Source: Candidatus Binataceae bacterium
Lineage (GTDB): Bacteria > Desulfobacterota > Binatia > Binatales > Binataceae
Direction of reading: 5' to 3'
Assembly: GCA_030041155.1 (NCBI GenBank)
Contig: JASHOJ010000013.1
Coordinates: 1 to 64,000 of the forward strand
DNA: 64,000 bases
Shown here one piece after another: positions 1 through 64,000 of this stretch. Each line of letters opens with the position of its first letter. Position 1 is the first letter of the stretch. The translations under genes were made by a program, and so were the position numbers. The notes beneath the pieces were generated by a model. That model made no database searches, had not been told where the DNA came from, and saw only the letters and a program-made list of their open reading frames with translations.

Positions 1-22
1 GCCGCGTAGCAGACTCCAAACT

Positions 23-955
23 TCAGTGTTTCTTGTGGCGATGCAGATAGGTCCGCAAATGAGGCCGCGAATCGAGCGCGCGCTTCGTCTCATGCGCGTC
101 GGCCGAAACTTCGACCTGATCGCGACGATCCGATTCCTCGGTCTCGGCGGGCGGCTCGGGAGGTTCCAGGTACCACGGCATACTGATCACGATCAGATGC
201 GTGCCGCCGTACCGTAGCAGCGCGCTTCTAAGCCGCAGTGCGCGATGATTATGGAGCGCTTCCCACCAGTGTTTCCTTACCAGTTGCGGAATGATTATCG
301 CGATCTGGCGATCCGGAAATTCGTTTTGCAGATCGACCAGGTATTTCAACAGCGGTTGCACGAAAGTGCGAAACTTCGACCTGATCGCAATCAGGCGCGG
401 CGCGCGCGCGTGGCTAAGCTGCGCCGGCTCCTCGACAAAGCGCCGCCAGTTTTCGTGAAATTTGGTTTCCTCCTTTTCCGCGCCCGGCTGTTCCGTGTCC
501 AGATGAACCGCGACCACGTCCTCTGACACGCTCATCGCGAAGCGAAGGGCTTTCGCGGTGAGCAGGTCCCAATGCTCGGCCGCGATCAGCACAACCGGCG
601 GCTTGATTCTGGTCAGCTCCAGCGGACGGAAATTTCGGGTTTCGGCTTCGACGCGGTCATAGTAGCGGTGAACCGCTTTGAAGGCGGCGATCATTATCGG
701 GATCGCCAGGACGGTTATCCATGCGCCCTCGACAAATTTCGCCGCCAGGATTATCGCGAGCGCCGCGCCGGTCGTGACCGCGCCGACGGCGTTGATCGCA
801 AGCTTGGTGTGAACAGTGCCGGAGCTTAGCCGGCGGCCGCGGGGCGCGTTTTCTTCTTCGGAATTTTTTGCCGCATTTTTGCCCGACGTATTTTTCGCTG
901 ATGCATTTTCCTCTGGCAGCTTTCCTCCGCGCCTCTTCCACCAATGCATCACCAT
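23..955 (-). CDS. C-terminal part of an APC-superfamily permease (downstream of a frameshift)
   Basis: This 310-residue frame begins MVMHWWKRRGGK, which is the natural continuation of the permease encoded just upstream but in another reading frame. It has a charged Lys/Asn/Glu-rich loop (residues about 8-45), two membrane segments (about 53-72 and 77-95) and a soluble tail from about residue 100 that looks like the universal-stress-like tail of long APC permeases. Its ATG (953-955) overlaps the stop of the upstream frame (949-951). Either one base was lost and the gene is broken, or the two parts are made by coupled reinitiation. It is not likely an independent gene because the break falls between predicted membrane segments. 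Confidence 0.75.
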   Translation of the reverse strand: MVMHWWKRRGGKLPEENASAKNTSGKNAAKNSEEENAPRGRRLSSGTVHTKLAINAVGAVTTGAALAIILAAKFVEGAWITVLAIPIMIAAFKAVHRYYDRVEAETRNFRPLELTRIKPPVVLIAAEHWDLLTAKALRFAMSVSEDVVAVHLDTEQPGAEKEETKFHENWRRFVEEPAQLSHARAPRLIAIRSKFRTFVQPLLKYLVDLQNEFPDRQIAIIIPQLVRKHWWEALHNHRALRLRSALLRYGGTHLIVISMPWYLEPPEPPAETEESDRRDQVEVSADAHETKRALDSRPHLRTYLHRHKKH

Positions 956-2142
956 CCGGATTGCGACAGAGTGAACGCCAGGAACGCGCCGACCGCGAAC
1001 AGAGGAATCAGGCGATCGGTAATTCCGTCGAAGACCACGAGCAGCAGGCCGGCGGTAACCGCAAGAAAAATAATCCCGGCCGAGAACACCAGCCGCCGGC
1101 CCGAGGCCGCAAACGGCACCGGCAGATAACCGTCTTTAGCGATCATGCTGGAGAGCCGCGGCAGGTCGGAGAAGCTGGTGTTCGCGGACAGAGACAGCGC
1201 CATCAGGACGCTTGCGATTGTCACATAATAAAATGCGCCGCGACCCGCGATCGCCGCAGTCAGTTGCGAGAGCACGCTCTGATAACCGGGCTTGCTCTGG
1301 TCCATCGCCTCGATCCCGTAAGCGCGCGCCAGAAGCGTGATACATCCGAGCAGCACGCCGAGGATTACGACGATCGCGGTAAGGGTGCGATGCGCTCGCT
1401 TTACGGTCGGCTCGCGAAACGCGCCGACCCCATTGCTAACCGCCTCAACCCCTGTCATCGCTGTGCATCCACTCGCAAACGAGCGCAGGATGAGCCACAA
1501 GGTGATCGCCTCGGCGGCGCTGCGCAACGGCGGCGGCGCGACCACGGGATGCGGATGGCCGCCGCTTACGATGGTGCGCATGATTCCGATCGCCAACAGG
1601 ATCGCGAAGCATCCGACGAACAGATAAGTCGGCGGGCCGAATACCCATCCTGATTCGGTGACGCCGCGCAGGTTTACGACCGTGATCAAGGCCAGAACGG
1701 CCAGGCATAACGGGAGCGTGTACGGCTGAAGATTCGGGACCGCGGAAACCAGCGCTGCGATTCCCGCCGAAATTCCCACCGCGACGTTCAGAATGTAGTC
1801 GATCATCAGCGCCGCGCCGGCGAGCAGACCCAGGTTGGCGCCCAGATTCTCGCGCGCGACGATATAAGAGCCGCCCGCGTTCGGATAAGCCTCGATCGTC
1901 TGGCGGTATGAGATGTAAAGCGCGGTCAGCAGGCCCAGAATCGCGATCGTAATCGGCTCGATATAGAGCAGGCCCGCGGCGCCAACCGGCAGAAGAATCG
2001 TCAGGGCAGCTTCGGGACCGTATGCGGATGACGCAAGCCCGTCCAGCCCGAAGGTAGGAAGCCCCGCAAGCGCTCCGATCTTCTGTCTTCTCTGTTCGTT
2101 GGAAGCGAGGCGTCGGCCGAGGATGAAGTCGAGCGGAAACAT
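949..2142 (-). CDS. N-terminal part of an APC-family amino acid/cation permease (truncated by a frameshift)
   Basis: 397 residues from the chosen ATG (MFPLDFILGRRL); a longer frame reaches 2199 but family homology starts at this Met. The conserved first segment (GLDGLASSAYGPEAAL) and about ten membrane helices identify the amino acid-polyamine-organocation superfamily, which transports amino acids or other solutes across the inner membrane. The frame ends TLSQSGW-stop, exactly where relatives continue into the next helix; that continuation is found in the overlapping downstream frame. A single missing base between GG and ATG at 952-955 would restore one protein of about 700 residues. Substrate cannot be told. 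Confidence 0.8.
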   Translation of the reverse strand: MFPLDFILGRRLASNEQRRQKIGALAGLPTFGLDGLASSAYGPEAALTILLPVGAAGLLYIEPITIAILGLLTALYISYRQTIEAYPNAGGSYIVARENLGANLGLLAGAALMIDYILNVAVGISAGIAALVSAVPNLQPYTLPLCLAVLALITVVNLRGVTESGWVFGPPTYLFVGCFAILLAIGIMRTIVSGGHPHPVVAPPPLRSAAEAITLWLILRSFASGCTAMTGVEAVSNGVGAFREPTVKRAHRTLTAIVVILGVLLGCITLLARAYGIEAMDQSKPGYQSVLSQLTAAIAGRGAFYYVTIASVLMALSLSANTSFSDLPRLSSMIAKDGYLPVPFAASGRRLVFSAGIIFLAVTAGLLLVVFDGITDRLIPLFAVGAFLAFTLSQSGW

Positions 2143-2312
2143 GGCGCAGCGGCATCCGTCCATCAGCTTAGCGTGATTCAGCCCGGCAGGACGGAGCAAT
2201 ATTTTCCGCGAGATGGTGCGGCGGCGGCTAGAAGCCTACCGCTTACCCGATAAAGCTACGTTGCTATGGCGGCTGGTTTGCCGTCCTGATGACGAACTAT
2301 TAGATTCGGGGC

Positions 2313-2738
2313 GTGGACGTCCGCCTTCTCGCCGCTCTCAATCTGTTGCTTGAATCCGAGCGCGCCGGCGTGCTCGCGCTGGATGAACTCGCCAGGGAGC
2401 TGGAGCAGGAGGAGCTGCGCGCATTTCTGAAAGGAGCGCGCGACGAAGAAGCTCGCAACGTGCGCGAGCTTGAGTCGCTCATCACCGCCGAAGGAGCAGT
2501 CCCGTCGGCTGAGACCGGACCTTTCGCCGCCAAAGTAAGGGCGCTCGCGAATGTTCGCGAGCGGCTTGCGCTCCTATCGCGTGGTCAGGAGTGGGTTGCG
2601 CGCAAGACCGAGGACGCGTTGGCGCTCGCGCCCGAATCAGGGCCGATCCATGATTTCCTGACCGCGATGGCGAATCACCATCGCGCTGAAGTCGAGTGGG
2701 GCCGGGCGGAAGTGATCCGGCTGCTCGACGCGCGCTGA
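2313..2738 (+). CDS. DUF6306-like ferritin-like helical protein
   Basis: 141 residues with a GTG start preceded by GGGG. The sequence is almost wholly helical with two repeated acidic helices (LLESERAGVLALDELARE and DEEARNVRELESL) and the later stretch ERLALLSRGQEWVARK, a pattern I associate with DUF6306 ferritin-like proteins. The E-x-x-R/H-type positions (ESERA, DEEARN, NHHRAEVEW) could bind metal, but this is inference. It is divergent from the permease upstream and convergent with the next gene, so it is probably monocistronic. Function unknown. Confidence 0.65.
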   Translation: MDVRLLAALNLLLESERAGVLALDELARELEQEELRAFLKGARDEEARNVRELESLITAEGAVPSAETGPFAAKVRALANVRERLALLSRGQEWVARKTEDALALAPESGPIHDFLTAMANHHRAEVEWGRAEVIRLLDAR

Positions 2739-2756
2739 ATCCGCGCCATCGCATAC

Positions 2757-3359
2757 CTACTTTTGCTCGGGCGCGGGAACTTCTCTCATTCGCTCGGTCG
2801 TGTCGCCGTCAAATTCCAGATGCAGCGCGCGCACGATCATCCCGTGCATCCGCCACAGCCCGATCACATAAAAGAGTTCGAGGATTTGATCGTCGGCAAG
2901 ATGCGCCTTCAGCGCATCGAAGGAACCATCCTCGACCAGATTGCGTCCTACGATCTCGTCGGTCACCTGCATCACGGCGCGCTCGGCGGGCGAAAACTTG
3001 TCGGACAAGGTCCAGGTCTTGATAGCAGCGAGTTTTTCCTCGGGGATGCCAACCATCCGGGCGACTTTGAGATGCTGCGAATATTCAAACCTGGATTCGC
3101 CCACTACACCGGTGCGCAGGATGGCGAGCTCGCGCAGTTTGGCCGGCAGCTTGCGTCCGGGCTGCATCAGCGCCATCAGAGAATTACGCGCCTGAAAAAG
3201 CAGATCCGGAACCAACGCAAAGGTTGTCCAGTAATCGCCGGGCGTGCCGGTCGCGGTGCCTGGATTTTTGACCGGATCGCGATCACCGAAAAATTGCTTG
3301 TACAATTCGCGAATCTCCGGTGATGCTTCCTCGAGACCGACCTGTTTAAGCCGTCGCAT
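2757..3359 (-). CDS. carboxymuconolactone decarboxylase (CMD/AhpD) family protein
   Basis: 200 residues; ATG preceded by AAGGAG at good spacing. The core at residues about 75-115 (KLRELAILRTG then SRFEYSQHLKVARMVGI) is the CMD-fold helix pair found in AhpD-like and 4-carboxymuconolactone decarboxylase-like proteins. The redox Cys-x-x-Cys of AhpD peroxidases is absent here, with the His of SQH kept, so a peroxidase role is unlikely and a lyase or unknown role in small-molecule metabolism is more likely. It is a single gene, convergent with the DUF6306-like gene. Confidence 0.8.
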   Translation of the reverse strand: MRRLKQVGLEEASPEIRELYKQFFGDRDPVKNPGTATGTPGDYWTTFALVPDLLFQARNSLMALMQPGRKLPAKLRELAILRTGVVGESRFEYSQHLKVARMVGIPEEKLAAIKTWTLSDKFSPAERAVMQVTDEIVGRNLVEDGSFDALKAHLADDQILELFYVIGLWRMHGMIVRALHLEFDGDTTERMREVPAPEQK

Positions 3360-3510
3360 CGTCGCACTCCTTCGTTAAGCGGTTGGATCGCATCGATCGG
3401 TTTGGTGGATTGCCGCAACCAACTATGCAGACTTGACCAGCCGAAGCATGCGCGTCAAATCGTCCGCAGTTCGTGCGCAAATCGTACGATCCGGCTAAGC
3501 CTATAGCAGG

Positions 3511-4887
3511 CTACGTCAAAGCCGCGCGTGCAAGTTCGGATGCGAGCGCATCACACTGCTGCCGCAGCTCAGGCACCGCTACCGCCTCCCAGAAGAGTCC
3601 TTTGGTCACGGGCCCAAGAGCGAAGAGGCGCCGATCCGGGTCGTTGCCGACCAGCCGCAAATCCGGCGCGACCTGAAGTCCGAGCCCCAACGGATCGGGA
3701 AGCACCAGCCCGCGCGCCAGGAGTGCGCGAATCAGCGGATCCGGCATTCTGGCGAAATCCGCCGACGGTCCAGAGCAATTGATTACTCTTGCGACCTCCA
3801 CTGACTCGATCCTGCCGAGGCCTCGGCGCTCATAGCTCGCCTGAACCGAGCCATCGCGAATCTCGAATCCGCGGATCCGTCCGGCATGAAAGATGAGCTG
3901 TCCTAAGCGGTGTGCGCTTTCAATTCGGTCCGCGACTTCCGGCGCGATCCGGTGGCGATGCGCATCCCAGAACGCGCGCAGATGGCGCAAAAAGCGCGCC
4001 CGCTCACTCGGAGCCGCGCGGCGCCAAAGCGACTGAGTGACCGGGCGAAAGGCATCGATCTCAGCCTGCCAGTTAACGCCGATTGACTTTCCAGCAACAA
4101 TTCGATCCCGAGCAAGCCTGAGGAGCGCTCGCGCCGATGCTGGAGTCGAATCAATCGCGTGCTGCGCCGCGGATTTGCCCGGCGCATGATGGCGCGGGAT
4201 CAGGCCATGGCGCGAGATGGCGTGAATCGGTCCGGTGTGGCCGCTCTCGATCAGCGACAGCACCAGGTCAACCGTTGTCAGGCCCGTGCCAATCAGCATC
4301 ACGGGCGCGTCGGAAGCAAGTTCGCTCAGAGCGTCGGACGCCCAGGGATCGCGACGGTAATAGCTCGTGGAATAGAAGCCCGGATCCTTAATAGGCGGAT
4401 CGGCAGGCGGAAAGTTTCCGAGTGCAAGAACGGCGGAATCCACGTCGAGCTGACGGCCGGACGACAGCACGACGCGCAATCGGTCGTTATCCGCCGTAAT
4501 GTCCACGGCGTCGTCGGCTATTTTCTCGAGGTGTGAGGCGCGCGGATTTGACGAGGCATCGCGTGGCGGTGAATTCTCCAGCAGGTTGGCAAGATAGCGC
4601 GCGTATATTGGACGCGGCACAAAACTTCCCGAGGAATAATTGGCGTCTTTGAAACTTCGTCCGAGCCATCTGAGGAAGTGATCGCGATCGGAGGCGAGCG
4701 CGCTCATGTTTCCAGCGGGGACATTCAGCAGGTGCGCCTTGAGTTCAGTCGAATATGCGACGCCGCGTGCAAAAGTGCCGCGGCGCTCGACCAGATAGAT
4801 GTGGAAGCCGGGCGCGCCCTGGCGCATCAGGTTGACAGCCAGAATCGAACCGCTAAATCCCGCGCCTATGATCGCGATTGAACGCAT
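3511..4887 (-). CDS. FAD/NAD(P)-binding oxidoreductase (NAD_binding_9 / YdhS type)
   Basis: 458 residues from ATG 4887; a longer frame would run into the tRNA gene, and the dinucleotide fold GAGFSGSILAVNL begins six residues after this Met, so the shorter start is chosen. The pattern of Rossmann motif, then ERRGTFARGVAYST, then LNVPAGNMSALASD is typical of the FAD-NAD(P)-binding family PF13454. A second glycine motif (MLIGTGLTTVDLVLSL, about residues 165-180) suits NAD(P)H binding. It is probably a cytoplasmic flavoenzyme of unknown substrate, alone in its transcription unit. Confidence 0.8.
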   Translation of the reverse strand: MRSIAIIGAGFSGSILAVNLMRQGAPGFHIYLVERRGTFARGVAYSTELKAHLLNVPAGNMSALASDRDHFLRWLGRSFKDANYSSGSFVPRPIYARYLANLLENSPPRDASSNPRASHLEKIADDAVDITADNDRLRVVLSSGRQLDVDSAVLALGNFPPADPPIKDPGFYSTSYYRRDPWASDALSELASDAPVMLIGTGLTTVDLVLSLIESGHTGPIHAISRHGLIPRHHAPGKSAAQHAIDSTPASARALLRLARDRIVAGKSIGVNWQAEIDAFRPVTQSLWRRAAPSERARFLRHLRAFWDAHRHRIAPEVADRIESAHRLGQLIFHAGRIRGFEIRDGSVQASYERRGLGRIESVEVARVINCSGPSADFARMPDPLIRALLARGLVLPDPLGLGLQVAPDLRLVGNDPDRRLFALGPVTKGLFWEAVAVPELRQQCDALASELARAALT

Positions 4888-5025
4888 CGTGGATATTTCG
4901 CCCATCGGCGATTGCATCGCGAGATCGATCGGGGAGTCAAGGACGCGCGGGGCGGGAGCAATTGAGAGATAGGAACGCGCGTGCTTGCCCAGGATTGGTT
5001 GCGGCGCGATAATCGCGGTCGCGGT

Positions 5026-5103
5026 GGACGCATAGCTCAGCTCGGTTAGAGCACATGCCTCACATGCATGGGGTCGCAGGTTCAAATCCTGCTGCGTCCA
5101 CCA
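5026..5103 (+). tRNA. tRNA-Val(CAC)
   Basis: Cloverleaf read by eye: acceptor GGACGCA (5026-5032) pairs perfectly with TGCGTCC (5093-5099); D arm GCTC/GAGC; anticodon stem CATGC/GCATG with loop CTCACAT and anticodon CAC at 5061-5063 (valine codon GTG); T arm GCAGG-TTCAAAT-CCTGC; discriminator A and an encoded CCA end (5101-5103). Confidence 0.95.
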
Positions 5104-5301
5104 TCCAGTCTCTAGATTTCATTCCGCGGACGGGAAAATAGGGCTGACCAATCAGTTCTGATCGCCGCGGGACATCCCCGGCCAGAAACTCTTAGTTTTT
5201 GTCAAAAAAAAACGTTCGGAGAGTGTAACAAAATCTCGACTGCAAGCGTCTTTTCTTGGAGGCTCGATGACCCTGCTTTGTTATGGGGGGCTTTATTAGG
5301 G

Positions 5302-5817
5302 ATGGAAGATGAAAACTGCCGTTATCTGAGCGCGAAATTGGCTATCGTAGCTTTTTTCGCCGGATACATTCTGGCGATGCGGCCCAGTCCCGCTTGCGCC
5401 GGACTTGGCGGCGATGCTTCCTCGGTCGCTGCCGACGCCGCGGCAACCTCGGGCAAAATGTCGCAGCTTGGCGCGGTTACGCAGCCGCCGCAGCAGTCCA
5501 CGGCCATCTCCGCTCAGTCGTTCGTTACCGGAAACGGAGTCACGGTGCGCGAATATTCAGCGCAGTCGGGCCCGATATTCGGCGTCGCATGGCAGGGGCG
5601 CCGCCCGCCCGATCTCAGCGTGCTGCTCGGCTCGTACTATCCGGAATATCAAGCGGCGGTGAGTGCGCATAAAGGCCCGCTTGGGTTGCATCACGCGGTG
5701 ATCGAAGGACCCAATTCGATCGTCTATCTAAGCGGCCATATGGGCAGTCTCAGCGGCCGCGCTTATGTACCGAGCCTGGTCCCGTCGGGCGTCGATCCCG
5801 CGGCAGTAGTGAAATGA
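5302..5817 (+). CDS. secreted DUF2844 protein, partner of the DUF3443 protein
   Basis: 171 residues from ATG 5302 (a TTG at 5278 is possible; GGGGGG lies about 10 bases before the ATG). An N-terminal hydrophobic segment ends in PACA, so a signal peptide is likely, followed by GLGGDASSVAADAA, the start of DUF2844. The conserved body (VREYSAQSGPIFGVAWQGRRPPDLSVLLGSYY) fits the family. Its stop overlaps the start of the next gene (ATGA, 5814-5817), which shows coupled translation. DUF2844 and DUF3443 genes are commonly neighbours in Burkholderia-type genomes. The function is unknown; a periplasmic or exported partner of the next protein is inferred. Confidence 0.8.
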   Translation: MEDENCRYLSAKLAIVAFFAGYILAMRPSPACAGLGGDASSVAADAAATSGKMSQLGAVTQPPQQSTAISAQSFVTGNGVTVREYSAQSGPIFGVAWQGRRPPDLSVLLGSYYPEYQAAVSAHKGPLGLHHAVIEGPNSIVYLSGHMGSLSGRAYVPSLVPSGVDPAAVVK

Positions 5818-7370
5818 AGATTCGGAATTCCTGGAAGGTGTTCGCGCCGGTTATCTGCCTGGCGATGATCGCGGCCGCCGCGCGCGCGCAGCGCACACCG
5901 GATTCCGCAGCGGCTGATGCGCAGACCTCCTCCGCCGCGAGGCTGGTTTTTTCGCGGAGATCAATCGAATTCGGCGTGGTCAAAGCTGCAAGCATCAAAT
6001 CACTCACGATCAAGAACAAAAGCGATCTGTCAGCGAATGTGACGGTGAACGCTCCATCCGCGCCCTTCAGTGTGGTCGCGGGTGGCGGATCCTATTCGAT
6101 TGCCCCGGGTGATAAGGCGGAAATCTCGGTCGAGTTCGATCCCATCGCGAAGGGTACGGTCAAAGCCGAGATGGAAATTGAGTGCGACAACTGCAAGTCA
6201 GCCCAGCAATCCGTGGTGATCCATCTGAAGGGCAAGTCCAAGGTGGCGGCCGCGACGCCATCCCCATCCCCGTCGCCAACAAGTGGCGGCAACACGCTTT
6301 CGATGTCGGTGACGGCGGGAGCTTACAATTCGCTCGATATGCCGTTCGCATCGCTGACAATTTGTGCGACAGGAACCTCCAATTGCACGACGGTCAACAA
6401 TATCCTGGTCGATACCGGGTCATTCGGTTTGCGCATCTACGGCTCGCAAATCAGCGGATTGGGAATTGCTCCGAACACCAGCGGCGGGGACGAGATCGGC
6501 GAGTGCGCGTTCTTCGGCTCGGGTTCGACCTGGGGCGCGATCTCGACCGTCGACGCCGTAATCGGCGGCGAGCCCAAGATTACAATTCCGATCCAGGTAA
6601 TGGACGATAACGACGCGTTCGCCTCCGCGCCTTCCGACTGCACGCGCGGAACTGAGTTGATCGCGACGCCGGAGGAGGCCCACTTCAACGGTATTCTCGG
6701 TATTGGCGGATACTCCAACGACGCGATTTTCACCGACTATTTCAGCTGCGCGAATGACAGCTGCTCACTGCTCGAAACTGCCCCGAGCGCCGATGTAGTT
6801 CCGAATCCGGCCGCAGCCTTTCCGGTCGATAACAACGGCGTGGTGGTTAGCCTGCCTTCAATCTCCGCAAGCGGCGAACCATCGGCCACCGGCACGCTCT
6901 ACTTCGGTATCGGGACCGAAAGCGACAACCAGCCGGGCTCGGTAACGACCTTCCTGCAAAATTCCGACACCAATAGCGAGGATTTCCTCGATATAAATAC
7001 GATCTTTAGTGGCAGCACCGCGAGCGGCTTCTTTGACACCGGATCGAATGGATACTTCTTCAATGATAATTCGATTAAGCAGTGCTCGGACGGTTCGGGA
7101 TTTTACTGCCCCTCCTCGACCGTATCGGAGAGCGCGACCATTCAGAGCGTGGGCTCATCAGTTTCGGAAGTGGTCGATTTCAATATCGCGGATGCCGATT
7201 CGTTCAACTCGGATTACGCGGCGTTTAACGATCTGGGCGGCACCTACGACGGCGGCAGCTCCTATGATGGCTTCGATTGGGGCCTTCCGTTTTTTTTCGG
7301 ACGCACGGTGTATATAGGCATCGCGGGAGCGTCGTCACCCTTAGGCACGGGACCTTATACAAGCTATTAG
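5814..7370 (+). CDS. DUF3443 protein with Ig-like N-domain and pepsin-like DTGS repeats
   Basis: 518 residues. A signal peptide ends about residue 25 (AAARAQ). Residues about 43-142 form an abnormal-spindle/choice-of-anchor type Ig-like domain (LVFSRRSIEFGVV, then SVEFDPIAKGTV). A Pro/Ser linker (about 148-158) leads into DUF3443. That part has VDTGSFG at 199-205 and FDTGSNG at 407-413, with FNGILGIGG at 291-299 and a C-terminal LPFFFGRTVYIGI (491-503). These match the two active-site loops, the central motif and the C-terminal lobe motif of pepsin-like aspartic peptidases, with the two Asp 208 residues apart. Many Cys suggest an exported, disulfide-bonded protein. Peptidase activity is inference. 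It is translationally coupled to the DUF2844 gene. Confidence 0.8.
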   Translation: MKIRNSWKVFAPVICLAMIAAAARAQRTPDSAAADAQTSSAARLVFSRRSIEFGVVKAASIKSLTIKNKSDLSANVTVNAPSAPFSVVAGGGSYSIAPGDKAEISVEFDPIAKGTVKAEMEIECDNCKSAQQSVVIHLKGKSKVAAATPSPSPSPTSGGNTLSMSVTAGAYNSLDMPFASLTICATGTSNCTTVNNILVDTGSFGLRIYGSQISGLGIAPNTSGGDEIGECAFFGSGSTWGAISTVDAVIGGEPKITIPIQVMDDNDAFASAPSDCTRGTELIATPEEAHFNGILGIGGYSNDAIFTDYFSCANDSCSLLETAPSADVVPNPAAAFPVDNNGVVVSLPSISASGEPSATGTLYFGIGTESDNQPGSVTTFLQNSDTNSEDFLDINTIFSGSTASGFFDTGSNGYFFNDNSIKQCSDGSGFYCPSSTVSESATIQSVGSSVSEVVDFNIADADSFNSDYAAFNDLGGTYDGGSSYDGFDWGLPFFFGRTVYIGIAGASSPLGTGPYTSY

Positions 7371-7411
7371 TCAGTCCGGTCCTACTAGTCAGTCAGGTGA
7401 GTGACCGCGAC

Positions 7412-7453
7412 GACAACCTGGCAAGGCGATAAACTCAAGCCGCAAAGGTTGTC
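7412..7453. terminator. candidate bidirectional hairpin between convergent genes
   Basis: GACAACCT (7412-7419) is the exact inverse complement of AGGTTGTC (7446-7453), and inside it GGC/GCC can extend the stem. It sits between the convergent DUF3443 gene and the efflux operon. There is no clear T tract, so termination is only suggested. Confidence 0.35.
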
Positions 7454-8973
7454 TAAGGGGTAGCCAGCTCCTTCAGAAAGGGGCCCGGCTTGTGGAGATA
7501 CTGGTTTTCGTCATGCAGTTGCGCTTGTGACCAGCCGCCACCCAAGTCACCGATCAAGGTCGCGGCGTCAACGAGCCGGCTTTGCTGCACCTGGAGCAAG
7601 GTTTGCTCGTCGCTAAGCGCCGTGGCCTGGGCCGTCGCAACGGTCGTATAGTCCACGGTTCCGGCCAAGTACTCGTTGCGCGCAATCTGTGCACCGCGTT
7701 TTGCATCGGCTACCGCAGCCTCGAGCACCTCGGCCTGCTGGGCGAGGATGCGCAGCGCGGCAAGATTGTCCTCCACACCTTGGAAAGCAGTCAGCACCGT
7801 GGCGCGATAGTTCGCTACGGCCGATTCATACGCCGCCTTGGCAGCGGCCACCTGGGCCGCGCGCGCGCCGAAATCGAAGATCGTCTCACTGCCGGCAGCA
7901 CCAATCGACCAGAGAGTGTTGGCCGCGCTAAACAGACCGCCCAGTGGCTCCTGCAGGAAACCGGCCGCCGCTGAGAGAGTAATCTGCGGATAATACGCGG
8001 CCGTCGCGACGCCGATCGCGGCATTCTCCGCCGCCATGGTGCGTTCCGCGGCCGCGATATCCGGCCGCCGCTCAAGCAGAGTCGACGGCACACCAACGGG
8101 GATGTCCGGCAGTGCCGGCAGACCGGTGCTGCGCGGAATGTCGAGAGCCTCAGGATTCATGCCGGCCAGCACGGCGATCGCGTGCGCATATTGTGCGCGC
8201 GCGACACCCAGCGCGATCAGGTTGGATTGCGCGCCTTCGAGCTGAACGCGCGCGATGAACTCATCGGAAGGCGGGTAGAGGCTATAGCCGGCCTCCACCG
8301 CATTCGCGACCACGCGGAGATATTCCCTGTACTCCGCGACCGTCCTGGTCAGCAGTTCGATATCGGCGTCCGTCACATGCAGATCGATCACCGTGGTCGC
8401 TAGGGTGATTTGGGCGGATAACGTCGCATTGGCCAGCGTCGCTTCGCTTGCCTGCGCGTTGGCTTCATTCTCCTCGATCGTGCGGCGCACCTGGCCCCAG
8501 ATGTCCGGGGTCCAACTCAGCGCGGCTTCGGTCGTCCCCTCGGTGCTCTCTATGTAGCCCGTGCTGCTGGCGGGAGCACTGGTGCTGGTGCCGCCATTCG
8601 TCGCAGCGCTGAAGGGCGTCCGCGAACGCGTCACGGAGCCTGTCGCGGCGATGGTTGGGAACAGAGCGGCGTCGGCCTCGCGCACCAGTTGCAGCGCCTG
8701 TTGGTAGTTCCAATAATCGGCCCGAACAGTCTGGTTCGAGATGATCACTGTGGGTTCGAGTTGATCGAGCAGCGGATCCCGGAACCCGGTCCACCAGTCG
8801 CCCTTGGGGCCTGCATCGGCCGGCGCTGCCGGCGCCCAGCCGGGTATCTCCTTGTATTGCGCCCCGAGCGGAGACACAGGCGGCGGCCGGTGGTAGTCAG
8901 GGCCCACGAGGCAACCCGCGAGCAGCAGAGTAAGCGGCAAGAACGCCGCGTATGCGGCGGCGCGAATCGTCAT
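7453..8973 (-). CDS. outer-membrane channel lipoprotein of RND efflux (NodT/OprM family)
   Basis: 506 residues. The lipobox LLAGC (Cys21) follows a signal segment, and the mature protein begins VGPDYHRPP, the hallmark of OprM/NodT lipoproteins. Two outer-membrane-efflux repeats follow, the second around ARAAQVAAAKAAYESAVANYRATVLTAFQGVEDNLA. It forms the exit duct for the tripartite pump encoded upstream. The start overlaps the previous gene by ATGA (8970-8973). A Ser/Thr/Gly-rich stretch at about residues 122-145 lies where the family is usually shorter. Confidence 0.92.
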   Translation of the reverse strand: MTIRAAAYAAFLPLTLLLAGCLVGPDYHRPPPVSPLGAQYKEIPGWAPAAPADAGPKGDWWTGFRDPLLDQLEPTVIISNQTVRADYWNYQQALQLVREADAALFPTIAATGSVTRSRTPFSAATNGGTSTSAPASSTGYIESTEGTTEAALSWTPDIWGQVRRTIEENEANAQASEATLANATLSAQITLATTVIDLHVTDADIELLTRTVAEYREYLRVVANAVEAGYSLYPPSDEFIARVQLEGAQSNLIALGVARAQYAHAIAVLAGMNPEALDIPRSTGLPALPDIPVGVPSTLLERRPDIAAAERTMAAENAAIGVATAAYYPQITLSAAAGFLQEPLGGLFSAANTLWSIGAAGSETIFDFGARAAQVAAAKAAYESAVANYRATVLTAFQGVEDNLAALRILAQQAEVLEAAVADAKRGAQIARNEYLAGTVDYTTVATAQATALSDEQTLLQVQQSRLVDAATLIGDLGGGWSQAQLHDENQYLHKPGPFLKELATP

Positions 8974-11900
8974 ATGCCGGACCCCATTTCGCTCTGGCGC
9001 CGGCGGGAGAGCCCCGAAGCGAGCTTGACCAACTTGAGCCGCAGCCGCTCGAAAGAGAGATAAATCACCGGTGTTGTAAACAGGGTGAACATCTGACTGA
9101 GGATCAGGCCGCCCATCACGGTAATGCCCAGCGGCCGGCGCAGCGACGAGCCCATGCCGATGCCGACGGCCAGCGGCACCGCGCCCAGCACAGCAGCGGC
9201 GGTGGTCATCAGGATCGGCCGCAGGCGGATCACGGCAGCCTCGTGAATAGCATCGCGCGGATCGCGTTTCTCATTGCGTTCAAGATGGATCGCGACGTCG
9301 ACCATCATGATTCCGTTCTTCTTTACGATCCCGATAAGAAGAATAATCCCGATCAGCGCGATCATCGAGAACGGAACGCCGAATATCAGCAGCGCCAGCG
9401 TAGCACCGATCCCGGCGGAGGGAAGGGTCGAGAGTATGGTTAGCGGATGGATCGTGTTTTCGTACAAGATGCCGAGCACTATATAGACGGTGACCAGAGC
9501 GGCGAGAATCAGCAGCGGGATCGTGGCGAGCGAGTTTGCGAAGACCTTCGCTGTGCCCTGAAGGCTGCCGTGAATCGAGGCAGGCGCGCCCAGATCGTGC
9601 ATCGCCGATTCAATAGCCGCCTGAGCGACGCTCAACGATCCTCCCGGTGGCAGGTTGAAAGAGATCGTCGCTGCGATGAGACCGCTCTGGTGGTTGACCT
9701 GGATCGCCGTATGGTTGTTGACCGAGGTCGCCAGGGCGGGCACCGGCACCATCGTCTCCGGGGACGTGCTGTCGGCGCTGGCGCTCGACGTTCCGCCGCG
9801 GCTGTTCGAGATTGTGTTGGTGTTCGAGTTTGCCTCCGCTGTTTCTGCGAACGCATAGAGCGAGTTAGAGCTGGAAGCGGCCGCCTGTGATGACATGGCC
9901 GGCGAGTATGGAGTAACGCCACTCACCGTGCCGGGGACCATCTGCGTCGATGCCGTACCGGTCACATTGGTCGCGGCGGTGCTGAAGAAGATCCGATTAA
10001 GTTCCTGTGGATGCTGCCAGTATTTCGGCGCGACCTCCATCACGACAAAGTACTGATTATAGGGATTGTAGATCGTCGATACGGTGCGCTGGCCGAATGC
10101 GTCGTAAAGTACCTGATCGATCATGCTCGGCGTGAAGCCGTAGCGCGCCGCCGTGGGCCGGTCGATCGTCACATAGGTTTGCAGGCCATTTTGCTCCATG
10201 TCGGTATTGAGATCCGTCAATTCATCGGGATGCCCTTTGAGGGCCGCAATCAGTTTCGGTACGACCCGGTAAATGGCATCCGGATCGTCGCCTCGGAGCG
10301 TATACTGGTATTCCGCCGCCGATTGCCTGCCGCCAATACGCAGATCCTGCGCCGCCTGCAGAAACAGCCTCGCCCCGGCGACGCCGTTGAGCTTGGGACT
10401 AAGGCGTTGGACGACTTCGCCTGCCGAGGCGCTCCGCTCCGAGAATGGTTTCAGTCCAATGTAGACATTGGCCGTATTGCCCGCCCGGCCGCCCGATCCA
10501 GAGCCGGCGCTGCCGAAGACCGAGCCGACCGCGGGGTCTTTTTGGACGATAGCCTGCAATTGCGCCAGTTTCTGTGACATTGCCGGGAACGAGATGTCCT
10601 GATCGGCGATAATTTCCCCGATGATAAAGCCGGTATCCTGTTCCGGGAACAAGGTTGAGGGGAGCAGCCGGAATAAGAAGACGTCTCCCGCGATTAATCC
10701 GACCACAACGAGCCCGATCAGCAAGGTTCGGTCCAGCACCTTCCACAGCACCCGCGCATACGCATTCTTGAAGCGGTCGAATTGATGCTCTGCCCAGTCG
10801 GCCCAATGCGCCCGGGACTCCGGAGCCGTGCGGCTCTTGAGCAGGCGAGCGCACATGCAGGGCGTGATGGTGAGCGAAATCACCATCGAGATCAGAATGG
10901 ACATTGATAACGTTACCGCGAACTCATGGAACAGAAGGCCCACCGTTCCCGGCAACAGCAGAATTGGGATGAATACGGCGATGAGCGACAGGCTCATCGA
11001 GATGACCGTGAATCCGACCTCGGCGCTGCCTTGCAGGGCGGCCTCGCGCGGGTTCAGGCCGGCTTCTAGATGGCGCACGATATTCTCAAGCACGACCACC
11101 GCATCGTCCACGACGAAGCCAGTGGCGATGGTGAGCGCCATCAGCGATAGATTATCGACGCTATAGCCGAGCAGATACATCGGCCCGAACGTGCCGACGA
11201 TCGACAGCGGCAGCGCTACCGCCGGTATAGATGCCGAGCGCACCGATTGCAGGAAGACGAAGACCACGCCGATCACCAGCACCACCGCGATGCCGAGCGC
11301 GCGCTCCGTGTCGTCTACCGCGGCGTTGACCGATTGCGAGCGGTCCATCGCGAGATGGACGTGGATACCGTGCGGCAAGCTCGCTTCGACAACCGGAAGG
11401 ATTGCCCGGATCTGTGCGTCGGTCGCGACGATATTCGCGTTGGGCATCGGAAAAACGATGACGCCCACCGCCGGCACACCATTGTAGAGTCCGATATTGC
11501 GGATATTCTCGTTCGAATCGATCACGTCAGCGACGTCGTGCAGCATCACCGGTGCGTTGTTGCGATAGGCAATCACGAGGTCCCGATAGTCCGCCGCCTT
11601 CGTCGCCTCATCGTTTGAAAGGACCTCGAAACGTTGATCGCCCTGGTCGATATAGCCTTTGGCGCTGTCGGCATTGGCGGCGGATACGGCCGCCCGCACG
11701 TCCTCCAGGCCGATGCCGTAGCTATTGAGCTTGTCTGGTTCGAGCTCGATACGCACGGCCGGCAAGGCCGCCCCGCCAAGCGTGATCTCGCCAACGCCGC
11801 TGACCTGCGACAACTGCTGCTGAACCACCGTGTCGGCGCTGTCATAGAGCTGAGCCGTCGTCAGCGTCTTAGAGGTCAGCGCCAGGATCATGATCGGTGA

Positions 11901-12308
11901 GTCAGCCGGATTGTAGATGCGCCAGGTTGGGTTGCTGCGCAGGCTCGTCGGCATGTCGGCCCGCGCCGCCTGAATCGCTGCCTGGACGTCGCGCGCGGCA
12001 CCATTGATGTCGCGGCTCACCTCGAACTGGACGACAATCCTGGTAACGCCGACATAGCTCGACGAGGTCAGCTCGGTCACACCGGCGATGACGGCGAGAC
12101 GCTTCTCCAGCGGTTCGGCGACCGTGGCGGCCATGATCTCCGGCGCCGCCCCGGCCATATTCGCCTGGACGACGACCATCGGAAAGGTGATGTTCGGCAA
12201 GGGAGCCACCGGGAGGTGGATATACGCGAGTGCGCCCGACAGGAGGATGGCGACTGCCAACAGAGCCGTCGCAACCGGTCGCTCGATGAAGAGCGCCGAT
12301 ATGTTCAT
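8970..12308 (-). CDS. mdtC: RND efflux permease, MdtC/MuxC type, with a Ser/Thr-rich insertion
   Basis: 1112 residues from ATG 12308 (MNISALFIERPVATALL); the longer frame to 12497 lies inside the upstream gene. Twelve membrane helices and two large periplasmic loops mark an inner-membrane proton-driven exporter of the HAE-1/MdtC class. The conserved segment VDDAVVVLENI and the C-terminal helices LLIGIVKKNGIMMVD are present. Relatives are about 1030 residues; the excess is a low-complexity Ser/Thr/Asn/Ala stretch at about residues 775-855 (nt 9745-9985) in the second periplasmic loop. Start and stop both overlap their neighbours by ATGA, so it is the third gene of a tightly coupled operon. Confidence 0.92.
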   Translation of the reverse strand: MNISALFIERPVATALLAVAILLSGALAYIHLPVAPLPNITFPMVVVQANMAGAAPEIMAATVAEPLEKRLAVIAGVTELTSSSYVGVTRIVVQFEVSRDINGAARDVQAAIQAARADMPTSLRSNPTWRIYNPADSPIMILALTSKTLTTAQLYDSADTVVQQQLSQVSGVGEITLGGAALPAVRIELEPDKLNSYGIGLEDVRAAVSAANADSAKGYIDQGDQRFEVLSNDEATKAADYRDLVIAYRNNAPVMLHDVADVIDSNENIRNIGLYNGVPAVGVIVFPMPNANIVATDAQIRAILPVVEASLPHGIHVHLAMDRSQSVNAAVDDTERALGIAVVLVIGVVFVFLQSVRSASIPAVALPLSIVGTFGPMYLLGYSVDNLSLMALTIATGFVVDDAVVVLENIVRHLEAGLNPREAALQGSAEVGFTVISMSLSLIAVFIPILLLPGTVGLLFHEFAVTLSMSILISMVISLTITPCMCARLLKSRTAPESRAHWADWAEHQFDRFKNAYARVLWKVLDRTLLIGLVVVGLIAGDVFLFRLLPSTLFPEQDTGFIIGEIIADQDISFPAMSQKLAQLQAIVQKDPAVGSVFGSAGSGSGGRAGNTANVYIGLKPFSERSASAGEVVQRLSPKLNGVAGARLFLQAAQDLRIGGRQSAAEYQYTLRGDDPDAIYRVVPKLIAALKGHPDELTDLNTDMEQNGLQTYVTIDRPTAARYGFTPSMIDQVLYDAFGQRTVSTIYNPYNQYFVVMEVAPKYWQHPQELNRIFFSTAATNVTGTASTQMVPGTVSGVTPYSPAMSSQAAASSSNSLYAFAETAEANSNTNTISNSRGGTSSASADSTSPETMVPVPALATSVNNHTAIQVNHQSGLIAATISFNLPPGGSLSVAQAAIESAMHDLGAPASIHGSLQGTAKVFANSLATIPLLILAALVTVYIVLGILYENTIHPLTILSTLPSAGIGATLALLIFGVPFSMIALIGIILLIGIVKKNGIMMVDVAIHLERNEKRDPRDAIHEAAVIRLRPILMTTAAAVLGAVPLAVGIGMGSSLRRPLGITVMGGLILSQMFTLFTTPVIYLSFERLRLKLVKLASGLSRRRQSEMGSGI

Positions 12309-15300
12309 GTCGTGCTCTCGGCCCGCCGGAAACGCCGTGCCAGGCGATCGAAGAAAAGATAAATCACCGGTGAGGTGAAGAGCGTCAGCATCTGGCTCAG
12401 GACGAGACCACCGATGATCGTGACGCCTAGCGGGCGGCGTAACTCGGAACCCATGCCGCCGCCAACCAGCATCGGAAACGCGCCCAGGATCGCGCACATC
12501 GTTGTCATCAGGATGGGCCGGAAGCGCAGGATCGCCGCCTCGAAGATCGCCTCCTCCGCCGACTTACCTCGCTCGCGTTCCGCTTCGAGGGCGAAATCGA
12601 CGATTAGGATCCCATTCTTCTTGACGATGCCGATCAGCAGCACGATCCCGATTATGCTGATGACATTCAGATCCATGCCGCCGAGCATCAGCGCGATCAG
12701 CGCGCCGAGCCCGGCCGAGGGCAAGGTGGAGAGGATGATCACCGGATGGATATAGCTTTCGTAGAGCACGCCCAGCACGATATAAACCGCGACGAGCGCC
12801 GCGAATAGGAGGAACCCTTCGCTCGACAGCGAACTCTCGAATGCCTGCGCCGAACCCTGGAACGAACTCGCGATCGACGGTGGCAGGTGCACCGAGGAGA
12901 TCGCGCGCTTGATCTCGTTGACCGCGGTGCTCAGCGACGCGCCATTGACCAGGTTGAAGGATATTGTCACTGCGGGGAACTGCGCCAGGTGACTGATTAC
13001 GAGCGGCGATTTGCCGACCGTGATATCGGCAATCGCGGACAGCGGCACCTGGCCCGAGCTGCTCGTCTCGCTCGGCAGATAGAGCGTGCCCAGCGATTGC
13101 AGGTTGGGAAGGCGCTCTTCTTTTGCGACCAGGATAACCCGGTATTGGGTCGATTGGTTGAAGATCGTGGTGACGATACGCTGCCCAAGAGCATCATAGA
13201 GCGCGTTGTCGATGGTCGCTGGCGTGATGCCGAAGCGTGCGGCGAGCTGCCGGTTGACCTCGACATTGACTGTTAGTCCTTCGTTGTTGAGGTCGCTCAT
13301 GACGTCGTTGACCGACTTCATCTGCTTCATTTTATCGATGATACGAGGGACGTATTTGTTGAAATCCTGCGGGTTCGATCCACGCAGCACGAACTGGTAC
13401 TGGTTCGCCGAGATGGTCGTATCGAGCGTCAGGTCTTGCTCGGGCTCGAGATAGAGCCTGACGCCGGGAATATGCGCTGTTTCGCGCTCGATCCGCCGCC
13501 CGATCTGCTGCGCGGTGAGGCTGCGGGCACTGATCGGCTTGAGATTGATCAGGAAGCGGCCGTTATTGAGGGTCGTGTTAGTGCCGTCTATCCCGATATA
13601 CGAGGTCAGGCTGGTGACGGCGGGATCGTGCATGATCACGCGGTCCAACTCCATCTGCCGCTCCGACATTGACTTGTAAGAGACCGAGTTGTCGGCGACG
13701 CTGATTCCCTGGATGACGCCGACATCCTCGACCGGGAACAGGCCCTTCGGGATGACGAAAAAGAGGAAGCCCGTCAATGCCACGGCGATGACGGGGATCC
13801 ACAGGGTCAGGCGCTGATGGCGCAGGACCCAGCGCAGACCATGCTCATAGGCGTCACGTGTCCGGTCGAACAAATTCTCGCTGACGCGCTCGAACCAGCT
13901 CGGACGGCGTTCGCCCTCGCGTCTGAGCATGCGAGCGCAGAGCATCGGCACCAATGTCAGCGAGACAATGGCCGAGAGCAGGATCGTGACCGCCAGCGTA
14001 ACCGCGAACTCGCTGAAGAGACGCCCAACCACGCCACCCATGAACAGGAGCGGGATGAGCACGGCGATCAGCGATACGGTCAGCGAGACGATCGTGAAGC
14101 CGATCTGGCCCGCGCCGGTCAGTGCGGCGTCGAGCGGGCTCTTCCCCTCTTCGAGATAGCGCACGATGTTCTCGATCATCACGATCGAATCATCCACGAC
14201 GAAGCCGGTCGCGATGATGAGCGCCATGAGCGACAGGTTGTCGATCGAGTAGTTGAGCTTGTACATCAGCGCCAGCGTGCCGATCAGCGAGACCGGCACT
14301 GAAATGCTCGGGATGATGGTCGCCGGAACATTCCTCAGAAAGACGAAGATCACCAGCACAACGAGCACGATCGACAGCACCAGCTCGTAGAAAGCATCAC
14401 TGACCGACGCACGGATCGCGGTGGTGCTGTCCGCAACGATCTGCACATGCATCGATTGCGGCAGGCCCGCCAGCAGCTGCGGCATCTCCTTCTTGATCTG
14501 ATCAACGGTCTCGATGACATTGGCACCCGGCTGGCGCTGCACGTTGAGCACGATCGCGGGCGTCGTGTTGATCCAGGCGCCCTGCTCGACATCCTGTGCG
14601 GCCTCCTTGACCGACGCGACATCGCGCAGCAGCACCGGCGAGCCATTCTGGTAGGCAATGACCGAGTTGAGATAATCCTGCGGGTCAGAGATCTGATCGT
14701 TGTCGTTGATCGTGTAGTCGAGTTCCAGGCCGTCGAAGTTGCCCTTCGGTTGCATCAGCGTGATATTGCTGAGCAGCGTGCGCAGATCGTCGATGTTGAG
14801 GCCGTAGCCGGAGAGCTTCTGCGGATCGGCTATCACCCGAATCGCCGGCACGTTGCCGCCGCCCAGGCTGACGAGGCCGACGCCCGGCACCTCGGCGATC
14901 TTCGAGGCAAGCCGAGTGTTCGCCATGTCCTGCAGGTCGATGAGGGACATCGATTTCGAGGTCACGGCCAGCGTCAGGATCGGCTGATCGGCGGGATTAA
15001 CCTTGGCATAGGTCGGCGGCGCCGGCAGTCCGGTCGGCAGGAAGCTGTTCGCGGCGTTGATCGCCTCCTGCACGTCTTGCTCGGCGACATCGAGATCCAT
15101 CGAAAGGTCGAACTGCAACGTGATGACCGAAGCCGTCGCGGAGCTGGAAGAGATCATTTGCTGCAAGCCGGGAATCTCGCCTAGCTGCACCTCCAGCGGC
15201 GCGGTCACCGTGGTCGACATCACTTGCGGACTGGCGCCCGGATAGAAGGTCAGAACCTGGATCGTCGGATACTCGACGTCGGGCAGGGATGACACGGGCA

Positions 15301-15394
15301 GGAAGCGGACCGCCACCAGGCCAACGAGCACGATTGCGATCATCAGCAACGCCGTCGCCACCGGCCGCATGATGAACAGGCGGGATATGTTCAT
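12305..15394 (-). CDS. mdtB: RND efflux permease, MdtB/MuxB type
   Basis: 1029 residues, the usual length. It starts MNISRLFIMRPVATALLMIAIV, has the first periplasmic segment SSLPDVEYPTIQVLTFYPGASPQVM typical of MdtB, the helix-4 region VVDDSIVMIENIV, and ends with the expected final helices. In E. coli MdtB and MdtC assemble into one heterotrimer served by one adaptor; the gene order here (adaptor, MdtB-like, MdtC-like, outer-membrane channel) equals Pseudomonas MuxABC-OpmB. It overlaps both neighbours by four bases, suggesting fixed stoichiometry. Substrates cannot be told from sequence. Confidence 0.93.
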   Translation of the reverse strand: MNISRLFIMRPVATALLMIAIVLVGLVAVRFLPVSSLPDVEYPTIQVLTFYPGASPQVMSTTVTAPLEVQLGEIPGLQQMISSSSATASVITLQFDLSMDLDVAEQDVQEAINAANSFLPTGLPAPPTYAKVNPADQPILTLAVTSKSMSLIDLQDMANTRLASKIAEVPGVGLVSLGGGNVPAIRVIADPQKLSGYGLNIDDLRTLLSNITLMQPKGNFDGLELDYTINDNDQISDPQDYLNSVIAYQNGSPVLLRDVASVKEAAQDVEQGAWINTTPAIVLNVQRQPGANVIETVDQIKKEMPQLLAGLPQSMHVQIVADSTTAIRASVSDAFYELVLSIVLVVLVIFVFLRNVPATIIPSISVPVSLIGTLALMYKLNYSIDNLSLMALIIATGFVVDDSIVMIENIVRYLEEGKSPLDAALTGAGQIGFTIVSLTVSLIAVLIPLLFMGGVVGRLFSEFAVTLAVTILLSAIVSLTLVPMLCARMLRREGERRPSWFERVSENLFDRTRDAYEHGLRWVLRHQRLTLWIPVIAVALTGFLFFVIPKGLFPVEDVGVIQGISVADNSVSYKSMSERQMELDRVIMHDPAVTSLTSYIGIDGTNTTLNNGRFLINLKPISARSLTAQQIGRRIERETAHIPGVRLYLEPEQDLTLDTTISANQYQFVLRGSNPQDFNKYVPRIIDKMKQMKSVNDVMSDLNNEGLTVNVEVNRQLAARFGITPATIDNALYDALGQRIVTTIFNQSTQYRVILVAKEERLPNLQSLGTLYLPSETSSSGQVPLSAIADITVGKSPLVISHLAQFPAVTISFNLVNGASLSTAVNEIKRAISSVHLPPSIASSFQGSAQAFESSLSSEGFLLFAALVAVYIVLGVLYESYIHPVIILSTLPSAGLGALIALMLGGMDLNVISIIGIVLLIGIVKKNGILIVDFALEAERERGKSAEEAIFEAAILRFRPILMTTMCAILGAFPMLVGGGMGSELRRPLGVTIIGGLVLSQMLTLFTSPVIYLFFDRLARRFRRAESTT

Positions 15395-16638
15395 CCGGGC
15401 GGACCGTTTTGGCTCGGTGAAGGGGCGCGCTGACCCGGTTCTCCGCCAGTTCCAGAGCGTCCGGTCTTTGCCGTGTTGGCGACCTTGATCTTGGCGCCGT
15501 CGCTCAGCCGGTCAGTGCCGTCCGTCACTACCAGGTCGCCGGTAGTGAGACCCTTCAAGATGACAGTGTACGTGCCGTTACTCGGTCCGACCGTGACTTT
15601 CCGCACCGAAACCGAGTCGTCCTTGCTGTCCTTGTTGACCAGATAAACGTAGTCGCCGGGAGCGCCAGTCAAGACAGCAGGGGTCGGCACCAGCACGGCA
15701 CCGGTTAATGTGTTGACGAGCAGCTGCACGTTGACGAACTCATTCGGGAACAAAATCTCATTATCGTTGGGAAACATCGCGCGCAGCGTGACTGTGCCGG
15801 TGCTCGTGGTCATTTGGTTATTGAGTGCGTACAGGGTGCCGGTCCCAAGCTTCTTGGTGTTATCGCTGGTAAACGCCGTCACCGACAGCTTCGCACCGGG
15901 CGTATTGAACCGATCGACGACCTTGGCGAGATCGTTCTGAGCGACCGTGAATTCGACCGTGGTCGGCTTCATGGTGGTGATAACGGCAAGGCCCGTGCTC
16001 GAGCTTCCGGTTATGTAGTTCCCCGGATCCACCAGACGCAGGCCCACGCGGCCGGCTACCGGCGAGGTGATGTGGCAGTAGATAATGTCGAGCTCGTACT
16101 GGGCGATATTCGCCTGATCCATCTTGACCGCGGCCGCGTCCTGCTGCACCAGGAATTTCTGATCTACGTAAGTCTGCTCAGCGATCGATTTTTGCTTCTC
16201 CAGCCGCGCGTAACGGGCAAGGTCTGAACGTGCTTGCGCCAGCGTCGCGATATCTTTCGCAAGCTGCGCTTCCGCTTGCTGCTTCAGGACCTCGTAGGGG
16301 CGCGGATCGATCTGGGCCAGCAATTGACCCTTCCTGACGTCCTGCCCTTCCTGGAAGGGCACTTCGGTCAAATAGCCGCTGACCGCCTGGTTTGGCAGCA
16401 CGGTAACCGTGGCGATCGGCGTAACGGTGCCCAGCTCGCTCAGGATTACCGGCATTTGGCCCAGTTGCGCTGGCGCAACTTCGACGACTTGCGATCCCAT
16501 ACCCTTGGATGGCGGCTTTTCGGTCGCAAGATGCCACACCACGAGAGCGATCAGGATCAACACCCCGAACGCCAGCCACCAACGCAGACGATGGTTGCCA
16601 GGACGAGAAAACGATTGAGTGTTCGTATCTTGGCTCAT
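15391..16638 (-). CDS. mdtA: periplasmic adaptor (membrane fusion protein) of the efflux pump, MdtA type
   Basis: 415 residues from ATG 16638 (MSQDTNTQSFSRPGNHRLRW); ten extra residues are possible upstream. It has a single N-terminal membrane anchor (about 21-38), a lipoyl half-motif (GYLTEVPFQEGQDVRKGQLLAQIDPRPYE), an alpha-hairpin coiled coil (about 105-160), the second lipoyl half (SPVAGRVGLRLVDPGNYI), a beta-barrel and a Gly/Pro-rich tail. It bridges the RND trimer and the outer-membrane channel. First gene of the operon; two 14-bp direct repeats about 50-85 bp upstream may be its regulatory site. No regulator gene is adjacent. Confidence 0.92.
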   Translation of the reverse strand: MSQDTNTQSFSRPGNHRLRWWLAFGVLILIALVVWHLATEKPPSKGMGSQVVEVAPAQLGQMPVILSELGTVTPIATVTVLPNQAVSGYLTEVPFQEGQDVRKGQLLAQIDPRPYEVLKQQAEAQLAKDIATLAQARSDLARYARLEKQKSIAEQTYVDQKFLVQQDAAAVKMDQANIAQYELDIIYCHITSPVAGRVGLRLVDPGNYITGSSSTGLAVITTMKPTTVEFTVAQNDLAKVVDRFNTPGAKLSVTAFTSDNTKKLGTGTLYALNNQMTTSTGTVTLRAMFPNDNEILFPNEFVNVQLLVNTLTGAVLVPTPAVLTGAPGDYVYLVNKDSKDDSVSVRKVTVGPSNGTYTVILKGLTTGDLVVTDGTDRLSDGAKIKVANTAKTGRSGTGGEPGQRAPSPSQNGPPG

Positions 16639-16690
16639 GTATAGAACATGGGTGCTGAGAAGCAACAATACAGAGGTACAGTTAAGCCGA

Positions 16691-16723
16691 CGTCAGTGAG
16701 AGCCAGTAGCGTCTGTGAGAGCC
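16691..16723 (-). promoter_or_regulatory. two 14-bp direct repeats upstream of the efflux operon
   Basis: On the minus strand GGCTCTCACAGACG (16710-16723) and GGCTCTCACTGACG (16691-16704) differ at one base and are spaced by 19 bp, just upstream of the likely promoter of the adaptor gene. Direct repeats of this kind are typical of response-regulator binding sites; the regulator is unknown. Confidence 0.5.
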
Positions 16724-17386
16724 GATAGATAGTTGCGGAATGGGCGTTAAACCTCTTCTTCCAAAAGCCAGCAAAAACGTCTCGTGCCTAATCAAGGGCA
16801 AAACAAGCTGATGCGCAGCCGGAGGAGACTCGGAGCAGTTTGTTAAGACGAGCCGCCGCGCAAACAGTTTCAGATTATTTTCTAGACCGCCGGGGAGTGA
16901 CAAGATTCCTCCCGGTCTCAAACGAAAATGGTGGAATAGGACCGTAAGGTCAAGCCCTCGACTCCTCACCTTTGACGAACCTTGGCCGCTTCAGCTTCTC
17001 TATTGCACGTCTAAAGAGCCGACTCTTTCTCGGCAGCGCCGACATTGAGGCCACCGCCACTGAAGGAGGATGTGATCAGGTGATCGAGGCGACGATATGC
17101 CGCGATCCGCTGCTGATCGATTATTCCTTCAGTATACGTCGCGCAACTGCCAAGCAGGCCGCAGATCAGGAGCGCCCGTCACGATCTGAATCGGGAATGT
17201 ATCGCTCTCATACGCCTGATGAAACGAGGTTGAGCCCAGCGTGTTGCGACTGAAATCCATCGCCAAGGCGAAGTCCCGCACGTTCGCCGTCACTCACCAA
17301 ACCCGGCTCGCCATCGGATTTTTCCTCTGCAGCGTCGGGGTGAGGCTCACCAATTAAACCCTCTTCGGTCGACATAACTCAATTCC
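16724..17386. other. 660-bp stretch without a convincing gene
   Basis: Open frames here are short and unrelated to families I know. The clearest is a minus-strand run of about 54 codons ending near 17115 (contains RDFALAMDFSRNTLGSTSFHQAYESDTFPI) that has protein-like composition but no full gene around it, so it may be a decayed remnant. Base composition is visibly more AT-rich than in the flanking operon. Confidence 0.4.
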
Positions 17387-18604
17387 TCAATCGCAATTTT
17401 GAAAAGGAGAACCTGGACAGGCTTCCGACAACGACCACACGAAATCCCGTCGCGACCATGCTCTTGACGGCAAAAGCTGGGGCTTACCGACCGGATTAGA
17501 GTTCAGGAGCGTGATCCCATCAGTACTGTCGTTTTCGATCGACGACACAGCGTGACAGCTTATGCATGAAGATTGTTTCAACGGAATCCCGGCGTTCTCG
17601 GCTTCGGTAATCGAGTTACCAAGCAGGGTAGGCTTACCATCAGCATCAACGAACCTGACTTGGACGCCATCGAGGCGATAGTTCCTCCATTCTGGCGCGA
17701 GGTTCGCCGAATCCATCAAAGCAATGAGTTGTGGCGTGAGATTGGTATTTGCGCCATGCGTTCTGAGCGGGTTCGAGCCGAAATCGTCGCTACAGCCCAA
17801 CACCTGACAACGGTTCGGGTTGGTTATCGAGTTCTGAGGCTCCCATGTCGCCCAGATCCAATTGTTCAGCAGTTTGGACATCAGGCCGATTCCGGCGAGC
17901 GCGTAGCAGTTGCCGTTAATCGTTTCGATATGAATGCCAGTCTGCAAACTCGATGGGAGGTTATTGCAATCGTAACCGAGGCTGGCCAATTCGATCCAAT
18001 CGACCTTAAGCTCGATCGCTGGGCCAGGAAATTCTATTCCACTCTCCGAAGCGGCTGCTGGTATCTGACCAGAGCGGTTCCAAAGGCCATCGCCCGCTAT
18101 ATAGTCCTGTGTAGCGCCGTTCTCTCGGACTTCTTCGCAGATCACCAGCGTTGATTCGCCATTGGGAGGATCAGCGGCGATATTGCAATCCTGATCTGCT
18201 GCGCCAAGCAGGCCCTTGACGGTCGTTGCGAGACTGGCGCTCTTTAGAAGCGCTAGTGGACTGCCATGAAGCGCGTGTGTCGTGCCGTTTGCGACTGCGA
18301 GAGAGCTAGGTATCGTCAACCCGTTGTCGGGATCAGGCGGATACATCTGATTCTGCTCAATCCAATTCTCCCAGGTCACATACGGATACTGATTGTTATT
18401 CACCGGGCAGGTAGCCGCGATCAGAAGCCCCCATGCAGTCTTGTCTGGTGATGACAACATGTGATTCGGTGGAGCGCATGGATTGAGCGCTTTTGAACTA
18501 GCGCTTGCTTGTCCCGTTGTCGAGCGGCTTCCTCCAACCCCTGTGAAAAGGCCCGCGAAGATTAGGATTCCGGAAAAGATGACCATCTGTGGAATTCGTC
18601 GCAT
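17387..18604 (-). CDS. secreted protein with a single c-type heme site (cytochrome-like)
   Basis: 405 residues. The N-terminal hydrophobic segment (about 7-24) suggests export. Most of the protein is an unrecognised domain rich in Asn, Trp and Cys (for example NNWIWATWEPQNSITNPNRCQ). Near the C-terminus lies SCISCHAVS, a CxxCH heme-attachment motif at residues 347-351, the only one in the protein. Several extra Cys pairs suggest disulfides. A periplasmic electron-transfer or oxidoreductase role is inferred from the heme motif; no partner oxidase or reductase is adjacent. It is divergent from the GH17-like lipoprotein gene across a 500-bp spacer. Confidence 0.65.
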   Translation of the reverse strand: MRRIPQMVIFSGILIFAGLFTGVGGSRSTTGQASASSKALNPCAPPNHMLSSPDKTAWGLLIAATCPVNNNQYPYVTWENWIEQNQMYPPDPDNGLTIPSSLAVANGTTHALHGSPLALLKSASLATTVKGLLGAADQDCNIAADPPNGESTLVICEEVRENGATQDYIAGDGLWNRSGQIPAAASESGIEFPGPAIELKVDWIELASLGYDCNNLPSSLQTGIHIETINGNCYALAGIGLMSKLLNNWIWATWEPQNSITNPNRCQVLGCSDDFGSNPLRTHGANTNLTPQLIALMDSANLAPEWRNYRLDGVQVRFVDADGKPTLLGNSITEAENAGIPLKQSSCISCHAVSSIENDSTDGITLLNSNPVGKPQLLPSRAWSRRDFVWSLSEACPGSPFQNCD

Positions 18605-19107
18605 AGGACTCCTGTTCAGGTTAAGGAAGTAGGTCCATTGTCCAGTCTTTTAGTCGCAATTCAAGATCACAGTCACAATGCGCCCAATATGATGGTATCG
18701 CTGAGGTACTGCATTTCAGTGGGAGCTACAGTTTGATATTCCACACTCGCTATTCTATGTCGAGAGTTTGATGCTCTTTGTCCTAGGTTTGCTAAGTCTG
18801 GCACTACTGTTTTGCCAACAGCTCAGCACACCTCGCCTACTTTTCAAGAACCGGAGGAAATGCTTCTTTGATTCTTTATCGCGAACCCCTTCGGTGTGAG
18901 ATGGCTCCGGCTCGAATAGTCAGTCCGAAAGGTGGATTCTTCGCCTGGCCATCATCTCTCCGCTGGCGCGAAGCTGGGTTAAATTATGACAACACCAGCG
19001 GAAGGAGTGGCGCCGAGCTTTGCCCAACAACTGCGACACCGATGGCCACCGAGAAGATTATCATCCGGACTATTGCCTTCTATCATTCGGCATCCTAATA
19101 CGGAGCC
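18605..19107. other. 500-bp AT-richer divergent intergenic region
   Basis: It separates two divergently transcribed genes for exported proteins and must hold both promoters. A frame of 76 codons on the plus strand (18868-19098) has no recognisable domain and no clear ribosome-binding site, so I do not call it a gene. No repeat, hairpin or RNA gene stood out. Confidence 0.35.
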
Positions 19108-20403
19108 GTGACCGTAAAGTTGAAGTTCATCGTCAGAATTGGCCTGATTCTGCTGATATCCGTGGTGCTTGGCGCATGCGGTGGCGGCAGCGGCAATTCA
19201 GGCGGTTCAACGCCGCCGCTGCTTGGAGCCGGCGGTTCCAACTCGATCGGGATCGATTACACCCCGGAATCTCGATGCAGCGACAATAACTGGACGACTA
19301 ATTTTCCGGTAGCCTGCAATCCACAGCTTTCATTCACCTGTCCGACAGGAGATCCGCTGAGCCTTTGCCCGACTTCCTGCCAGAGCTGCTATAACGCCGA
19401 CCTTGCCAATCTTCAGAGTTCGCTTAAAACATCGACGATCACGTCGTATCAACCGAATTACTATATCCTGACCGCCGCCGATCAACTTCACATCAAGGTG
19501 CTGCAGGGACTGTACAATGATGCGATCCCGAGTCTCGCCGCGAGCAGCTCGGCGAACAATTGTACGTATGCGGGTGCGCCGATTGCGCTCTGCGGATCCA
19601 AGTACGCGGACGCAATACTGGACGGCGCGTGCGGCACTACTACTCCGTGGAATCCCACAGATTTTTGTACAGGAGGACCCTACATTGAGCCTCTGAGTGA
19701 TCCGACCCGCCCGTCAGGGCAGTTTATCAAAGACGGAACGATTATCGCGATCCAGCTTGGCAATGAAGCATTAGGTACAACAGTAAACGATCAGACGGTC
19801 ACGGCGCAGATGATAAGTAGCGCGGCGCAAACCCTACGAAAAGCTTTGAACAAGCGCGGTTTCAGCAGCGTGCCGATCGTCGTCTCGTTGGTGCTTGGAC
19901 AGGAGCAGGACTTCTGCACAGAGGGAGCGCCACCGGCCGGCGTCGACTATATCGCCTCTCATCCATATTGCAATTACGTGGCGAGTGTCCCGCCTAGTTG
20001 GCCTAATGACGGGGCGCAGTGCTGGAGCCAGGTACAAGCGCTGTTCACTACAGTATCTCAGCAGTATTGCGGTGCATCCAAAACCTTTATCGGCGAGACC
20101 GGATACAACACCGGATGCCCCAACAACCCGAGCGTGCCACCCACGACGATCGCTGACGAGCAGACTTTCATAAGCGCCCTCATGACATCGGTTTGCTCGT
20201 CTCCGTCTGCGTCCGGATTTCCTACTTTTCTGTTTGCGTATTCCGACGTGTGCCCATCCACGGGATGCGCTGCCGGATGCAGTGATGCAGGCATGCCAAT
20301 TGAAGGCAACGGCTACTTTGGAATATTCCACACTGAAAACTACCAGACCGAAGGCACGGCCGTGCCTAAGTTCACACAACTACCTTCGCTCACCTGTCCT
20401 TGA
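19108..20403 (+). CDS. GH17-like glycosidase lipoprotein
   Basis: 431 residues with a GTG start. The lipobox LGAC (Cys24) ends the signal segment and is followed by a Gly/Ser-rich spacer, so the protein is likely anchored in an envelope membrane. The body reads like a TIM-barrel glycosidase of the GH17 type: IAIQLGNEALG carries the putative acid Glu220 and FIGETGYNTG the putative nucleophile Glu330, the NE and ETG(W/Y) pair used by 1,3-beta-glucanases. More than 20 Cys are present, unusual for the family. Substrate is unknown. It is monocistronic and divergent from the heme protein. Confidence 0.65.
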   Translation: MTVKLKFIVRIGLILLISVVLGACGGGSGNSGGSTPPLLGAGGSNSIGIDYTPESRCSDNNWTTNFPVACNPQLSFTCPTGDPLSLCPTSCQSCYNADLANLQSSLKTSTITSYQPNYYILTAADQLHIKVLQGLYNDAIPSLAASSSANNCTYAGAPIALCGSKYADAILDGACGTTTPWNPTDFCTGGPYIEPLSDPTRPSGQFIKDGTIIAIQLGNEALGTTVNDQTVTAQMISSAAQTLRKALNKRGFSSVPIVVSLVLGQEQDFCTEGAPPAGVDYIASHPYCNYVASVPPSWPNDGAQCWSQVQALFTTVSQQYCGASKTFIGETGYNTGCPNNPSVPPTTIADEQTFISALMTSVCSSPSASGFPTFLFAYSDVCPSTGCAAGCSDAGMPIEGNGYFGIFHTENYQTEGTAVPKFTQLPSLTCP

Positions 20404-20512
20404 TGATTCGAGTGTAAGATGTATCCGAACCGAAAACGGCTCGGCCACCGGAGGCCTGCGATTCGACTAATTGCATTCGCATCGCGGTTTGCATCGCTGG
20501 CGGAAGGGGGGC

Positions 20513-21205
20513 TTAGCAGCCGCCAGTTTCGGTGAGCGCCTCGCGTATGATATCGATGACAACGCTCGGCGCCGTCACCATCGGTGCATGGTCCACCGGA
20601 TGCGACCGTACTCGCGCGCGCATCCGATCGGACATAAAGCGTTGCGTCTCGTGAACAATCATTCGGTCCTGCTCCGCCATCAGAAACCAACTCGGGCGAT
20701 CCTTCCAAAGCGGACGATTTACGGGAACCGTGATGCATGTGGACGAAAGCGGACGTTGTACCGCGCGGAGCACCTCCAATTGGTCGGCCGACGCATTCTG
20801 CGAGAACGCCGCCGCGAATGCCTCATCCGGCAGGTATATAAATCCGTGACTATCCGGCTCCAACTTAGGCGCCATCCTATGGGGCTGGTTGCGATAGAAG
20901 ACGTCCGAGACCTTTTCGCCTTCGTCGGGAGCAAGCGCGGTGATGTAAACGAGCGCCTTCACCTTCTCGTTTCGCGTCGACGCGATCACGGCCCCAGCAT
21001 AGGCGTGTCCCACAAGAACTACCGAACCTGATACTCGGTCCAGTGCGCGCTCGAGCGCCGCGGTATCATCAGCAAGCGAGGTCAGAGGCAACGGTGGCGC
21101 GAGCACCTTTGCGCTTTTGGCCAGCGGCCCAATCACTCTGGCCCAACTCGATCCGTCTGCCCATGCTCCATGCACCAGCACAACATTTAAGTTGCTATGC
21201 GGCAT
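20513..21205 (-). CDS. alpha/beta-hydrolase-fold protein with Ala at the nucleophile position
   Basis: 230 residues; ATG preceded by GAGGAG. The fold is clear: VVLVHGAWADGSSW (oxyanion region), then VLVGHAYAGAVIAST at the nucleophile elbow, and a late DHAPM that supplies the usual His. The elbow is GHAYAG where hydrolases have GHSxGG, so the catalytic Ser is replaced by Ala. Relatives are salicylate-esterase/EstC-like hydrolases. It may be inactive as an esterase or do lyase-like chemistry. The start lies within the end of the dehalogenase gene (11-base overlap), so the two are co-transcribed. Confidence 0.8.
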   Translation of the reverse strand: MPHSNLNVVLVHGAWADGSSWARVIGPLAKSAKVLAPPLPLTSLADDTAALERALDRVSGSVVLVGHAYAGAVIASTRNEKVKALVYITALAPDEGEKVSDVFYRNQPHRMAPKLEPDSHGFIYLPDEAFAAAFSQNASADQLEVLRAVQRPLSSTCITVPVNRPLWKDRPSWFLMAEQDRMIVHETQRFMSDRMRARVRSHPVDHAPMVTAPSVVIDIIREALTETGGC

Positions 21206-21890
21206 GGCCCCGCTCCTCTGACTGCGCGATCAACTGATCGGCCACGTCATTCAGGTTCGAGCCAACGATATTCGGCTGCGGCCCGACTCCGAGCAGGTCG
21301 TTCCCGGGACGCTTCACCAAGGCGGCGTTCCATCCGGCGGCGGCAGCACCCAGCGTGTCCCACGTATGGCAAGCGACAAGACATAGCTGCGACGGGCTGA
21401 CGCCGAGCTCCTTCTCCACATGAGCGTATGCCTGGCGCGACGGTTTGTGATGCTTGACCTCGTCGGCGCTAAAACGGCGCTCAAAGAGATCGGCGATTCC
21501 GCCGCGTTCGAGCTGACGCGTCTGCACCTCGAGCAAATTGTCGGTGAGCGTGAAGAGGCGGAATCCGGCGCTGCGGAGTTTTCGCAGGACCGCTGGAACT
21601 TCACGATAGGGCGGCATAGTCGAGAACTCTTCGAAGAAGTCTTTTTTATCCGCCTCGTTGATCCTGATGCCGCGCGTGTCGGCAAGCATCTTCATCACCG
21701 CTGAACCAATATCGGTAAAAGGCACATATGATTCCGCTACGGTTAGAGCCACGGAATACAGAACGAGGTTGGCGAACCATAGGCGCATCGCGCTTTTGTC
21801 GCGAAAGATTCGCTCGAAGATCGGCTCCATGGTTGTCAGATCGAGCAGAGTTTCGTTCACGTCGAAGACGATCAAAGGACGAGAGTTCAT
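21195..21890 (-). CDS. haloacid dehalogenase type II (HAD superfamily)
   Basis: 231 residues. FDVNETLLD at residues 9-17 supplies the nucleophile Asp10 with the N-E-T-L pattern of 2-haloacid dehalogenases; TLTDN (about residues 114-118) is motif II, HKPS supplies the Lys, and VACHTWDTLGAAAAGW is the last acidic loop. Such enzymes hydrolyse 2-haloacids to 2-hydroxyacids in the cytoplasm, although many relatives have other substrates. It sits between two alpha/beta hydrolases on the same strand, overlapping the downstream one by 11 bases, which suggests a small catabolic operon. Confidence 0.85.
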   Translation of the reverse strand: MNSRPLIVFDVNETLLDLTTMEPIFERIFRDKSAMRLWFANLVLYSVALTVAESYVPFTDIGSAVMKMLADTRGIRINEADKKDFFEEFSTMPPYREVPAVLRKLRSAGFRLFTLTDNLLEVQTRQLERGGIADLFERRFSADEVKHHKPSRQAYAHVEKELGVSPSQLCLVACHTWDTLGAAAAGWNAALVKRPGNDLLGVGPQPNIVGSNLNDVADQLIAQSEERGHAA

Positions 21891-21966
21891 TTGATTACAC
21901 TCCGCTTTGCGTCGCGCCTAAGTCTCATCTCTGAGTCTTAGGTGCGAGAGGTGGCCGTGCCGCAAA

Positions 21967-22821
21967 CTAACGGCCGAGAAAGTCGCGGATCGCCGCGGCA
22001 ATCTCGGCAGCGTGAGTCTCCAGCGCGAAGTGCCCGGTATCGAAGAAGTGCACTGCCGCACTCGGTATATCTCGCTTGAACCCCTCCGCGCCGGCCGGCA
22101 GAAAGAACGGATCGTTCTTTCCCCACACCGCCAGAAGCGGCGGCATGCGCTCGCGGAAGTATTTTTGAAAGGCCGGATAGAGCGCGACGTTGCTTTTGTA
22201 GTCACCAAAGAGGTCGAGCTGCACTTCGTGTGCGCCCGGCCGCGCCAGATAAAAATTATCCAAGGAATAGCCGTCGGGCGAAATGCGCGTAGGATCGTAC
22301 ACGCCGTGTGTGTATTGCCAAACGGTCGTCTCGGGTGTGAGAAACGCGCGCAGCGCATCGCGATTCGCCTGCGACGGCTGTTCCCAGTAAGCTCGTATTG
22401 GATTCCATCCTTCGCTCAGCCCTTCCTCATAAGCGTTGCCGTTCTGCGAAATGATCGCGGCTATATGCTCGGGATGCTTCAGTGCGAGTCTTAAGCCGAC
22501 GGGCGCTCCGTAATCAAAGACGTAGATCGCGAAGCGCTTTAGTCCGATAACATCCGTGAAGCGATCGATCGCATTTGCAAGATTCTCAAAGCTGTACTCG
22601 AATTCGTCGCGCGGGAGCAGGTCCGTACGCCCAAAGCCGGGCAGGTCGGGCGCCACAAGATGAAACCGATCTTCGAGCAGTGGAATCAAATCGCGGAACA
22701 TATGGCCGGCGCTCGGAAAACCGTGCAAGAGCAGGATTGTCGGACAGCCGGGCCGACCGGCTTCGCGATACGAAATCTTGAGGCGATCGATAGCGGCGGT
22801 ACGATAATAAATGCTTGCCAT
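21967..22821 (-). CDS. alpha/beta hydrolase, epoxide hydrolase / haloalkane dehalogenase-like
   Basis: 284 residues; ATG preceded by AGGAG. The oxyanion motif LLHGFPSAGHMF and an Asp nucleophile in YVFDYGAPVGLRLAL place it with Asp-nucleophile hydrolases rather than esterases; DTGHFALETH gives the catalytic His. The halide-binding Trp that follows Asp in true haloalkane dehalogenases is Tyr here and HGFP replaces HGNP/HGEP, so epoxide hydrolysis or another reaction is at least as likely. First gene of the small hydrolase cluster and divergent from the CGNR regulator. Confidence 0.82.
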   Translation of the reverse strand: MASIYYRTAAIDRLKISYREAGRPGCPTILLLHGFPSAGHMFRDLIPLLEDRFHLVAPDLPGFGRTDLLPRDEFEYSFENLANAIDRFTDVIGLKRFAIYVFDYGAPVGLRLALKHPEHIAAIISQNGNAYEEGLSEGWNPIRAYWEQPSQANRDALRAFLTPETTVWQYTHGVYDPTRISPDGYSLDNFYLARPGAHEVQLDLFGDYKSNVALYPAFQKYFRERMPPLLAVWGKNDPFFLPAGAEGFKRDIPSAAVHFFDTGHFALETHAAEIAAAIRDFLGR

Positions 22822-22904
22822 AGGAGTACTCCTGCAGGACGCTGAGAAATGCGTGAACTTGCCCCGATCAGCGGTTTTCCTTGGTTATCACGTTAAGTCA
22901 TAAC

Positions 22905-22926
22905 CTGTCAAGATACTTATGGACAG
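22905..22926. promoter_or_regulatory. inverted repeat in the divergent hydrolase/regulator promoter
   Basis: CTGTC (22905-22909), 12 bases, GACAG (22922-22926), with partly matching AAC/TTA flanks. It lies midway in the 160-bp spacer between the hydrolase cluster and the CGNR gene, a plausible operator. Confidence 0.4.
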
Positions 22927-22965
22927 TTACTTTTAGCGATCGCTCCATAACTGCTAAGGTGGATC

Positions 22966-22986
22966 ATGAGTACTCTGGCTAAATGA
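22966..22986 (+). other. six-codon upstream reading frame overlapping the CGNR gene start
   Basis: ATG at 22966 follows AAGGTGG and encodes MSTLAK; its TGA (22984-22986) overlaps the ATG of the CGNR gene (22983-22985). The main ATG has no good ribosome-binding site of its own, so the leader could provide coupled initiation. Confidence 0.4.
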
Positions 22987-23657
22987 CCAAGGACGAAACT
23001 CGTCCGTCGGCGCTGTTTATCGGCGGAGATCCAGCTCTCGATTTTCTTAATTCGATCTGTACGCCCGTAGACACGGTGGTCGAATGGATCGCGAATGGCG
23101 ACGACTTGATGGCGTGGCTTGAGCAGTCCAGGCTGGTGAGCGCCGATGCGGTCGCAACCGTCCGCGCCAATAGCTTTTCCGGGGAACTCGACGCGGTCGC
23201 CGGTCAAGCCCGCGCGCTAAGGGAGCGGTTTCGCGCTTTTGTCGTTAAGCATCGGGGACGTGCGCTGGGACGAGGCGCGCTGCGAGAACTTGCGCCGCTC
23301 AACCGGATACTCGAGCGCGATGACGCATACGGAGCAATAGTCGCCGGAGCTCGCGAGCACAACGGACAGGTCGGCAAATCCGGCCTCGAATGGCGCTCGC
23401 TGCGCCGCTGGCGCACGCCGGACTCCCTGCTCCTGCCGATTGCTCAGGCGATCGCAAAGTTCATTACGTCCGAGGACTTTTCTCGTGTGAAATCGTGCGA
23501 AAGATCGCCCTGCACGCTTTTCTTCCTCGATACGACCCGCGGGCCAGCCCGCCGATGGTGCAGCATGACTGTTTGCGGCAATCGTACCAAACAGGCCCTC
23601 TACCGCGTCCGCCTCAAGCGAAAGAAACGCACCGCTTCCTGCAGCGCTAAAGCCTGA
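22983..23657 (+). CDS. CGNR zinc-finger / ABATE-domain transcriptional regulator
   Basis: 224 residues. The N-terminal ABATE domain begins with FIGGDPALDFLNSI (residues 12-25), and the C-terminus has a CGNR zinc finger: Cys-x4-Cys, then FFLDTTRGPARRWCSMTVCGNR (two further Cys) near residues 176-204, followed by a basic tail. These proteins are thought to act as stress- or catabolism-linked regulators. It is divergent from the hydrolase cluster with a shared 160-bp promoter region, so it may control that cluster. This regulatory link is inferred from position. Confidence 0.85.
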   Translation: MTKDETRPSALFIGGDPALDFLNSICTPVDTVVEWIANGDDLMAWLEQSRLVSADAVATVRANSFSGELDAVAGQARALRERFRAFVVKHRGRALGRGALRELAPLNRILERDDAYGAIVAGAREHNGQVGKSGLEWRSLRRWRTPDSLLLPIAQAIAKFITSEDFSRVKSCERSPCTLFFLDTTRGPARRWCSMTVCGNRTKQALYRVRLKRKKRTASCSAKA

Positions 23658-24152
23658 CTGCTCTTCAGTGTTCTGCTTCGCGGGTAAGCGCAGCAGATGG
23701 GTACGGTCTTGGTGACTTAAAAGGACCACGTCCATAGTAACCTACTGGACTTGGTTCGGAGGTTAGCACGATAACAGTCAATTTTACGGGCGGGTTAGCT
23801 CTTAAGCAAGTTCGTGACGGGCGGGGCACGATAGGTTCTTGCTCCCGCCAGCGTTAAGCTCGCGCCGTCTGCGAGCGCGGCTTCGACGCATCCTCTGGGG
23901 CGATTGCCGCGCTCATCTACAACGTCGGGAGGCAACCGCCAAACAAGATCGCTTAAATTCGCGCGCTCGTTGGCGATCGCCTTACTAATGGAGCAGTGCG
24001 GGCTAGCGACGCGCGAGAGCACGTGCGTCGCCCGAACGCCATATGGACCGACGGCCATTCAGCGCAGGCTCATTGTTCATATATCCGCCCCGATGCGCGC
24101 AGTTCGGCAGGGAGTATAATCGAGGCTGTGCGCAAGGGCGCGAAAGCTGAGG
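23658..24152. other. 495-bp intergenic region with one doubtful small frame
   Basis: An 87-codon minus-strand frame (24058 to 23795, beginning MAVGPYGVRATHVLSRV and ending PPVTNLLKS) has reasonable codon composition but no ribosome-binding site and no known domain. I leave it as a possible small gene. The right end holds the likely murL promoter. Confidence 0.3.
24115..24120 (+). promoter_or_regulatory. possible -10 box of murL
   Basis: TATAAT lies 33 bases before the murL ATG. No good -35 hexamer is visible at 16-18 bases upstream, so this is tentative. Confidence 0.3.
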
Positions 24153-25565
24153 ATGAGTCTGAAATCTGAAGAATTGCGCCGGCGGCATCAGCGTTTCGTC
24201 TATCAGGCTTTCAGCGTCGCTCGCGCCGCCGACCGCCTGCTGATCAGATTCCGGTTCAAACTAGAACCCGACATCATCTTTTCGCCCGAACTTGCGATCG
24301 AATCAATCGGCCGTTCGCGTATCGATTCCATCAGCAGGAGCGCGCTCGACCGGCTGGCGTTTCATCTTGGGCTAATAGAGATGCTGAGCTATTGGAAAGC
24401 AGCCTGTCCGGGCGAGGTTGTGATCGAAGCTGGCACGCTCGACGACCGGCAGGTCCAATGGTGGAAGAACTTATGGATTCGCGGAATGGGCGAGTTCTTC
24501 TACGTTAATCAAATCGATTTCAGAGACCCCGCTTACCTGAGGATTGTTGCCCCCGCGCCAGCAGAGCAGATCGCGGAGCCGCTTGGCGCGTATAAGTCAG
24601 CTCGCCGCAGTCTGGTGATGGTCAGCGGGGGCAAGGACTCGGCACTTACGCTTCATGAATTGCGCCGGATAGGCGAGGAATTCGACTGCCTGCTATTGAA
24701 CCCGCAAAGCTCCGCCATAGCGGTTGCAGCGGTTGCTGGAGCTACTTCGCCGATTATCGTGCGCCGTCGGCTCGATCCACACCTGCTTGAGCTCAATCGG
24801 CGCGGATATCTGAACGGTCATACTCCGTTCTCGGCACTACTGGCGATCCTTGGCCTTACCTGCGCGGCTCTATTCGACTTTGACCGGGTAATCGTCTCGA
24901 ATGAGCGCAGCAGTGATGAAGGCAATCTGGAATACCTGGGGGTCGAGATCAATCATCAGTATTCCAAGACCTTTGCGTTCGAGACGGCAATTCGCAAGTA
25001 CGCCGCCACGTATTTAACGCCAAATATCAACTATTTCAGCTTCCTTCGCCCGCTGTTTGAAATTCAGGTGTGCCGCAGTTTTGCGTCATGCCCCGAATAT
25101 TTTGCAGCGTTCAGAAGCTGCAACCGCGAGCAGCGGCAGGGGACTTGGTGCGGCAGATGCCCAAAGTGCCTGTCGGTCTTCGTCTCGCTCGCGCCATTTG
25201 TTTCATCTGCGAGATTAACGGAAATTTTTGGGCAGGATCTTTTTCAGCATGCCGACTCTGTTGGGTTGCTTCGCTCTCTGCTCGGCATTGAGGGTGCGAA
25301 ACCGTTCGAGTGCGTCGGCACCCGTCGAGAGACGCTCGCGGGACTGTTTTTAAGTCTGAAGCGGCGCAAAGCTGAAGCTGGAATGTTGCCGCCGCTTCTC
25401 GATCTGGTTGAGCGCGAGTTGCTGCCGGCAACGGGCATGGCATATCAGGAGCTGGTTCGCCTGTCAGACTACATTTTGGGAGAATGGAGCGACCAGCATT
25501 ATTTGCCGCCTGAGTTCGCCGCGAGTCTCAGGCGTGGTCCCGTATATAGCGATGAAGTTGTCTGA
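24153..25565 (+). CDS. murL: MurL, UDP-MurNAc-L-Ala-L-Glu epimerase
   Basis: 470 residues, the family length. An ATP-pyrophosphatase-type PP-loop SGGKDS (158-163) and a Cys-rich site CGRCPKC (333-339) with CPEYFAAFRSC just before match MurL, described in Xanthomonas, which uses ATP to invert the terminal L-Glu of UDP-MurNAc-L-Ala-L-Glu to D-Glu. The next gene is the matching MurD2 ligase and overlaps its end by 14 bases, which confirms the assignment. Together they replace the usual glutamate racemase plus MurD route in peptidoglycan precursor synthesis. Cytoplasmic. Confidence 0.9.
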   Translation: MSLKSEELRRRHQRFVYQAFSVARAADRLLIRFRFKLEPDIIFSPELAIESIGRSRIDSISRSALDRLAFHLGLIEMLSYWKAACPGEVVIEAGTLDDRQVQWWKNLWIRGMGEFFYVNQIDFRDPAYLRIVAPAPAEQIAEPLGAYKSARRSLVMVSGGKDSALTLHELRRIGEEFDCLLLNPQSSAIAVAAVAGATSPIIVRRRLDPHLLELNRRGYLNGHTPFSALLAILGLTCAALFDFDRVIVSNERSSDEGNLEYLGVEINHQYSKTFAFETAIRKYAATYLTPNINYFSFLRPLFEIQVCRSFASCPEYFAAFRSCNREQRQGTWCGRCPKCLSVFVSLAPFVSSARLTEIFGQDLFQHADSVGLLRSLLGIEGAKPFECVGTRRETLAGLFLSLKRRKAEAGMLPPLLDLVERELLPATGMAYQELVRLSDYILGEWSDQHYLPPEFAASLRRGPVYSDEVV

Positions 25566-26952
25566 ACTAGGCGGCGAGCGTCTGCTGATCCTCGGCCTCG
25601 GCCGCGAAGGGCTGGAGAGCTACAGGTTCATCCGCCACGAGTTTCCTGAAATGGATCTGGGTCTGGCGGATCGTCTTCCGTTGGACAGCCTGTCAGCGGA
25701 AATGCGCGATTCTATCGATCGGGATAAGCGGATCAAACTTCATCTTGGCGACGAATACCTCTCGCAGCTTGCTAGCTACGATATCGTCATCCGCTCACCC
25801 GGGGTGCCGATGCGTGCACCGGAGCTTCGCGCGGCCCGAAATGCGGGCGTGCGCATCACGTCGCAGACGGAAATATTCCTGGCGAATTGCCGCGCTCGAA
25901 TTGTGGGAGTGACGGGGACCAAGGGCAAAAGCACGACCGCATCGTTGATTCACGCGATCCTGAAGACAACGGGCTTCGATACGTATCTGGCCGGAAACAT
26001 CGGCATCCCGCCGTTGCGGATGCTTCGGCGACTCGGCACGGACGACGTGGTTGTGCTGGAATTGTCGAGCTATCAACTCGATGGTGTGTGCTACAGCCCG
26101 CATATCGCGGTCCTGTTGAACATCACGCCCGAGCATCTGGACCTGCACGGCTGCTTCGCGGCATACGTCGATGCCAAACGGAATATTACGCGGTTTCAGA
26201 CTGCGAACGACGTGTTGATTTACAATCCAACACATCCGACATCGGCTGAGATTGCGGCAAGTACTGCCGCTCAGCGGGTACCATTCTCGTTAGAGCTGGA
26301 TTCAGACTCGGTGTGCTATCCGGAGAATGACTGCCTGATGTATCGAACCGACAATGCTGCGCGGTCAATCGTGCGAATTTCCGAGATAAACTTGCCGGGC
26401 CGTTTCAATCTGGAGAACGTGATGGCCGCAATCTGCGCGAGCAAGGTTTTGGGCGCTGATTCCGAGGCGATCGCAACAGCGGTACGCAATTTTGAGGCGC
26501 TGCCGTATCGCCTGGAGCGTATCGGAACTTGGCGCGGCATAACCTTTTACGACGACCCGCTTGCCACCACACCGGAAGCGACAGTAGCGGCATTAGAAGC
26601 ACTTGGCGATCGGGTCGCCACGGTAATGCTTGGCGGCTACGATCGGGGAATTGAAATGAACGGGCTCGCACGCAGGCTACGAGGCACAGGGGTGAGCACC
26701 GTCATCTTGTTCCCGCCCTCCGGAGCGCGAATCTGGTCGGCTATCGCGCGCGAGTACCACGGCATCGCGCTTCCACAGCGTTTCTCCGTAGCGGAAATGC
26801 GAGAAGCCGTGGCGCTTGCTTTCGAAAACACACCGCCAGGACGAATATGCCTGCATTCGCCCGCTTCACCCAGTTTCGGCCTGTTCAGAGATTACGCCGA
26901 CCGTGGCGATCAGTTTCGTCGCTATGTTCGCGACTTGGGTTCCATCACTTGA
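25552..26952 (+). CDS. murD2: MurD2, UDP-MurNAc-L-alanine--L-glutamate ligase
   Basis: 466 residues from ATG 25552 (MKLSELGGERLLILGLGREG); a longer frame lies within murL. Mur-ligase architecture: N-terminal nucleotide fold (about 8-95), ATP loop GVTGTKGKSTT (119-129), central ELSSYQLDG and NITPEHLDLHG, and C-terminal LHSPASPSFGLFRDYADRG. The FYDDPLATTPE stretch resembles MurD2 more than MurD. By analogy it adds L-Glu, not D-Glu, to UDP-MurNAc-L-Ala, and MurL then epimerises it. Translationally coupled to murL. Confidence 0.88.
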   Translation: MKLSELGGERLLILGLGREGLESYRFIRHEFPEMDLGLADRLPLDSLSAEMRDSIDRDKRIKLHLGDEYLSQLASYDIVIRSPGVPMRAPELRAARNAGVRITSQTEIFLANCRARIVGVTGTKGKSTTASLIHAILKTTGFDTYLAGNIGIPPLRMLRRLGTDDVVVLELSSYQLDGVCYSPHIAVLLNITPEHLDLHGCFAAYVDAKRNITRFQTANDVLIYNPTHPTSAEIAASTAAQRVPFSLELDSDSVCYPENDCLMYRTDNAARSIVRISEINLPGRFNLENVMAAICASKVLGADSEAIATAVRNFEALPYRLERIGTWRGITFYDDPLATTPEATVAALEALGDRVATVMLGGYDRGIEMNGLARRLRGTGVSTVILFPPSGARIWSAIAREYHGIALPQRFSVAEMREAVALAFENTPPGRICLHSPASPSFGLFRDYADRGDQFRRYVRDLGSIT

Positions 26953-26980
26953 GTCGCGCGCGGGCCTTTCTGAAAAGTTC

Positions 26981-28693
26981 TTAGCCCGATTTGGAAGCTA
27001 CGCGGCTGTCGTGATTAATCGGGTCAACGCGCCATGAGCCGCTCCCCGTCAGAACCAGGTTGCGATCATGATACCGAGCGAGACTCTCTCGATGCGCCAC
27101 AGTGATCAGAACCATCGGGCTGCTGGAGAGCCGTTCGTACAGCATCGCTTCATTATCTGCGTCCAGAGCACTGGTCGCCTCGTCCATTACTGCAAATCGC
27201 GGTTTGTTGAGCAGCAGCCGCGCGAACGCAAGTCGCTGTTGTTCACCTTGCGATAGCATCTCGGGCCAGTTGCGCTCGGCGTCAAGCCCGCCGACGCGCT
27301 GCGGCAGGTCACCAAGATTAACGTTCTCGAGCACCCGGAGCACGTCGTCATCACTCACGTTTATCACGCGCGGGTAGCAAACCTGGGCCCGCAGCGATCC
27401 GAGGATCATGTACGGACGCTGTGGCAGGAACATCATTTGATGGAGCGGCGGCCGTTCGATATGGCCGCTGCCGGCGTGCCATATTCCTGCGATCGCGCGG
27501 GTCAGCGAGGTTTTCCCGACGCCGCTCGGACCGCTGACTAACAGGCGCTCACCCGCGCCGATCTCGAACGAGATTTCGTCTATAAGTTTTGTTTGTCCGT
27601 CGGGAGTCAGGAGTGACACGTGCTCCAGCGCGATATGCGGTGCTTCTGAGATGACAATTCCCGGTACCGCTTCTTCCGCGCGCGCTACGTCACATTCCTC
27701 CATATACGTTCCAAGCCGATGCACAACTGTGGCGAAACTCGTTATGTCCTGAAAGTTGGAAATCACCAAAGCGAGCGCGCCCTGCACTGCGCCAAATGCG
27801 GTCGCCGCCTGAGACATCTGGCCCAGCTCGATTTTGTGCGAGAAATAGGCGCCAGCGAGAACTACCCAGGGCATCAGGTTCAGCGAGTTGTTGTAGGCGG
27901 TCTGCACAAAACCGAGAAAAAGCTGCCACTTTAGCAGCAGCTTGAAATTCGACACGACCCATTCAAAACGGCGGGAGAGTTCGCGATGCTCCTGCGCTTC
28001 GCCACCGTACATCGCTATTGATTCCGCGTTGTCGCGCACGTGTACAAGACCAAACCGGAAATCGGCTTCGTAGCGCTCCTGATCAAAATTGATTACGACC
28101 AGCCGCCGCCCCACAACGATCGCGGCATACGTGCCGACCGCCGAATAGCCTATGAGCGTCACCGCGAGCCACGGAGAGATGGTCCACAGGATGCCGAAGA
28201 ACGCCCCGGCCATAACGATCGCGCCGATGCTTGAATTCAAATAGCTGAGCGATGAGGAGGTGAACGAATTGAGGTCCTGCTGAATGCGTTGATCAGGATT
28301 GTCGATCTGCGATCGCAGATTCATCTGGTAGAAGGCATGATCGCTGAATCCGCGCGAGGTGAACCACTCTGTCATCCATTCTCGCCACAGGATCTGCAGT
28401 CTGCCGCTTAGATACGGGAGAAATGGACCGACCGCGACCACAAACCCGATCCAAACGAGGAACAGCTTTAGATATTTGAAAAAAAGCAGTTTGTTGTAAT
28501 TCTGCAGCGCGTTGATTACGTCGCGATTGATGTAACTGAAGACTGCGGAAAACGCGACCAACAGCAGGATCATCACCACTACCACCGCGAGCAGAGTCAG
28601 CGCCTTGCGCTTGAGCTCCGAAACCCAGAACGGTTTTGCGAGCACCCATAGACGGCGCCAGAAAACCCGATCAAACCGGCTCATCGAATCCAC
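26981..28693 (-). CDS. ABC transporter, fused permease and ATPase, SbmA/YddA (ABCD-like) type
   Basis: 570 residues. The membrane domain (about 10-330) has six helices and the IDNPDQRI motif typical of the ABC_membrane_2 / YddA-BacA family. The ATPase domain has Walker A GPSGVGKT (388-395), signature LSQGE (480-484) and Walker B with MDEATSALD (503-511). Related proteins import or export peptides, cobalamin-like compounds or very long-chain lipids in the inner membrane. It is convergent with murD2 and monocistronic; substrate unknown. Confidence 0.88.
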   Translation of the reverse strand: MDSMSRFDRVFWRRLWVLAKPFWVSELKRKALTLLAVVVVMILLLVAFSAVFSYINRDVINALQNYNKLLFFKYLKLFLVWIGFVVAVGPFLPYLSGRLQILWREWMTEWFTSRGFSDHAFYQMNLRSQIDNPDQRIQQDLNSFTSSSLSYLNSSIGAIVMAGAFFGILWTISPWLAVTLIGYSAVGTYAAIVVGRRLVVINFDQERYEADFRFGLVHVRDNAESIAMYGGEAQEHRELSRRFEWVVSNFKLLLKWQLFLGFVQTAYNNSLNLMPWVVLAGAYFSHKIELGQMSQAATAFGAVQGALALVISNFQDITSFATVVHRLGTYMEECDVARAEEAVPGIVISEAPHIALEHVSLLTPDGQTKLIDEISFEIGAGERLLVSGPSGVGKTSLTRAIAGIWHAGSGHIERPPLHQMMFLPQRPYMILGSLRAQVCYPRVINVSDDDVLRVLENVNLGDLPQRVGGLDAERNWPEMLSQGEQQRLAFARLLLNKPRFAVMDEATSALDADNEAMLYERLSSSPMVLITVAHRESLARYHDRNLVLTGSGSWRVDPINHDSRVASKSG

Positions 28694-28827
28694 GGATCAC
28701 CTCTGGAAACAGATTTGGGGGCAGAGACACACAGGTCTGATCAGCGTCAGACTTGCGACCCTGACGCAAGCATCAAAGGGGCGTGACTACCCGGGCGCTG
28801 CTGCTCGGATATTGACGATGTTCGCAG

Positions 28828-29976
28828 CTAGAGCTTTGTGATTGCTCCGCAGGCGCGCAGCCTGTCGAGATCAGACGCGGCAAAACCCCAATCGCGCAGC
28901 GCCTCTTCGGTATGCTCTCCCGGCCGGGCCGGAGGACGCTGGATGGCGCTCGGCGTGCGGCTGAAACGCGGCGCGGGACCGGGCTGCACTACGCCGCCGG
29001 CCTCGATGAAGGTGCCGCGATGGCGATTGTGCGGATGATGTGGCGCCTCATCCATCGTGAGGACCGGGGCAAAGCACACATCGGACCCCTCCATGATACG
29101 GCACCATTCGTCGCGCGTTTTGGTGCGGAACAACGCGGCGATTTTTTCCTTCATCTTCGGCCACTCGCCGCGATCGTTCTGGCGGGGCAATTCCTGGCCC
29201 CCCAATCCGGAAAGCCGCAACAACTCGGAATAGAATTTAGCCTCGATAGAGCCGATCGCGATGTACCTACCGTCGCTGGTTTCATAGACGTCGTAGTAGT
29301 GTGCTCCGGTATCGAGAATGTTGTCGCCACGCTTGTCGGTCCAGAAACCGGATGCCCGCAGTCCATAGATCGCCGTCATCAGCGAGGCTGCGCCGTCAAC
29401 CATCGCGGCATCCACCACCTGACCCTTGCCTGATTTCTGCGCTTCCAGCAGTCCGGCTACGACGCCGAGCGCCAGAAACAGCGCACCGCCGCCAAAATCT
29501 CCAACCAGGTTGAGCGGCGGAACAGGCTTTTCACCGCGGCGACCTATGCTTCCGAGCGCGCCGGAGAGCGCGATGTAATTGATGTCATGGCCAGCCGCAT
29601 GTGCAAGCGGACCATTTTGTCCCCATCCTGTCATGCGGCCATAGACGAGTTTTGGATTTCGCTCGAGGCAGGTGTCGGGACCGAGGCCCAGCCTCTCCAT
29701 AACACCGGGACGAAAGCCCTCGATGACGGCGTCAGCCTTCTCGACCAGGCGCAGCACTGCCTCGATCGCCTCGGGGCGCTTGAGATCAAGCGCAACCGAT
29801 CGCCGGCCGCGGTTGAGCAGGTTGTACTTTGTCTCCGAATTGATTCCGAGCGCTGCATCGGCGGTTCGGTCAATTCGCAGCACATCCGCGCCCATGTCCG
29901 ACAGCAGCATCGCACACATCGGACCCGGCCCTATGCCGGCCAACTCAATCACTCGATAACCTGATAGTACTCCCAT
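28828..29976 (-). CDS. CaiB/BaiF family, 2-methylacyl-CoA racemase-like
   Basis: 382 residues. The pattern [26 protein letters not shown] opens the CaiB/BaiF fold. His130 in GHDINY, Asp160 in NLVGDFGG and Glu245 in GSIEAKFY align in spacing with the catalytic His126/Asp156/Glu241 of mycobacterial alpha-methylacyl-CoA racemase, so epimerisation of 2-methylacyl-CoA is more likely than CoA transfer. This would serve branched or sterol side-chain degradation. Its ATG lies within the palindrome CCATGG; the GH5 gene diverges to the right. Confidence 0.87.
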
Positions 29977-30061
29977 GGATTTTCACCTTTCTGATGCGAT
30001 TCGTCGCGTGCTTGGCACAGTAATGTCTAGTATAGAATCGGACTCGGCGTCACGCTCCCAA

Positions 30062-32053
30062 ATGGCTCAGAAACTCGCACCGCTGCGCATTGAAAAGCGA
30101 TGGTTAGTCGACGAGGTTGGCCGCAGTGTGATTTTGCGGGGCGTTAATCTCGGAGGCGACTGCAAGGTTCCGTATCCGGATGGCGGAACGAATCATCCGA
30201 CTGACTTCTCAAATCATCGCGAGGTTTCCTTTATTGGGCGTCCGTTTCCGCTCGCGGAATCAGACGAACATTTCTCTCGCCTCAGAACTTGGGGATTCAA
30301 CTGTCTGCGTCTCTTAACGACGTGGGAAGCCGTCGAGCATCGCGGGCCTGGTGATTTCGACGCAGCATATCTCGACTACTTCGCCGAGCTCTGCCGCAGG
30401 GCAGCAGACTACGATCTTTATGTCTTCGTCGACTTCCATAATGACGTCTGGAGCCGGATGAGCGGTGGTGACGGCGCGCCGTGCTGGCTTTTCGGGAAGG
30501 TCGGAATTGATTATCGCCGGATCAGCTCTTCGGAGAGCGCACATGTGATGCAGGCGGTCTATGATTACGCGCGCGGAGGCCGCCAGGAAGATCGCTATCC
30601 GACCATGAGCTGGTCGCAGAACGCGAACTGGCCGCTGAATGGAATCATGTGGACGCTGTTCTTCGGTGGCCGCGATTTCGCGCCTCACATGACGATCGAC
30701 GGGCAGAACGTGCAGGACTACATGCAAGAGCACTATCTTGCCGCGCAACGCGAGATTGCGCTCCGCGTTCGCGACCTTCCCAACGTGATCGGATTCGATT
30801 CGCTTAACGAGCCACATGGCGGATGGATTGGGCATGCTCTTTCCTATCGTCACCTGCAAGCAGGCGACGAGAATCCGCTGCCACCGGGACCGGGTCTCGC
30901 GTGGTCTCCGCTTGATGGAATCCTGCTCTCCCACGGTGTGCCGCGCGCCGTCCCGGTTCTCGGTTACGATCGCGATGCGCGGAGAGTGACGGTCAAGCAC
31001 GAGCGTGTTATGAATCCGAACCGGATATCGATTTGGCTCGAGGGAGCGACGGATCCGTTCCTTCAGGCAGGCGCTCTCAGACTAAGCGCCGACGGCAGCT
31101 TCGATGTGCTCCGCGAGGATTTCTTCCAACGCGCCGCCGGGCGAAGAGTGAATGTCGTGGACGACTACATGGGCGCTTTTTTTGTGCGGGTGGCCGACAA
31201 TCTGCGCGCAATCAATCCCGATTGGCTACTGTTCGCGGAGCTCGATCCGCTCTCGGGATTTTTCAGAGATCGTTTTCCCGCGAATACCCCAGCGGCGACC
31301 GTCAATTCCAGCCACTGGTATGATATTCGGACTCTCGGATCGAAAACGTTTGACCCCGATTTTGGAATGGCGGGCGCTACTGCGGAGAAAGCCGAGGCTA
31401 CCGATCACCTCCAAGCTGTTTACACGCGCCAGCTTGAACATTTTGCGAAGGTATCCGAGCACATCAACGGCGGCGCACCGACGCTTATCGGCGAATTTGG
31501 AATCCCATTTGACCTGAACGGCGCGGCAGCTTACCAGGCATTTGCCCAAGGTGATCGTAGCGACGCACCCTGGAAGCCCCACATTGTTGCCCTTGATCTT
31601 ATGTACAACGCGCTTGATGCGCTGCTCCTGAACAGTGCCCAATGGAACTACACCGCATCGAATCGCAACGATCTTGCTATTGGGGATGGATGGAATCAGG
31701 AGGATCTAAGTATCTTCTCGCGTGATCAGGAAACAAGCCGCGACGACATCAATAGCGGCGGTCGAGCGCTGGCTGGCTTTGTCCGACCATATGCCCAGGC
31801 AACTCAAGGAACTCCTCGCAAGGCCGCCTTCGATCGCAGGTCGGGTGCTTTCGAGTTCCTGTTCGACGCTGATCCGACCGTTGCTGGAGCTACGGAGATT
31901 TTTGTCCCAACTTTGCAGTATCCATTTGGATTTGACGTGGAGGTAAACGGCGGAAACGCACGGCTTACGCGCGAAACGCAGAAGTTGATAGTAAAGGCGT
32001 TGGTCACCGGAGAGTGTAAAGTGATCATCACCCGTCGGACCTCGAATACCTAA
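30062..32053 (+). CDS. GH5 (subfamily 12-like) steryl-beta-glucosidase / glucocerebrosidase-like enzyme
   Basis: 663 residues from ATG 30062; ATGs at 30023 and 29975 are in frame, but 29975 collides with the racemase start and homology begins at LRIEKRW just after 30062. The markers RGVNLGGDCKVPYPDGGTNHPTDF, FIGRPFPLAESDEHF and SRMSGGDGAP are those of EGCrP2-like GH5 enzymes, which cleave glucosyl sterols or glucosylceramides. Acid Glu250 lies in DSLNEPHGG and nucleophile Glu478 in LIGEFGIPFD. The C-terminus (from about residue 570) is a beta-sandwich. No signal peptide, so cytoplasmic. Substrate in a bacterium is unknown; the neighbouring acyl-CoA racemase hints at lipid or sterol catabolism. 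Confidence 0.8.
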   Translation: MAQKLAPLRIEKRWLVDEVGRSVILRGVNLGGDCKVPYPDGGTNHPTDFSNHREVSFIGRPFPLAESDEHFSRLRTWGFNCLRLLTTWEAVEHRGPGDFDAAYLDYFAELCRRAADYDLYVFVDFHNDVWSRMSGGDGAPCWLFGKVGIDYRRISSSESAHVMQAVYDYARGGRQEDRYPTMSWSQNANWPLNGIMWTLFFGGRDFAPHMTIDGQNVQDYMQEHYLAAQREIALRVRDLPNVIGFDSLNEPHGGWIGHALSYRHLQAGDENPLPPGPGLAWSPLDGILLSHGVPRAVPVLGYDRDARRVTVKHERVMNPNRISIWLEGATDPFLQAGALRLSADGSFDVLREDFFQRAAGRRVNVVDDYMGAFFVRVADNLRAINPDWLLFAELDPLSGFFRDRFPANTPAATVNSSHWYDIRTLGSKTFDPDFGMAGATAEKAEATDHLQAVYTRQLEHFAKVSEHINGGAPTLIGEFGIPFDLNGAAAYQAFAQGDRSDAPWKPHIVALDLMYNALDALLLNSAQWNYTASNRNDLAIGDGWNQEDLSIFSRDQETSRDDINSGGRALAGFVRPYAQATQGTPRKAAFDRRSGAFEFLFDADPTVAGATEIFVPTLQYPFGFDVEVNGGNARLTRETQKLIVKALVTGECKVIITRRTSNT

Positions 32054-32126
32054 TTAGTAGGTGCGAAAGCTCGCGCCCCGGGCGAAATGAAATTCGCCTG
32101 CAAACCCGGTTCTGGACATTAAACGA

Positions 32127-33776
32127 ATGATTGATTTTCGCACCGAACCTTCGTGTTATCGGCATTGGCGAATCACCTTCACGGATTCGGTCGCGAATCT
32201 CGTGCTCAGTGTGGATGAAGCGGCACCTCTGGTGCCCGGATACGACCTGAAACTCAATTCATACGATCTCGGCGTTGATATAGAGCTGAATGACGCAGTC
32301 CAGCGCCTTCGATTTGAACACCCGGAGATTAAGAGTGTCATTATCTGTTCGGCAAACGATCGCGTGTTTTCCGCCGGCGCAAACATCAGGATGCTCGCGC
32401 AGGCGAGCCATCCTTTCAAAGTCAACTTCTGCAAGTTTACCAATGAGACGCGGATGGCTATCGAAGACGCCACGGCGAACTCGGGTCAGTTTTACATCAC
32501 GGCAATCAACGGCGCATGCGCCGGCGGTGGCTACGAACTTGCGCTCGCAACTTCTTACATCATCATGGCCGATGACGGCTCAACAGCGGTGTCACTTCCG
32601 GAATTGCCGCTGCTTGCGGTTCTGCCTGGCACGGGAGGGCTGACTCGACTGGTGGACAAACGTGGCGTGCGCCGCGATCATGCAGACTTCTTATGCACGA
32701 CAGAGGAAGGTTTGCGCGGACAACGAGCGGTCGAGTGGCGGCTCATCGATGAAGTCGTGGCGAAGAGCCGATTGCGCGAACTTGCTCTGGCGCGCGCACT
32801 TGAATTCGGCCCGCAGTCGGATCGGCCGGCCGAGGCGCGTGGACTTAAACTTGACCCGCTGGAGCGAAAGATCGAAGAGCAAAAGATCTCATATTCGAAT
32901 CTGACGATTACCCTCGATCGGGAAAAAGCCTGCGCATTTTTCGATGTCACCGCGCCGGATACGGCCCCTCCCGCCGATATCTCCGCAATGCGCGAGAGCG
33001 GGTGCCGATTTTGGCCTCTAGCTTTTGCGCGTTCGCTCGAAGACGCAATTCTTCATCTGCGTTTCAACGAAGAGAGCATCCGAAGCTGGGTCTTCCGCAC
33101 GAAAGGCGATCCAGCCGTCGTGAGCGCCTATGATACCTTCATGATCGCGCACGGCGACGACTGGCTGGTGCGCGAGATCCGCCTGTTCGTCGCGCGGACT
33201 TTGAGGCGACTCGACGTAACTTCGCGTTCCCTGTTCGCATTCATTGAACCCGGCTCATGTTTCGCCGGAACTCTGTTTGAATTGATCCTGGCTGCGGATC
33301 GAAGCTACATGCTGCGCGGATCTCGCGAGGGCGACGATACACCTGCTCCGCGAATCGCTGTCAACGAGATGAATTTTGGCGCCGTGCCGATGTACAATCG
33401 GCTGACACGCCTGCAGACGCGGTTTCTCGGCAGACCGGACCGCATAGAAGAGCTTCGGAGTTGCCTCGGAACGTACTTAACTGCGGAAGTTGCCGATAAA
33501 TTGGGGCTCGTGACTTTTACCCCGGATGACCTGGACTGGGACGACGAAACGCGTCTTGCGCTTGAGGAACGCGCGGCGTTTTCGTCGGACGCCCTCACCG
33601 GAATGGAAGCGTCGCTGCGCTTTGCAGGTCCGGAGACCATGGAGACGAAGATCTTCGCCCGGCTCTCGGCCTGGCAGAACTGGATTTTTCAGCGTCCCAA
33701 CGCAATCGGTGAAAATGGCGCACTCAAACTTTATGGGAGTGGAAAGCGACCCGAGTTCGATCGCAGGAGCGTCTAA
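32127..33776 (+). CDS. boxC: benzoyl-CoA-dihydrodiol lyase BoxC
   Basis: 549 residues, the usual length for BoxC, a double-size crotonase. Oxyanion and active-site regions are NDRVFSAGANIRML, INGACAGGGYELALA and PELPLLAVLPGTGGLTRL. BoxC opens the 2,3-epoxybenzoyl-CoA ring hydrolytically to 3,4-dehydroadipyl-CoA semialdehyde and formate. The stop overlaps the boxB start (TAATG), so both are made together. Cytoplasmic, part of the aerobic benzoyl-CoA (box) pathway. Confidence 0.93.
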   Translation: MIDFRTEPSCYRHWRITFTDSVANLVLSVDEAAPLVPGYDLKLNSYDLGVDIELNDAVQRLRFEHPEIKSVIICSANDRVFSAGANIRMLAQASHPFKVNFCKFTNETRMAIEDATANSGQFYITAINGACAGGGYELALATSYIIMADDGSTAVSLPELPLLAVLPGTGGLTRLVDKRGVRRDHADFLCTTEEGLRGQRAVEWRLIDEVVAKSRLRELALARALEFGPQSDRPAEARGLKLDPLERKIEEQKISYSNLTITLDREKACAFFDVTAPDTAPPADISAMRESGCRFWPLAFARSLEDAILHLRFNEESIRSWVFRTKGDPAVVSAYDTFMIAHGDDWLVREIRLFVARTLRRLDVTSRSLFAFIEPGSCFAGTLFELILAADRSYMLRGSREGDDTPAPRIAVNEMNFGAVPMYNRLTRLQTRFLGRPDRIEELRSCLGTYLTAEVADKLGLVTFTPDDLDWDDETRLALEERAAFSSDALTGMEASLRFAGPETMETKIFARLSAWQNWIFQRPNAIGENGALKLYGSGKRPEFDRRSV

Positions 33777-35200
33777 TGGGACTGAACTATTCAGAGCGGA
33801 TCCCCAACAACGTTAATCTTTCAGGGGATCGCCGCTTGATGCGCGCGCTTGAGATTTGGCAACCGCACTTCCTCGAATGGTGGAAGGAAATGGGGCCCGA
33901 GGGTTTTCAGGCTGCGGACGTGTATCTGCGGACCGCGACTTCGGTCGACGCAAAGGGTTGGGCCACATTCGGTTATCTGAAAATGCCTGATTACAGGTGG
34001 GGCATTTTTCTCGCGGAAGCCAATCCGGACGAACGTATCGCGTTCGGCGAACACAAGGGCGAGCCGTTGTGGCGCGAGATTCCCGGCGAGTATCGTGGTG
34101 TCCTGCGCCGGCTAATTGTCACCCAGGGTGATACTGAGCCCGCGTCTGTCGAGCAGCAGCGCCATCTCGGCGCCACCTGCCCATCGCTTTACGACCTGCG
34201 AAATCTATTCCAAGTGAATGTGGAGGAGGGGCGCCATCTGTGGGCGATGGTCTATCTGTTGCACGCGTACTTCGGACGTGATGGGCGCGAGGAAGCGGAA
34301 GCGCTTCTCGGGCGCCGTTCCGGAAGTGGGGACAATCCGCGGATTCTGGGCGCTTTTAACGAACGCACGCCGGACTGGCTGTCGTATTTCATGTTCGCGC
34401 ACTTCACCGACCGGGACGGGAAATATCAGCTCGCAAGTCTGGCGGAATCCGGTTTCGATCCACTGGCCCGAACCTGCCGTTTCATGCTGACTGAAGAAGC
34501 ACATCACCTGTTCGTCGGCGAATCAGGTATCGGACGGGTCATCGAACGCACCTGCCAGCTGATGAACGCACACGATACAGATTCGGTGGGCCTATTCGGA
34601 GGGATCGATCTGGCGATCATCCAGCGTTATCTGAATTTTCACTATTCGATCTCGCTCGATTTGTTCGGGTCCGAACTTTCAACCAACGCGGCAAACTATT
34701 TCAGCGCCGGACTCAAGGGCCGCTACAGAGAAGACGATTGGCGCGACGACCATCAACTGATTGGCGCAACGCGCACCGTCCTTAAACCTGAGGGTAGCGT
34801 CATAGTCGAATCAACGCAACCAGCTCTGGTCGCTCTGAACGAAACGTTGCGTGACTCCTACGTCGCAGATTGCGAGCGTGCGCTTGCGCGATGGAACAAA
34901 ATCATAGGCGCTGCCAATATCGACTTCGCGCTTAAGCTCCCTCATCGCGGCTTTCATCGCGCAATCGGGCAGTTCAGCGGCGTTAATGTGACCCCTAAAG
35001 GCGAGATCGTTTCCGCGCAGGGGTGGGAGTCGCGGCGCGATCAATGGCTACCGACCTCAGCGGACAAACAGCTCGTGGCGGATTTGATGAGGCCGGTTCT
35101 AAAGCCCGGGGAGTTCGCGAGCTGGATTGCGCCGCCCGTTCGAGGAATCAACCATCAGCCGCTCGATTTCGAGTACGTTGCCGATCTGCCGCAGGTCTAA
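33776..35200 (+). CDS. boxB: benzoyl-CoA 2,3-epoxidase BoxB
   Basis: 474 residues. A class-I di-iron oxygenase: Glu121, Glu151 and His154 (EEGRH), Asp212, Glu241 and His244 (TEEAHH) match the metal ligands of BoxB with an offset of one. The enzyme inserts one oxygen atom into benzoyl-CoA using electrons from the reductase BoxA. No boxA, benzoate-CoA ligase or boxD gene is in the window, so electrons must come from elsewhere in the genome. Overlaps boxC by one base. Confidence 0.93.
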   Translation: MGLNYSERIPNNVNLSGDRRLMRALEIWQPHFLEWWKEMGPEGFQAADVYLRTATSVDAKGWATFGYLKMPDYRWGIFLAEANPDERIAFGEHKGEPLWREIPGEYRGVLRRLIVTQGDTEPASVEQQRHLGATCPSLYDLRNLFQVNVEEGRHLWAMVYLLHAYFGRDGREEAEALLGRRSGSGDNPRILGAFNERTPDWLSYFMFAHFTDRDGKYQLASLAESGFDPLARTCRFMLTEEAHHLFVGESGIGRVIERTCQLMNAHDTDSVGLFGGIDLAIIQRYLNFHYSISLDLFGSELSTNAANYFSAGLKGRYREDDWRDDHQLIGATRTVLKPEGSVIVESTQPALVALNETLRDSYVADCERALARWNKIIGAANIDFALKLPHRGFHRAIGQFSGVNVTPKGEIVSAQGWESRRDQWLPTSADKQLVADLMRPVLKPGEFASWIAPPVRGINHQPLDFEYVADLPQV

Positions 35201-35255
35201 CCGCGGGCGTTGAAGAGCGTTTTCAATTCCGCAGCGACCGATATAATTTTTATTG

Positions 35256-35870
35256 ATGGCGGACACGCAGCCCCAGCGGTTTACTTCGTTCATCAGCGCA
35301 TTGCCGTGGATTCTGTATCTGGCCCTTCCCTGGCTTGGCTATCCGAACGTCGGTGTGGTCGCAGCGCTGGTCGCGGGTCTGTTTCCCACATTGCTCGCGA
35401 AGGCGCGTGGCCACAGCGTCAAGCTTGTGGATTGGACGATGCTCGTGTTCTTCGTTGTTGCGGCGCTCGCGACAATTCCCGGCGGCCGCTCAGCCGCGCT
35501 CTTTACTAGATATAATTACGTGATCGTTTGGGTGCTGTTCAGCGCGATGGCGTGGATAACAATCGCCGCCGGTGCGCCATTCACCATCCAATTCGCACGC
35601 GAATCGACTCCAAGAGAGGCCTGGAACACGCCGCTGTTCAAACGGGTTAATCTGGTGATATCAACGATGTGGGGGTCGGCTTTCACCACCAACCTGATCG
35701 TCAGCATGATGGCGCTCCAGCTTCCGAATGCCGCGACGATCCTGCAGATTGGTGTCCCGATAGCGACGATTGTTGGCGCTATTATGTTCACCAAGCGCTA
35801 TACGGCCATCGTGCGAGCGCAGCCGCGCGGAGTCGTTGCACCTGCCGAATCCCGGAACTCCTCCGTCTAG
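35256..35870 (+). CDS. small polytopic inner-membrane protein of unknown function
   Basis: 204 residues from ATG 35256; a TTG three bases earlier is possible. About five or six membrane segments, the first beginning at ISALPWILYLALPWLGY and the last around ILQIGVPIATIVGAIMF. A conserved-looking loop (PFTIQFARESTPREAWNTPLFKRVN) sits between helices. I do not recognise the family. It follows boxB by 55 bases, with TATAAT at 35242-35247 in the gap. The stop shares the tetranucleotide CTAG (35867-35870) with the stop of the convergent MEMO gene. Confidence 0.6.
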   Translation: MADTQPQRFTSFISALPWILYLALPWLGYPNVGVVAALVAGLFPTLLAKARGHSVKLVDWTMLVFFVVAALATIPGGRSAALFTRYNYVIVWVLFSAMAWITIAAGAPFTIQFARESTPREAWNTPLFKRVNLVISTMWGSAFTTNLIVSMMALQLPNAATILQIGVPIATIVGAIMFTKRYTAIVRAQPRGVVAPAESRNSSV

Positions 35871-37093
35871 TCGATTGCGAGACTCGCAAATGACACACAC
35901 GACTCAGTCTGCGGCTCCATAGCGATTCCATACTTGAGCAGCCTTCCCTGACGACCGCTAAGCAGCGCAAGTTGGGTGTACAGTGGCGCGGCGCCGCAGA
36001 TTTTCCGCGCGTCGCCATCTTTGGCGATATCAGCGAAAAACCCTTCCGGATCTCCGCGTCGGATATTTTCTATCAGTGCCAGATCCTGAAGCTTTACGTC
36101 CTCAGCGGTTCTTTCGTCCGCTGCAAACGCGTCCCCAAATTTTCTCCCCACGTGCGCAAAATCAACCGCGGCAAGCACCGTGACCTTGCGCCGTTCCCGC
36201 GCGATCATGGAGCCTAGCGCATCGAGCATCGATCGCACGCGCGGATCTTGCGCTGGCGATGTTCGAGTTCCAATCATCTCATGAAATGAGCTGACCAAAA
36301 TCGGTACCGTATGATAGCCGTGCACGCCAAGCGCGTAGGCGAGAAAAAGCGCCTGAAATTCGATCGAGTGCTCGCTGCGATGCAGAATCTCGTCGGCGAA
36401 AAGATCACCGCTATAGAGCTTCGCAAGCTGGTCGACAAAATCTCGATCAGTCGGCACCGTTCCGAACGGTGTCACATAGTCCTTGCGAGTCGCGCTGAAC
36501 AGCTCAGGGCCAGCGCCATAGTGCGACGTGCCGAGGATGATCACCAGCTCGGGCTGCTCACGTGACATCAGCTCGGCATAGGCGTGAGCGTAGGCCGCAG
36601 CACCTCGACGTGGATCGATGTGCGGAGCGATAATTCCCGCAGGAGTCTCGCGACCGGTTGCGCTAGGTGTGCGTCCCGGGCCCTCGGGGGGATCAAAGAA
36701 CGTTGCCAGCTCGATGCGTGCACTCGCTGGATCATCGTAATAGCAAAGCCCTGCCAACGCGGCGGGCCGATTGCTGCGGACAAGAAACTCGTCCCGCACC
36801 GCGCGCTCATGCGCGCTGAATGAAGGCGAATCGAGAAAATGAGAACCGTCAAGAGCAAGCACAAGCTGATCGATCTTCTCGGTTTCCAGAATTTCGCCAA
36901 AACGCTTGGCAAATGCAGCCTGAATGTCACGAATTCCGTTGCGCCCATCAAACAATGTCACGATAAAGTACGCGCCCATCCCCAGCATTATCGGCTCGGG
37001 TGCGAGTCCGGTCGGATCGCGCAGGCAGATGTACGTCTGCCCGTCATGATCGATCGGAAATGCTTCGACTGCCCGAATGATCGGATGGTCCAT
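35867..37093 (-). CDS. AmmeMemoRadiSam system protein B (MEMO1 family) with N-terminal extension
   Basis: 408 residues. The C-terminal 270 residues are MEMO1-like, with APHIDPRRG, LGTSHYG, HSIEFQALFL and AAVDFAHVG carrying the His/Asp residues of the family's metal site. The first about 135 residues are an additional helix-rich domain (YICLRDPTGL, then LFDGRNGIRDIQAAFAKRFG) that resembles PqqD-like peptide-binding winged helices. MEMO proteins usually accompany AMMECR1 and a radical SAM enzyme; neither is in the window. Function is unresolved (possibly a dioxygenase-like metalloenzyme). Confidence 0.78.
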   Translation of the reverse strand: MDHPIIRAVEAFPIDHDGQTYICLRDPTGLAPEPIMLGMGAYFIVTLFDGRNGIRDIQAAFAKRFGEILETEKIDQLVLALDGSHFLDSPSFSAHERAVRDEFLVRSNRPAALAGLCYYDDPASARIELATFFDPPEGPGRTPSATGRETPAGIIAPHIDPRRGAAAYAHAYAELMSREQPELVIILGTSHYGAGPELFSATRKDYVTPFGTVPTDRDFVDQLAKLYSGDLFADEILHRSEHSIEFQALFLAYALGVHGYHTVPILVSSFHEMIGTRTSPAQDPRVRSMLDALGSMIARERRKVTVLAAVDFAHVGRKFGDAFAADERTAEDVKLQDLALIENIRRGDPEGFFADIAKDGDARKICGAAPLYTQLALLSGRQGRLLKYGIAMEPQTESCVSFASLAID

Positions 37094-37214
37094 CTTTGAG
37101 GGCTGGATAGGCGCCCGCTACGGATTCTGAAAAGATGGTATGGGCTTCGGCAGCGCCCGGCAAGGCGCTAAACCTGACGCACCGCTCGCTTACCGCGAAG
37201 AAAGGACCTGTTAA

Positions 37215-37646
37215 ATGCCCTCAGGAACTCGCCGGAGCTTTTCGCTTACGCGATCGCGCACTCGAACCAGGCATGCCAAACCCAACCTGCGATATCGAAT
37301 CGCGCGGGTTCGAGAGCTAGCGCCCGGAGAGTCGCTGAAATTCATGCTTCCGATCGGCAATGTGGACGAAGAGTGTCTTCTGATCAATTTCCGCGGCCAG
37401 TTTCATGCGTATGTGAACCGATGCCGCCATGTGCCGATGGCGATGGACTGGATCGATAACCAGTTCTTCACTGAAGGGGGCCGCTACCTGATGTGCCAGA
37501 CGCACAATGCCTGCTATGAGCCCGATACAGGCGAGTGTATCGCCGGGCCATTGCCGGCTTGCGGTAAGTTCCTGTACCGCGTGCCGCTCGAAATCGAGGA
37601 GGGTGTAATCTACGGGCGAACTCCCCCGCAGCCGTTCGAAGACTAA
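37215..37646 (+). CDS. Rieske [2Fe-2S] ferredoxin-like protein
   Basis: 143 residues; ATG preceded by AAAGGA at about nine bases. The cluster ligands are Cys-Arg-His (NRCRHVP) and Cys-Gln-Thr-His (MCQTHNACY), separated by 21 residues, a slightly long spacer. There is no signal peptide or membrane anchor, so it is a soluble cytoplasmic Rieske protein. The N-terminal 25 residues are Arg-rich and may be untranslated if a later start is used. It stands alone; whether it serves an oxygenase such as BoxB is unknown. Confidence 0.8.
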   Translation: MPSGTRRSFSLTRSRTRTRHAKPNLRYRIARVRELAPGESLKFMLPIGNVDEECLLINFRGQFHAYVNRCRHVPMAMDWIDNQFFTEGGRYLMCQTHNACYEPDTGECIAGPLPACGKFLYRVPLEIEEGVIYGRTPPQPFED

Positions 37647-37714
37647 CCGCGCCTGAGACCGATCATATTTACTGGCGCGCAGCGCGGAAAGAAGCGGCCG
37701 ACCGCAGAGAAATT

Positions 37715-37966
37715 TTACTCGTATTCGTCGCCGAAATGAGCGCGCACGATGCGTGCTTTCAGATATTCGAGGGTTCCGAGATCCTCCACGATATCGCCGC
37801 CGGTGTCATAGAAGAACAATTCCCCATTCTTCGTTCTCCCCACCGCGATGATCCATTCAAGATCGTCCCGGTCCTCGAGCAAATAGTTGATGGTCTGGGC
37901 CACACCGCGCCCCGGGATGATCGTAATCTTTGGGCGAGCGACCTTTTCCTTTTCCTGCTTGGGCAT
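37715..37966 (-). CDS. small conserved-looking acidic protein, unknown function
   Basis: 83 residues. A basic N-terminus (PKQEKEKVARPK) is followed by a compact alpha/beta domain with KITIIPGRGVAQ, LEWIIAVGRTKNGELFFYDTGG and a C-terminal helix. Codon use is like that of neighbouring genes. No family recognised. Single gene lying between the Rieske gene and rlmD. Confidence 0.5.
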   Translation of the reverse strand: MPKQEKEKVARPKITIIPGRGVAQTINYLLEDRDDLEWIIAVGRTKNGELFFYDTGGDIVEDLGTLEYLKARIVRAHFGDEYE

Positions 37967-38033
37967 CTTTCTGAATAACCCTCTGGCGGGAAGGTACCGG
38001 ACCGACTGACCTACATTAAGGATGCCCGGTTGC

Positions 38034-39287
38034 CTAAGTCAATACCGCATGCGCGGCGATCTCCACGTGATGCGTGTTCGGAAAGAAATCGAACGCCCGC
38101 AGCCGTGTCAATTTATAGCCAAACGAGGCAAGCGCCCGCAGATCGCGTGCAAGCGTGGCCGCGTCACACGACACATACATGACTCTCGCCGGTGCAAGTT
38201 TCGCGATCGGTTCAATCAGGTCCGCCGCGCCTGTTCGCGGCGGATCGAGAATGACAGCATCAGGATGGCACCTCGCCTGCAGCAGAAACGCGGCCAATTC
38301 GCGCGCTTTCATCGCAACGAAGTCTGCATGGCTCAGTTCCATCCGGCTCGCATTCGACGCCGCAGCGGCAATTGCGGCGACTTCCGAGTCAACACCAGTT
38401 ACCGCAGCACCGCGGCGAGCCGCTGGGATGGTGAAATTGCCGACGCCGCAAAACAGATCGAGAAGCTTCTCGCCTGCCTTTGGTGCCGCTACCGCCATCA
38501 CTTCGGCAACGAGCTTGAGGTTCTGTACCCGATTGACCTGACTGAACAGGTCTGCGCCGGCGTGCAGCCCGACACCTGGCTCAATCTCGATTTCGATCTC
38601 CGCATCGCCGAGAATCTCGCGATAATCTCCCGCCCGCAGGACAATACCTTTAAGCCGAGGATCGCTCTCAAGCACGCGTTTCGCTCGATCACGCTGTTGC
38701 GCGCCCGGAGGCTTTTTTAGAAATCCAACCAACACGACCCGGCCCGAACCAGCGGCAACGGACTCAATCTCGACTAGATCCCGCGAGAGTGCGCGCGCGA
38801 GCGCGATCGGCATCAGAACCATTTCGTCGGCGAGCATGCATCGATCGATCGGGACGAGGTCATTGCTTCCAAGTTCGTGGAAGCCGATCTCTCCCCTCGG
38901 TCCTATCTTGACGCGAACGCGTGACCGATAACTGAATTCCGACTGCGCGGGCTCGACCAAATTCGCGGATTCGATCGTTATGCCAAGAGCACGAGAGAGC
39001 TCCCGCGCTACGATCTCTCCTTTGAGCCGCACCTGAGCGTCGTACGCGATTTGCTGCCAGTCACAGCCACCGCAACGCGGCAGGTACGGACATGGCGGTG
39101 TTCGTCGCACCGGGCTCGCCGTTCTTATCGCTCCAATGCGGGCTAGCGAGTAATGACGCCGCTCGGAAATGGCGCTTACCTCGACGACATCGCCGGGAGC
39201 TGTGTTCGGCACCATCAGGGCCTTGCCGCCCATGTGACCGATCCCATACGGACCGGAACTCATGGTGGTGATTTCCACTTGCACCAT
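38034..39287 (-). CDS. rlmD: 23S rRNA (uracil-5-)-methyltransferase, RlmD/TrmA family
   Basis: 417 residues. An N-terminal TRAM-type beta-barrel (about 1-58), then Cys66, Cys72, Cys75 and Cys150 which match the [4Fe-4S] ligands of RlmD, then a Rossmann methyltransferase domain with LLDLFCGVGNFTIPAA and LDPPRTGA, and the catalytic Cys374 in VSCDAATLARD. It transfers a methyl group from S-adenosylmethionine to C5 of a uridine, probably in 23S rRNA; the exact site cannot be told. Divergent from the glutamate dehydrogenase gene. Confidence 0.88.
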   Translation of the reverse strand: MVQVEITTMSSGPYGIGHMGGKALMVPNTAPGDVVEVSAISERRHYSLARIGAIRTASPVRRTPPCPYLPRCGGCDWQQIAYDAQVRLKGEIVARELSRALGITIESANLVEPAQSEFSYRSRVRVKIGPRGEIGFHELGSNDLVPIDRCMLADEMVLMPIALARALSRDLVEIESVAAGSGRVVLVGFLKKPPGAQQRDRAKRVLESDPRLKGIVLRAGDYREILGDAEIEIEIEPGVGLHAGADLFSQVNRVQNLKLVAEVMAVAAPKAGEKLLDLFCGVGNFTIPAARRGAAVTGVDSEVAAIAAAASNASRMELSHADFVAMKARELAAFLLQARCHPDAVILDPPRTGAADLIEPIAKLAPARVMYVSCDAATLARDLRALASFGYKLTRLRAFDFFPNTHHVEIAAHAVLT

Positions 39288-39423
39288 CGCACTAACATTA
39301 CGAGCTTATTTGCTGATTAGCGGCGACTCCAGCTTCCCGCCCCGCTATCGAAGCCGCCATCGCGCGCAATATAATCGCCGCGCCGGCGTGCAACGTCGTG
39401 ACTTCACGTATGAAGGTGAGCCT

Positions 39424-42400
39424 TTGGCAACTGTATCTGCGATAACCGAACTGATCGATCGCAGCTTCCCCGCCGAATATGCGGCGCGCTTGAACATCTT
39501 TGCGCAGCGTCTTCTGGCACACGAAACGCGGGACCGAGATCACTCTTCTCCCGAGCGAGTAGTTGAGCTGGTTCGATCGATTTTCGATTTTTTTTCGCAT
39601 CGGCCTGAGCCAATCACGGTGCGGCTCGCGTCCGGCGAGTCTGAACCGGTAACGCTGATCGATTCGACGATGCTCGATTGTCCTTTCATAGTGGATAGTC
39701 TGCTCGCTTACTTCCACCATCTTGGCGCACCAGTTCGCGTGCTGCTGCATCCCGTGTACAGGATCGCGCGCGACTCGCAGGGCTGTCTCATGTCCTTCGA
39801 GCAGTCTTCCGCAGCGGAGCACGGAGAGTCCCTGATCCACGCCGAGCTGGATCTGGTTGTGTCAAACCCGGAACGGATAGTTGGAGAAATTCGGGCGGTA
39901 CTGCTTGAAGTGCAACAGGCCACCGGCGACTTTGACCGAATGACCTCGCGGGCACTCGCCATATGCGAGGAAACTGCCGCACAGCGCGAGCTTATTGACG
40001 TGCGCGATTTTCTTCGTTGGCTGGTGCAGGGCGGTTTCGTGTTTCTCGGCTACCGTCATTACGAAATCAGCGGTGAGGGTGCAAAGACCAGGTTCTCAGT
40101 CGAGCCGGGAAGCGAAATGGGGATTATGCGCGCGCATGACGAGTCTCGCTTCCGCAGCGCCGGATTGCTCGACGAGGTGGCACCAGCGCGTCGAAAGTTG
40201 TTTTTCGAAGGGCCCGCACTCGTGATCGGGAAAACCCGAGCCGAATCGCTGGTCCATCGCCGCGCCCCTATGGACAGCATCACCATTCGGCGTATCGGTC
40301 CAAACGATAGAGTCACAGGATTCGATCATTTCGTCGGGCTGTTCACCTCAAAAGCGTACGCGGAGGAGGCGGAGCATATCCCCACATTGCGAGAGAAGCT
40401 TCGGACAATCCTGGAGGCGGAAAACGCGGTCGCCGGTTCGCACGATTACAAGGAGATCGTGAGTGCCTTCAACAGCTTTCCGAAGGACGAGCTGCTGCGG
40501 GCCTCCGCTCAAGATCTGCACGCCCAGTTGCGGCCGATCCTGGATCTCAAAAACGAGTCGGCGGTTCGCCTGACCGTGCTTTCCGATTCTTACCGCGGCA
40601 ATGTAATTGCGATGGTTGTGATGCCGCGCGAGGCGTTCTCGGCTTCAGTCCGTCAGAAGATTCAGGATGAGCTCGCTGCCGGCCTCGCCGGAACGCTCGT
40701 CTATTATTTCCTGGCTTTGGGCGAAGGATACACCGCAAGACTTCACTTCTGCTTTCTCGCCGAGCCTCCTAAGCCGCAGAAGATCAAGGAGCTGGAGTCC
40801 GCCATAGCCGCGCTGGCTCATCGATGGGAAGATCGATTGACTGATCGCCTGATCGAACAATTTGGAGCCGCGCGAGGCAGAGCCCTTGCCGGAAGATGGG
40901 ATGGCGCATTCACCGAAGAGTACAAAGCTGCCACGCCAGCGGAGCGTGCGGTCGATGACATCGAGCGCGTGGAGCCGATGCTGCAAAGCGGTGAAGGTTT
41001 CCACGTGGAATCGCACCACGGTCATGATGACGCCGGAGATGCGAGCGAATTGCGGATCGTCGGAGTGGGCGCCGCGCCAATGCTTTCGGATTTGATGCCA
41101 ATGCTGCAGAACTTCGGCATCAAGGTTCTTTCCGAGGAATTTCACGTTCTGAAACCAAGGATCGACGGACGTGCCGCGGGCGCATACGTGCAAGCGTTCT
41201 CGGTACAAAGCGCGGACAATCTGCCGCTATGGAAATCGCGCGGCTCCAGCGCGATAGCCGATGCGATCACTGCTGTTCGCGCGGATTACGCTGAAAACGA
41301 TACGCTAAACGCGCTCGTGCTTACCGCAGGCCTGAAATGGCGCGAGGTTGCTCTGCTGCGGGGATACGTGGAGGCCGCCTTCCAGATGCGCCTTGCACCG
41401 GCGCGACCAGCTCTGCGCCGCGTCATTCTGAACTCTGCGCTGGCCAGAGCAATGCTCGATTTGTTTTGCGTCCGCCTGGATCCCGAACGCGCCGCAACAG
41501 CCGATGAAATTGCCGCGGCGCGTACCGCTTACGTCAACCTGCTCGGAGACATCGATAATATTGCCGACGATCGTACCGCACGGATGCTTCTCTCGATGAT
41601 TGAAGCAACGGTGCGCACGAATTTTTTTCGCGCTGTCCCCGCTCCGGATCCGTACATAGCGCTGAAATTCGAAAGCGGCAAAATAATGGGCTTGCTCGAC
41701 ACGCCGCCCCTCTACGCGATCCACGTCAGTAGCCCGCGGATGGCGGGATGTCATCTGCGCGCGGGCAAGGTTGCGCGCGGCGGTATTCGCTTCAGCGATC
41801 GGCCGGATGACTTTCGGACTAAAATTCTCGACTTGATGAAGACCCAAACAGTCAAAAACGCCATCATCGTTCCGATCGGATCCAAGGGCGGCTTCGTGGT
41901 CAAATCTAGCGCCGTAGGAGCGGCCGCAGGGATCGAGGCATACCAGACGCTCATACGTGCGATGCTGGAATTGACCGACAATCTTACCGAGCATGGAATC
42001 GAACACCCGGAGCGGACCAAAGTGCTTGATTCGGATGGTCCCTACCTCGTGGTTGCTGCCGACAAGGGAACCGCGACCTTTTCCGACATGGCGAACGCAA
42101 TCGCGCTGGAAATGAACTTCTGGTTGGGCGACGCGTTCGCATCAGGCGGAGAACATGGTTTCGACCACAAGGCCATGGGCATCACGGCGCGCGGCGCCTG
42201 GGAATCCGCGCGGCGGCATTTGCATGAGATTGGGCGCGACCCCGATCGCGGTGTTCCGATCACCATTGCAGGAATTGGCGACATGTCCGGAGACGTTTTC
42301 GGCAACGGGCTTCTGCGGTCGCGCAATGTGAAACTGATAGCGGCGTTCGACCATCGCGATATTTTTGTCGATCCCGATCCCGATCCCTCCGCCAGCTTCG

Positions 42401-44175
42401 ACGAACGCAAGCGGCTCTACGATAAGCCACACTCCGCCTGGTCTGATTACAATCGGGCGATTATTAGCGCGGGCGGCGGGGTATGGCCGCGTGGTCAGAA
42501 GCGAATCGAACTTAGCGGCGCCGCGCGCGCTGCATTGGGCATAGAGGCCGAGACGCTTGACGGTGAAAGTCTCATCCGCGCGATCCTTCGTGCTCCGGTG
42601 GACCTGCTTTACAACGGCGGTATTGGAACTTATGTGCGTGCCAGCGACGAGACGGATCAGCAGGTTGGCGATCATGCCAACGATTCCTGTCGCATCACCG
42701 CATCGGAACTGCGCGCCAAAATCGTGGTCGAGGGCGGCAACCTGGGCTTCACTCAAAGCGCCCGAGTCGAGTACGCGCTGGGTGGAGGCCGCATCAACAC
42801 CGATGCGATCGACAATTCGGCTGGGGTCGACACTTCCGACCACGAGGTGAATATCAAGATTCTCCTCCAACCCGAGGTCGCTCGCGGGCGCCTAAGCTTT
42901 GACCAGCGCAACCAGATCCTTTCTTCTCTTTCCGACGACGTTGCATCGAGCGTGCTGCGCGACAATTACGATCAAGCTCTTCTCCTCTCGCTCGAGCAGA
43001 TTCGTAGCCGCACCCGCCTCGATACGTTTCGCGAAAACCTGCAGGCAATCGACGAACGCGGTCTGTTCCGCCATCACGATGAGGCAATACCCAGCCGCGA
43101 CGCACTGCGCGAACGCCGCTCTCGTTTTCCGGGGCTCACTCGCCCTGAACTGGCGCTGGTAACCGCATACACGAAGATCGATCTCGTGATGTGCCTCGAG
43201 GGCACCGCGCTGATGGATGATCCTTATCTCGTCGAACGCTATCTGAAGCCGTATTTTCCAGCGTTGATTGTCGAGCGTTTCGGCGACAGGATTGCGACCC
43301 ATCGTCTCCACCACGAGATAACCGCGACTCGAGTAGTGAACGAGATGGTCGACCTGATGGGTTCGATTTTCGCGTTCTCGCTGATGCGGGATCACGGGGT
43401 AAATACCGAAGCCGCGGCGCATGCATGGCTGATTGCATCCGAGGTGCTCAACGTTGCGGCGCACTCCGCACGTATCCAGCAGGTCATGCTCTCTGGCGCA
43501 GCGCCTTCGATCGACGAGGAATTGCAGGCGCATTTCGCGCTGGAGCGCGCCGCCAGCTCCGCTGCCGCGTGGGCGCTGCGCACCTTTGACCCCGATTTGA
43601 CTCTCACCACTGCAATCGATCGATTTCGTCCCGCGTTCGAGCAACTCATCTCCACTTTCGAGCAGTACTTGCGGGCTGGAGATCGCGACCGGTTCGAGGG
43701 TGTCTATCGGGAACTGAGGGGCGTCGTAGCGGACGGGGAATTGGCTCACCAGCTCGCGCGTCTCGCTTTTTCCGATCATCTTCTTAATGTATTAAGCCTC
43801 AGCACGAGCCGAGCGACCGATGCGGAACGCGTCGCGTCTCTTTATTTCGGCATAAGCGAGCACCTGGATTTCACCAAGCTGGAAGCCGCCGTAGCAAATT
43901 TCGAGGACGAGGATCGATGGCGCCGTCGTGCCGCACAGGAGCTTGCCGATGAGCTGCGCGAAGGCAGAATCGAGCTCACACGCATCGCGCTCGACGCGGG
44001 AGATGTGGATGCGGCGATTGCCCGGCTAAAGCAGATGCGTCCGCGGCGGTTCGCCGATGCTCAACGGCTTCTGGCTGAGATTGCCACTATGCCCGCGGTT
44101 ACAATGCCGGCGGTTCACGTCGCTCTACGCGCTATATCGCGTCTGGCCCAACCCGAGCTCAACTCGGAGAACTGA
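39424..44175 (+). CDS. large NAD-specific glutamate dehydrogenase (L_GDH, 180-kDa class)
   Basis: 1583 residues from TTG 39424, which is preceded by AAGGTGAG; an upstream in-frame ATG at 39262 would overlap the divergent rlmD start, and relatives begin near SAITELIDRSFP. N-terminal ACT-like regulatory segments (about 1-600) precede the catalytic core, where GKVARGGIRFSDRPDDFRTKI and KNAIIVPIGSKGGF contain the substrate Lys residues, and the NAD-binding part follows. The enzyme converts glutamate to 2-oxoglutarate and ammonia with NAD, chiefly for catabolism. Monocistronic, convergent with the membrane protein gene. Confidence 0.92.
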   Translation: MATVSAITELIDRSFPAEYAARLNIFAQRLLAHETRDRDHSSPERVVELVRSIFDFFSHRPEPITVRLASGESEPVTLIDSTMLDCPFIVDSLLAYFHHLGAPVRVLLHPVYRIARDSQGCLMSFEQSSAAEHGESLIHAELDLVVSNPERIVGEIRAVLLEVQQATGDFDRMTSRALAICEETAAQRELIDVRDFLRWLVQGGFVFLGYRHYEISGEGAKTRFSVEPGSEMGIMRAHDESRFRSAGLLDEVAPARRKLFFEGPALVIGKTRAESLVHRRAPMDSITIRRIGPNDRVTGFDHFVGLFTSKAYAEEAEHIPTLREKLRTILEAENAVAGSHDYKEIVSAFNSFPKDELLRASAQDLHAQLRPILDLKNESAVRLTVLSDSYRGNVIAMVVMPREAFSASVRQKIQDELAAGLAGTLVYYFLALGEGYTARLHFCFLAEPPKPQKIKELESAIAALAHRWEDRLTDRLIEQFGAARGRALAGRWDGAFTEEYKAATPAERAVDDIERVEPMLQSGEGFHVESHHGHDDAGDASELRIVGVGAAPMLSDLMPMLQNFGIKVLSEEFHVLKPRIDGRAAGAYVQAFSVQSADNLPLWKSRGSSAIADAITAVRADYAENDTLNALVLTAGLKWREVALLRGYVEAAFQMRLAPARPALRRVILNSALARAMLDLFCVRLDPERAATADEIAAARTAYVNLLGDIDNIADDRTARMLLSMIEATVRTNFFRAVPAPDPYIALKFESGKIMGLLDTPPLYAIHVSSPRMAGCHLRAGKVARGGIRFSDRPDDFRTKILDLMKTQTVKNAIIVPIGSKGGFVVKSSAVGAAAGIEAYQTLIRAMLELTDNLTEHGIEHPERTKVLDSDGPYLVVAADKGTATFSDMANAIALEMNFWLGDAFASGGEHGFDHKAMGITARGAWESARRHLHEIGRDPDRGVPITIAGIGDMSGDVFGNGLLRSRNVKLIAAFDHRDIFVDPDPDPSASFDERKRLYDKPHSAWSDYNRAIISAGGGVWPRGQKRIELSGAARAALGIEAETLDGESLIRAILRAPVDLLYNGGIGTYVRASDETDQQVGDHANDSCRITASELRAKIVVEGGNLGFTQSARVEYALGGGRINTDAIDNSAGVDTSDHEVNIKILLQPEVARGRLSFDQRNQILSSLSDDVASSVLRDNYDQALLLSLEQIRSRTRLDTFRENLQAIDERGLFRHHDEAIPSRDALRERRSRFPGLTRPELALVTAYTKIDLVMCLEGTALMDDPYLVERYLKPYFPALIVERFGDRIATHRLHHEITATRVVNEMVDLMGSIFAFSLMRDHGVNTEAAAHAWLIASEVLNVAAHSARIQQVMLSGAAPSIDEELQAHFALERAASSAAAWALRTFDPDLTLTTAIDRFRPAFEQLISTFEQYLRAGDRDRFEGVYRELRGVVADGELAHQLARLAFSDHLLNVLSLSTSRATDAERVASLYFGISEHLDFTKLEAAVANFEDEDRWRRRAAQELADELREGRIELTRIALDAGDVDAAIARLKQMRPRRFADAQRLLAEIATMPAVTMPAVHVALRAISRLAQPELNSEN

Positions 44176-44195
44176 TTGGCAATACGCGTTAGCCA

Positions 44196-45185
44196 TTATG
44201 CCGACGCGTTGCTTAGCGGCATGGTTGGCGGCATTGACGCGGCAACTCCGTTGGCAATCGCCGGCGCCGTATCCGCGATCGACACCAAATCCTGATAAAG
44301 GCGAACGCCCGCGGCGATGAAAAATGCCGACGTGGCATAACTTACGCCGAGCCACATGACGTTTAGCAGAATGACGATGGTCCACACCACGCCAGTTAGC
44401 TGCGCAACAGGCCCCAGCAGGATGCTTACAATCACGAAAGCGGCGATCGCCCACGAGTTGTATCCGGACCACACCGCCAGGAAGACGATTATCCGAATCG
44501 CAACGGTGTAGAACCGCTTGCGCATCAGGTCGCGACTGTGGAGCAGCGAATGAAAGCTGCGCTGGTCTCCAAACACTAACGCAAACTCGGCGAAGTAGAG
44601 CCACAGGTAGACCACCGCCGCGCCCAGTAGCAATGCGAAACGCAAAACCGAAACCAATACCGAAACAGCAGGATATTGGGTCGTGAACGCGAGGCTGAAC
44701 GCAAACTCCAGGATCAAAACCGCAACAATGGGCGCCAGTAGCTGCAATATCGCGATCCACAAATACGCCAGCGCAAGCAAACCAGCGCTTTTGTAGACGG
44801 CGATAGTCTCCGCGATTACGCCATGCTCCCGGTCTCCACCTTGGATGCGCCTGAGTTCGACCAGGACGACCAATCCAGCTGCCAGAGTCACCAGCGCGCC
44901 AACTCCGCGCAGGGTGTAAACAAGCCACTCGGGATATGGCTCAATGACCGGACCCGTCGCAGGATGATAGGGTTCCTGCGCAAGAAAGTATCCGACAGTT
45001 GTCATGCCCCCGCCGAGGGAGCTCGCGAGCCGATGCTGCAGATTCAGCGCTTCGGGCAGAAGACATAGTGACGCCGCAATGACCAGCGGCGCGAGCACAA
45101 CCGCCAAGATGGTCCAGTTTCCACGCAGATCGTTTACCGCATTTCCCAGGTAAATGAAGCTGCTCTTGATTCGCGTCGGCGCCAT
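44196..45185 (-). CDS. polytopic membrane protein of unknown function
   Basis: 329 residues from ATG 45185 (MAPTRIKSSFIYLG); a TTG at 45224 would add 13 residues. About six membrane helices in paired blocks with large aliphatic runs. The segment FGDQRSFHSLLHSRDLMRKRFYTVAIRI looks like an amphipathic cytoplasmic linker seen in GlpF/GdpD-type membrane domains, but I do not recognise the family. Monocistronic, convergent with the glutamate dehydrogenase gene. Confidence 0.6.
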   Translation of the reverse strand: MAPTRIKSSFIYLGNAVNDLRGNWTILAVVLAPLVIAASLCLLPEALNLQHRLASSLGGGMTTVGYFLAQEPYHPATGPVIEPYPEWLVYTLRGVGALVTLAAGLVVLVELRRIQGGDREHGVIAETIAVYKSAGLLALAYLWIAILQLLAPIVAVLILEFAFSLAFTTQYPAVSVLVSVLRFALLLGAAVVYLWLYFAEFALVFGDQRSFHSLLHSRDLMRKRFYTVAIRIIVFLAVWSGYNSWAIAAFVIVSILLGPVAQLTGVVWTIVILLNVMWLGVSYATSAFFIAAGVRLYQDLVSIADTAPAIANGVAASMPPTMPLSNASA

Positions 45186-45367
45186 CGTGCGTAGAAGGTT
45201 GTCATCGGCGACCTCGCGAAACAAGTCCGGCGTTCATCTCCGGCTCGCTCCTCGTGAAAGCTCATTCTTGTTTGCTGGACGCTGTATTTTCCGGATAGCC
45301 TTGTAGCTGTCGCAGCAAACCCTGCAGATTATTCGCCGAATCTTCGCTATTCACGGAGATAAATGCC

Positions 45368-45619
45368 ATGGCAGACGACGCTCGCAAAGCAGCTATCGAG
45401 CAGGAAGGCAAAATGCTTCGGCGCCTTCGCTTCCTGGTCGATCTGACTTTCGCCACAATTGCGCAAGATTATGACATGAGCGTGGAGGACGCGTGGCGAC
45501 ACCTTATCGCGTTGAAGACAGCCGCAGTCGCGATGTTCCCAGGGAAAGATGGTACGTTCGATCTGATCTACTTGCCCCGCTTTTCGAGGCTCCTAGCCGA
45601 GCGTTTTCGGGCGAATTGA
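45368..45619 (+). CDS. small helical protein of unknown function
   Basis: 83 residues; GGAG precedes the ATG by about 9 bases. Almost entirely helical (EQEGKMLRRLRFLVDLTFATIAQ, then MSVEDAWRHLIALKTAAVAMFPG). It lies immediately upstream of nagA on the same strand (21 bases between), so it may be its co-transcribed leader gene. No family recognised. Confidence 0.55.
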   Translation: MADDARKAAIEQEGKMLRRLRFLVDLTFATIAQDYDMSVEDAWRHLIALKTAAVAMFPGKDGTFDLIYLPRFSRLLAERFRAN

Positions 45620-45640
45620 TAGGGCGGCACTTTGCCGATA

Positions 45641-46750
45641 ATGAGAACGCTTAGCGGCGAGATCGCCCGAAGCGATGGAACTCTAACTCGCGGTCAGATT
45701 ACTTTTTCCCGCAAGATCGTAGAGGTACACGAGGGGCCTGCCTCCGGAAACGATTACATTCTGCCCGGGTTTATCGATCTGCAGGTGAACGGCTCGCACG
45801 GTGTGGACGTGATGTCCGCCGGAGCCGGCCAGCTAACCGATTTGGCAGCAAAGTTCGCGCGCGAAGGGGTTACTGGCTGGCTTCCAACCGCAGTGACCGC
45901 GAAACTCGATCATCTCGAACGAGTTCACCGCGCTATCGAAGAGGCTGCAGCTTCGCAAACGGATGGTCCCGACTCGACGATACTCGGAATGCATCTTGAA
46001 GGACCGTTCATATCCCCACGGCGGCTCGGCGCGCACGCGCCGCTGAATCTCGAACCTCGCGTCGAGAATTTAGAGCGAGCGCTGGGGATGCGTTCGCTAA
46101 GGCTTCTTACGATAGCGCCGGAATTACCAGGCGCGCTCGACGCAATCGCAAGGCTACGCACTCTGGGAGTTGCCGTATCGATTGGACATACCGATGCCAC
46201 TCTTGAGCAGGCACGCGCCGGAATCGAGGCGGGCGCCACAATGTTCACCCACCTTTACAACGCGATGAGACCGCTGTCGCATCGCGATCCTGGCGTGATC
46301 GGCGCCGCCCTAGCCGCTTCGGATGCGCGGCCGGCGATAATTCCGGACGGCGTCCATGTTCATCCCGAGATGCTCAAGCTTGCGTACATCGCGCGCGGCA
46401 TGAGGGGACTTGTTATTACCACCGATCGCGTCGCGCTCGCCGCGACAGATCCGACGGCTACGCTGAACGTCGGACGCGCGCGCGCCAAAATCGATCGTGG
46501 AGCCGCACGTCTTGCCGACGGCACTATAGCGGGCAGCATCATAACCATGCTCGATGGTGTTCGGCTCATGTCTCGCGAGGTTGGCATCCCGATCGCAGAG
46601 TGCGCCGTAATGGCGTCAAGCAATCCCGCGGCAATCCTCGGCCTGCGGGACCGCGGACGTCTTGACCCCGGCGCCCGCGCCGATTTGATCGTGCTTTCTA
46701 GGACGCTAGAGTTGAAAGGAGTGTTCGTCGCCGGCCGCGAGCTGCGGTGA
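45641..46750 (+). CDS. nagA: N-acetylglucosamine-6-phosphate deacetylase
   Basis: 369 residues from ATG 45641 (a TTG at 45632 with GGGCGG upstream is possible). Amidohydrolase TIM barrel: LPGFIDLQVNG, the metal ligand Glu in GMHLEGPFIS, His in SIGHTDAT and FTHLYNAM, and the catalytic Asp in VITTDRVAL (usually VTDA). The family hydrolyses GlcNAc-6-phosphate to GlcN-6-phosphate and acetate in wall recycling and chitin use. nagB and transport genes are not adjacent. Confidence 0.88.
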   Translation: MRTLSGEIARSDGTLTRGQITFSRKIVEVHEGPASGNDYILPGFIDLQVNGSHGVDVMSAGAGQLTDLAAKFAREGVTGWLPTAVTAKLDHLERVHRAIEEAAASQTDGPDSTILGMHLEGPFISPRRLGAHAPLNLEPRVENLERALGMRSLRLLTIAPELPGALDAIARLRTLGVAVSIGHTDATLEQARAGIEAGATMFTHLYNAMRPLSHRDPGVIGAALAASDARPAIIPDGVHVHPEMLKLAYIARGMRGLVITTDRVALAATDPTATLNVGRARAKIDRGAARLADGTIAGSIITMLDGVRLMSREVGIPIAECAVMASSNPAAILGLRDRGRLDPGARADLIVLSRTLELKGVFVAGRELR

Positions 46751-46786
46751 AAGCCCTGCATCGCGCCGCGCGAACTGGAGCATCCG

Positions 46787-47635
46787 ATGTCCCTCAACAG
46801 GTCCCGCCTCGACGCCGAGTACCCGCCCGTCACCACCGCTGTAACTGCGGACGCTATGCAGCAATATGCGCGCGCCTACAACGAGGACAATGCCGCATTC
46901 TTCGACGGTAAGCGGCCGGACGGAATCGTCGCGCCCCCGATGTTCGCGGTTGTCGTGTCGTGGAATTCGCTGATGAGCGTGATGATGGACTCAGAACTCG
47001 GCGTTGACCTACTTCGGCTCGTCCACGGCGAGCAGGATATGAATTTTTTAGCGTCGATTCGGCCGGGCGATGCTATAACCGCACGCGCAAGGATCGCATC
47101 TATTGAAACCCGAGCCACCGGAGAGACGATTGCGATTCGGCTCGATGCCAAGAACCAGGATGGTGCGCCGGTTGCGCAAATCATATCGGCAATGTTTATT
47201 CGCGCCGGAGGTAAACGCTCCGCAGCACAGCAGCGTGCCGATGAGCCGGATCGCGGCACACCTCTGCTGAGCGCCTCGCAAACCATCGATCGTGACCAGA
47301 CCTATCGCTATGCGGACGCCTCAGGGGACCGAAATCCCATCCACACAGACGAGAATGTTGCCAGGCTGGCTGGTTTGCCCGGTGTCATAGTTCACGGGCT
47401 TTGCACAATGGCGTTCACATCAAAGATCGCGATTGACAAGCTTTGCGAAGGCGATCCATCGCGCCTCAAGCGGCTGGCCGTTCGCTTTTCGCGCCCGGTT
47501 CGTCCGGGTGAGACGATTACCACCAAGATCTGGAGCGACGGTGAACGCGCGAGGCGCAAGGTATTTGCGTACGAGACCTTTAATGGAGACAGAAAGGCTG
47601 TAATCAAGGGTGGAATCGCGGAGATCGCGCCATAA
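46787..47635 (+). CDS. MaoC-type double-hotdog enoyl-CoA hydratase
   Basis: 282 residues; GGAG precedes the ATG by six bases. An N-terminal MaoC-like FAS1-type hotdog (about 10-135) is joined to a C-terminal hydratase-2 hotdog whose motif YADASGDRNPIHTDENVARLAGLPGVIVHGL supplies the catalytic Asp and His. Such enzymes hydrate (R)-enoyl-CoA or mycobacterial-type acyl intermediates. It lies 36 bases after nagA and 18 before the next gene, so they may form one transcript even though the roles differ. Confidence 0.85.
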   Translation: MSLNRSRLDAEYPPVTTAVTADAMQQYARAYNEDNAAFFDGKRPDGIVAPPMFAVVVSWNSLMSVMMDSELGVDLLRLVHGEQDMNFLASIRPGDAITARARIASIETRATGETIAIRLDAKNQDGAPVAQIISAMFIRAGGKRSAAQQRADEPDRGTPLLSASQTIDRDQTYRYADASGDRNPIHTDENVARLAGLPGVIVHGLCTMAFTSKIAIDKLCEGDPSRLKRLAVRFSRPVRPGETITTKIWSDGERARRKVFAYETFNGDRKAVIKGGIAEIAP

Positions 47636-47653
47636 CTCGCGGCGCCTGCCCAG

Positions 47654-48934
47654 GTGAAAATAACTATCGGCCTTTCGCTGTCGCTCAGTGGCAGATACTT
47701 GCCCATCGGGCGGCAGATCGAAGCCGCCCTGCGCCTGCTGGTTGCTCAGGCGAATGGTCAGGGCGGCATCTCAATTGGCAGCACCCAGGCAGAACTGGCG
47801 CTCGATTGCATTGACGATCAAAGCAACGCCAGTCGCTGCGCTGACATCTATCACTCGCTGATAGCAGAAAGACGCGCGGATCTCTTGCTCGGACCCTATT
47901 CGAGCGGCCTTGCCAGCGTCGCGGCGCCAGTTGCCGAGGGTGCCCGGCACCTGTTCGTAAATCATGGAGGAAGCGCTGACACGCTCTACGAGCGTGGGTA
48001 CAAGATGATTGTCGGTGTCGCATGTCCGGCGAGCAATTATCTGACTGACTTCGTGCGCTTGCTTGCAACCCTGAAATTCTGGCGCAAACGCGTCGCGCTC
48101 GTTGCGCCTACAACGCCGTTCGCGCGCGCAGTAGTTGGCGGGTTCGAAGCGGCGGTCGGCCGGCGGTCGGCTCGCCGTCGCGGAGTTCGCATTCGAGTTA
48201 GATGGCGTGGCCGATTTGGACCTGAGACGCCGGCCGCACTTTTTCCCGCGCTCAGGCGCAATCGAGTGAACGTAGTCACAAGCGTCGGAAGCTATGATCA
48301 CGATCTCTCAGTGATGCGCGCGGTCATCGGTGATAGTCGGCTCAATATCCCGGTGCTCGCGTGCGTTGCCGCTGGAGTTTCACGATTCCATTCCGATCTC
48401 GGCGACAACGCTGAGGGCATAGTCGGACCGAGCCTGTGGGAGACCGATCTCGATCTTGTACCCGATCTTGGCCCCGCACCGGCCGACTTCGCACGCTCGA
48501 TGCGCAGCGATGCAGGAATCAGCGAGGTCGATTACCCGGCCGCACAGGCGTATGCGGGCGCAATGCTCGCGATGGCAGCGGTTGGAAACGCGCAATCTCT
48601 GGAACCAGACAAGCTCCGCGCGGCGTTTTCTCATCTGCACACGACCACATTGTTTGGCCCGTTTGCGATCGATCCTGCAACCGGCCGCCAGATAGCGCAT
48701 ACTCCGCTGCTCGTCCAATGGCATCGCGGACGAAAGGTGGTAATCGAACCTGAGCCGGAACTCGACGCTGGATCACTCGAACTTCCGTCTGGATGGCGCA
48801 TTATCGCGGCTGGAATCGAGTTGCTGAAGCTCAATCGCCCCGCCGAGCATGACGACAACGAGGACGAGATCGCGGAAGTCGGAAATCCTACGACCGTTGG
48901 AGACAGCAAAGACGAGTGCGAACCACGTGATTAA
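47654..48934 (+). CDS. periplasmic-binding-protein fold protein (Peripla_BP_6) without signal peptide
   Basis: 426 residues from GTG 47654; the MaoC stop is 18 bases upstream, so no signal peptide can be added. The mature-type fold starts at once (KITIGLSLSLSGRYLPIGRQIEAALRLL) and continues with DDQSNASRCADIY and LLGPYSSGLASVAAPVAE, as in branched-chain amino acid binding proteins. Lacking export, it could be a cytoplasmic amide/amino acid sensor like AmiC. Residues about 173-191 are an Arg-rich run that looks like a local frame error (see findings). The last about 40 residues are acidic and disordered. No ABC transporter genes nearby. Confidence 0.7.
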   Translation: MKITIGLSLSLSGRYLPIGRQIEAALRLLVAQANGQGGISIGSTQAELALDCIDDQSNASRCADIYHSLIAERRADLLLGPYSSGLASVAAPVAEGARHLFVNHGGSADTLYERGYKMIVGVACPASNYLTDFVRLLATLKFWRKRVALVAPTTPFARAVVGGFEAAVGRRSARRRGVRIRVRWRGRFGPETPAALFPALRRNRVNVVTSVGSYDHDLSVMRAVIGDSRLNIPVLACVAAGVSRFHSDLGDNAEGIVGPSLWETDLDLVPDLGPAPADFARSMRSDAGISEVDYPAAQAYAGAMLAMAAVGNAQSLEPDKLRAAFSHLHTTTLFGPFAIDPATGRQIAHTPLLVQWHRGRKVVIEPEPELDAGSLELPSGWRIIAAGIELLKLNRPAEHDDNEDEIAEVGNPTTVGDSKDECEPRD

Positions 48935-49002
48935 AGATTGAAATCGGCCGCGGTCCCGTTATCAGATGCTGCGGCAGCAACACGGCAACATACCTGCTGT
49001 CA

Positions 49003-49020
49003 CCGGCGCACGCGCGCCGG
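49003..49020. terminator. GC-rich hairpin between convergent genes
   Basis: CCGGCGC, loop ACGC, GCGCCGG: a perfect 7-bp stem in the 190-bp gap between the binding-protein gene and the convergent hydrolase gene. No T tract follows on either strand. Confidence 0.4.
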
Positions 49021-49128
49021 CAATACTCGGCAAGCTCACGCTGCCTCCCTGACAGATTTAAGAGTTATCTGACCGGATGCCTCGCGCGGTCCCAGGCATC
49101 TAGCCTAATTGGCCCGGCGAGGTCGCTC

Positions 49129-50412
49129 CTAGAAGCTGCGCCTGTCCTCTGGGGCTGGAATTCCCGCCTTGGCCGCCGAGTCCAGCGCCGTCGAATGGAA
49201 AATGCCGTGCGCCATCGTAGATTGTTCAGCATCAGCGCGTGCCTGATAAATTTTCGAGCGTACCTCATGGGCGGCTTTGTCGTCCGGAGCCGCCGCCACT
49301 GCCCAATCCGCCAGATGCGCAGCGATTGCTAGGTCGCCTGCATCCAGCTTTTCGCGAGCGCGCGCGACAATCTTGTCGACGCCTCCCGCAAGCGCCGCAA
49401 TCTCAGCTCCACGCTGCGCTTCTGTCGCAGGCTTGAGATGTGACGGCGTGCCATCGTACCAGCCGCCTTCCAGCCGCCATATATTCCGCACAATAAACTC
49501 CGGCTCATCGTAGACGGATTGAAGATATGGCTTGCCAGAAAGGTTATCCGGCGGTCTAACGCTGTGAATCACCTCGTCCAGCGACGTTCCTCCGTTCATC
49601 ATCGCGAGCGTCTGGTCATACAGGCTCTGCAGAAACTCCGCCGTGTCATTGAGCACATGCCTGACGTTTAGAGCTCCGAAAACCGGATATCCATGGCCCG
49701 GCAACAGAACCTCCGCTCCAAGTCGGGCCATCGTGCGCAGCGCTTCGGCCCATTCCCGCGCATAACGCTGAGCCTTCTGCGGATTCCCCGCGTTCGGCGC
49801 CGCCCAGATGATCAAGTCGCCGGTGAATAATGTCTTGCGTTGAGGAAGGTAGACCCAGCAGTGGTCGTCGGTTTCTCCGCGCGCATGATGGCATTCGAAC
49901 TTATGGTCGCCCGCCACCACATTCAGTTGCGTATCGAAGTAAGTATCCGGATACACATACTCAGAAGGAAACGATGAGGGTCGGCTGAATTGACGCGTGT
50001 TGATCACGTTATTGTAGCCGAGCGTACGCTTGTAGCGATCGAATCGAGCAGCAACGCCCTTCTGCCCGACGATCCGTGGGCGGGCAAGGTTGCGCGTGCG
50101 CGCTTCCTCCAGAATCGCAGGCGTACCGCACGCGTGATCGACATGCCCGTGCGTGTAGATTGCGGTATTGATGCGATCGGGCGAAAACTTGCGAATTAGC
50201 TCCATCGTCGCCCGCTGATTGAAGTACGCGCCAGTGTCGATCAGGACCAGCCCCTCGCCAGTCCTGACCGCGGTCACGTTCGCGAACCATCGAAAGAACA
50301 TCACACCATCCGCCACTTCCTCGCTTTCCCCCGAAAATAAGAGCGGATGAAGCTCGCGAGTGCTGATCTCGCCACTGAGCAGCTTTGCCGATTTTTCTCT
50401 AATCACACCCAT
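49129..50412 (-). CDS. metallo-beta-lactamase-fold hydrolase, alkylsulfatase-like
   Basis: 427 residues. The metal site THGHVDHACG, plus CHHARGETDDHCW, FTGDLI and LLPGHGYPV, identifies the MBL fold. After it, a helical region (about 275-370, with SGKPYLQSVYDEPEFIVRNIWRLEGGWYDG) matches the dimerisation domain of SdsA1/BDS1 alkylsulfatases, and a final helical part resembles the SCP2-like tail. It would hydrolyse sulfate or other esters. No signal peptide, unlike secreted SdsA1. Upstream HAD gene is on the same strand 20 bases away, so they may be co-transcribed. Confidence 0.82.
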   Translation of the reverse strand: MGVIREKSAKLLSGEISTRELHPLLFSGESEEVADGVMFFRWFANVTAVRTGEGLVLIDTGAYFNQRATMELIRKFSPDRINTAIYTHGHVDHACGTPAILEEARTRNLARPRIVGQKGVAARFDRYKRTLGYNNVINTRQFSRPSSFPSEYVYPDTYFDTQLNVVAGDHKFECHHARGETDDHCWVYLPQRKTLFTGDLIIWAAPNAGNPQKAQRYAREWAEALRTMARLGAEVLLPGHGYPVFGALNVRHVLNDTAEFLQSLYDQTLAMMNGGTSLDEVIHSVRPPDNLSGKPYLQSVYDEPEFIVRNIWRLEGGWYDGTPSHLKPATEAQRGAEIAALAGGVDKIVARAREKLDAGDLAIAAHLADWAVAAAPDDKAAHEVRSKIYQARADAEQSTMAHGIFHSTALDSAAKAGIPAPEDRRSF

Positions 50413-50432
50413 CGTGTTTTCCCCGCCCTGCG

Positions 50433-51149
50433 TCAGTCCTGATCGAGTGGATGCAGCTCGCGTATGTGCTTTATCTTTTGATGATCCACCCAGTCGTAGC
50501 GGCCGTGCTGATCGATAAGGCGCCCCTCGATTCCAGCCGCACGCGCGCCAAGCATGTCAATCGCATAGATATCACCCGCGAATCGCGCTTCTTCAGGCGA
50601 CACACCGAGTCTTTGCAAGGCGATTCTGAAAATTCGCGGGTCGGGCTTTGCTACTCCTACCACGTGAGAATCGATAATCGTGTCGAAAAACTCCGCCAAC
50701 CCGAATCTATGCGCATCACCTTCAACCTGGCCCTCGGCGTTTGAAACTACCGCGAGCTTGTAGCCCGCGCGCCGCATGCCATCCAGCGCCTCGCGAGTGC
50801 CCGGCCGCACGACCCGCCACAAAGTGGCTTCACGATGAATCTTTTGGAAGCGTTCACCATGCTCCCTAATTTCCTCCCGCGGAATTCCCGCCGCGCCGAG
50901 CCATTCGTGAAAAAATTCATCATATCCTCGGCTCAGTTCGCGCCCCGTCTCGCGCATCATGTAGCGATCGATCATCGCCCGTCCGCGGTACTCCGCGAGC
51001 TCCAATGTTAAGGCGTCGACCTGGCGACCCGGCCGGCTGAACTCACGTGCGAGCAAATCATAGTCGAGAAAGGCAAGGGTTCCACCGAAATCAAACAAGA
51101 GCGCTTTCACCCGCGCTTTCTGGTGTATAGATCGTTTCTTATCGCTCAT
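50433..51149 (-). CDS. HAD-superfamily hydrolase (subfamily IA)
   Basis: 238 residues. Motif I is LLFDFGGTL (residues about 18-26): the nucleophile Asp is present, but the usual second Asp two positions later is Gly, as in many dehalogenase/phosphonatase-like members. Motif II VVSNA, motif III Lys in GVAKPDPRIFR and motif IV FAGDIYAIDMLGA follow. The substrate is unknown. It is first in a two-gene unit with the alkylsulfatase-like hydrolase and divergent from riboflavin synthase. Confidence 0.85.
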   Translation of the reverse strand: MSDKKRSIHQKARVKALLFDFGGTLAFLDYDLLAREFSRPGRQVDALTLELAEYRGRAMIDRYMMRETGRELSRGYDEFFHEWLGAAGIPREEIREHGERFQKIHREATLWRVVRPGTREALDGMRRAGYKLAVVSNAEGQVEGDAHRFGLAEFFDTIIDSHVVGVAKPDPRIFRIALQRLGVSPEEARFAGDIYAIDMLGARAAGIEGRLIDQHGRYDWVDHQKIKHIRELHPLDQD

Positions 51150-51230
51150 CGCACCTGCCAGCGTAGCCGTAGTGTAGGCTGCGAGCCATCCATACGACGC
51201 GCGCGACGATCCCCGGTTGGCATCGACAGC

Positions 51231-51261
51231 GTAAAAAGATAAGATTTTTCTGGATTTTTAC
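51231..51261. promoter_or_regulatory. inverted repeat upstream of riboflavin synthase
   Basis: GTAAAAA (51231-51237) and TTTTTAC (51255-51261) are exact inverse complements 17 bases apart, ending 26 bases before the riboflavin synthase start. It could be an operator or part of an AT-rich promoter. The FMN riboswitch core is not visible here. Confidence 0.3.
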
Positions 51262-51287
51262 ATAGCACTAAATTGACGGAGAGTCGC

Positions 51288-51899
51288 GTGTATACAGGAA
51301 TAATCGAAGATCTCGCGGTGGTTGAATCGATACGGCGGGAGCGGAAAGGCGCGACTCTCAGCATCAAGAGCGGACTGTCGAGCGGCATGGCGATCGGTGA
51401 CTCGGTCTCGATAAGTGGCGCCTGCATGACCGTGGTGTCGAAGTCACGCGGAAAGTTAACCGTTGAAGTTTCCGCGGAGTCGCTTCGACGCTCGACCCTC
51501 GGCGCGCTCAAGCCAGGCGACCGCATCAATCTCGAACGATGCCTCACTCTCGGCAAGCTCGTCGGGGGGCATCTGGTTGCCGGTCACGTGGACGGAATTG
51601 CGAAGGTGGTTGCGATCGAGCCCGAGGGTGATTCGCGCCTGTTCACGTTCGAAGCGCCGGCATCTGAGGCGCGCTATCTGATTGAAAAAGGCTCGGTCTC
51701 GCTGGACGGAATCAGTCTCACGTGCTTCGGAATTCGCGGCCGCCGCTTCTCGGTTTCGCTGATTCCACACACATTGAAAGTTACCACCCTTGGTTGCAAA
51801 CGAGTCGGCGCGGCAGTGAATTTCGAAAGCGATATGATGGCCAAGTATGTCGAAAAAATTCTGGCGCAGCGTGGATCCGCCGTCGCCCCGGAAGCATAG
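51288..51899 (+). CDS. ribE: riboflavin synthase, alpha chain
   Basis: 203 residues from GTG 51288 with GGAGAG upstream; the family starts with (M)YTGIIE, so the earlier TTG 51273 is less likely. Two lumazine-binding domains are visible: YTGIIEDLAVVESI with DSVSISGACMTV and GGHLVAGHVDG; then GSVSLDGISLT and LIPHTLKVT. The enzyme makes riboflavin from two 6,7-dimethyl-8-ribityllumazine. Other rib genes are not in the window. Confidence 0.95.
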   Translation: MYTGIIEDLAVVESIRRERKGATLSIKSGLSSGMAIGDSVSISGACMTVVSKSRGKLTVEVSAESLRRSTLGALKPGDRINLERCLTLGKLVGGHLVAGHVDGIAKVVAIEPEGDSRLFTFEAPASEARYLIEKGSVSLDGISLTCFGIRGRRFSVSLIPHTLKVTTLGCKRVGAAVNFESDMMAKYVEKILAQRGSAVAPEA

Positions 51900-51915
51900 C
51901 ACGAATATATTCGTG
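51900..51915. promoter_or_regulatory. perfect 16-bp palindrome, candidate Rrf2 operator
   Basis: CACGAATATATTCGTG is a perfect palindrome that starts right after the riboflavin synthase stop and ends 14 bases before the Rrf2 start codon, the usual place for an autoregulatory operator. Confidence 0.6.
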
Positions 51916-51929
51916 ACTGAGGCCGGACC

Positions 51930-52382
51930 ATGAGCCTGATGCAGATTCCGCGAAAAATCGAATACGCGCTGCGAGCGATGATCTATATGGCCGACCGCCC
52001 GGGGGGCGTTGCGCGCGGAACTGAAATCGCTCATCACGAGCAAATTCCAAAATACTACCTGGAAAAGGTGATTCGCGATCTGATGCGCCGGGGACTGGTG
52101 CATGCCCGCCGCGGACCTGGCGGAGGCTATCAACTCGCGCGCGCGGCCTCGGGAATTTCGTTCCGGGACATTATAGAGGCGGTAGAGGGGCCAATTACGC
52201 TGAACGTGTGCACCGATGGCTCCAGTTCGTGCGCGCTGCAGCCGACCTGCCGGATGTATCGGGTCTGGGAAAAGGGACAGCGGGTGCTTCTGGAAGTTTT
52301 TTCGGACACCACCCTGGCTGAGATCGCATCTTCCAAAGCACCGTCCGAAACCTACGCGGCCGCCGCCGGTTCCAAGTCTTAG
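51930..52382 (+). CDS. Rrf2-family transcriptional regulator with Cys cluster
   Basis: 150 residues. Rrf2 winged helix: MQIPRKIEYALRAMIYMADRP, then IPKYYLEKVIRDLMRRGLV and RRGPGGGYQLARAA. Three Cys in VCTDGSSSCALQPTC (near residues 93-107) resemble the Fe-S ligands of IscR and NsrR, so it may sense iron-sulfur status, NO or redox. A perfect palindrome lies just upstream. It is 31 bases after riboflavin synthase on the same strand, but the palindrome suggests its own control. Confidence 0.9.
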   Translation: MSLMQIPRKIEYALRAMIYMADRPGGVARGTEIAHHEQIPKYYLEKVIRDLMRRGLVHARRGPGGGYQLARAASGISFRDIIEAVEGPITLNVCTDGSSSCALQPTCRMYRVWEKGQRVLLEVFSDTTLAEIASSKAPSETYAAAAGSKS

Positions 52383-52435
52383 TCCGTGCCGAAGACACGC
52401 CTTAAGTTTTCGTCTTTGTCCAGTTCTCGGACATA

Positions 52436-53644
52436 TTGGCCCGTATCGATCACCCTTGGCACGCAAGCACGTTGAACGACGACGCGCAAAATCAGTCCCC
52501 AGCCGTAATTCGCGCCATCGCCCCAAGCTTCTCCGAGAAGAGTTTTTATCTCGAGGAGTTCTACGGAAAGAGCCTGCTTTTCGCGCTCGTGCCGCCGGCG
52601 GGCAGCCACGGCAATGAATTCAACTCGCTCATCAGAACCCTGCGCGAACTCCGGCGCAACCAAACCCGATGTATCGTGATCGTCTCTCCATCCGCGCTAC
52701 ATAAGCTCCTCAAGCGGATGGGCAGGATGGCGCCGGCGGGACCTATTCCGGTCTTCAATCCTTCACTTGGGCTGCGATCGCGTCCGTATCCTCCGGATTC
52801 CGCAGTCGCTCAGATATGGGAGGGTCTGCGGGCCGGCTCGATCGTGGTGGCATCCACCAATGACGACGACTCGACCGACCTGATCGTTTTCGCCCAGGAG
52901 CTCGCAAGCCGTCTGCGGATCTTCAAATTGATCTTCCTCGATCGACGCGACGGTCTCAGTGACCGGGACGGAACTCGTCTATCTTTCGTCGAGGTCACGC
53001 GCATCCGCCGCGCCCTGCGAACGCTGCGATCTCGCGACCGCCGTGCAATTGTGCGGGCGGCTGAACGCGCGCTGCGCGATGGCGTCGGCTCGGTCAACCT
53101 GGTCGCGCCGCGGTTCGTTTATGACGAACTCTTCAGTTTCGTGGGCTCCGGGACTCTTGTGACTGAGATGCAGTACGGGCAGGTGAGGCCGATCTCGATT
53201 GACGATTTCGAGGAAGTCGAAGCCTTGATTGTGCGCGGCCAGGACGAGGGCTTTCTGCTTCATCGCAGCGCGGAGCAAATTGCGCGAATCTTGCCCTCAT
53301 GCTTCGGCTATAGAATAGGCGATGAGCATCTGGCAGGCATCTGCGCCCTGCTGACCGATCCTTACCGGCGCGAGCACGCCGGCGAGATAACCGCGATGTA
53401 TACGCTAACGCGATTCCAAGGCGAGGGAGTTGCCGTTGAACTCGTCAAGGAATGCCTGCACGAGGCGCGCGCACGGATGCTCCGTTACGTGTTCGCGTGC
53501 ACCAGCGAGGATCGCGCCGCGCGATTTTTCGCTCGTCTTGGATTTCGGCGAGTCGAACCGGGGGATCTTCCGGCTGCCAAGTGGCGCGGTTATGACAAGC
53601 CGCGTATCGCGCGCCTGTCGCTGTTTCGGTATGAGCTCGAATGA
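52436..53644 (+). CDS. N-acetylglutamate-synthase-like protein: degenerate amino acid kinase domain plus GNAT domain
   Basis: 402 residues from TTG 52436; a TTG at 52472 is also possible and the start is uncertain. The N-terminal part (about 40-245) has the course of the amino-acid-kinase domain of ArgA, with an ending GVGSVNLVAPRFVYDELFSFVGSGTLV typical of ArgA, but nucleotide-binding motifs are poor. The C-terminal GNAT domain (about 250-385) has the acetyl-CoA loop RFQGEGVA and FFARLGFRRVEP. It may acetylate glutamate or another amine in arginine synthesis. 54 bases after the Rrf2 gene. Confidence 0.72.
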   Translation: MARIDHPWHASTLNDDAQNQSPAVIRAIAPSFSEKSFYLEEFYGKSLLFALVPPAGSHGNEFNSLIRTLRELRRNQTRCIVIVSPSALHKLLKRMGRMAPAGPIPVFNPSLGLRSRPYPPDSAVAQIWEGLRAGSIVVASTNDDDSTDLIVFAQELASRLRIFKLIFLDRRDGLSDRDGTRLSFVEVTRIRRALRTLRSRDRRAIVRAAERALRDGVGSVNLVAPRFVYDELFSFVGSGTLVTEMQYGQVRPISIDDFEEVEALIVRGQDEGFLLHRSAEQIARILPSCFGYRIGDEHLAGICALLTDPYRREHAGEITAMYTLTRFQGEGVAVELVKECLHEARARMLRYVFACTSEDRAARFFARLGFRRVEPGDLPAAKWRGYDKPRIARLSLFRYELE

Positions 53645-53687
53645 GGCAGTCGAGCATCCGACGTCTACTGTTGGTCCTGGTTCCCCG

Positions 53688-55205
53688 ATGAAACTGCGGC
53701 GGCCCGCAGTTAGTGTCGCGCTGGTGGCGATCCTTCTAGCCTCCGCGACCATTCTCTTTCATCGCCTTGGCGCGGGCGACATCTGCAGCGGCAACGAGGC
53801 CGTCGAAGCGGTTTTCGTGCAGCAGATGGTCGAGCACGATCACTACATCTTCCCGCTCGAGAACGGACGCCAACCGATGTATAAGCCTCCCCTGTTTCAT
53901 TGGAGCGCCACCGCGCTGGACCGGATCGCCGGAATCCGCCGCGTTACCGCAACGAACCTTCGCACCGTCTCCGCAATTTACGCGCTTGCCGGAATAGCGA
54001 TTACAATTGCGCTTGCCGGCTGGCTGCTTGGCGCAGAAGGCGCTATTTTTGCCGGCCTCACGCTCGCCGCATCGTACCAATACATCAGTCAGGGCCGGTT
54101 CGCGCGCGTCGATATGACGTTGTGCTTTTTCGAAGCGGCATCGTTGTTCGCATTTGTATGGTGGCTGCCGCCGGTTCACGCCCAGAGCAGTAGCATCGAT
54201 GCTGTCGACACACCATCTCGACGCTGGCGCCTTTATGTATTCGCTGTCGCGATGGGGCTCGGGGTGCTGGCCAAAGGCCCGGTCGGGGCATTACTGCCGG
54301 GGGCGGCTATAGTCGTTTTCCTGCTTGTCTCGCGAAGGTGGAGCGATCTGCTGGCGATACTCGAACCGGGGGCGGTGATTCTCGGGGCGGTTATCGCTTC
54401 GAGCTGGTATCTCGCATGTTACTTCGGCGGCCGCTTCGGATTTCTTAACCGTCAGCTCGCGAGCGAAAACGTCGGCAGGTTCTTCGGATCGCTCGGCACG
54501 ATGGCGCCGTGGTATTACCTCGAACCGATTCTGCTGAACTCGCTCCCGCTTAGCCTCTTGGTGCCGGTCGCGGTTGTGGTCGCGTTATGGCCGCGGCGAG
54601 CTGCCACAAACGCGGATGGTGAATCGCCGAAAGCGTCGAGCGCCGCGCGACTGTTCGCAATCTTCTGGGTCGTCACGGTCGTATTCTTCTCGATTGCCGC
54701 GTATAAGCGGCGCGCTTATCTGCTACCGCTTTGGCCGCCAAGCGCGTTCCTGCTCGCGTGGCTAATACTGCGGCTTCGCGAATACTCGGTGGGAGGCGCG
54801 ATCAAATGGGCATTTGCCGCGATCTGCTGCGCGCTCGTTGTGTTTAACTTCGTCTATCTGCCGCAAAGAGAGATACGCGAGTGCGCATCCGATAGTTTTC
54901 GTCCTGCCGCGGAGGAGATCACGCGTGCGGTATCACCTGACGATCCGCTATACACATTTGGCTTCGACGAGGAATTGGCACCGCTGCTGTTTTATCTGGA
55001 TCGCGATGCACCGCCGATAAAAGGACGGCTCGGCGACGCACCGCCGGGTTACATAATCGTGCCGGAACGGGTGTGGCGCATGCATCGTGATGAGGCGCTG
55101 GACCTCGATCCCGTGCTGACAAGCGAGCACGGCACGCGCCGCCTGATTCTTTTGCGACGAGGCAAGACCTACGCGAGGCTCGCTTACCCGGCCAGATCGC
55201 GGTAA
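53688..55205 (+). CDS. GT39/ArnT-like polyprenyl-sugar glycosyltransferase
   Basis: 505 residues from ATG 53688, which directly precedes the first membrane helix; ATG 53631 (overlapping the previous gene) would add 19 residues. About ten to twelve helices with the first periplasmic loop containing MYKPPLFHWSA, the counterpart of EKPPLYYW in ArnT-like glycosyltransferases. The conserved acidic pair before it (usually DE) reads GNEAVEA, so the first Asp is Asn. The soluble C-terminal part (from about 415) follows. It would transfer sugar from a polyprenyl donor to lipid A or protein at the outer face of the inner membrane. Confidence 0.8.
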   Translation: MKLRRPAVSVALVAILLASATILFHRLGAGDICSGNEAVEAVFVQQMVEHDHYIFPLENGRQPMYKPPLFHWSATALDRIAGIRRVTATNLRTVSAIYALAGIAITIALAGWLLGAEGAIFAGLTLAASYQYISQGRFARVDMTLCFFEAASLFAFVWWLPPVHAQSSSIDAVDTPSRRWRLYVFAVAMGLGVLAKGPVGALLPGAAIVVFLLVSRRWSDLLAILEPGAVILGAVIASSWYLACYFGGRFGFLNRQLASENVGRFFGSLGTMAPWYYLEPILLNSLPLSLLVPVAVVVALWPRRAATNADGESPKASSAARLFAIFWVVTVVFFSIAAYKRRAYLLPLWPPSAFLLAWLILRLREYSVGGAIKWAFAAICCALVVFNFVYLPQREIRECASDSFRPAAEEITRAVSPDDPLYTFGFDEELAPLLFYLDRDAPPIKGRLGDAPPGYIIVPERVWRMHRDEALDLDPVLTSEHGTRRLILLRRGKTYARLAYPARSR

Positions 55206-55780
55206 CGAAAACAGGTCACCAGGTGATCATTCACCATTCCGATGGCCTGCATGAACGCATAACAAATCGTCGACCCCACGAAAGCAAATCCCCGCTTGCG
55301 AAGATCCTGACTGAGTAGGTCCGACTCCAGCGTGCGCGCTGGCACCTGCCGCATCATCCGCCAGTGATTGATGCGCGGCTGCCCATCGACGAAACGCCAT
55401 ACGTAGCGATCGAAGCTGCCGAACTCTTTCTGCAATTGAACGAAAAGACGCGCGTTGCGGATTGCAGCCTCAATTTTCATCCGGTTGCGGATGATCCCTT
55501 CGTCATGCATCAGTTGCGAGATCCTATGCTTGTCATACGCGGCGATCGCACAGGGATCAAAGTTATCGAACGCCGACCGATAGTTTCCGCGTTTGCGAAG
55601 GATCGTCTCCCAACTGAGGCCCGCCTGCGCTCCTTCCAGGACCAGAAATTCGAACAGCACCAGGTCATTGTGCTGCGGTACGCCCCATTCCAAGTCATGG
55701 TACGCTTTCGCGACCTCGTTCGCCGCCGCCCAACCGCATCGCTTGCGATCAGGAACCGGCGCACGTCCTGATTTAGTCAC
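55184..55780 (-). CDS. tag: DNA-3-methyladenine glycosylase I
   Basis: 198 residues from GTG 55780, which has GGAG upstream and avoids the preceding gene; an ATG at 55843 would overlap that gene by 53 bases. The zinc ligands are visible: Cys in RKRCGWA and His in AYHDLEWG at the N-terminus, His and Cys in NDHLVTCFRY at the C-terminus. Core motifs DLVLFEFLVLEGAQAGLSWETIL match Tag. It excises 3-methyladenine from alkylated DNA. Its end overlaps the convergent GT39-like gene by 22 bases. Confidence 0.93.
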   Translation of the reverse strand: MTKSGRAPVPDRKRCGWAAANEVAKAYHDLEWGVPQHNDLVLFEFLVLEGAQAGLSWETILRKRGNYRSAFDNFDPCAIAAYDKHRISQLMHDEGIIRNRMKIEAAIRNARLFVQLQKEFGSFDRYVWRFVDGQPRINHWRMMRQVPARTLESDLLSQDLRKRGFAFVGSTICYAFMQAIGMVNDHLVTCFRYRDLAG

Positions 55781-55790
55781 CGCGCTCCAT

Positions 55791-57317
55791 TCATCCACCA
55801 GCGGCTTTTGCAAATGCACGCTCGGCAGATCCTGTCTGCTCATAAGCCCGCCGTTTCAGTTCGAAAAATGCTTCATCGACGAATGCGCGCATCCGCGCGA
55901 CATCCGGTATCAACCGTGGCTCCCCAATTAGCCCAAAATACAGGTTTCGATTGTAACTCAAAACCGCAACCCCGTAGCCAAGGGTTCCCCAAAGCGGTAC
56001 CACGGGGATCATGTCCAGGCATCGCTTGCCAAGCATATACAGTGGAACCTGCACTCCCGGAACGTTGGTCGCGACAAAGTTGACGAATGACGCTGGTATC
56101 GCAAACCCATCGCGGCGCGGCTTCCATCCGATTGCTTCAGTGAACGCGGCCATATAGTCGAGCGTCGAGGTAGTGAGCTTGGAAGCCGCCGCAGCCAGAG
56201 CTGGAGGCACGTTCTCCGCCATTCGCACCAGAGCCTCCATCGATGCCGCCGAGCCTTCAGCCTTGATTTTCGCGGTCGCCGCCGAGATCTGGCGCAGTCG
56301 CTCGACCACGTCGATCACCTCGGCGCAGACGCGCGGGAACATCATCGAAACCCGGTTTCCGAGCGCGCTCCGCTCGGTACGATGGCGGACGTTAACCGGG
56401 CATCCGACGCAAAGTTCCTGATTCCGAGTACGATAACCATGATGATCGAGATAGCGCGCCGCCCCGGCGGTTAGGATCGTCAGCACCACGTCGTTTACCG
56501 ATCCGCCGAACGCGCTTCGGATAAGGCGGAAATCGCCGAATGACTGCCGCGTCCAGGCGATTTCGCGCCGCGCCGTCACGACCCCTGAGTTCCATGGCGT
56601 TTGCGCGATCTTCCTCGTGCCCAACTCAATCAGGAGCTGCGTCGCTACGGCGGCATCACCCGTGCTCCGTCCGCCAGGCTGCGTGCCGTTCATCATTTCA
56701 CGGCCCGGCTCCTGCGCGTTATCGATAGCCGACTTAAGTCGCTCCTGCGCGGCCGCCAAAAACCGCTCTGCCGCCGATGATGGCGGCTTCGGCTTCCACG
56801 GCTGCGCGGGTGGCACCGGCTCGGGGTCGGGCCTGAAATCGTACATCACCTTCAGCAACTCGACTCCCGAAACTCCGTCCACGAGACAGTGATGCACCCG
56901 CCATACAAGCGCGCTTCGTCCGCCCTCAAAGCCCTCGTATAAGTGAACATCCCACAGCGGACGCTCGCGCGGCAGAATTCTCCCGTAGTCGCGCATCATG
57001 ATGCTTAATGCGGCTGCCGCCCCGGTTGTCTTGGGAAGGCTATGCCGAAAAATGTGATTCTCCACCCGAAAGTCCGGGTCGTCTTCCATGATCGCGTGCG
57101 CGAGATTGAACGGCACCTTCGCAAGCCGTTGTCGATATCGGGGAATCAGGTGGATGCGGCTTTTAAGATGCCTAATCAGTTCTTCAAAGCCGATATGACC
57201 GTCTAGGATGGCAATCGATCCGATATGCAGCGGCGCGTTGACGGATTCGGCGTATAGAAACCCCGCATCCTGCGTCGAGAGCCGATAGCTCGTCGCCGCG
57301 CCGCCCAGAACCCGCAT
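55791..57317 (-). CDS. wax ester synthase / diacylglycerol acyltransferase (WS/DGAT) family
   Basis: 508 residues from ATG 57317, which has AGGAGGTG eight bases upstream; a longer frame to 57458 is unlikely. The acyltransferase motif HHCLVDG (His142, His143, Asp147, Gly148) and the later NDVVLTILTAGAARYL and CPVNVRHRTERSALGNRVSMMFP are those of bacterial WS/DGAT enzymes, which esterify acyl-CoA to fatty alcohols or diacylglycerol for storage lipid. The operon partner downstream is tag, the upstream neighbour a PagL-like protein. Confidence 0.92.
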   Translation of the reverse strand: MRVLGGAATSYRLSTQDAGFLYAESVNAPLHIGSIAILDGHIGFEELIRHLKSRIHLIPRYRQRLAKVPFNLAHAIMEDDPDFRVENHIFRHSLPKTTGAAAALSIMMRDYGRILPRERPLWDVHLYEGFEGGRSALVWRVHHCLVDGVSGVELLKVMYDFRPDPEPVPPAQPWKPKPPSSAAERFLAAAQERLKSAIDNAQEPGREMMNGTQPGGRSTGDAAVATQLLIELGTRKIAQTPWNSGVVTARREIAWTRQSFGDFRLIRSAFGGSVNDVVLTILTAGAARYLDHHGYRTRNQELCVGCPVNVRHRTERSALGNRVSMMFPRVCAEVIDVVERLRQISAATAKIKAEGSAASMEALVRMAENVPPALAAAASKLTTSTLDYMAAFTEAIGWKPRRDGFAIPASFVNFVATNVPGVQVPLYMLGKRCLDMIPVVPLWGTLGYGVAVLSYNRNLYFGLIGEPRLIPDVARMRAFVDEAFFELKRRAYEQTGSAERAFAKAAGG

Positions 57318-57445
57318 CGGAAGCACCTCCTGCGCACCGGGACCGCCCTCCCATCTCGCCGCCGCTGCATCCGGTCCACCCGCACAACCTTTGCAGGCTT
57401 CGCGCGTGTGCTGCAACCAGAATCGCATGCGCGCGCGCTTTTCTT

Positions 57446-58108
57446 TCACGGCGGCCACTTCACATACCAGGAAAATCCGATGACCATACCTGCGGCGGTG
57501 TTAAGCGCGAAATTATCGTTGCTGCCATCTAACCCCGCGTTCGAGATGTGCTGCGCCTGCAGCCCAACATAGATCGCCGCTTGCGGGCTGATGAAATACG
57601 AAACGCCGATCCCCGCCTGGATCAGATTCATGAATGGCCCACTCAGTCGAGTCTCGTTGCTGACGTGCCCGATTTGTAAGTTGGTCCATCCTGGAGCGAT
57701 CGAGGCGTCCACCCACGGCACCAGGCGCTTATACCGAAAGTGCAGAAGATAATAACGAAGATAAAGCCCGCCGCCTGCAAACGTCACGCGCTCGGTCGGA
57801 AAATTCTCGAAGCTCGGCTCGACACCGACCTCAAACGCGCCATCGAATACGCTATCCAGAAATCTGAATCGCGTGATTCCAAACGGCAGGATCGACACCC
57901 GTGCCGACAAATTCCACGCCTGCACCACGGCGCCGTTGTTCTTCAGCCGATCGCTGAAATGAGCTAGCGCCGACTCGCCCGAGATAACTATCGCGTAGCG
58001 GCTAAAAATCGGATCAACGTCAAAGTCCTCGGCCGCACTCGGCGCAGCGCCGATCACAACGCCCCCGATCAACAAACCTACGGTGACTGCAACGACCGAG
58101 ACGCGCAT
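57446..58108 (-). CDS. PagL-like lipid A acyl hydrolase (acyloxyacyl hydrolase family)
   Basis: 220 residues. Signal peptide to about residue 26 (PSAAED). Eight or so amphipathic beta strands make an outer-membrane barrel. The active-site signature is QHISNAGLDGSN, giving His187 and Ser189 as in PagL (H126/S128 in Pseudomonas). The third residue, a Glu 12 positions after the Ser in PagL, is Ala here, so activity is not certain. PagL removes a 3-O-acyl chain from lipid A. It is 128 bases upstream of the WS/DGAT start on the same strand. Confidence 0.82.
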   Translation of the reverse strand: MRVSVVAVTVGLLIGGVVIGAAPSAAEDFDVDPIFSRYAIVISGESALAHFSDRLKNNGAVVQAWNLSARVSILPFGITRFRFLDSVFDGAFEVGVEPSFENFPTERVTFAGGGLYLRYYLLHFRYKRLVPWVDASIAPGWTNLQIGHVSNETRLSGPFMNLIQAGIGVSYFISPQAAIYVGLQAQHISNAGLDGSNDNFALNTAAGMVIGFSWYVKWPP

Positions 58109-58243
58109 TGCTGCCCTCTACTCGCGACGAGTCCACCATCAGCTTCCCAGTCCGCCCATTCGCGTTCAATTGCAAATCGCCGGACGACCTTAAGCCCGAA
58201 GCTGAATATTCTGAAAGGCTTTCGATGCCGGACGCTCGGCCGT

Positions 58244-59047
58244 TTAGTCGCGCCGCTTCGCACCCATCAGGATGTCGAATGGGGCGCGCTGCTTTTCCCG
58301 GCGCAAAAGGACGTACATCGCGCCGGCGCCGCCGTCCTGCATGCGTGAAGTCGTGAAAGCCAGCACGTGAGCGCCAATCGCGCCGTGGGAGAGCCACTCG
58401 GCGGCCGCATGCTTCAGAACCGGACGTCCTCCAGGTGAGCCTAGGCCGCGGCCGTGAACAACCAGCACTGATCGATGTCCCTTGCGCACCGAATCGAGAA
58501 TGAAGTCGGTCAGCGCCTGATGCGCATCGACCTGCGTCATCCCGTGCAGGTCGATATGGTTCTGCATCGCGAATTCTCCGCGCCTCATCCGCGCGACCAG
58601 TCGCGGATCGAGACCGACGCGAGCGCCCTCGACATATTCCTCGGTTTCGGTGATATCGAAGTTCGCCTGCCCTGACACAAGGTCCGAAAGCCGTGCTATC
58701 ACCTCGGCGTCTTCGCTCACGATTTCGCTGACCACCGGGCGATTCAGTCTCGGCTCGATCGGGACGCGCGATCCGCGGCCATTGCGAAGCGGACGAACGC
58801 CCTCAAGCGAAGCCGAAAGCAGCATCGCGTCCTCGGTGCTACTGCCGGGCATTGCCGCTTTAGCTGCTGGCGCGGCGATACGGGTGCTCGACTCGGACGC
58901 GGGCTTCAACCGGTTGCGAGCCGCGCCTGCAAGCATCTTCTTCAGATCCTTGAAAGGCGTGAAACTGACCGGTTTGTTTCCGATGCTTCGGCCTGAATCG
59001 TCCGCCCGCGGCTTTTCGCCGCGGCGCGATTTGCTTTTTCGGGCCAT
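58244..59047 (-). CDS. Smr-domain protein (DUF2027-free, stand-alone Smr/MutS C-terminal domain)
   Basis: 267 residues. The first about 130 residues are basic, low-complexity and likely disordered. The Smr domain covers about 160-265 with the signature DLHGM (166-170) and VHGRG (197-201), then GRPVLKHAAAEWL. Smr domains are nicking nucleases in DNA or RNA processing. It resembles E. coli SmrA/SmrB. A second Smr protein, mutS2, lies 3 kb to the right. Confidence 0.88.
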   Translation of the reverse strand: MARKSKSRRGEKPRADDSGRSIGNKPVSFTPFKDLKKMLAGAARNRLKPASESSTRIAAPAAKAAMPGSSTEDAMLLSASLEGVRPLRNGRGSRVPIEPRLNRPVVSEIVSEDAEVIARLSDLVSGQANFDITETEEYVEGARVGLDPRLVARMRRGEFAMQNHIDLHGMTQVDAHQALTDFILDSVRKGHRSVLVVHGRGLGSPGGRPVLKHAAAEWLSHGAIGAHVLAFTTSRMQDGGAGAMYVLLRREKQRAPFDILMGAKRRD

Positions 59048-59217
59048 GGCTTAGGATTCCAGTATGCGGAAGTCCCTTGATTATGCCTGAGCCGCGTCCG
59101 CAGAGCGACTCTCTGGCTCCGGCTGAGCGCCACGCCGCCCAATATTCCAGATCGTCAGAAAACGTGCGGCAACCGGGAGTTTTGAGTTAGACTTGCGGTT
59201 CATCAGCGGGGTTTTCG

Positions 59218-61734
59218 ATGCGAAAAGGATTCATTATCGCCGGTAGCATCGCGGGGGTCATCATCCTCGCGATCATCGTCGTCCTGGCTTATGCAGCCTC
59301 CAACCTGAATTCGATCATCGCCAACAATCGCGACCGCGTCCTCGCCCGCATCAGCCAGTCGCTCGGTCGCAACGTTCAGGTCGATAGCATCAAGGCGGTG
59401 GTCGGATGGGGCGCGGCGGCCGATCTTACCGGCGTGCGCATCAGCGACGATCCCGATTTCTCTTCCAAGCCTTTTGTGCAGGCTTCCAACGCGTATGCGC
59501 AGGTCGAGTTGCTGCCCCTGCTGATGCATCGGCTGCAAGTTCGCAAGGTAGTGCTCGAAAATCCCGAGATCCGAATAGTCCGCAACTCGGCCGGCATGCT
59601 TAACGTGATGACGATCGGAAAGAAAAAGAACGCCGCGCCTGAAAGCGGCGGCAAAACGACTCCGGAGCGGAAAACCGCCGCGCGCCACTCTCTAACCGAG
59701 CAGAACAAAATGGCGGCGGCGCCGAAAAAAAAGCGCCATCACGGCGTCAGGATAGAGTCATTGTACGTTCATGATTTTTCGGTCCAGCAGGGCGAGATTG
59801 TCTACCAGCAGCCTGGCCGTCCAGCGATGAAAATCAGCAACATCGATTTCGATGTCGACAACTTCAATTTCAATTCTCCTTTCGATATCGACCTGAAACT
59901 TGCGGCGCTTGATCCGAAAACGCAGAACGTGGAGCTTAGCGGCACCGTCGGTCCGCTGCTCAATGGTTCGGCAATCGATCCGAATGCCGTTGCGGTGAAT
60001 CTCACTCTCAAAGCCGGACCGTTCACGCTGGCAGAGGTCCGCGATGCGCTTGGAAAAGCGATTCCCGCCGCGCTCGATATCTCCGATTCGGTCAACCTGA
60101 GCGCTAGCGTAAAGGGCCGAACCGGTGCGCTTCAGATAAACGCGGCAACCGACCTGAGCCACAACACGGTCAGCTTCGGAAATCTCTTCAACAAGCCTCC
60201 GGGGACTACTCTCAGGGTCGATGTCGACGCACAGCGCGGTCAATCAGGATTCGGCATCTCGCTAGCACGCATAACCCTTGGAGACGCCGTTATCAATGCG
60301 ACTCGAGTATCCTATAGCGGCGCGGGCATTAGCGGGCGCCTCGATTCGAACCGCTTTGCTATCGGTTCACTCTCCCGGCTTTCGGCTGTGGCGCAAAAGT
60401 TCGGTATTACCGGGATGGCCGAGATTCACGCCGACTTTCAATATGCTGGCGGGGTTCCGTCCGCAAATGGCGTCCTGACACTTAATTCGGTCGCGGTTTC
60501 CAAACCCGGATCGTCTCCCGCGGGAGCGCCCGCGGTAAGCGCCTTGAGCGGCGACATCAAGTTCGCCGAACAGAGCGCCGATATCGGCCCGCTGACCTTT
60601 AAGATCGGCACCGGCAGCGCAACACTCAAGGCGCATGCGAGCCGAATCTATCCACCCGCTCTGAGCTATGATTTCACCGCTTCCGCTCTGCAAACCGCCG
60701 ACTTCGTAGCCAGTCGTCCCGCCGCTGAGCAGCTCAACAATGTGCGCGCGACCGGGACATTCGCGCTCTCCGCTTCCGGTCCCGATATCCAGGCCAACAT
60801 CGCGTCACTCGCGGGCGTCCTCAATAACGTCGCGTACCAGAACCTGAGCGGTGCAGCGACGCTCAAGGGCAAGCAGGCGCGAGTGACGCAATTCAGCATC
60901 GGTGCATTCGGCGGGCGAATAGACGGCGCCGCTCAGACCCAACTCGCGCAAAATGCGCCGTTCTCCGCCTCGGTAACCCTGGGCAACGTTGATGTGCAGC
61001 AGGCGCTCGCGTCGCAGCAGCTCAAGGCAGCGGACATGATTCGCGGGATTCTGAGCGGCACGGTCAACGTGTCGGGCCAGCTGGCGAAGTTCGATTCGAT
61101 GAAGCAGACGCTTAAGGGCAACGGTCAACTCGCGCTCACCCAGGGAAAGCTGGTCAATATCAACGTGGCCTCAACCGCGCTCAAGAAGATCGACAAGGTG
61201 CCCATGATCGGAAAGCTGATCCCAAATTCGGTGGTGAATAATCATCCCGAACTGTTCAACAATCCCGATACCGATATCCAATCCGCGACCATGAGCTTTG
61301 TTCTGAACGGACCGCGCATCACCTCCCACGACATTCTGATCAAGAATGTTGATTATTGGCTGACGGGCGACGGATGGTTCGACATGGACAGGAATCTCGA
61401 TATGAGCGCGCGTATCCTGCTTTCGCCTCAATTCAGCCGCGAGATCGTGCAGCAGAATTCCAACGTGGCTTACGTCGCCAACCGCAACAATCAGATTGAT
61501 ATTCCGCTCAAGATAACCGGCCAGCTGCCACGACCCGTGGTGGTGCCCGATGTCGGCGAACTCGCGCAGCGTGCTGGCGAGCGCGCTCTTAAACAACGTG
61601 GCTCGAAAGCGCTTGGCAAGCTTCTGGGAAAGAAAGGTCTTGGTCAATTCCTGGGTGGCGGCGGAAGCAATGACAACGGCGGCGGCGGAAATTCCGGGGG
61701 GAATCCGATCAACAATTTGAAGAAACTCTTCTAG
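59218..61734 (+). CDS. AsmA-family envelope protein
   Basis: 838 residues. One N-terminal membrane helix (about 5-27) is followed by the AsmA start SNLNSIIANNRDRVLARISQSLGRNVQVDSI. The rest is a long beta-rich bridge-like domain with repeated AINA/LTLNSV segments. A Lys-rich insertion (about 141-180) contains charged repeats. The Gly/Asn-rich tail ends the protein. AsmA-like proteins are anchored in the inner membrane and span the periplasm to move phospholipids to the outer membrane. Monocistronic. Confidence 0.85.
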   Translation: MRKGFIIAGSIAGVIILAIIVVLAYAASNLNSIIANNRDRVLARISQSLGRNVQVDSIKAVVGWGAAADLTGVRISDDPDFSSKPFVQASNAYAQVELLPLLMHRLQVRKVVLENPEIRIVRNSAGMLNVMTIGKKKNAAPESGGKTTPERKTAARHSLTEQNKMAAAPKKKRHHGVRIESLYVHDFSVQQGEIVYQQPGRPAMKISNIDFDVDNFNFNSPFDIDLKLAALDPKTQNVELSGTVGPLLNGSAIDPNAVAVNLTLKAGPFTLAEVRDALGKAIPAALDISDSVNLSASVKGRTGALQINAATDLSHNTVSFGNLFNKPPGTTLRVDVDAQRGQSGFGISLARITLGDAVINATRVSYSGAGISGRLDSNRFAIGSLSRLSAVAQKFGITGMAEIHADFQYAGGVPSANGVLTLNSVAVSKPGSSPAGAPAVSALSGDIKFAEQSADIGPLTFKIGTGSATLKAHASRIYPPALSYDFTASALQTADFVASRPAAEQLNNVRATGTFALSASGPDIQANIASLAGVLNNVAYQNLSGAATLKGKQARVTQFSIGAFGGRIDGAAQTQLAQNAPFSASVTLGNVDVQQALASQQLKAADMIRGILSGTVNVSGQLAKFDSMKQTLKGNGQLALTQGKLVNINVASTALKKIDKVPMIGKLIPNSVVNNHPELFNNPDTDIQSATMSFVLNGPRITSHDILIKNVDYWLTGDGWFDMDRNLDMSARILLSPQFSREIVQQNSNVAYVANRNNQIDIPLKITGQLPRPVVVPDVGELAQRAGERALKQRGSKALGKLLGKKGLGQFLGGGGSNDNGGGGNSGGNPINNLKKLF

Positions 61735-62102
61735 CGAAACTCCGCTGACCCGATGCGATCGCGCAAGCTCAGGAGCGTAGGTCTAATGGAGCCGAGAGGG
61801 TGTCTTCGCGGCTTGCGCCAGCTTCATAAAAAACGACAAAAATTCACGAATATTACAGGTTTGTCTGCTATAGCGTGCAATTTTACCGCGGCCTCGTTCC
61901 AAATTGTTGCGGTTCTCGCCTGAATCGCTAAGATTCTTGCAGGGAAGGGGGTACAGGCGGTGATGAGCAAATCGCAGTCTACGCGGGTTCTTGCCGCTAG
62001 TATTATAAATCTACTTTGTGTAAGCTCTGGCATACGCGCAAACTATGCGCGTCAGGCCCGATGCGCGGTACGCGCGTACATCGAGGCCGAAGGGGCGAGT
62101 AA
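61735..62102. other. 370-bp intergenic region with a 12-bp palindrome
   Basis: AT-rich in the middle (61820-62030). It contains ACGCGC/GCGCGT arms (62033-62051) and GTACGCGCGTAC, a perfect 12-bp palindrome at 62068-62079, 24 bases before the next gene. A half-site CACGAATAT near 61845 resembles one arm of the palindrome before the Rrf2 gene. No convincing gene or RNA is visible. Confidence 0.4.
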
Positions 62103-62345
62103 GTGGAACCTGAAGTCCGGCGATTTATGTCACGAATAACCTGTTCGGTTTGTCTTCAGGATCATACCGCGCGTCGCGCGCAGGTCTTCATCGTGGTCGG
62201 CGGCGAGCATGGCGATCCGGCCGTGATGGGTTTCTGCTATGAGCACGCGGCGGGCACCGTTGGCCGGCTGCACGAGATGGCGAAGCCCCAGGCGCGCACG
62301 CAGGCGCCTGCCGCCAAGATCGTTCAGTTTCGTCCGCGCGCCTGA
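62103..62345 (+). CDS. small Cys/His protein, possible zinc ribbon
   Basis: 80 residues from GTG 62103; ATG 62127 is an alternative. CSVCLQDH near the N-terminus and FCYEHAAG later form a Cys-x2-Cys and Cys-x2-His pair that could bind zinc. The C-terminus is basic. It is preceded by a 12-bp palindrome and is convergent with mutS2. No family recognised. Confidence 0.5.
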   Translation: MEPEVRRFMSRITCSVCLQDHTARRAQVFIVVGGEHGDPAVMGFCYEHAAGTVGRLHEMAKPQARTQAPAAKIVQFRPRA

Positions 62346-62350
62346 CCTGG

Positions 62351-64000
62351 CTAGAGGCTTATCTCGACAATCGTGGCGCCCGCGCCGCCATGATGGGGAT
62401 CGGCCTGATGAAAAGACGCGCAGTACGGCGAGCTTCCCAGGTAATCCTGCACCGCCTTGCGCAGCGCTCCCGATCCGATTCCGTGAATGACCCGCACTTC
62501 TTTCTGATTGGTTAGAAACGCCTGATCGAGAAACTCCTCGAGCTTTCGCAGCGCATCACCTGATCGCATACCGATAAGGTTCAGCTCGCTCTGTTCCGCG
62601 GTCTCTGCGCTGAGCGTCACGACCGGGCGACGCTCTCGGTGGACGCCAGCTTCCAGATTTCCGCGCGCGCGGCGCAGGCGCTCCGGCGCAACTTCGATCT
62701 TGAGTCCGCCCCGGGCGACAACCGCGCGCCCCGGCTCGATTGACACCAGCTCGGCGCGAATTTCCCCGAGCTCAACCTGGTCTCCCGGCCTGAGCGGAGA
62801 GTTGTTCTCATCGTCGCGAGCGGATTCTTCTTGCGGCGCCGCACGGTCGATCCGCTCCGACGCGCTTCGGGCGAACTCGGCGAGATCGCGGCGCGATTTG
62901 GCGCTCGCCCTGATTTCGGCCATCAGCTCGCCACCTTCGCGTCGCAGCTCAGCCACCAGCTCCGTCATCTCGGCGCGTCCGCGGCTTCGCTCCCGCTCGA
63001 GCTTCTCGCGCTCGCGCTCGGCTTTGTCCACCGCTGCGCGCAGTTGTTCTTCCAGTTCAAGATGCCGCGCCTTTAGATGCTCCGCTTCCTCACGGATTCG
63101 CGCGCGTTCCGCCTCAAGCCGCTCCAGCGCGCGATCAAGCTCGACACTCCCCGCGCCCATCGCCTCTTGCGCCGCATCGATTATCTCCATCGGCAACCCA
63201 AGTCTGCGAGCGACCGCAAGCCCGTAACTTTGCCCAATCGTATGCGGCTTCAATCGGTAAAGCGGCACAAGACGTTCCGGGTCAAAATCGACCGCTGCCG
63301 CCTCGAACCCCGCGCGCGAGTATGCGTGCAGCTTAACAGCGGTCGAATGGGTCGCGATCGCCATCAGGCAGCGCCTGGTCGCGAGATGATTCATCAGCCC
63401 GATCGCGAGCGCCGCGCCTTCAGCCGGATCGGTGCCGGCGCCAGGTTCATCGAGAATCACCAATGCCGGTTCTTCCAGCGAACTAACGATTTCCGACAGG
63501 TTCGTGATATGGCCGGAGAAACTCGACAGGCTGGCTTCGATTGATTGTTCGTCGCCAATATCGGCAAATACGCTCCGGAAAACCGCTATTTTGCTGCCCT
63601 CGCGCACGGGAATCAGGATTCCCGACTGCGCCATCAGCGAGAGTAATCCGATAGTTTTGAGCGCGACTGTTTTGCCGCCGGTGTTCGGGCCTGAAATCAC
63701 GATTCCATGCTGCCCCGGCGCGATAGTGACCTCGATCGGCACGACCTCGCGGCCGCCGAGCGGCAGCAGCGGATGACGCGCGGAGATGAGTTCGATCCCG
63801 CAGCCCCCCGCGCCATCGTTGCCGACTTCCGGTTCAACGCAGCTCCAGCGCTCGGCAAAGATCGCGCGCGCGTTCAGCGCGTCAATCGCAACCATCGCTT
63901 CGTACGTGATTCCGAGCTCCGCGGCGTAGCCTCCGGTCATCGCGGTCAGCGCCGCCAGAATCCGATGCTCCTCGGCTTCGGCCTCCCGCTCGAGCATCAT
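62351..64000 (-). CDS. mutS2: MutS2 ATPase (partial, N-terminus beyond the window)
   Basis: 549 residues visible; the gene continues past position 64000. Walker A GPNTGGKT (104-111), Walker B VILDEPGAGTDPAEG, a long coiled coil (about 255-375), and a C-terminal Smr domain with IHGIGSGALRKAV. In the Smr domain the usual LDLRG reads LNLIGMR, so the Asp of that motif is Asn. MutS2 acts in ribosome rescue or recombination suppression rather than mismatch repair. Confidence 0.92.
   Translation of the reverse strand: MMLEREAEAEEHRILAALTAMTGGYAAELGITYEAMVAIDALNARAIFAERWSCVEPEVGNDGAGGCGIELISARHPLLPLGGREVVPIEVTIAPGQHGIVISGPNTGGKTVALKTIGLLSLMAQSGILIPVREGSKIAVFRSVFADIGDEQSIEASLSSFSGHITNLSEIVSSLEEPALVILDEPGAGTDPAEGAALAIGLMNHLATRRCLMAIATHSTAVKLHAYSRAGFEAAAVDFDPERLVPLYRLKPHTIGQSYGLAVARRLGLPMEIIDAAQEAMGAGSVELDRALERLEAERARIREEAEHLKARHLELEEQLRAAVDKAEREREKLERERSRGRAEMTELVAELRREGGELMAEIRASAKSRRDLAEFARSASERIDRAAPQEESARDDENNSPLRPGDQVELGEIRAELVSIEPGRAVVARGGLKIEVAPERLRRARGNLEAGVHRERRPVVTLSAETAEQSELNLIGMRSGDALRKLEEFLDQAFLTNQKEVRVIHGIGSGALRKAVQDYLGSSPYCASFHQADPHHGGAGATIVEISL

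Follow-up and report, generated by a model that had tools for sequence, protein, structure and literature searches.

DUF3443 as a probable bilobal pepsin-fold aspartic peptidase of the bacterial envelope, with DUF2844 as its near-obligate partner gene

Does the DUF3443 gene found in a 64,000-nucleotide stretch of DNA from a Candidatus Binataceae bacterium (the whole stretch is hereafter called the window) encode an exported aspartic peptidase of the pepsin type, as was originally predicted from its motifs? In Pfam (models to 2025), DUF3443 and DUF2844, the family encoded directly upstream, are both still named as being of unknown function, and NCBIfam has no model for the DUF3443 catalytic domain. 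Literature searches by DUF names and accessions, with subscription journals outside their scope, retrieved mention of neither family, only Plasmodium names of the PF11_005 type. Pepsin-type enzymes themselves were for a long time regarded as eukaryotic. When bacterial homologues were first described, they were rare and predicted to be cytoplasmic (PMC2761423), and mycobacterial PecA is a surface exception among bacterial pepsin-type enzymes (PMC6819658). Our analysis makes it probable that DUF3443 is a bilobal pepsin-fold aspartic peptidase of the bacterial envelope, with DUF2844 as its dedicated accessory protein. If DUF3443 is a peptidase, it adds an exported, disulphide-bonded and mostly lipid-anchored family from at least six phyla, and two families of unknown function would together gain a testable function.

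The DUF3443 gene and conservation of its motifs

Translation of positions 5814-7370 on the plus strand gave 518 residues followed by a stop, with numerous stops on the minus strand across the same stretch; this ORF is the DUF3443 gene (Table 1). The DUF3443 model (PF11925) matched residues 160-518 with E 2.8e-101 and 339.5 bits (cut-off 25), covering profile positions 5-367 of 367. The motifs VDTGSFG, FDTGSNG and FNGILGIGG and the C-terminal region LPFFFGRTVYIGI lie exactly at the positions claimed beforehand, D200 and D408 being 208 residues apart and L491-PFFFGRTVYIGI-503 being confirmed. Export and fusion to an Ig-like domain were borne out as well: a signal peptide ending in ARA at residue 25 can be read by eye, and residues 43-140 match the HYDIN/ASPM-SPD2-type domain PF22544 (E 1.5e-08). 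A tRNA-Val (cac) gene lies just upstream of the DUF2844-DUF3443 unit (5026-5103, plus strand), tRNAs being common sites of gene insertion. An RND efflux operon (7453-16668, minus strand), encoding an outer membrane factor, two RND pumps and a membrane fusion protein, is convergent with the unit and probably unrelated to it.

Table 1. Features of the DUF2844-DUF3443 unit in the window
Feature	Position	Strand	Evidence
DUF2844 (PF11005), small exported partner	5278..5817	+	Pfam E 4e-32; signal peptide by eye
DUF2844 mature part	about 5401-5814	+	within 5278..5817
DUF3443 gene, predicted exported bilobal aspartic peptidase, 518 aa	5814..7370	+	
Signal peptide, residues 1-25 (MKIRNSWKVFAPVICLAMIAAAARA), probable signal peptidase I site	5814..5888	+	sequence inspection
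Ig-like HYDIN/ASPM-SPD2-type domain, residues 43-140, probable stalk	5940..6233	+	PF22544, E 1.5e-08
DUF3443 domain, residues 160-518, pepsin-like bilobal fold (predicted)	6291..7367	+	PF11925, AlphaFold2, Foldseek
N-lobe catalytic motif (putative) VDTGSFG (199-205), D200	6408..6428	+	D, T 68/68; G 61/68
Flap-like hairpin, residues 231-247 (CAFFGSGSTWGAISTVD)	6504..6554	+	F234 at pepsin Tyr75 position; W240-G241 invariant
N-lobe psi-loop FNGILGIGG (291-299)	6684..6710	+	G293, G296 invariant
C-lobe catalytic motif (putative) FDTGSNG (407-413), D408	7032..7052	+	D, G, S 68/68
C-lobe psi-loop region FDWGLPFFFGRTVYIGI	7272..7322	+	G490, F493 68/68; F487, D488, P492 67/68

In 20,000 shuffles of the window protein, two hD[TS]G[ST] motifs arose in 0.095% of cases and two such motifs 170-230 residues apart in 0.02%, so the correctly spaced pair is unlikely to be a product of chance; conservation settles the point. 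Homologues were gathered by a family search in the window's order and phylum, and GTDB genomes were scanned with an alignment. A single-sequence search of genome contigs gave none, and relatives were retrieved with a 16-member alignment. The GTDB scan found at least 553 relatives, 80 of which were kept, and the family occurs in Pseudomonadota, Acidobacteriota, Nitrospirota, Thermodesulfobacteriota, Bdellovibrionota and Myxococcota.

Conservation was scored in an alignment of the window protein with 67 homologues from several phyla, whose 68 rows share about 40% identity. Loss of either DTG Asp had been set beforehand as the outcome that would count against the prediction; D200 and D408 are each present in 68/68. 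T201, the second motif as D-[ST]-G-S, G293 and G296 of GILG, W240, G241 and R207 are likewise invariant, and G202 is found in 61/68. Just four of the 28 Asp residues of the domain (200, 303, 408 and 488) reach 67/68 or more. In the remaining seven rows the Gly of the first DTG is replaced by Ala, Met or Ser. These proteins (L027, L032, L044, L048, L066, L070 and L086), with DTM, DTA or DTS and all other features retained, are natural tests of the need for this Gly.

Predicted fold and relation to known aspartic peptidases

The bilobal pepsin-like fold of the original prediction was recovered when residues 158-518 were modelled with AlphaFold2, from alignment rows of DUF3443 alone and without templates. 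The best model reached pLDDT 93.6 and pTM 0.93, and all five lay at pLDDT 92.7-93.6. Foldseek returned 469 PDB matches at E <= 0.001, and the best 50 of these were all bilobal members of the pepsin family (probability 1.00, E 2e-12 to 2e-11), among them BACE1, endothiapepsin, plasmepsin, penicillopepsin and rhizopuspepsin, with about 400 alignment columns spanning the whole domain. The match is a distant one, since the listed pepsins gave TM-scores of only about 0.46-0.62 and rmsd of 5-9 A. On the strength of the model, we have high confidence that the DUF3443 domain adopts the two-lobed pepsin fold.

Searches from sequence led much less far. Among PDB sequences, phmmer and profile searches with DUF3443 gave chance matches only. 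Against a porcine pepsin sequence that matches 1f34_A over all 326 residues (E 2.3e-216), hhalign aligned 14 columns around DTGS with a probability of 1.35%, and when one DUF3443 lobe was compared with the other it aligned the DTGS motif alone. As just this motif was aligned, neither homology to pepsin nor an internal duplication can be read from the residues by themselves. The A1 model of Pfam (Asp, PF00026) matched neither the window protein nor the DUF3443 homologues searched; across 395 genomes of the phylum it gave 0 matches, but so did the controls, and absence is not established by that count. Some members of the family nevertheless touch other aspartic peptidase models: a Bdellovibrionales protein (L071) matches Asp_protease_2 over its N-lobe at 24.4 bits (gathering threshold 24.3), and a Nitrospirae protein (L040) matches PE-PGRS_C over its N-lobe (E 2.9e-05, 24 bits vs a cut-off of 33). 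PE-PGRS_C (PF20729) is matched by three DUF3443 members in all, the best at 1.4e-06, and does not match the window protein.

These matches bear on whether the model might be an artefact, with short motifs alone having led the predictor to the pepsin fold. Such an artefact could be suspected where the PDB offers neither template nor sequence match. Yet the five models concur at the confidence given above, the order and spacing of the motifs are as in pepsin throughout, and Asp_protease_2 and PE-PGRS_C find DUF3443 homologues with no structure involved; we therefore regard an artefact as scarcely credible.

In the window's order, the PE-PGRS_C search gave one weak match, to a protein of the window's bacterial family (L102:805-2424, genome G318; E 1.7e-4). 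This protein is of a second exported type: it carries a single IDTGS motif, has LLDVGIS close to its C-terminus and probably has a lipobox. It perhaps represents another aspartic-peptidase-like family of this lineage, one whose second motif is altered. Two proteins of about 670-680 aa (G569:C57:3381-3656 and G607:C34:1572-1844) match DUF3443 positions 47-148 weakly and partially, and are possibly further relatives of its N-lobe.

Where, then, should DUF3443 be placed? With clan AA it shares the pepsin-like beta fold (Foldseek E 2.4e-12, probability 1.00) and a conserved Asp pair, and with family A1 a single chain whose two lobes contribute one Asp apiece. It lacks three features of A1, namely detectable sequence homology to A1 members, the flap Tyr75 and the second hydrophobic-hydrophobic-Gly, and we therefore place it in clan AA outside A1, with no family assigned. 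The single-lobe homodimer of the retropepsin-like type (A2) does not apply, as both DUF3443 lobes lie in one chain.

Comparison with particular enzymes sharpens this placement. Like pepsin, BACE1, endothiapepsin and plasmepsin of A1, DUF3443 has two lobes with one D[TS]G[ST] each, about 200 residues apart, a flap hairpin and an N-lobe GILG psi-loop. Unlike them, it is a bacterial envelope protein, without detectable whole-length sequence homology to A1, that has eight conserved Cys of its own, Phe at the Tyr75 position, Arg at that of Trp39, a flap Trp and a C-lobe D-W-G. The shewasins and other bacterial A1 homologues (PMC2761423, PMC4814920) are also bilobal, bacterial and of pepsin fold, and those of Shewanella and Colwellia share with DUF3443 a Leu at the Asp303 position; however, they lack a signal peptide and are predicted to be cytoplasmic, whereas DUF3443 is exported, disulphide-rich and unmatched by PF00026. 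RloA and RimB of Pseudomonas (PMC12239564) are bacterial clan AA aspartic proteases as well, RloA being exported, but they are single-lobed and retropepsin-like.

The PE_PGRS aspartic protease domain (PecA/PE_PGRS35, PE_PGRS16 and PE26; PF20729) is, like DUF3443, exported, bacterial and bilobal. It belongs to mycobacterial proteins with PE/PGRS domains and type VII secretion, in contrast to the Sec signal or lipobox of DUF3443, and we know of no DUF2844 partner for these proteases. In Mycobacterium marinum, PecA is an aspartic protease of the cell surface whose motifs are DTG/DSG; it cleaves LipY as well as its own chain, and self-cleavage is lost in its D293G mutant (PMC6819658). PecA is the nearest working precedent for the proposed DUF3443 peptidase.

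Whether DUF3443 is a separate, old, exported bacterial bilobal lineage, distinct from A1 and forming an obligate two-component enzyme with DUF2844, seems to us an evenly balanced question. A bilobal lineage in bacteria is relevant to whether the gene duplication that gave rise to pepsin is older than the eukaryotes, and the DUF3443-DUF2844 pair, if the proposal is true, would be both a bacterial test case for the timing of that duplication and a new kind of regulated envelope protease.

The putative active site and its departures from pepsin

As far as can be told from sequence and model, DUF3443 would work like a pepsin-type enzyme. Catalysis and the geometry of its dyad are what we infer here: D200 and D408, one from each lobe, would bind and activate a water for attack on the substrate's peptide bond, and the substrate would lie in the cleft beneath the flap (residues about 231-247, including F234 and W240). 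The flap itself was placed by motif comparison with pepsin: pepsin YGTGSMTGILGYDTVQVGG was aligned with DUF3443 FGSGSTWGAISTVDAVIGG using the motifs as anchors, and the register of this alignment is likewise indirect. In this register, the position of pepsin Tyr75 is occupied by F234 in the window protein, with Phe in 63/68 rows and Tyr in 5/68. Pepsin position 81 is an invariant Trp in DUF3443, and an invariant Arg takes the place of Trp39, which in pepsin contacts Tyr75. Rawlings and Bateman noted that activity had been shown for no Phe75 homologue, and also that Y75F rhizopuspepsin is weakened, not dead (PMC2761423).

The N-lobe keeps the hydrophobic-hydrophobic-Gly element as I/V/L-L-G296 (I-L-G296 in the window protein), and its C-lobe counterpart is D488-W489-G490, with the Asp in 67/68 rows. 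The set of pepsin signatures that the original prediction called complete is therefore nearly but not strictly so: almost all of its elements are there, and the exceptions are the flap Phe, the C-lobe D-W-G and the first DTG Gly lost in 7/68. Two further positions touch on pH. Where pepsin has Thr218 and Asp303, DUF3443 has Ser (68/68) and Leu (60/68); loss of the 218-303 hydrogen bond has been tied to neutral pH, Leu303 being known from the Shewanella and Colwellia homologues (PMC2761423). Given this Ser and Leu, the pH optimum of DUF3443 may be neutral and not acid.

The same departures could mean that DUF3443 has kept the pepsin fold but lost peptide cleavage, being now a surface binding or inhibitor protein comparable in principle to the A1 xylanase inhibitor, in which the cleft binds a ligand and the Asp pair serves binding or structure. 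The change of flap Tyr to Phe, the D-W-G and the loss of the first DTG Gly in 7/68 would suit such a protein, and PE_PGRS16 has the fold, yet no activity was seen for it (PMC6819658). Inactive A1 relatives, however, are recognised by loss of an active-site Asp (PMC2761423), whereas in DUF3443 both Asp persist in 68/68 rows at about 40% identity across several phyla, and within a D[TS]x[ST] context. A non-cutting DUF3443 thus appears unlikely to us, and we retain the peptidase as the preferred reading.

Export and the partner protein DUF2844

In the mechanism we propose, the signal peptide would take the DUF3443 protein across the inner membrane, where most homologues would then be lipidated at a Cys; the window protein has a signal of the signal peptidase I type. 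A lipobox follows the signal in at least 59 of 80 DUF3443 homologues, and by eye in several others. Behind it come Gly/Ser-rich (low-complexity), Big_2 or other stalks, with the DUF3443 domain at the C-terminus of those homologues that were inspected. Few members share the window protein's architecture of a plain signal followed by an Ig-like stalk; L019, from the window's bacterial family, resembles it. Such stalks would raise the domain, and disulphides would stiffen it: eight Cys are conserved in 65-68 of the 68 rows, which fits an oxidising compartment, as expected there.

The gene DUF2844 is a near-obligate partner of DUF3443, which was missed by the original prediction and is new here. 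In the window, its stop overlaps the DUF3443 start (ATGA). When all frames were searched iteratively with HMMs, DUF2844 adjoined DUF3443 on the same strand in 95/100 loci; at least two of the five loci without it are contig ends or fragments. It lies upstream in 75/77 scored cases and downstream in two Nitrospirae, and downstream also in two loci of the window's bacterial family (L018 and L020). Among the 41 genomes of the window's order, DUF3443 was found in 13 and DUF2844 in 12, all among those 13. Among 200 genomes from the order to which Collimonas sp. OK307 belongs, DUF3443 was found in 20 (19 over the cut-off), about a tenth of the genomes sampled from this proteobacterial order, and DUF2844 in 18, all within the DUF3443 genomes. 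The two surveys, covering 241 genomes, thus contain no case of DUF2844 without DUF3443, while DUF3443 sometimes occurs without DUF2844. Where a genome has two or three copies, the copy numbers of both genes are usually equal. Within the window's phylum the distribution of DUF3443 is patchy (5/297 genomes).

No other recurrent neighbour emerged when one was sought at the DUF3443 loci, since most candidates were antisense frames or frames that overlapped. In 14 loci a response-regulator cluster recurred, but it was discarded, this being about the number expected for such common genes, and an apparent DUF2844-DUF3443 fusion (L008) is joined by a run of N. That DUF2844 is the sole recurrent neighbour, and that neither neighbour nor substrate suggests protein turnover, would allow DUF3443 to be a hydrolase or other enzyme of different chemistry on a pepsin fold, acting for example on envelope glycans or lipids. 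Its motif context, however, is that of peptidases, and we know of no non-peptidase enzyme of pepsin fold with an intact DTG/DSG pair; we consider a different chemistry very improbable.

A signal peptide can be read by eye in nearly all DUF2844 proteins. The DUF2844 model has pLDDT 83, with residues 20-26 of the mature part as its only low-confidence stretch, and among PDB structures it gave no significant match (best E 0.066). The only near-significant match to a PDB sequence, a designed toroid (1.3e-3), was rejected, as no stretch of it passes on its own. Since DUF2844 is small, exported, made first and never seen without DUF3443, its best explanation is an inhibitor, a chaperone or a subunit; with no significant structural match for its model, its role is a guess. 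Translated just before DUF3443, it would act on the peptidase as inhibitor, chaperone or obligate subunit.

The main rival for this role is that DUF3443 mainly cleaves DUF2844, which would then be a dedicated substrate or a zymogen-like prodomain in trans. Near one-to-one pairing, the 241 genomes without a solitary DUF2844, export of both proteins and the usual translation of DUF2844 first all agree with cleavage, as does the correlation of protein distances between the families (r 0.72), which is confounded by shared ancestry. But an inhibitor, chaperone or subunit fits the same pattern, DUF2844 contains no outstanding cleavage site, and DUF3443 sometimes does without it. Cleavage of DUF2844 as the main function is a possible but rather doubtful reading, and an inhibitor, chaperone or subunit remains the one we prefer.

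One genome (G301) contains three DUF3443-DUF2844 pairs, and in one of these (L020) the DUF3443 frame is shortened at its N-terminus. G301 also encodes a divergent DUF3443 protein (L018:1501-3915), whose N-terminal half resembles Kelch repeats.
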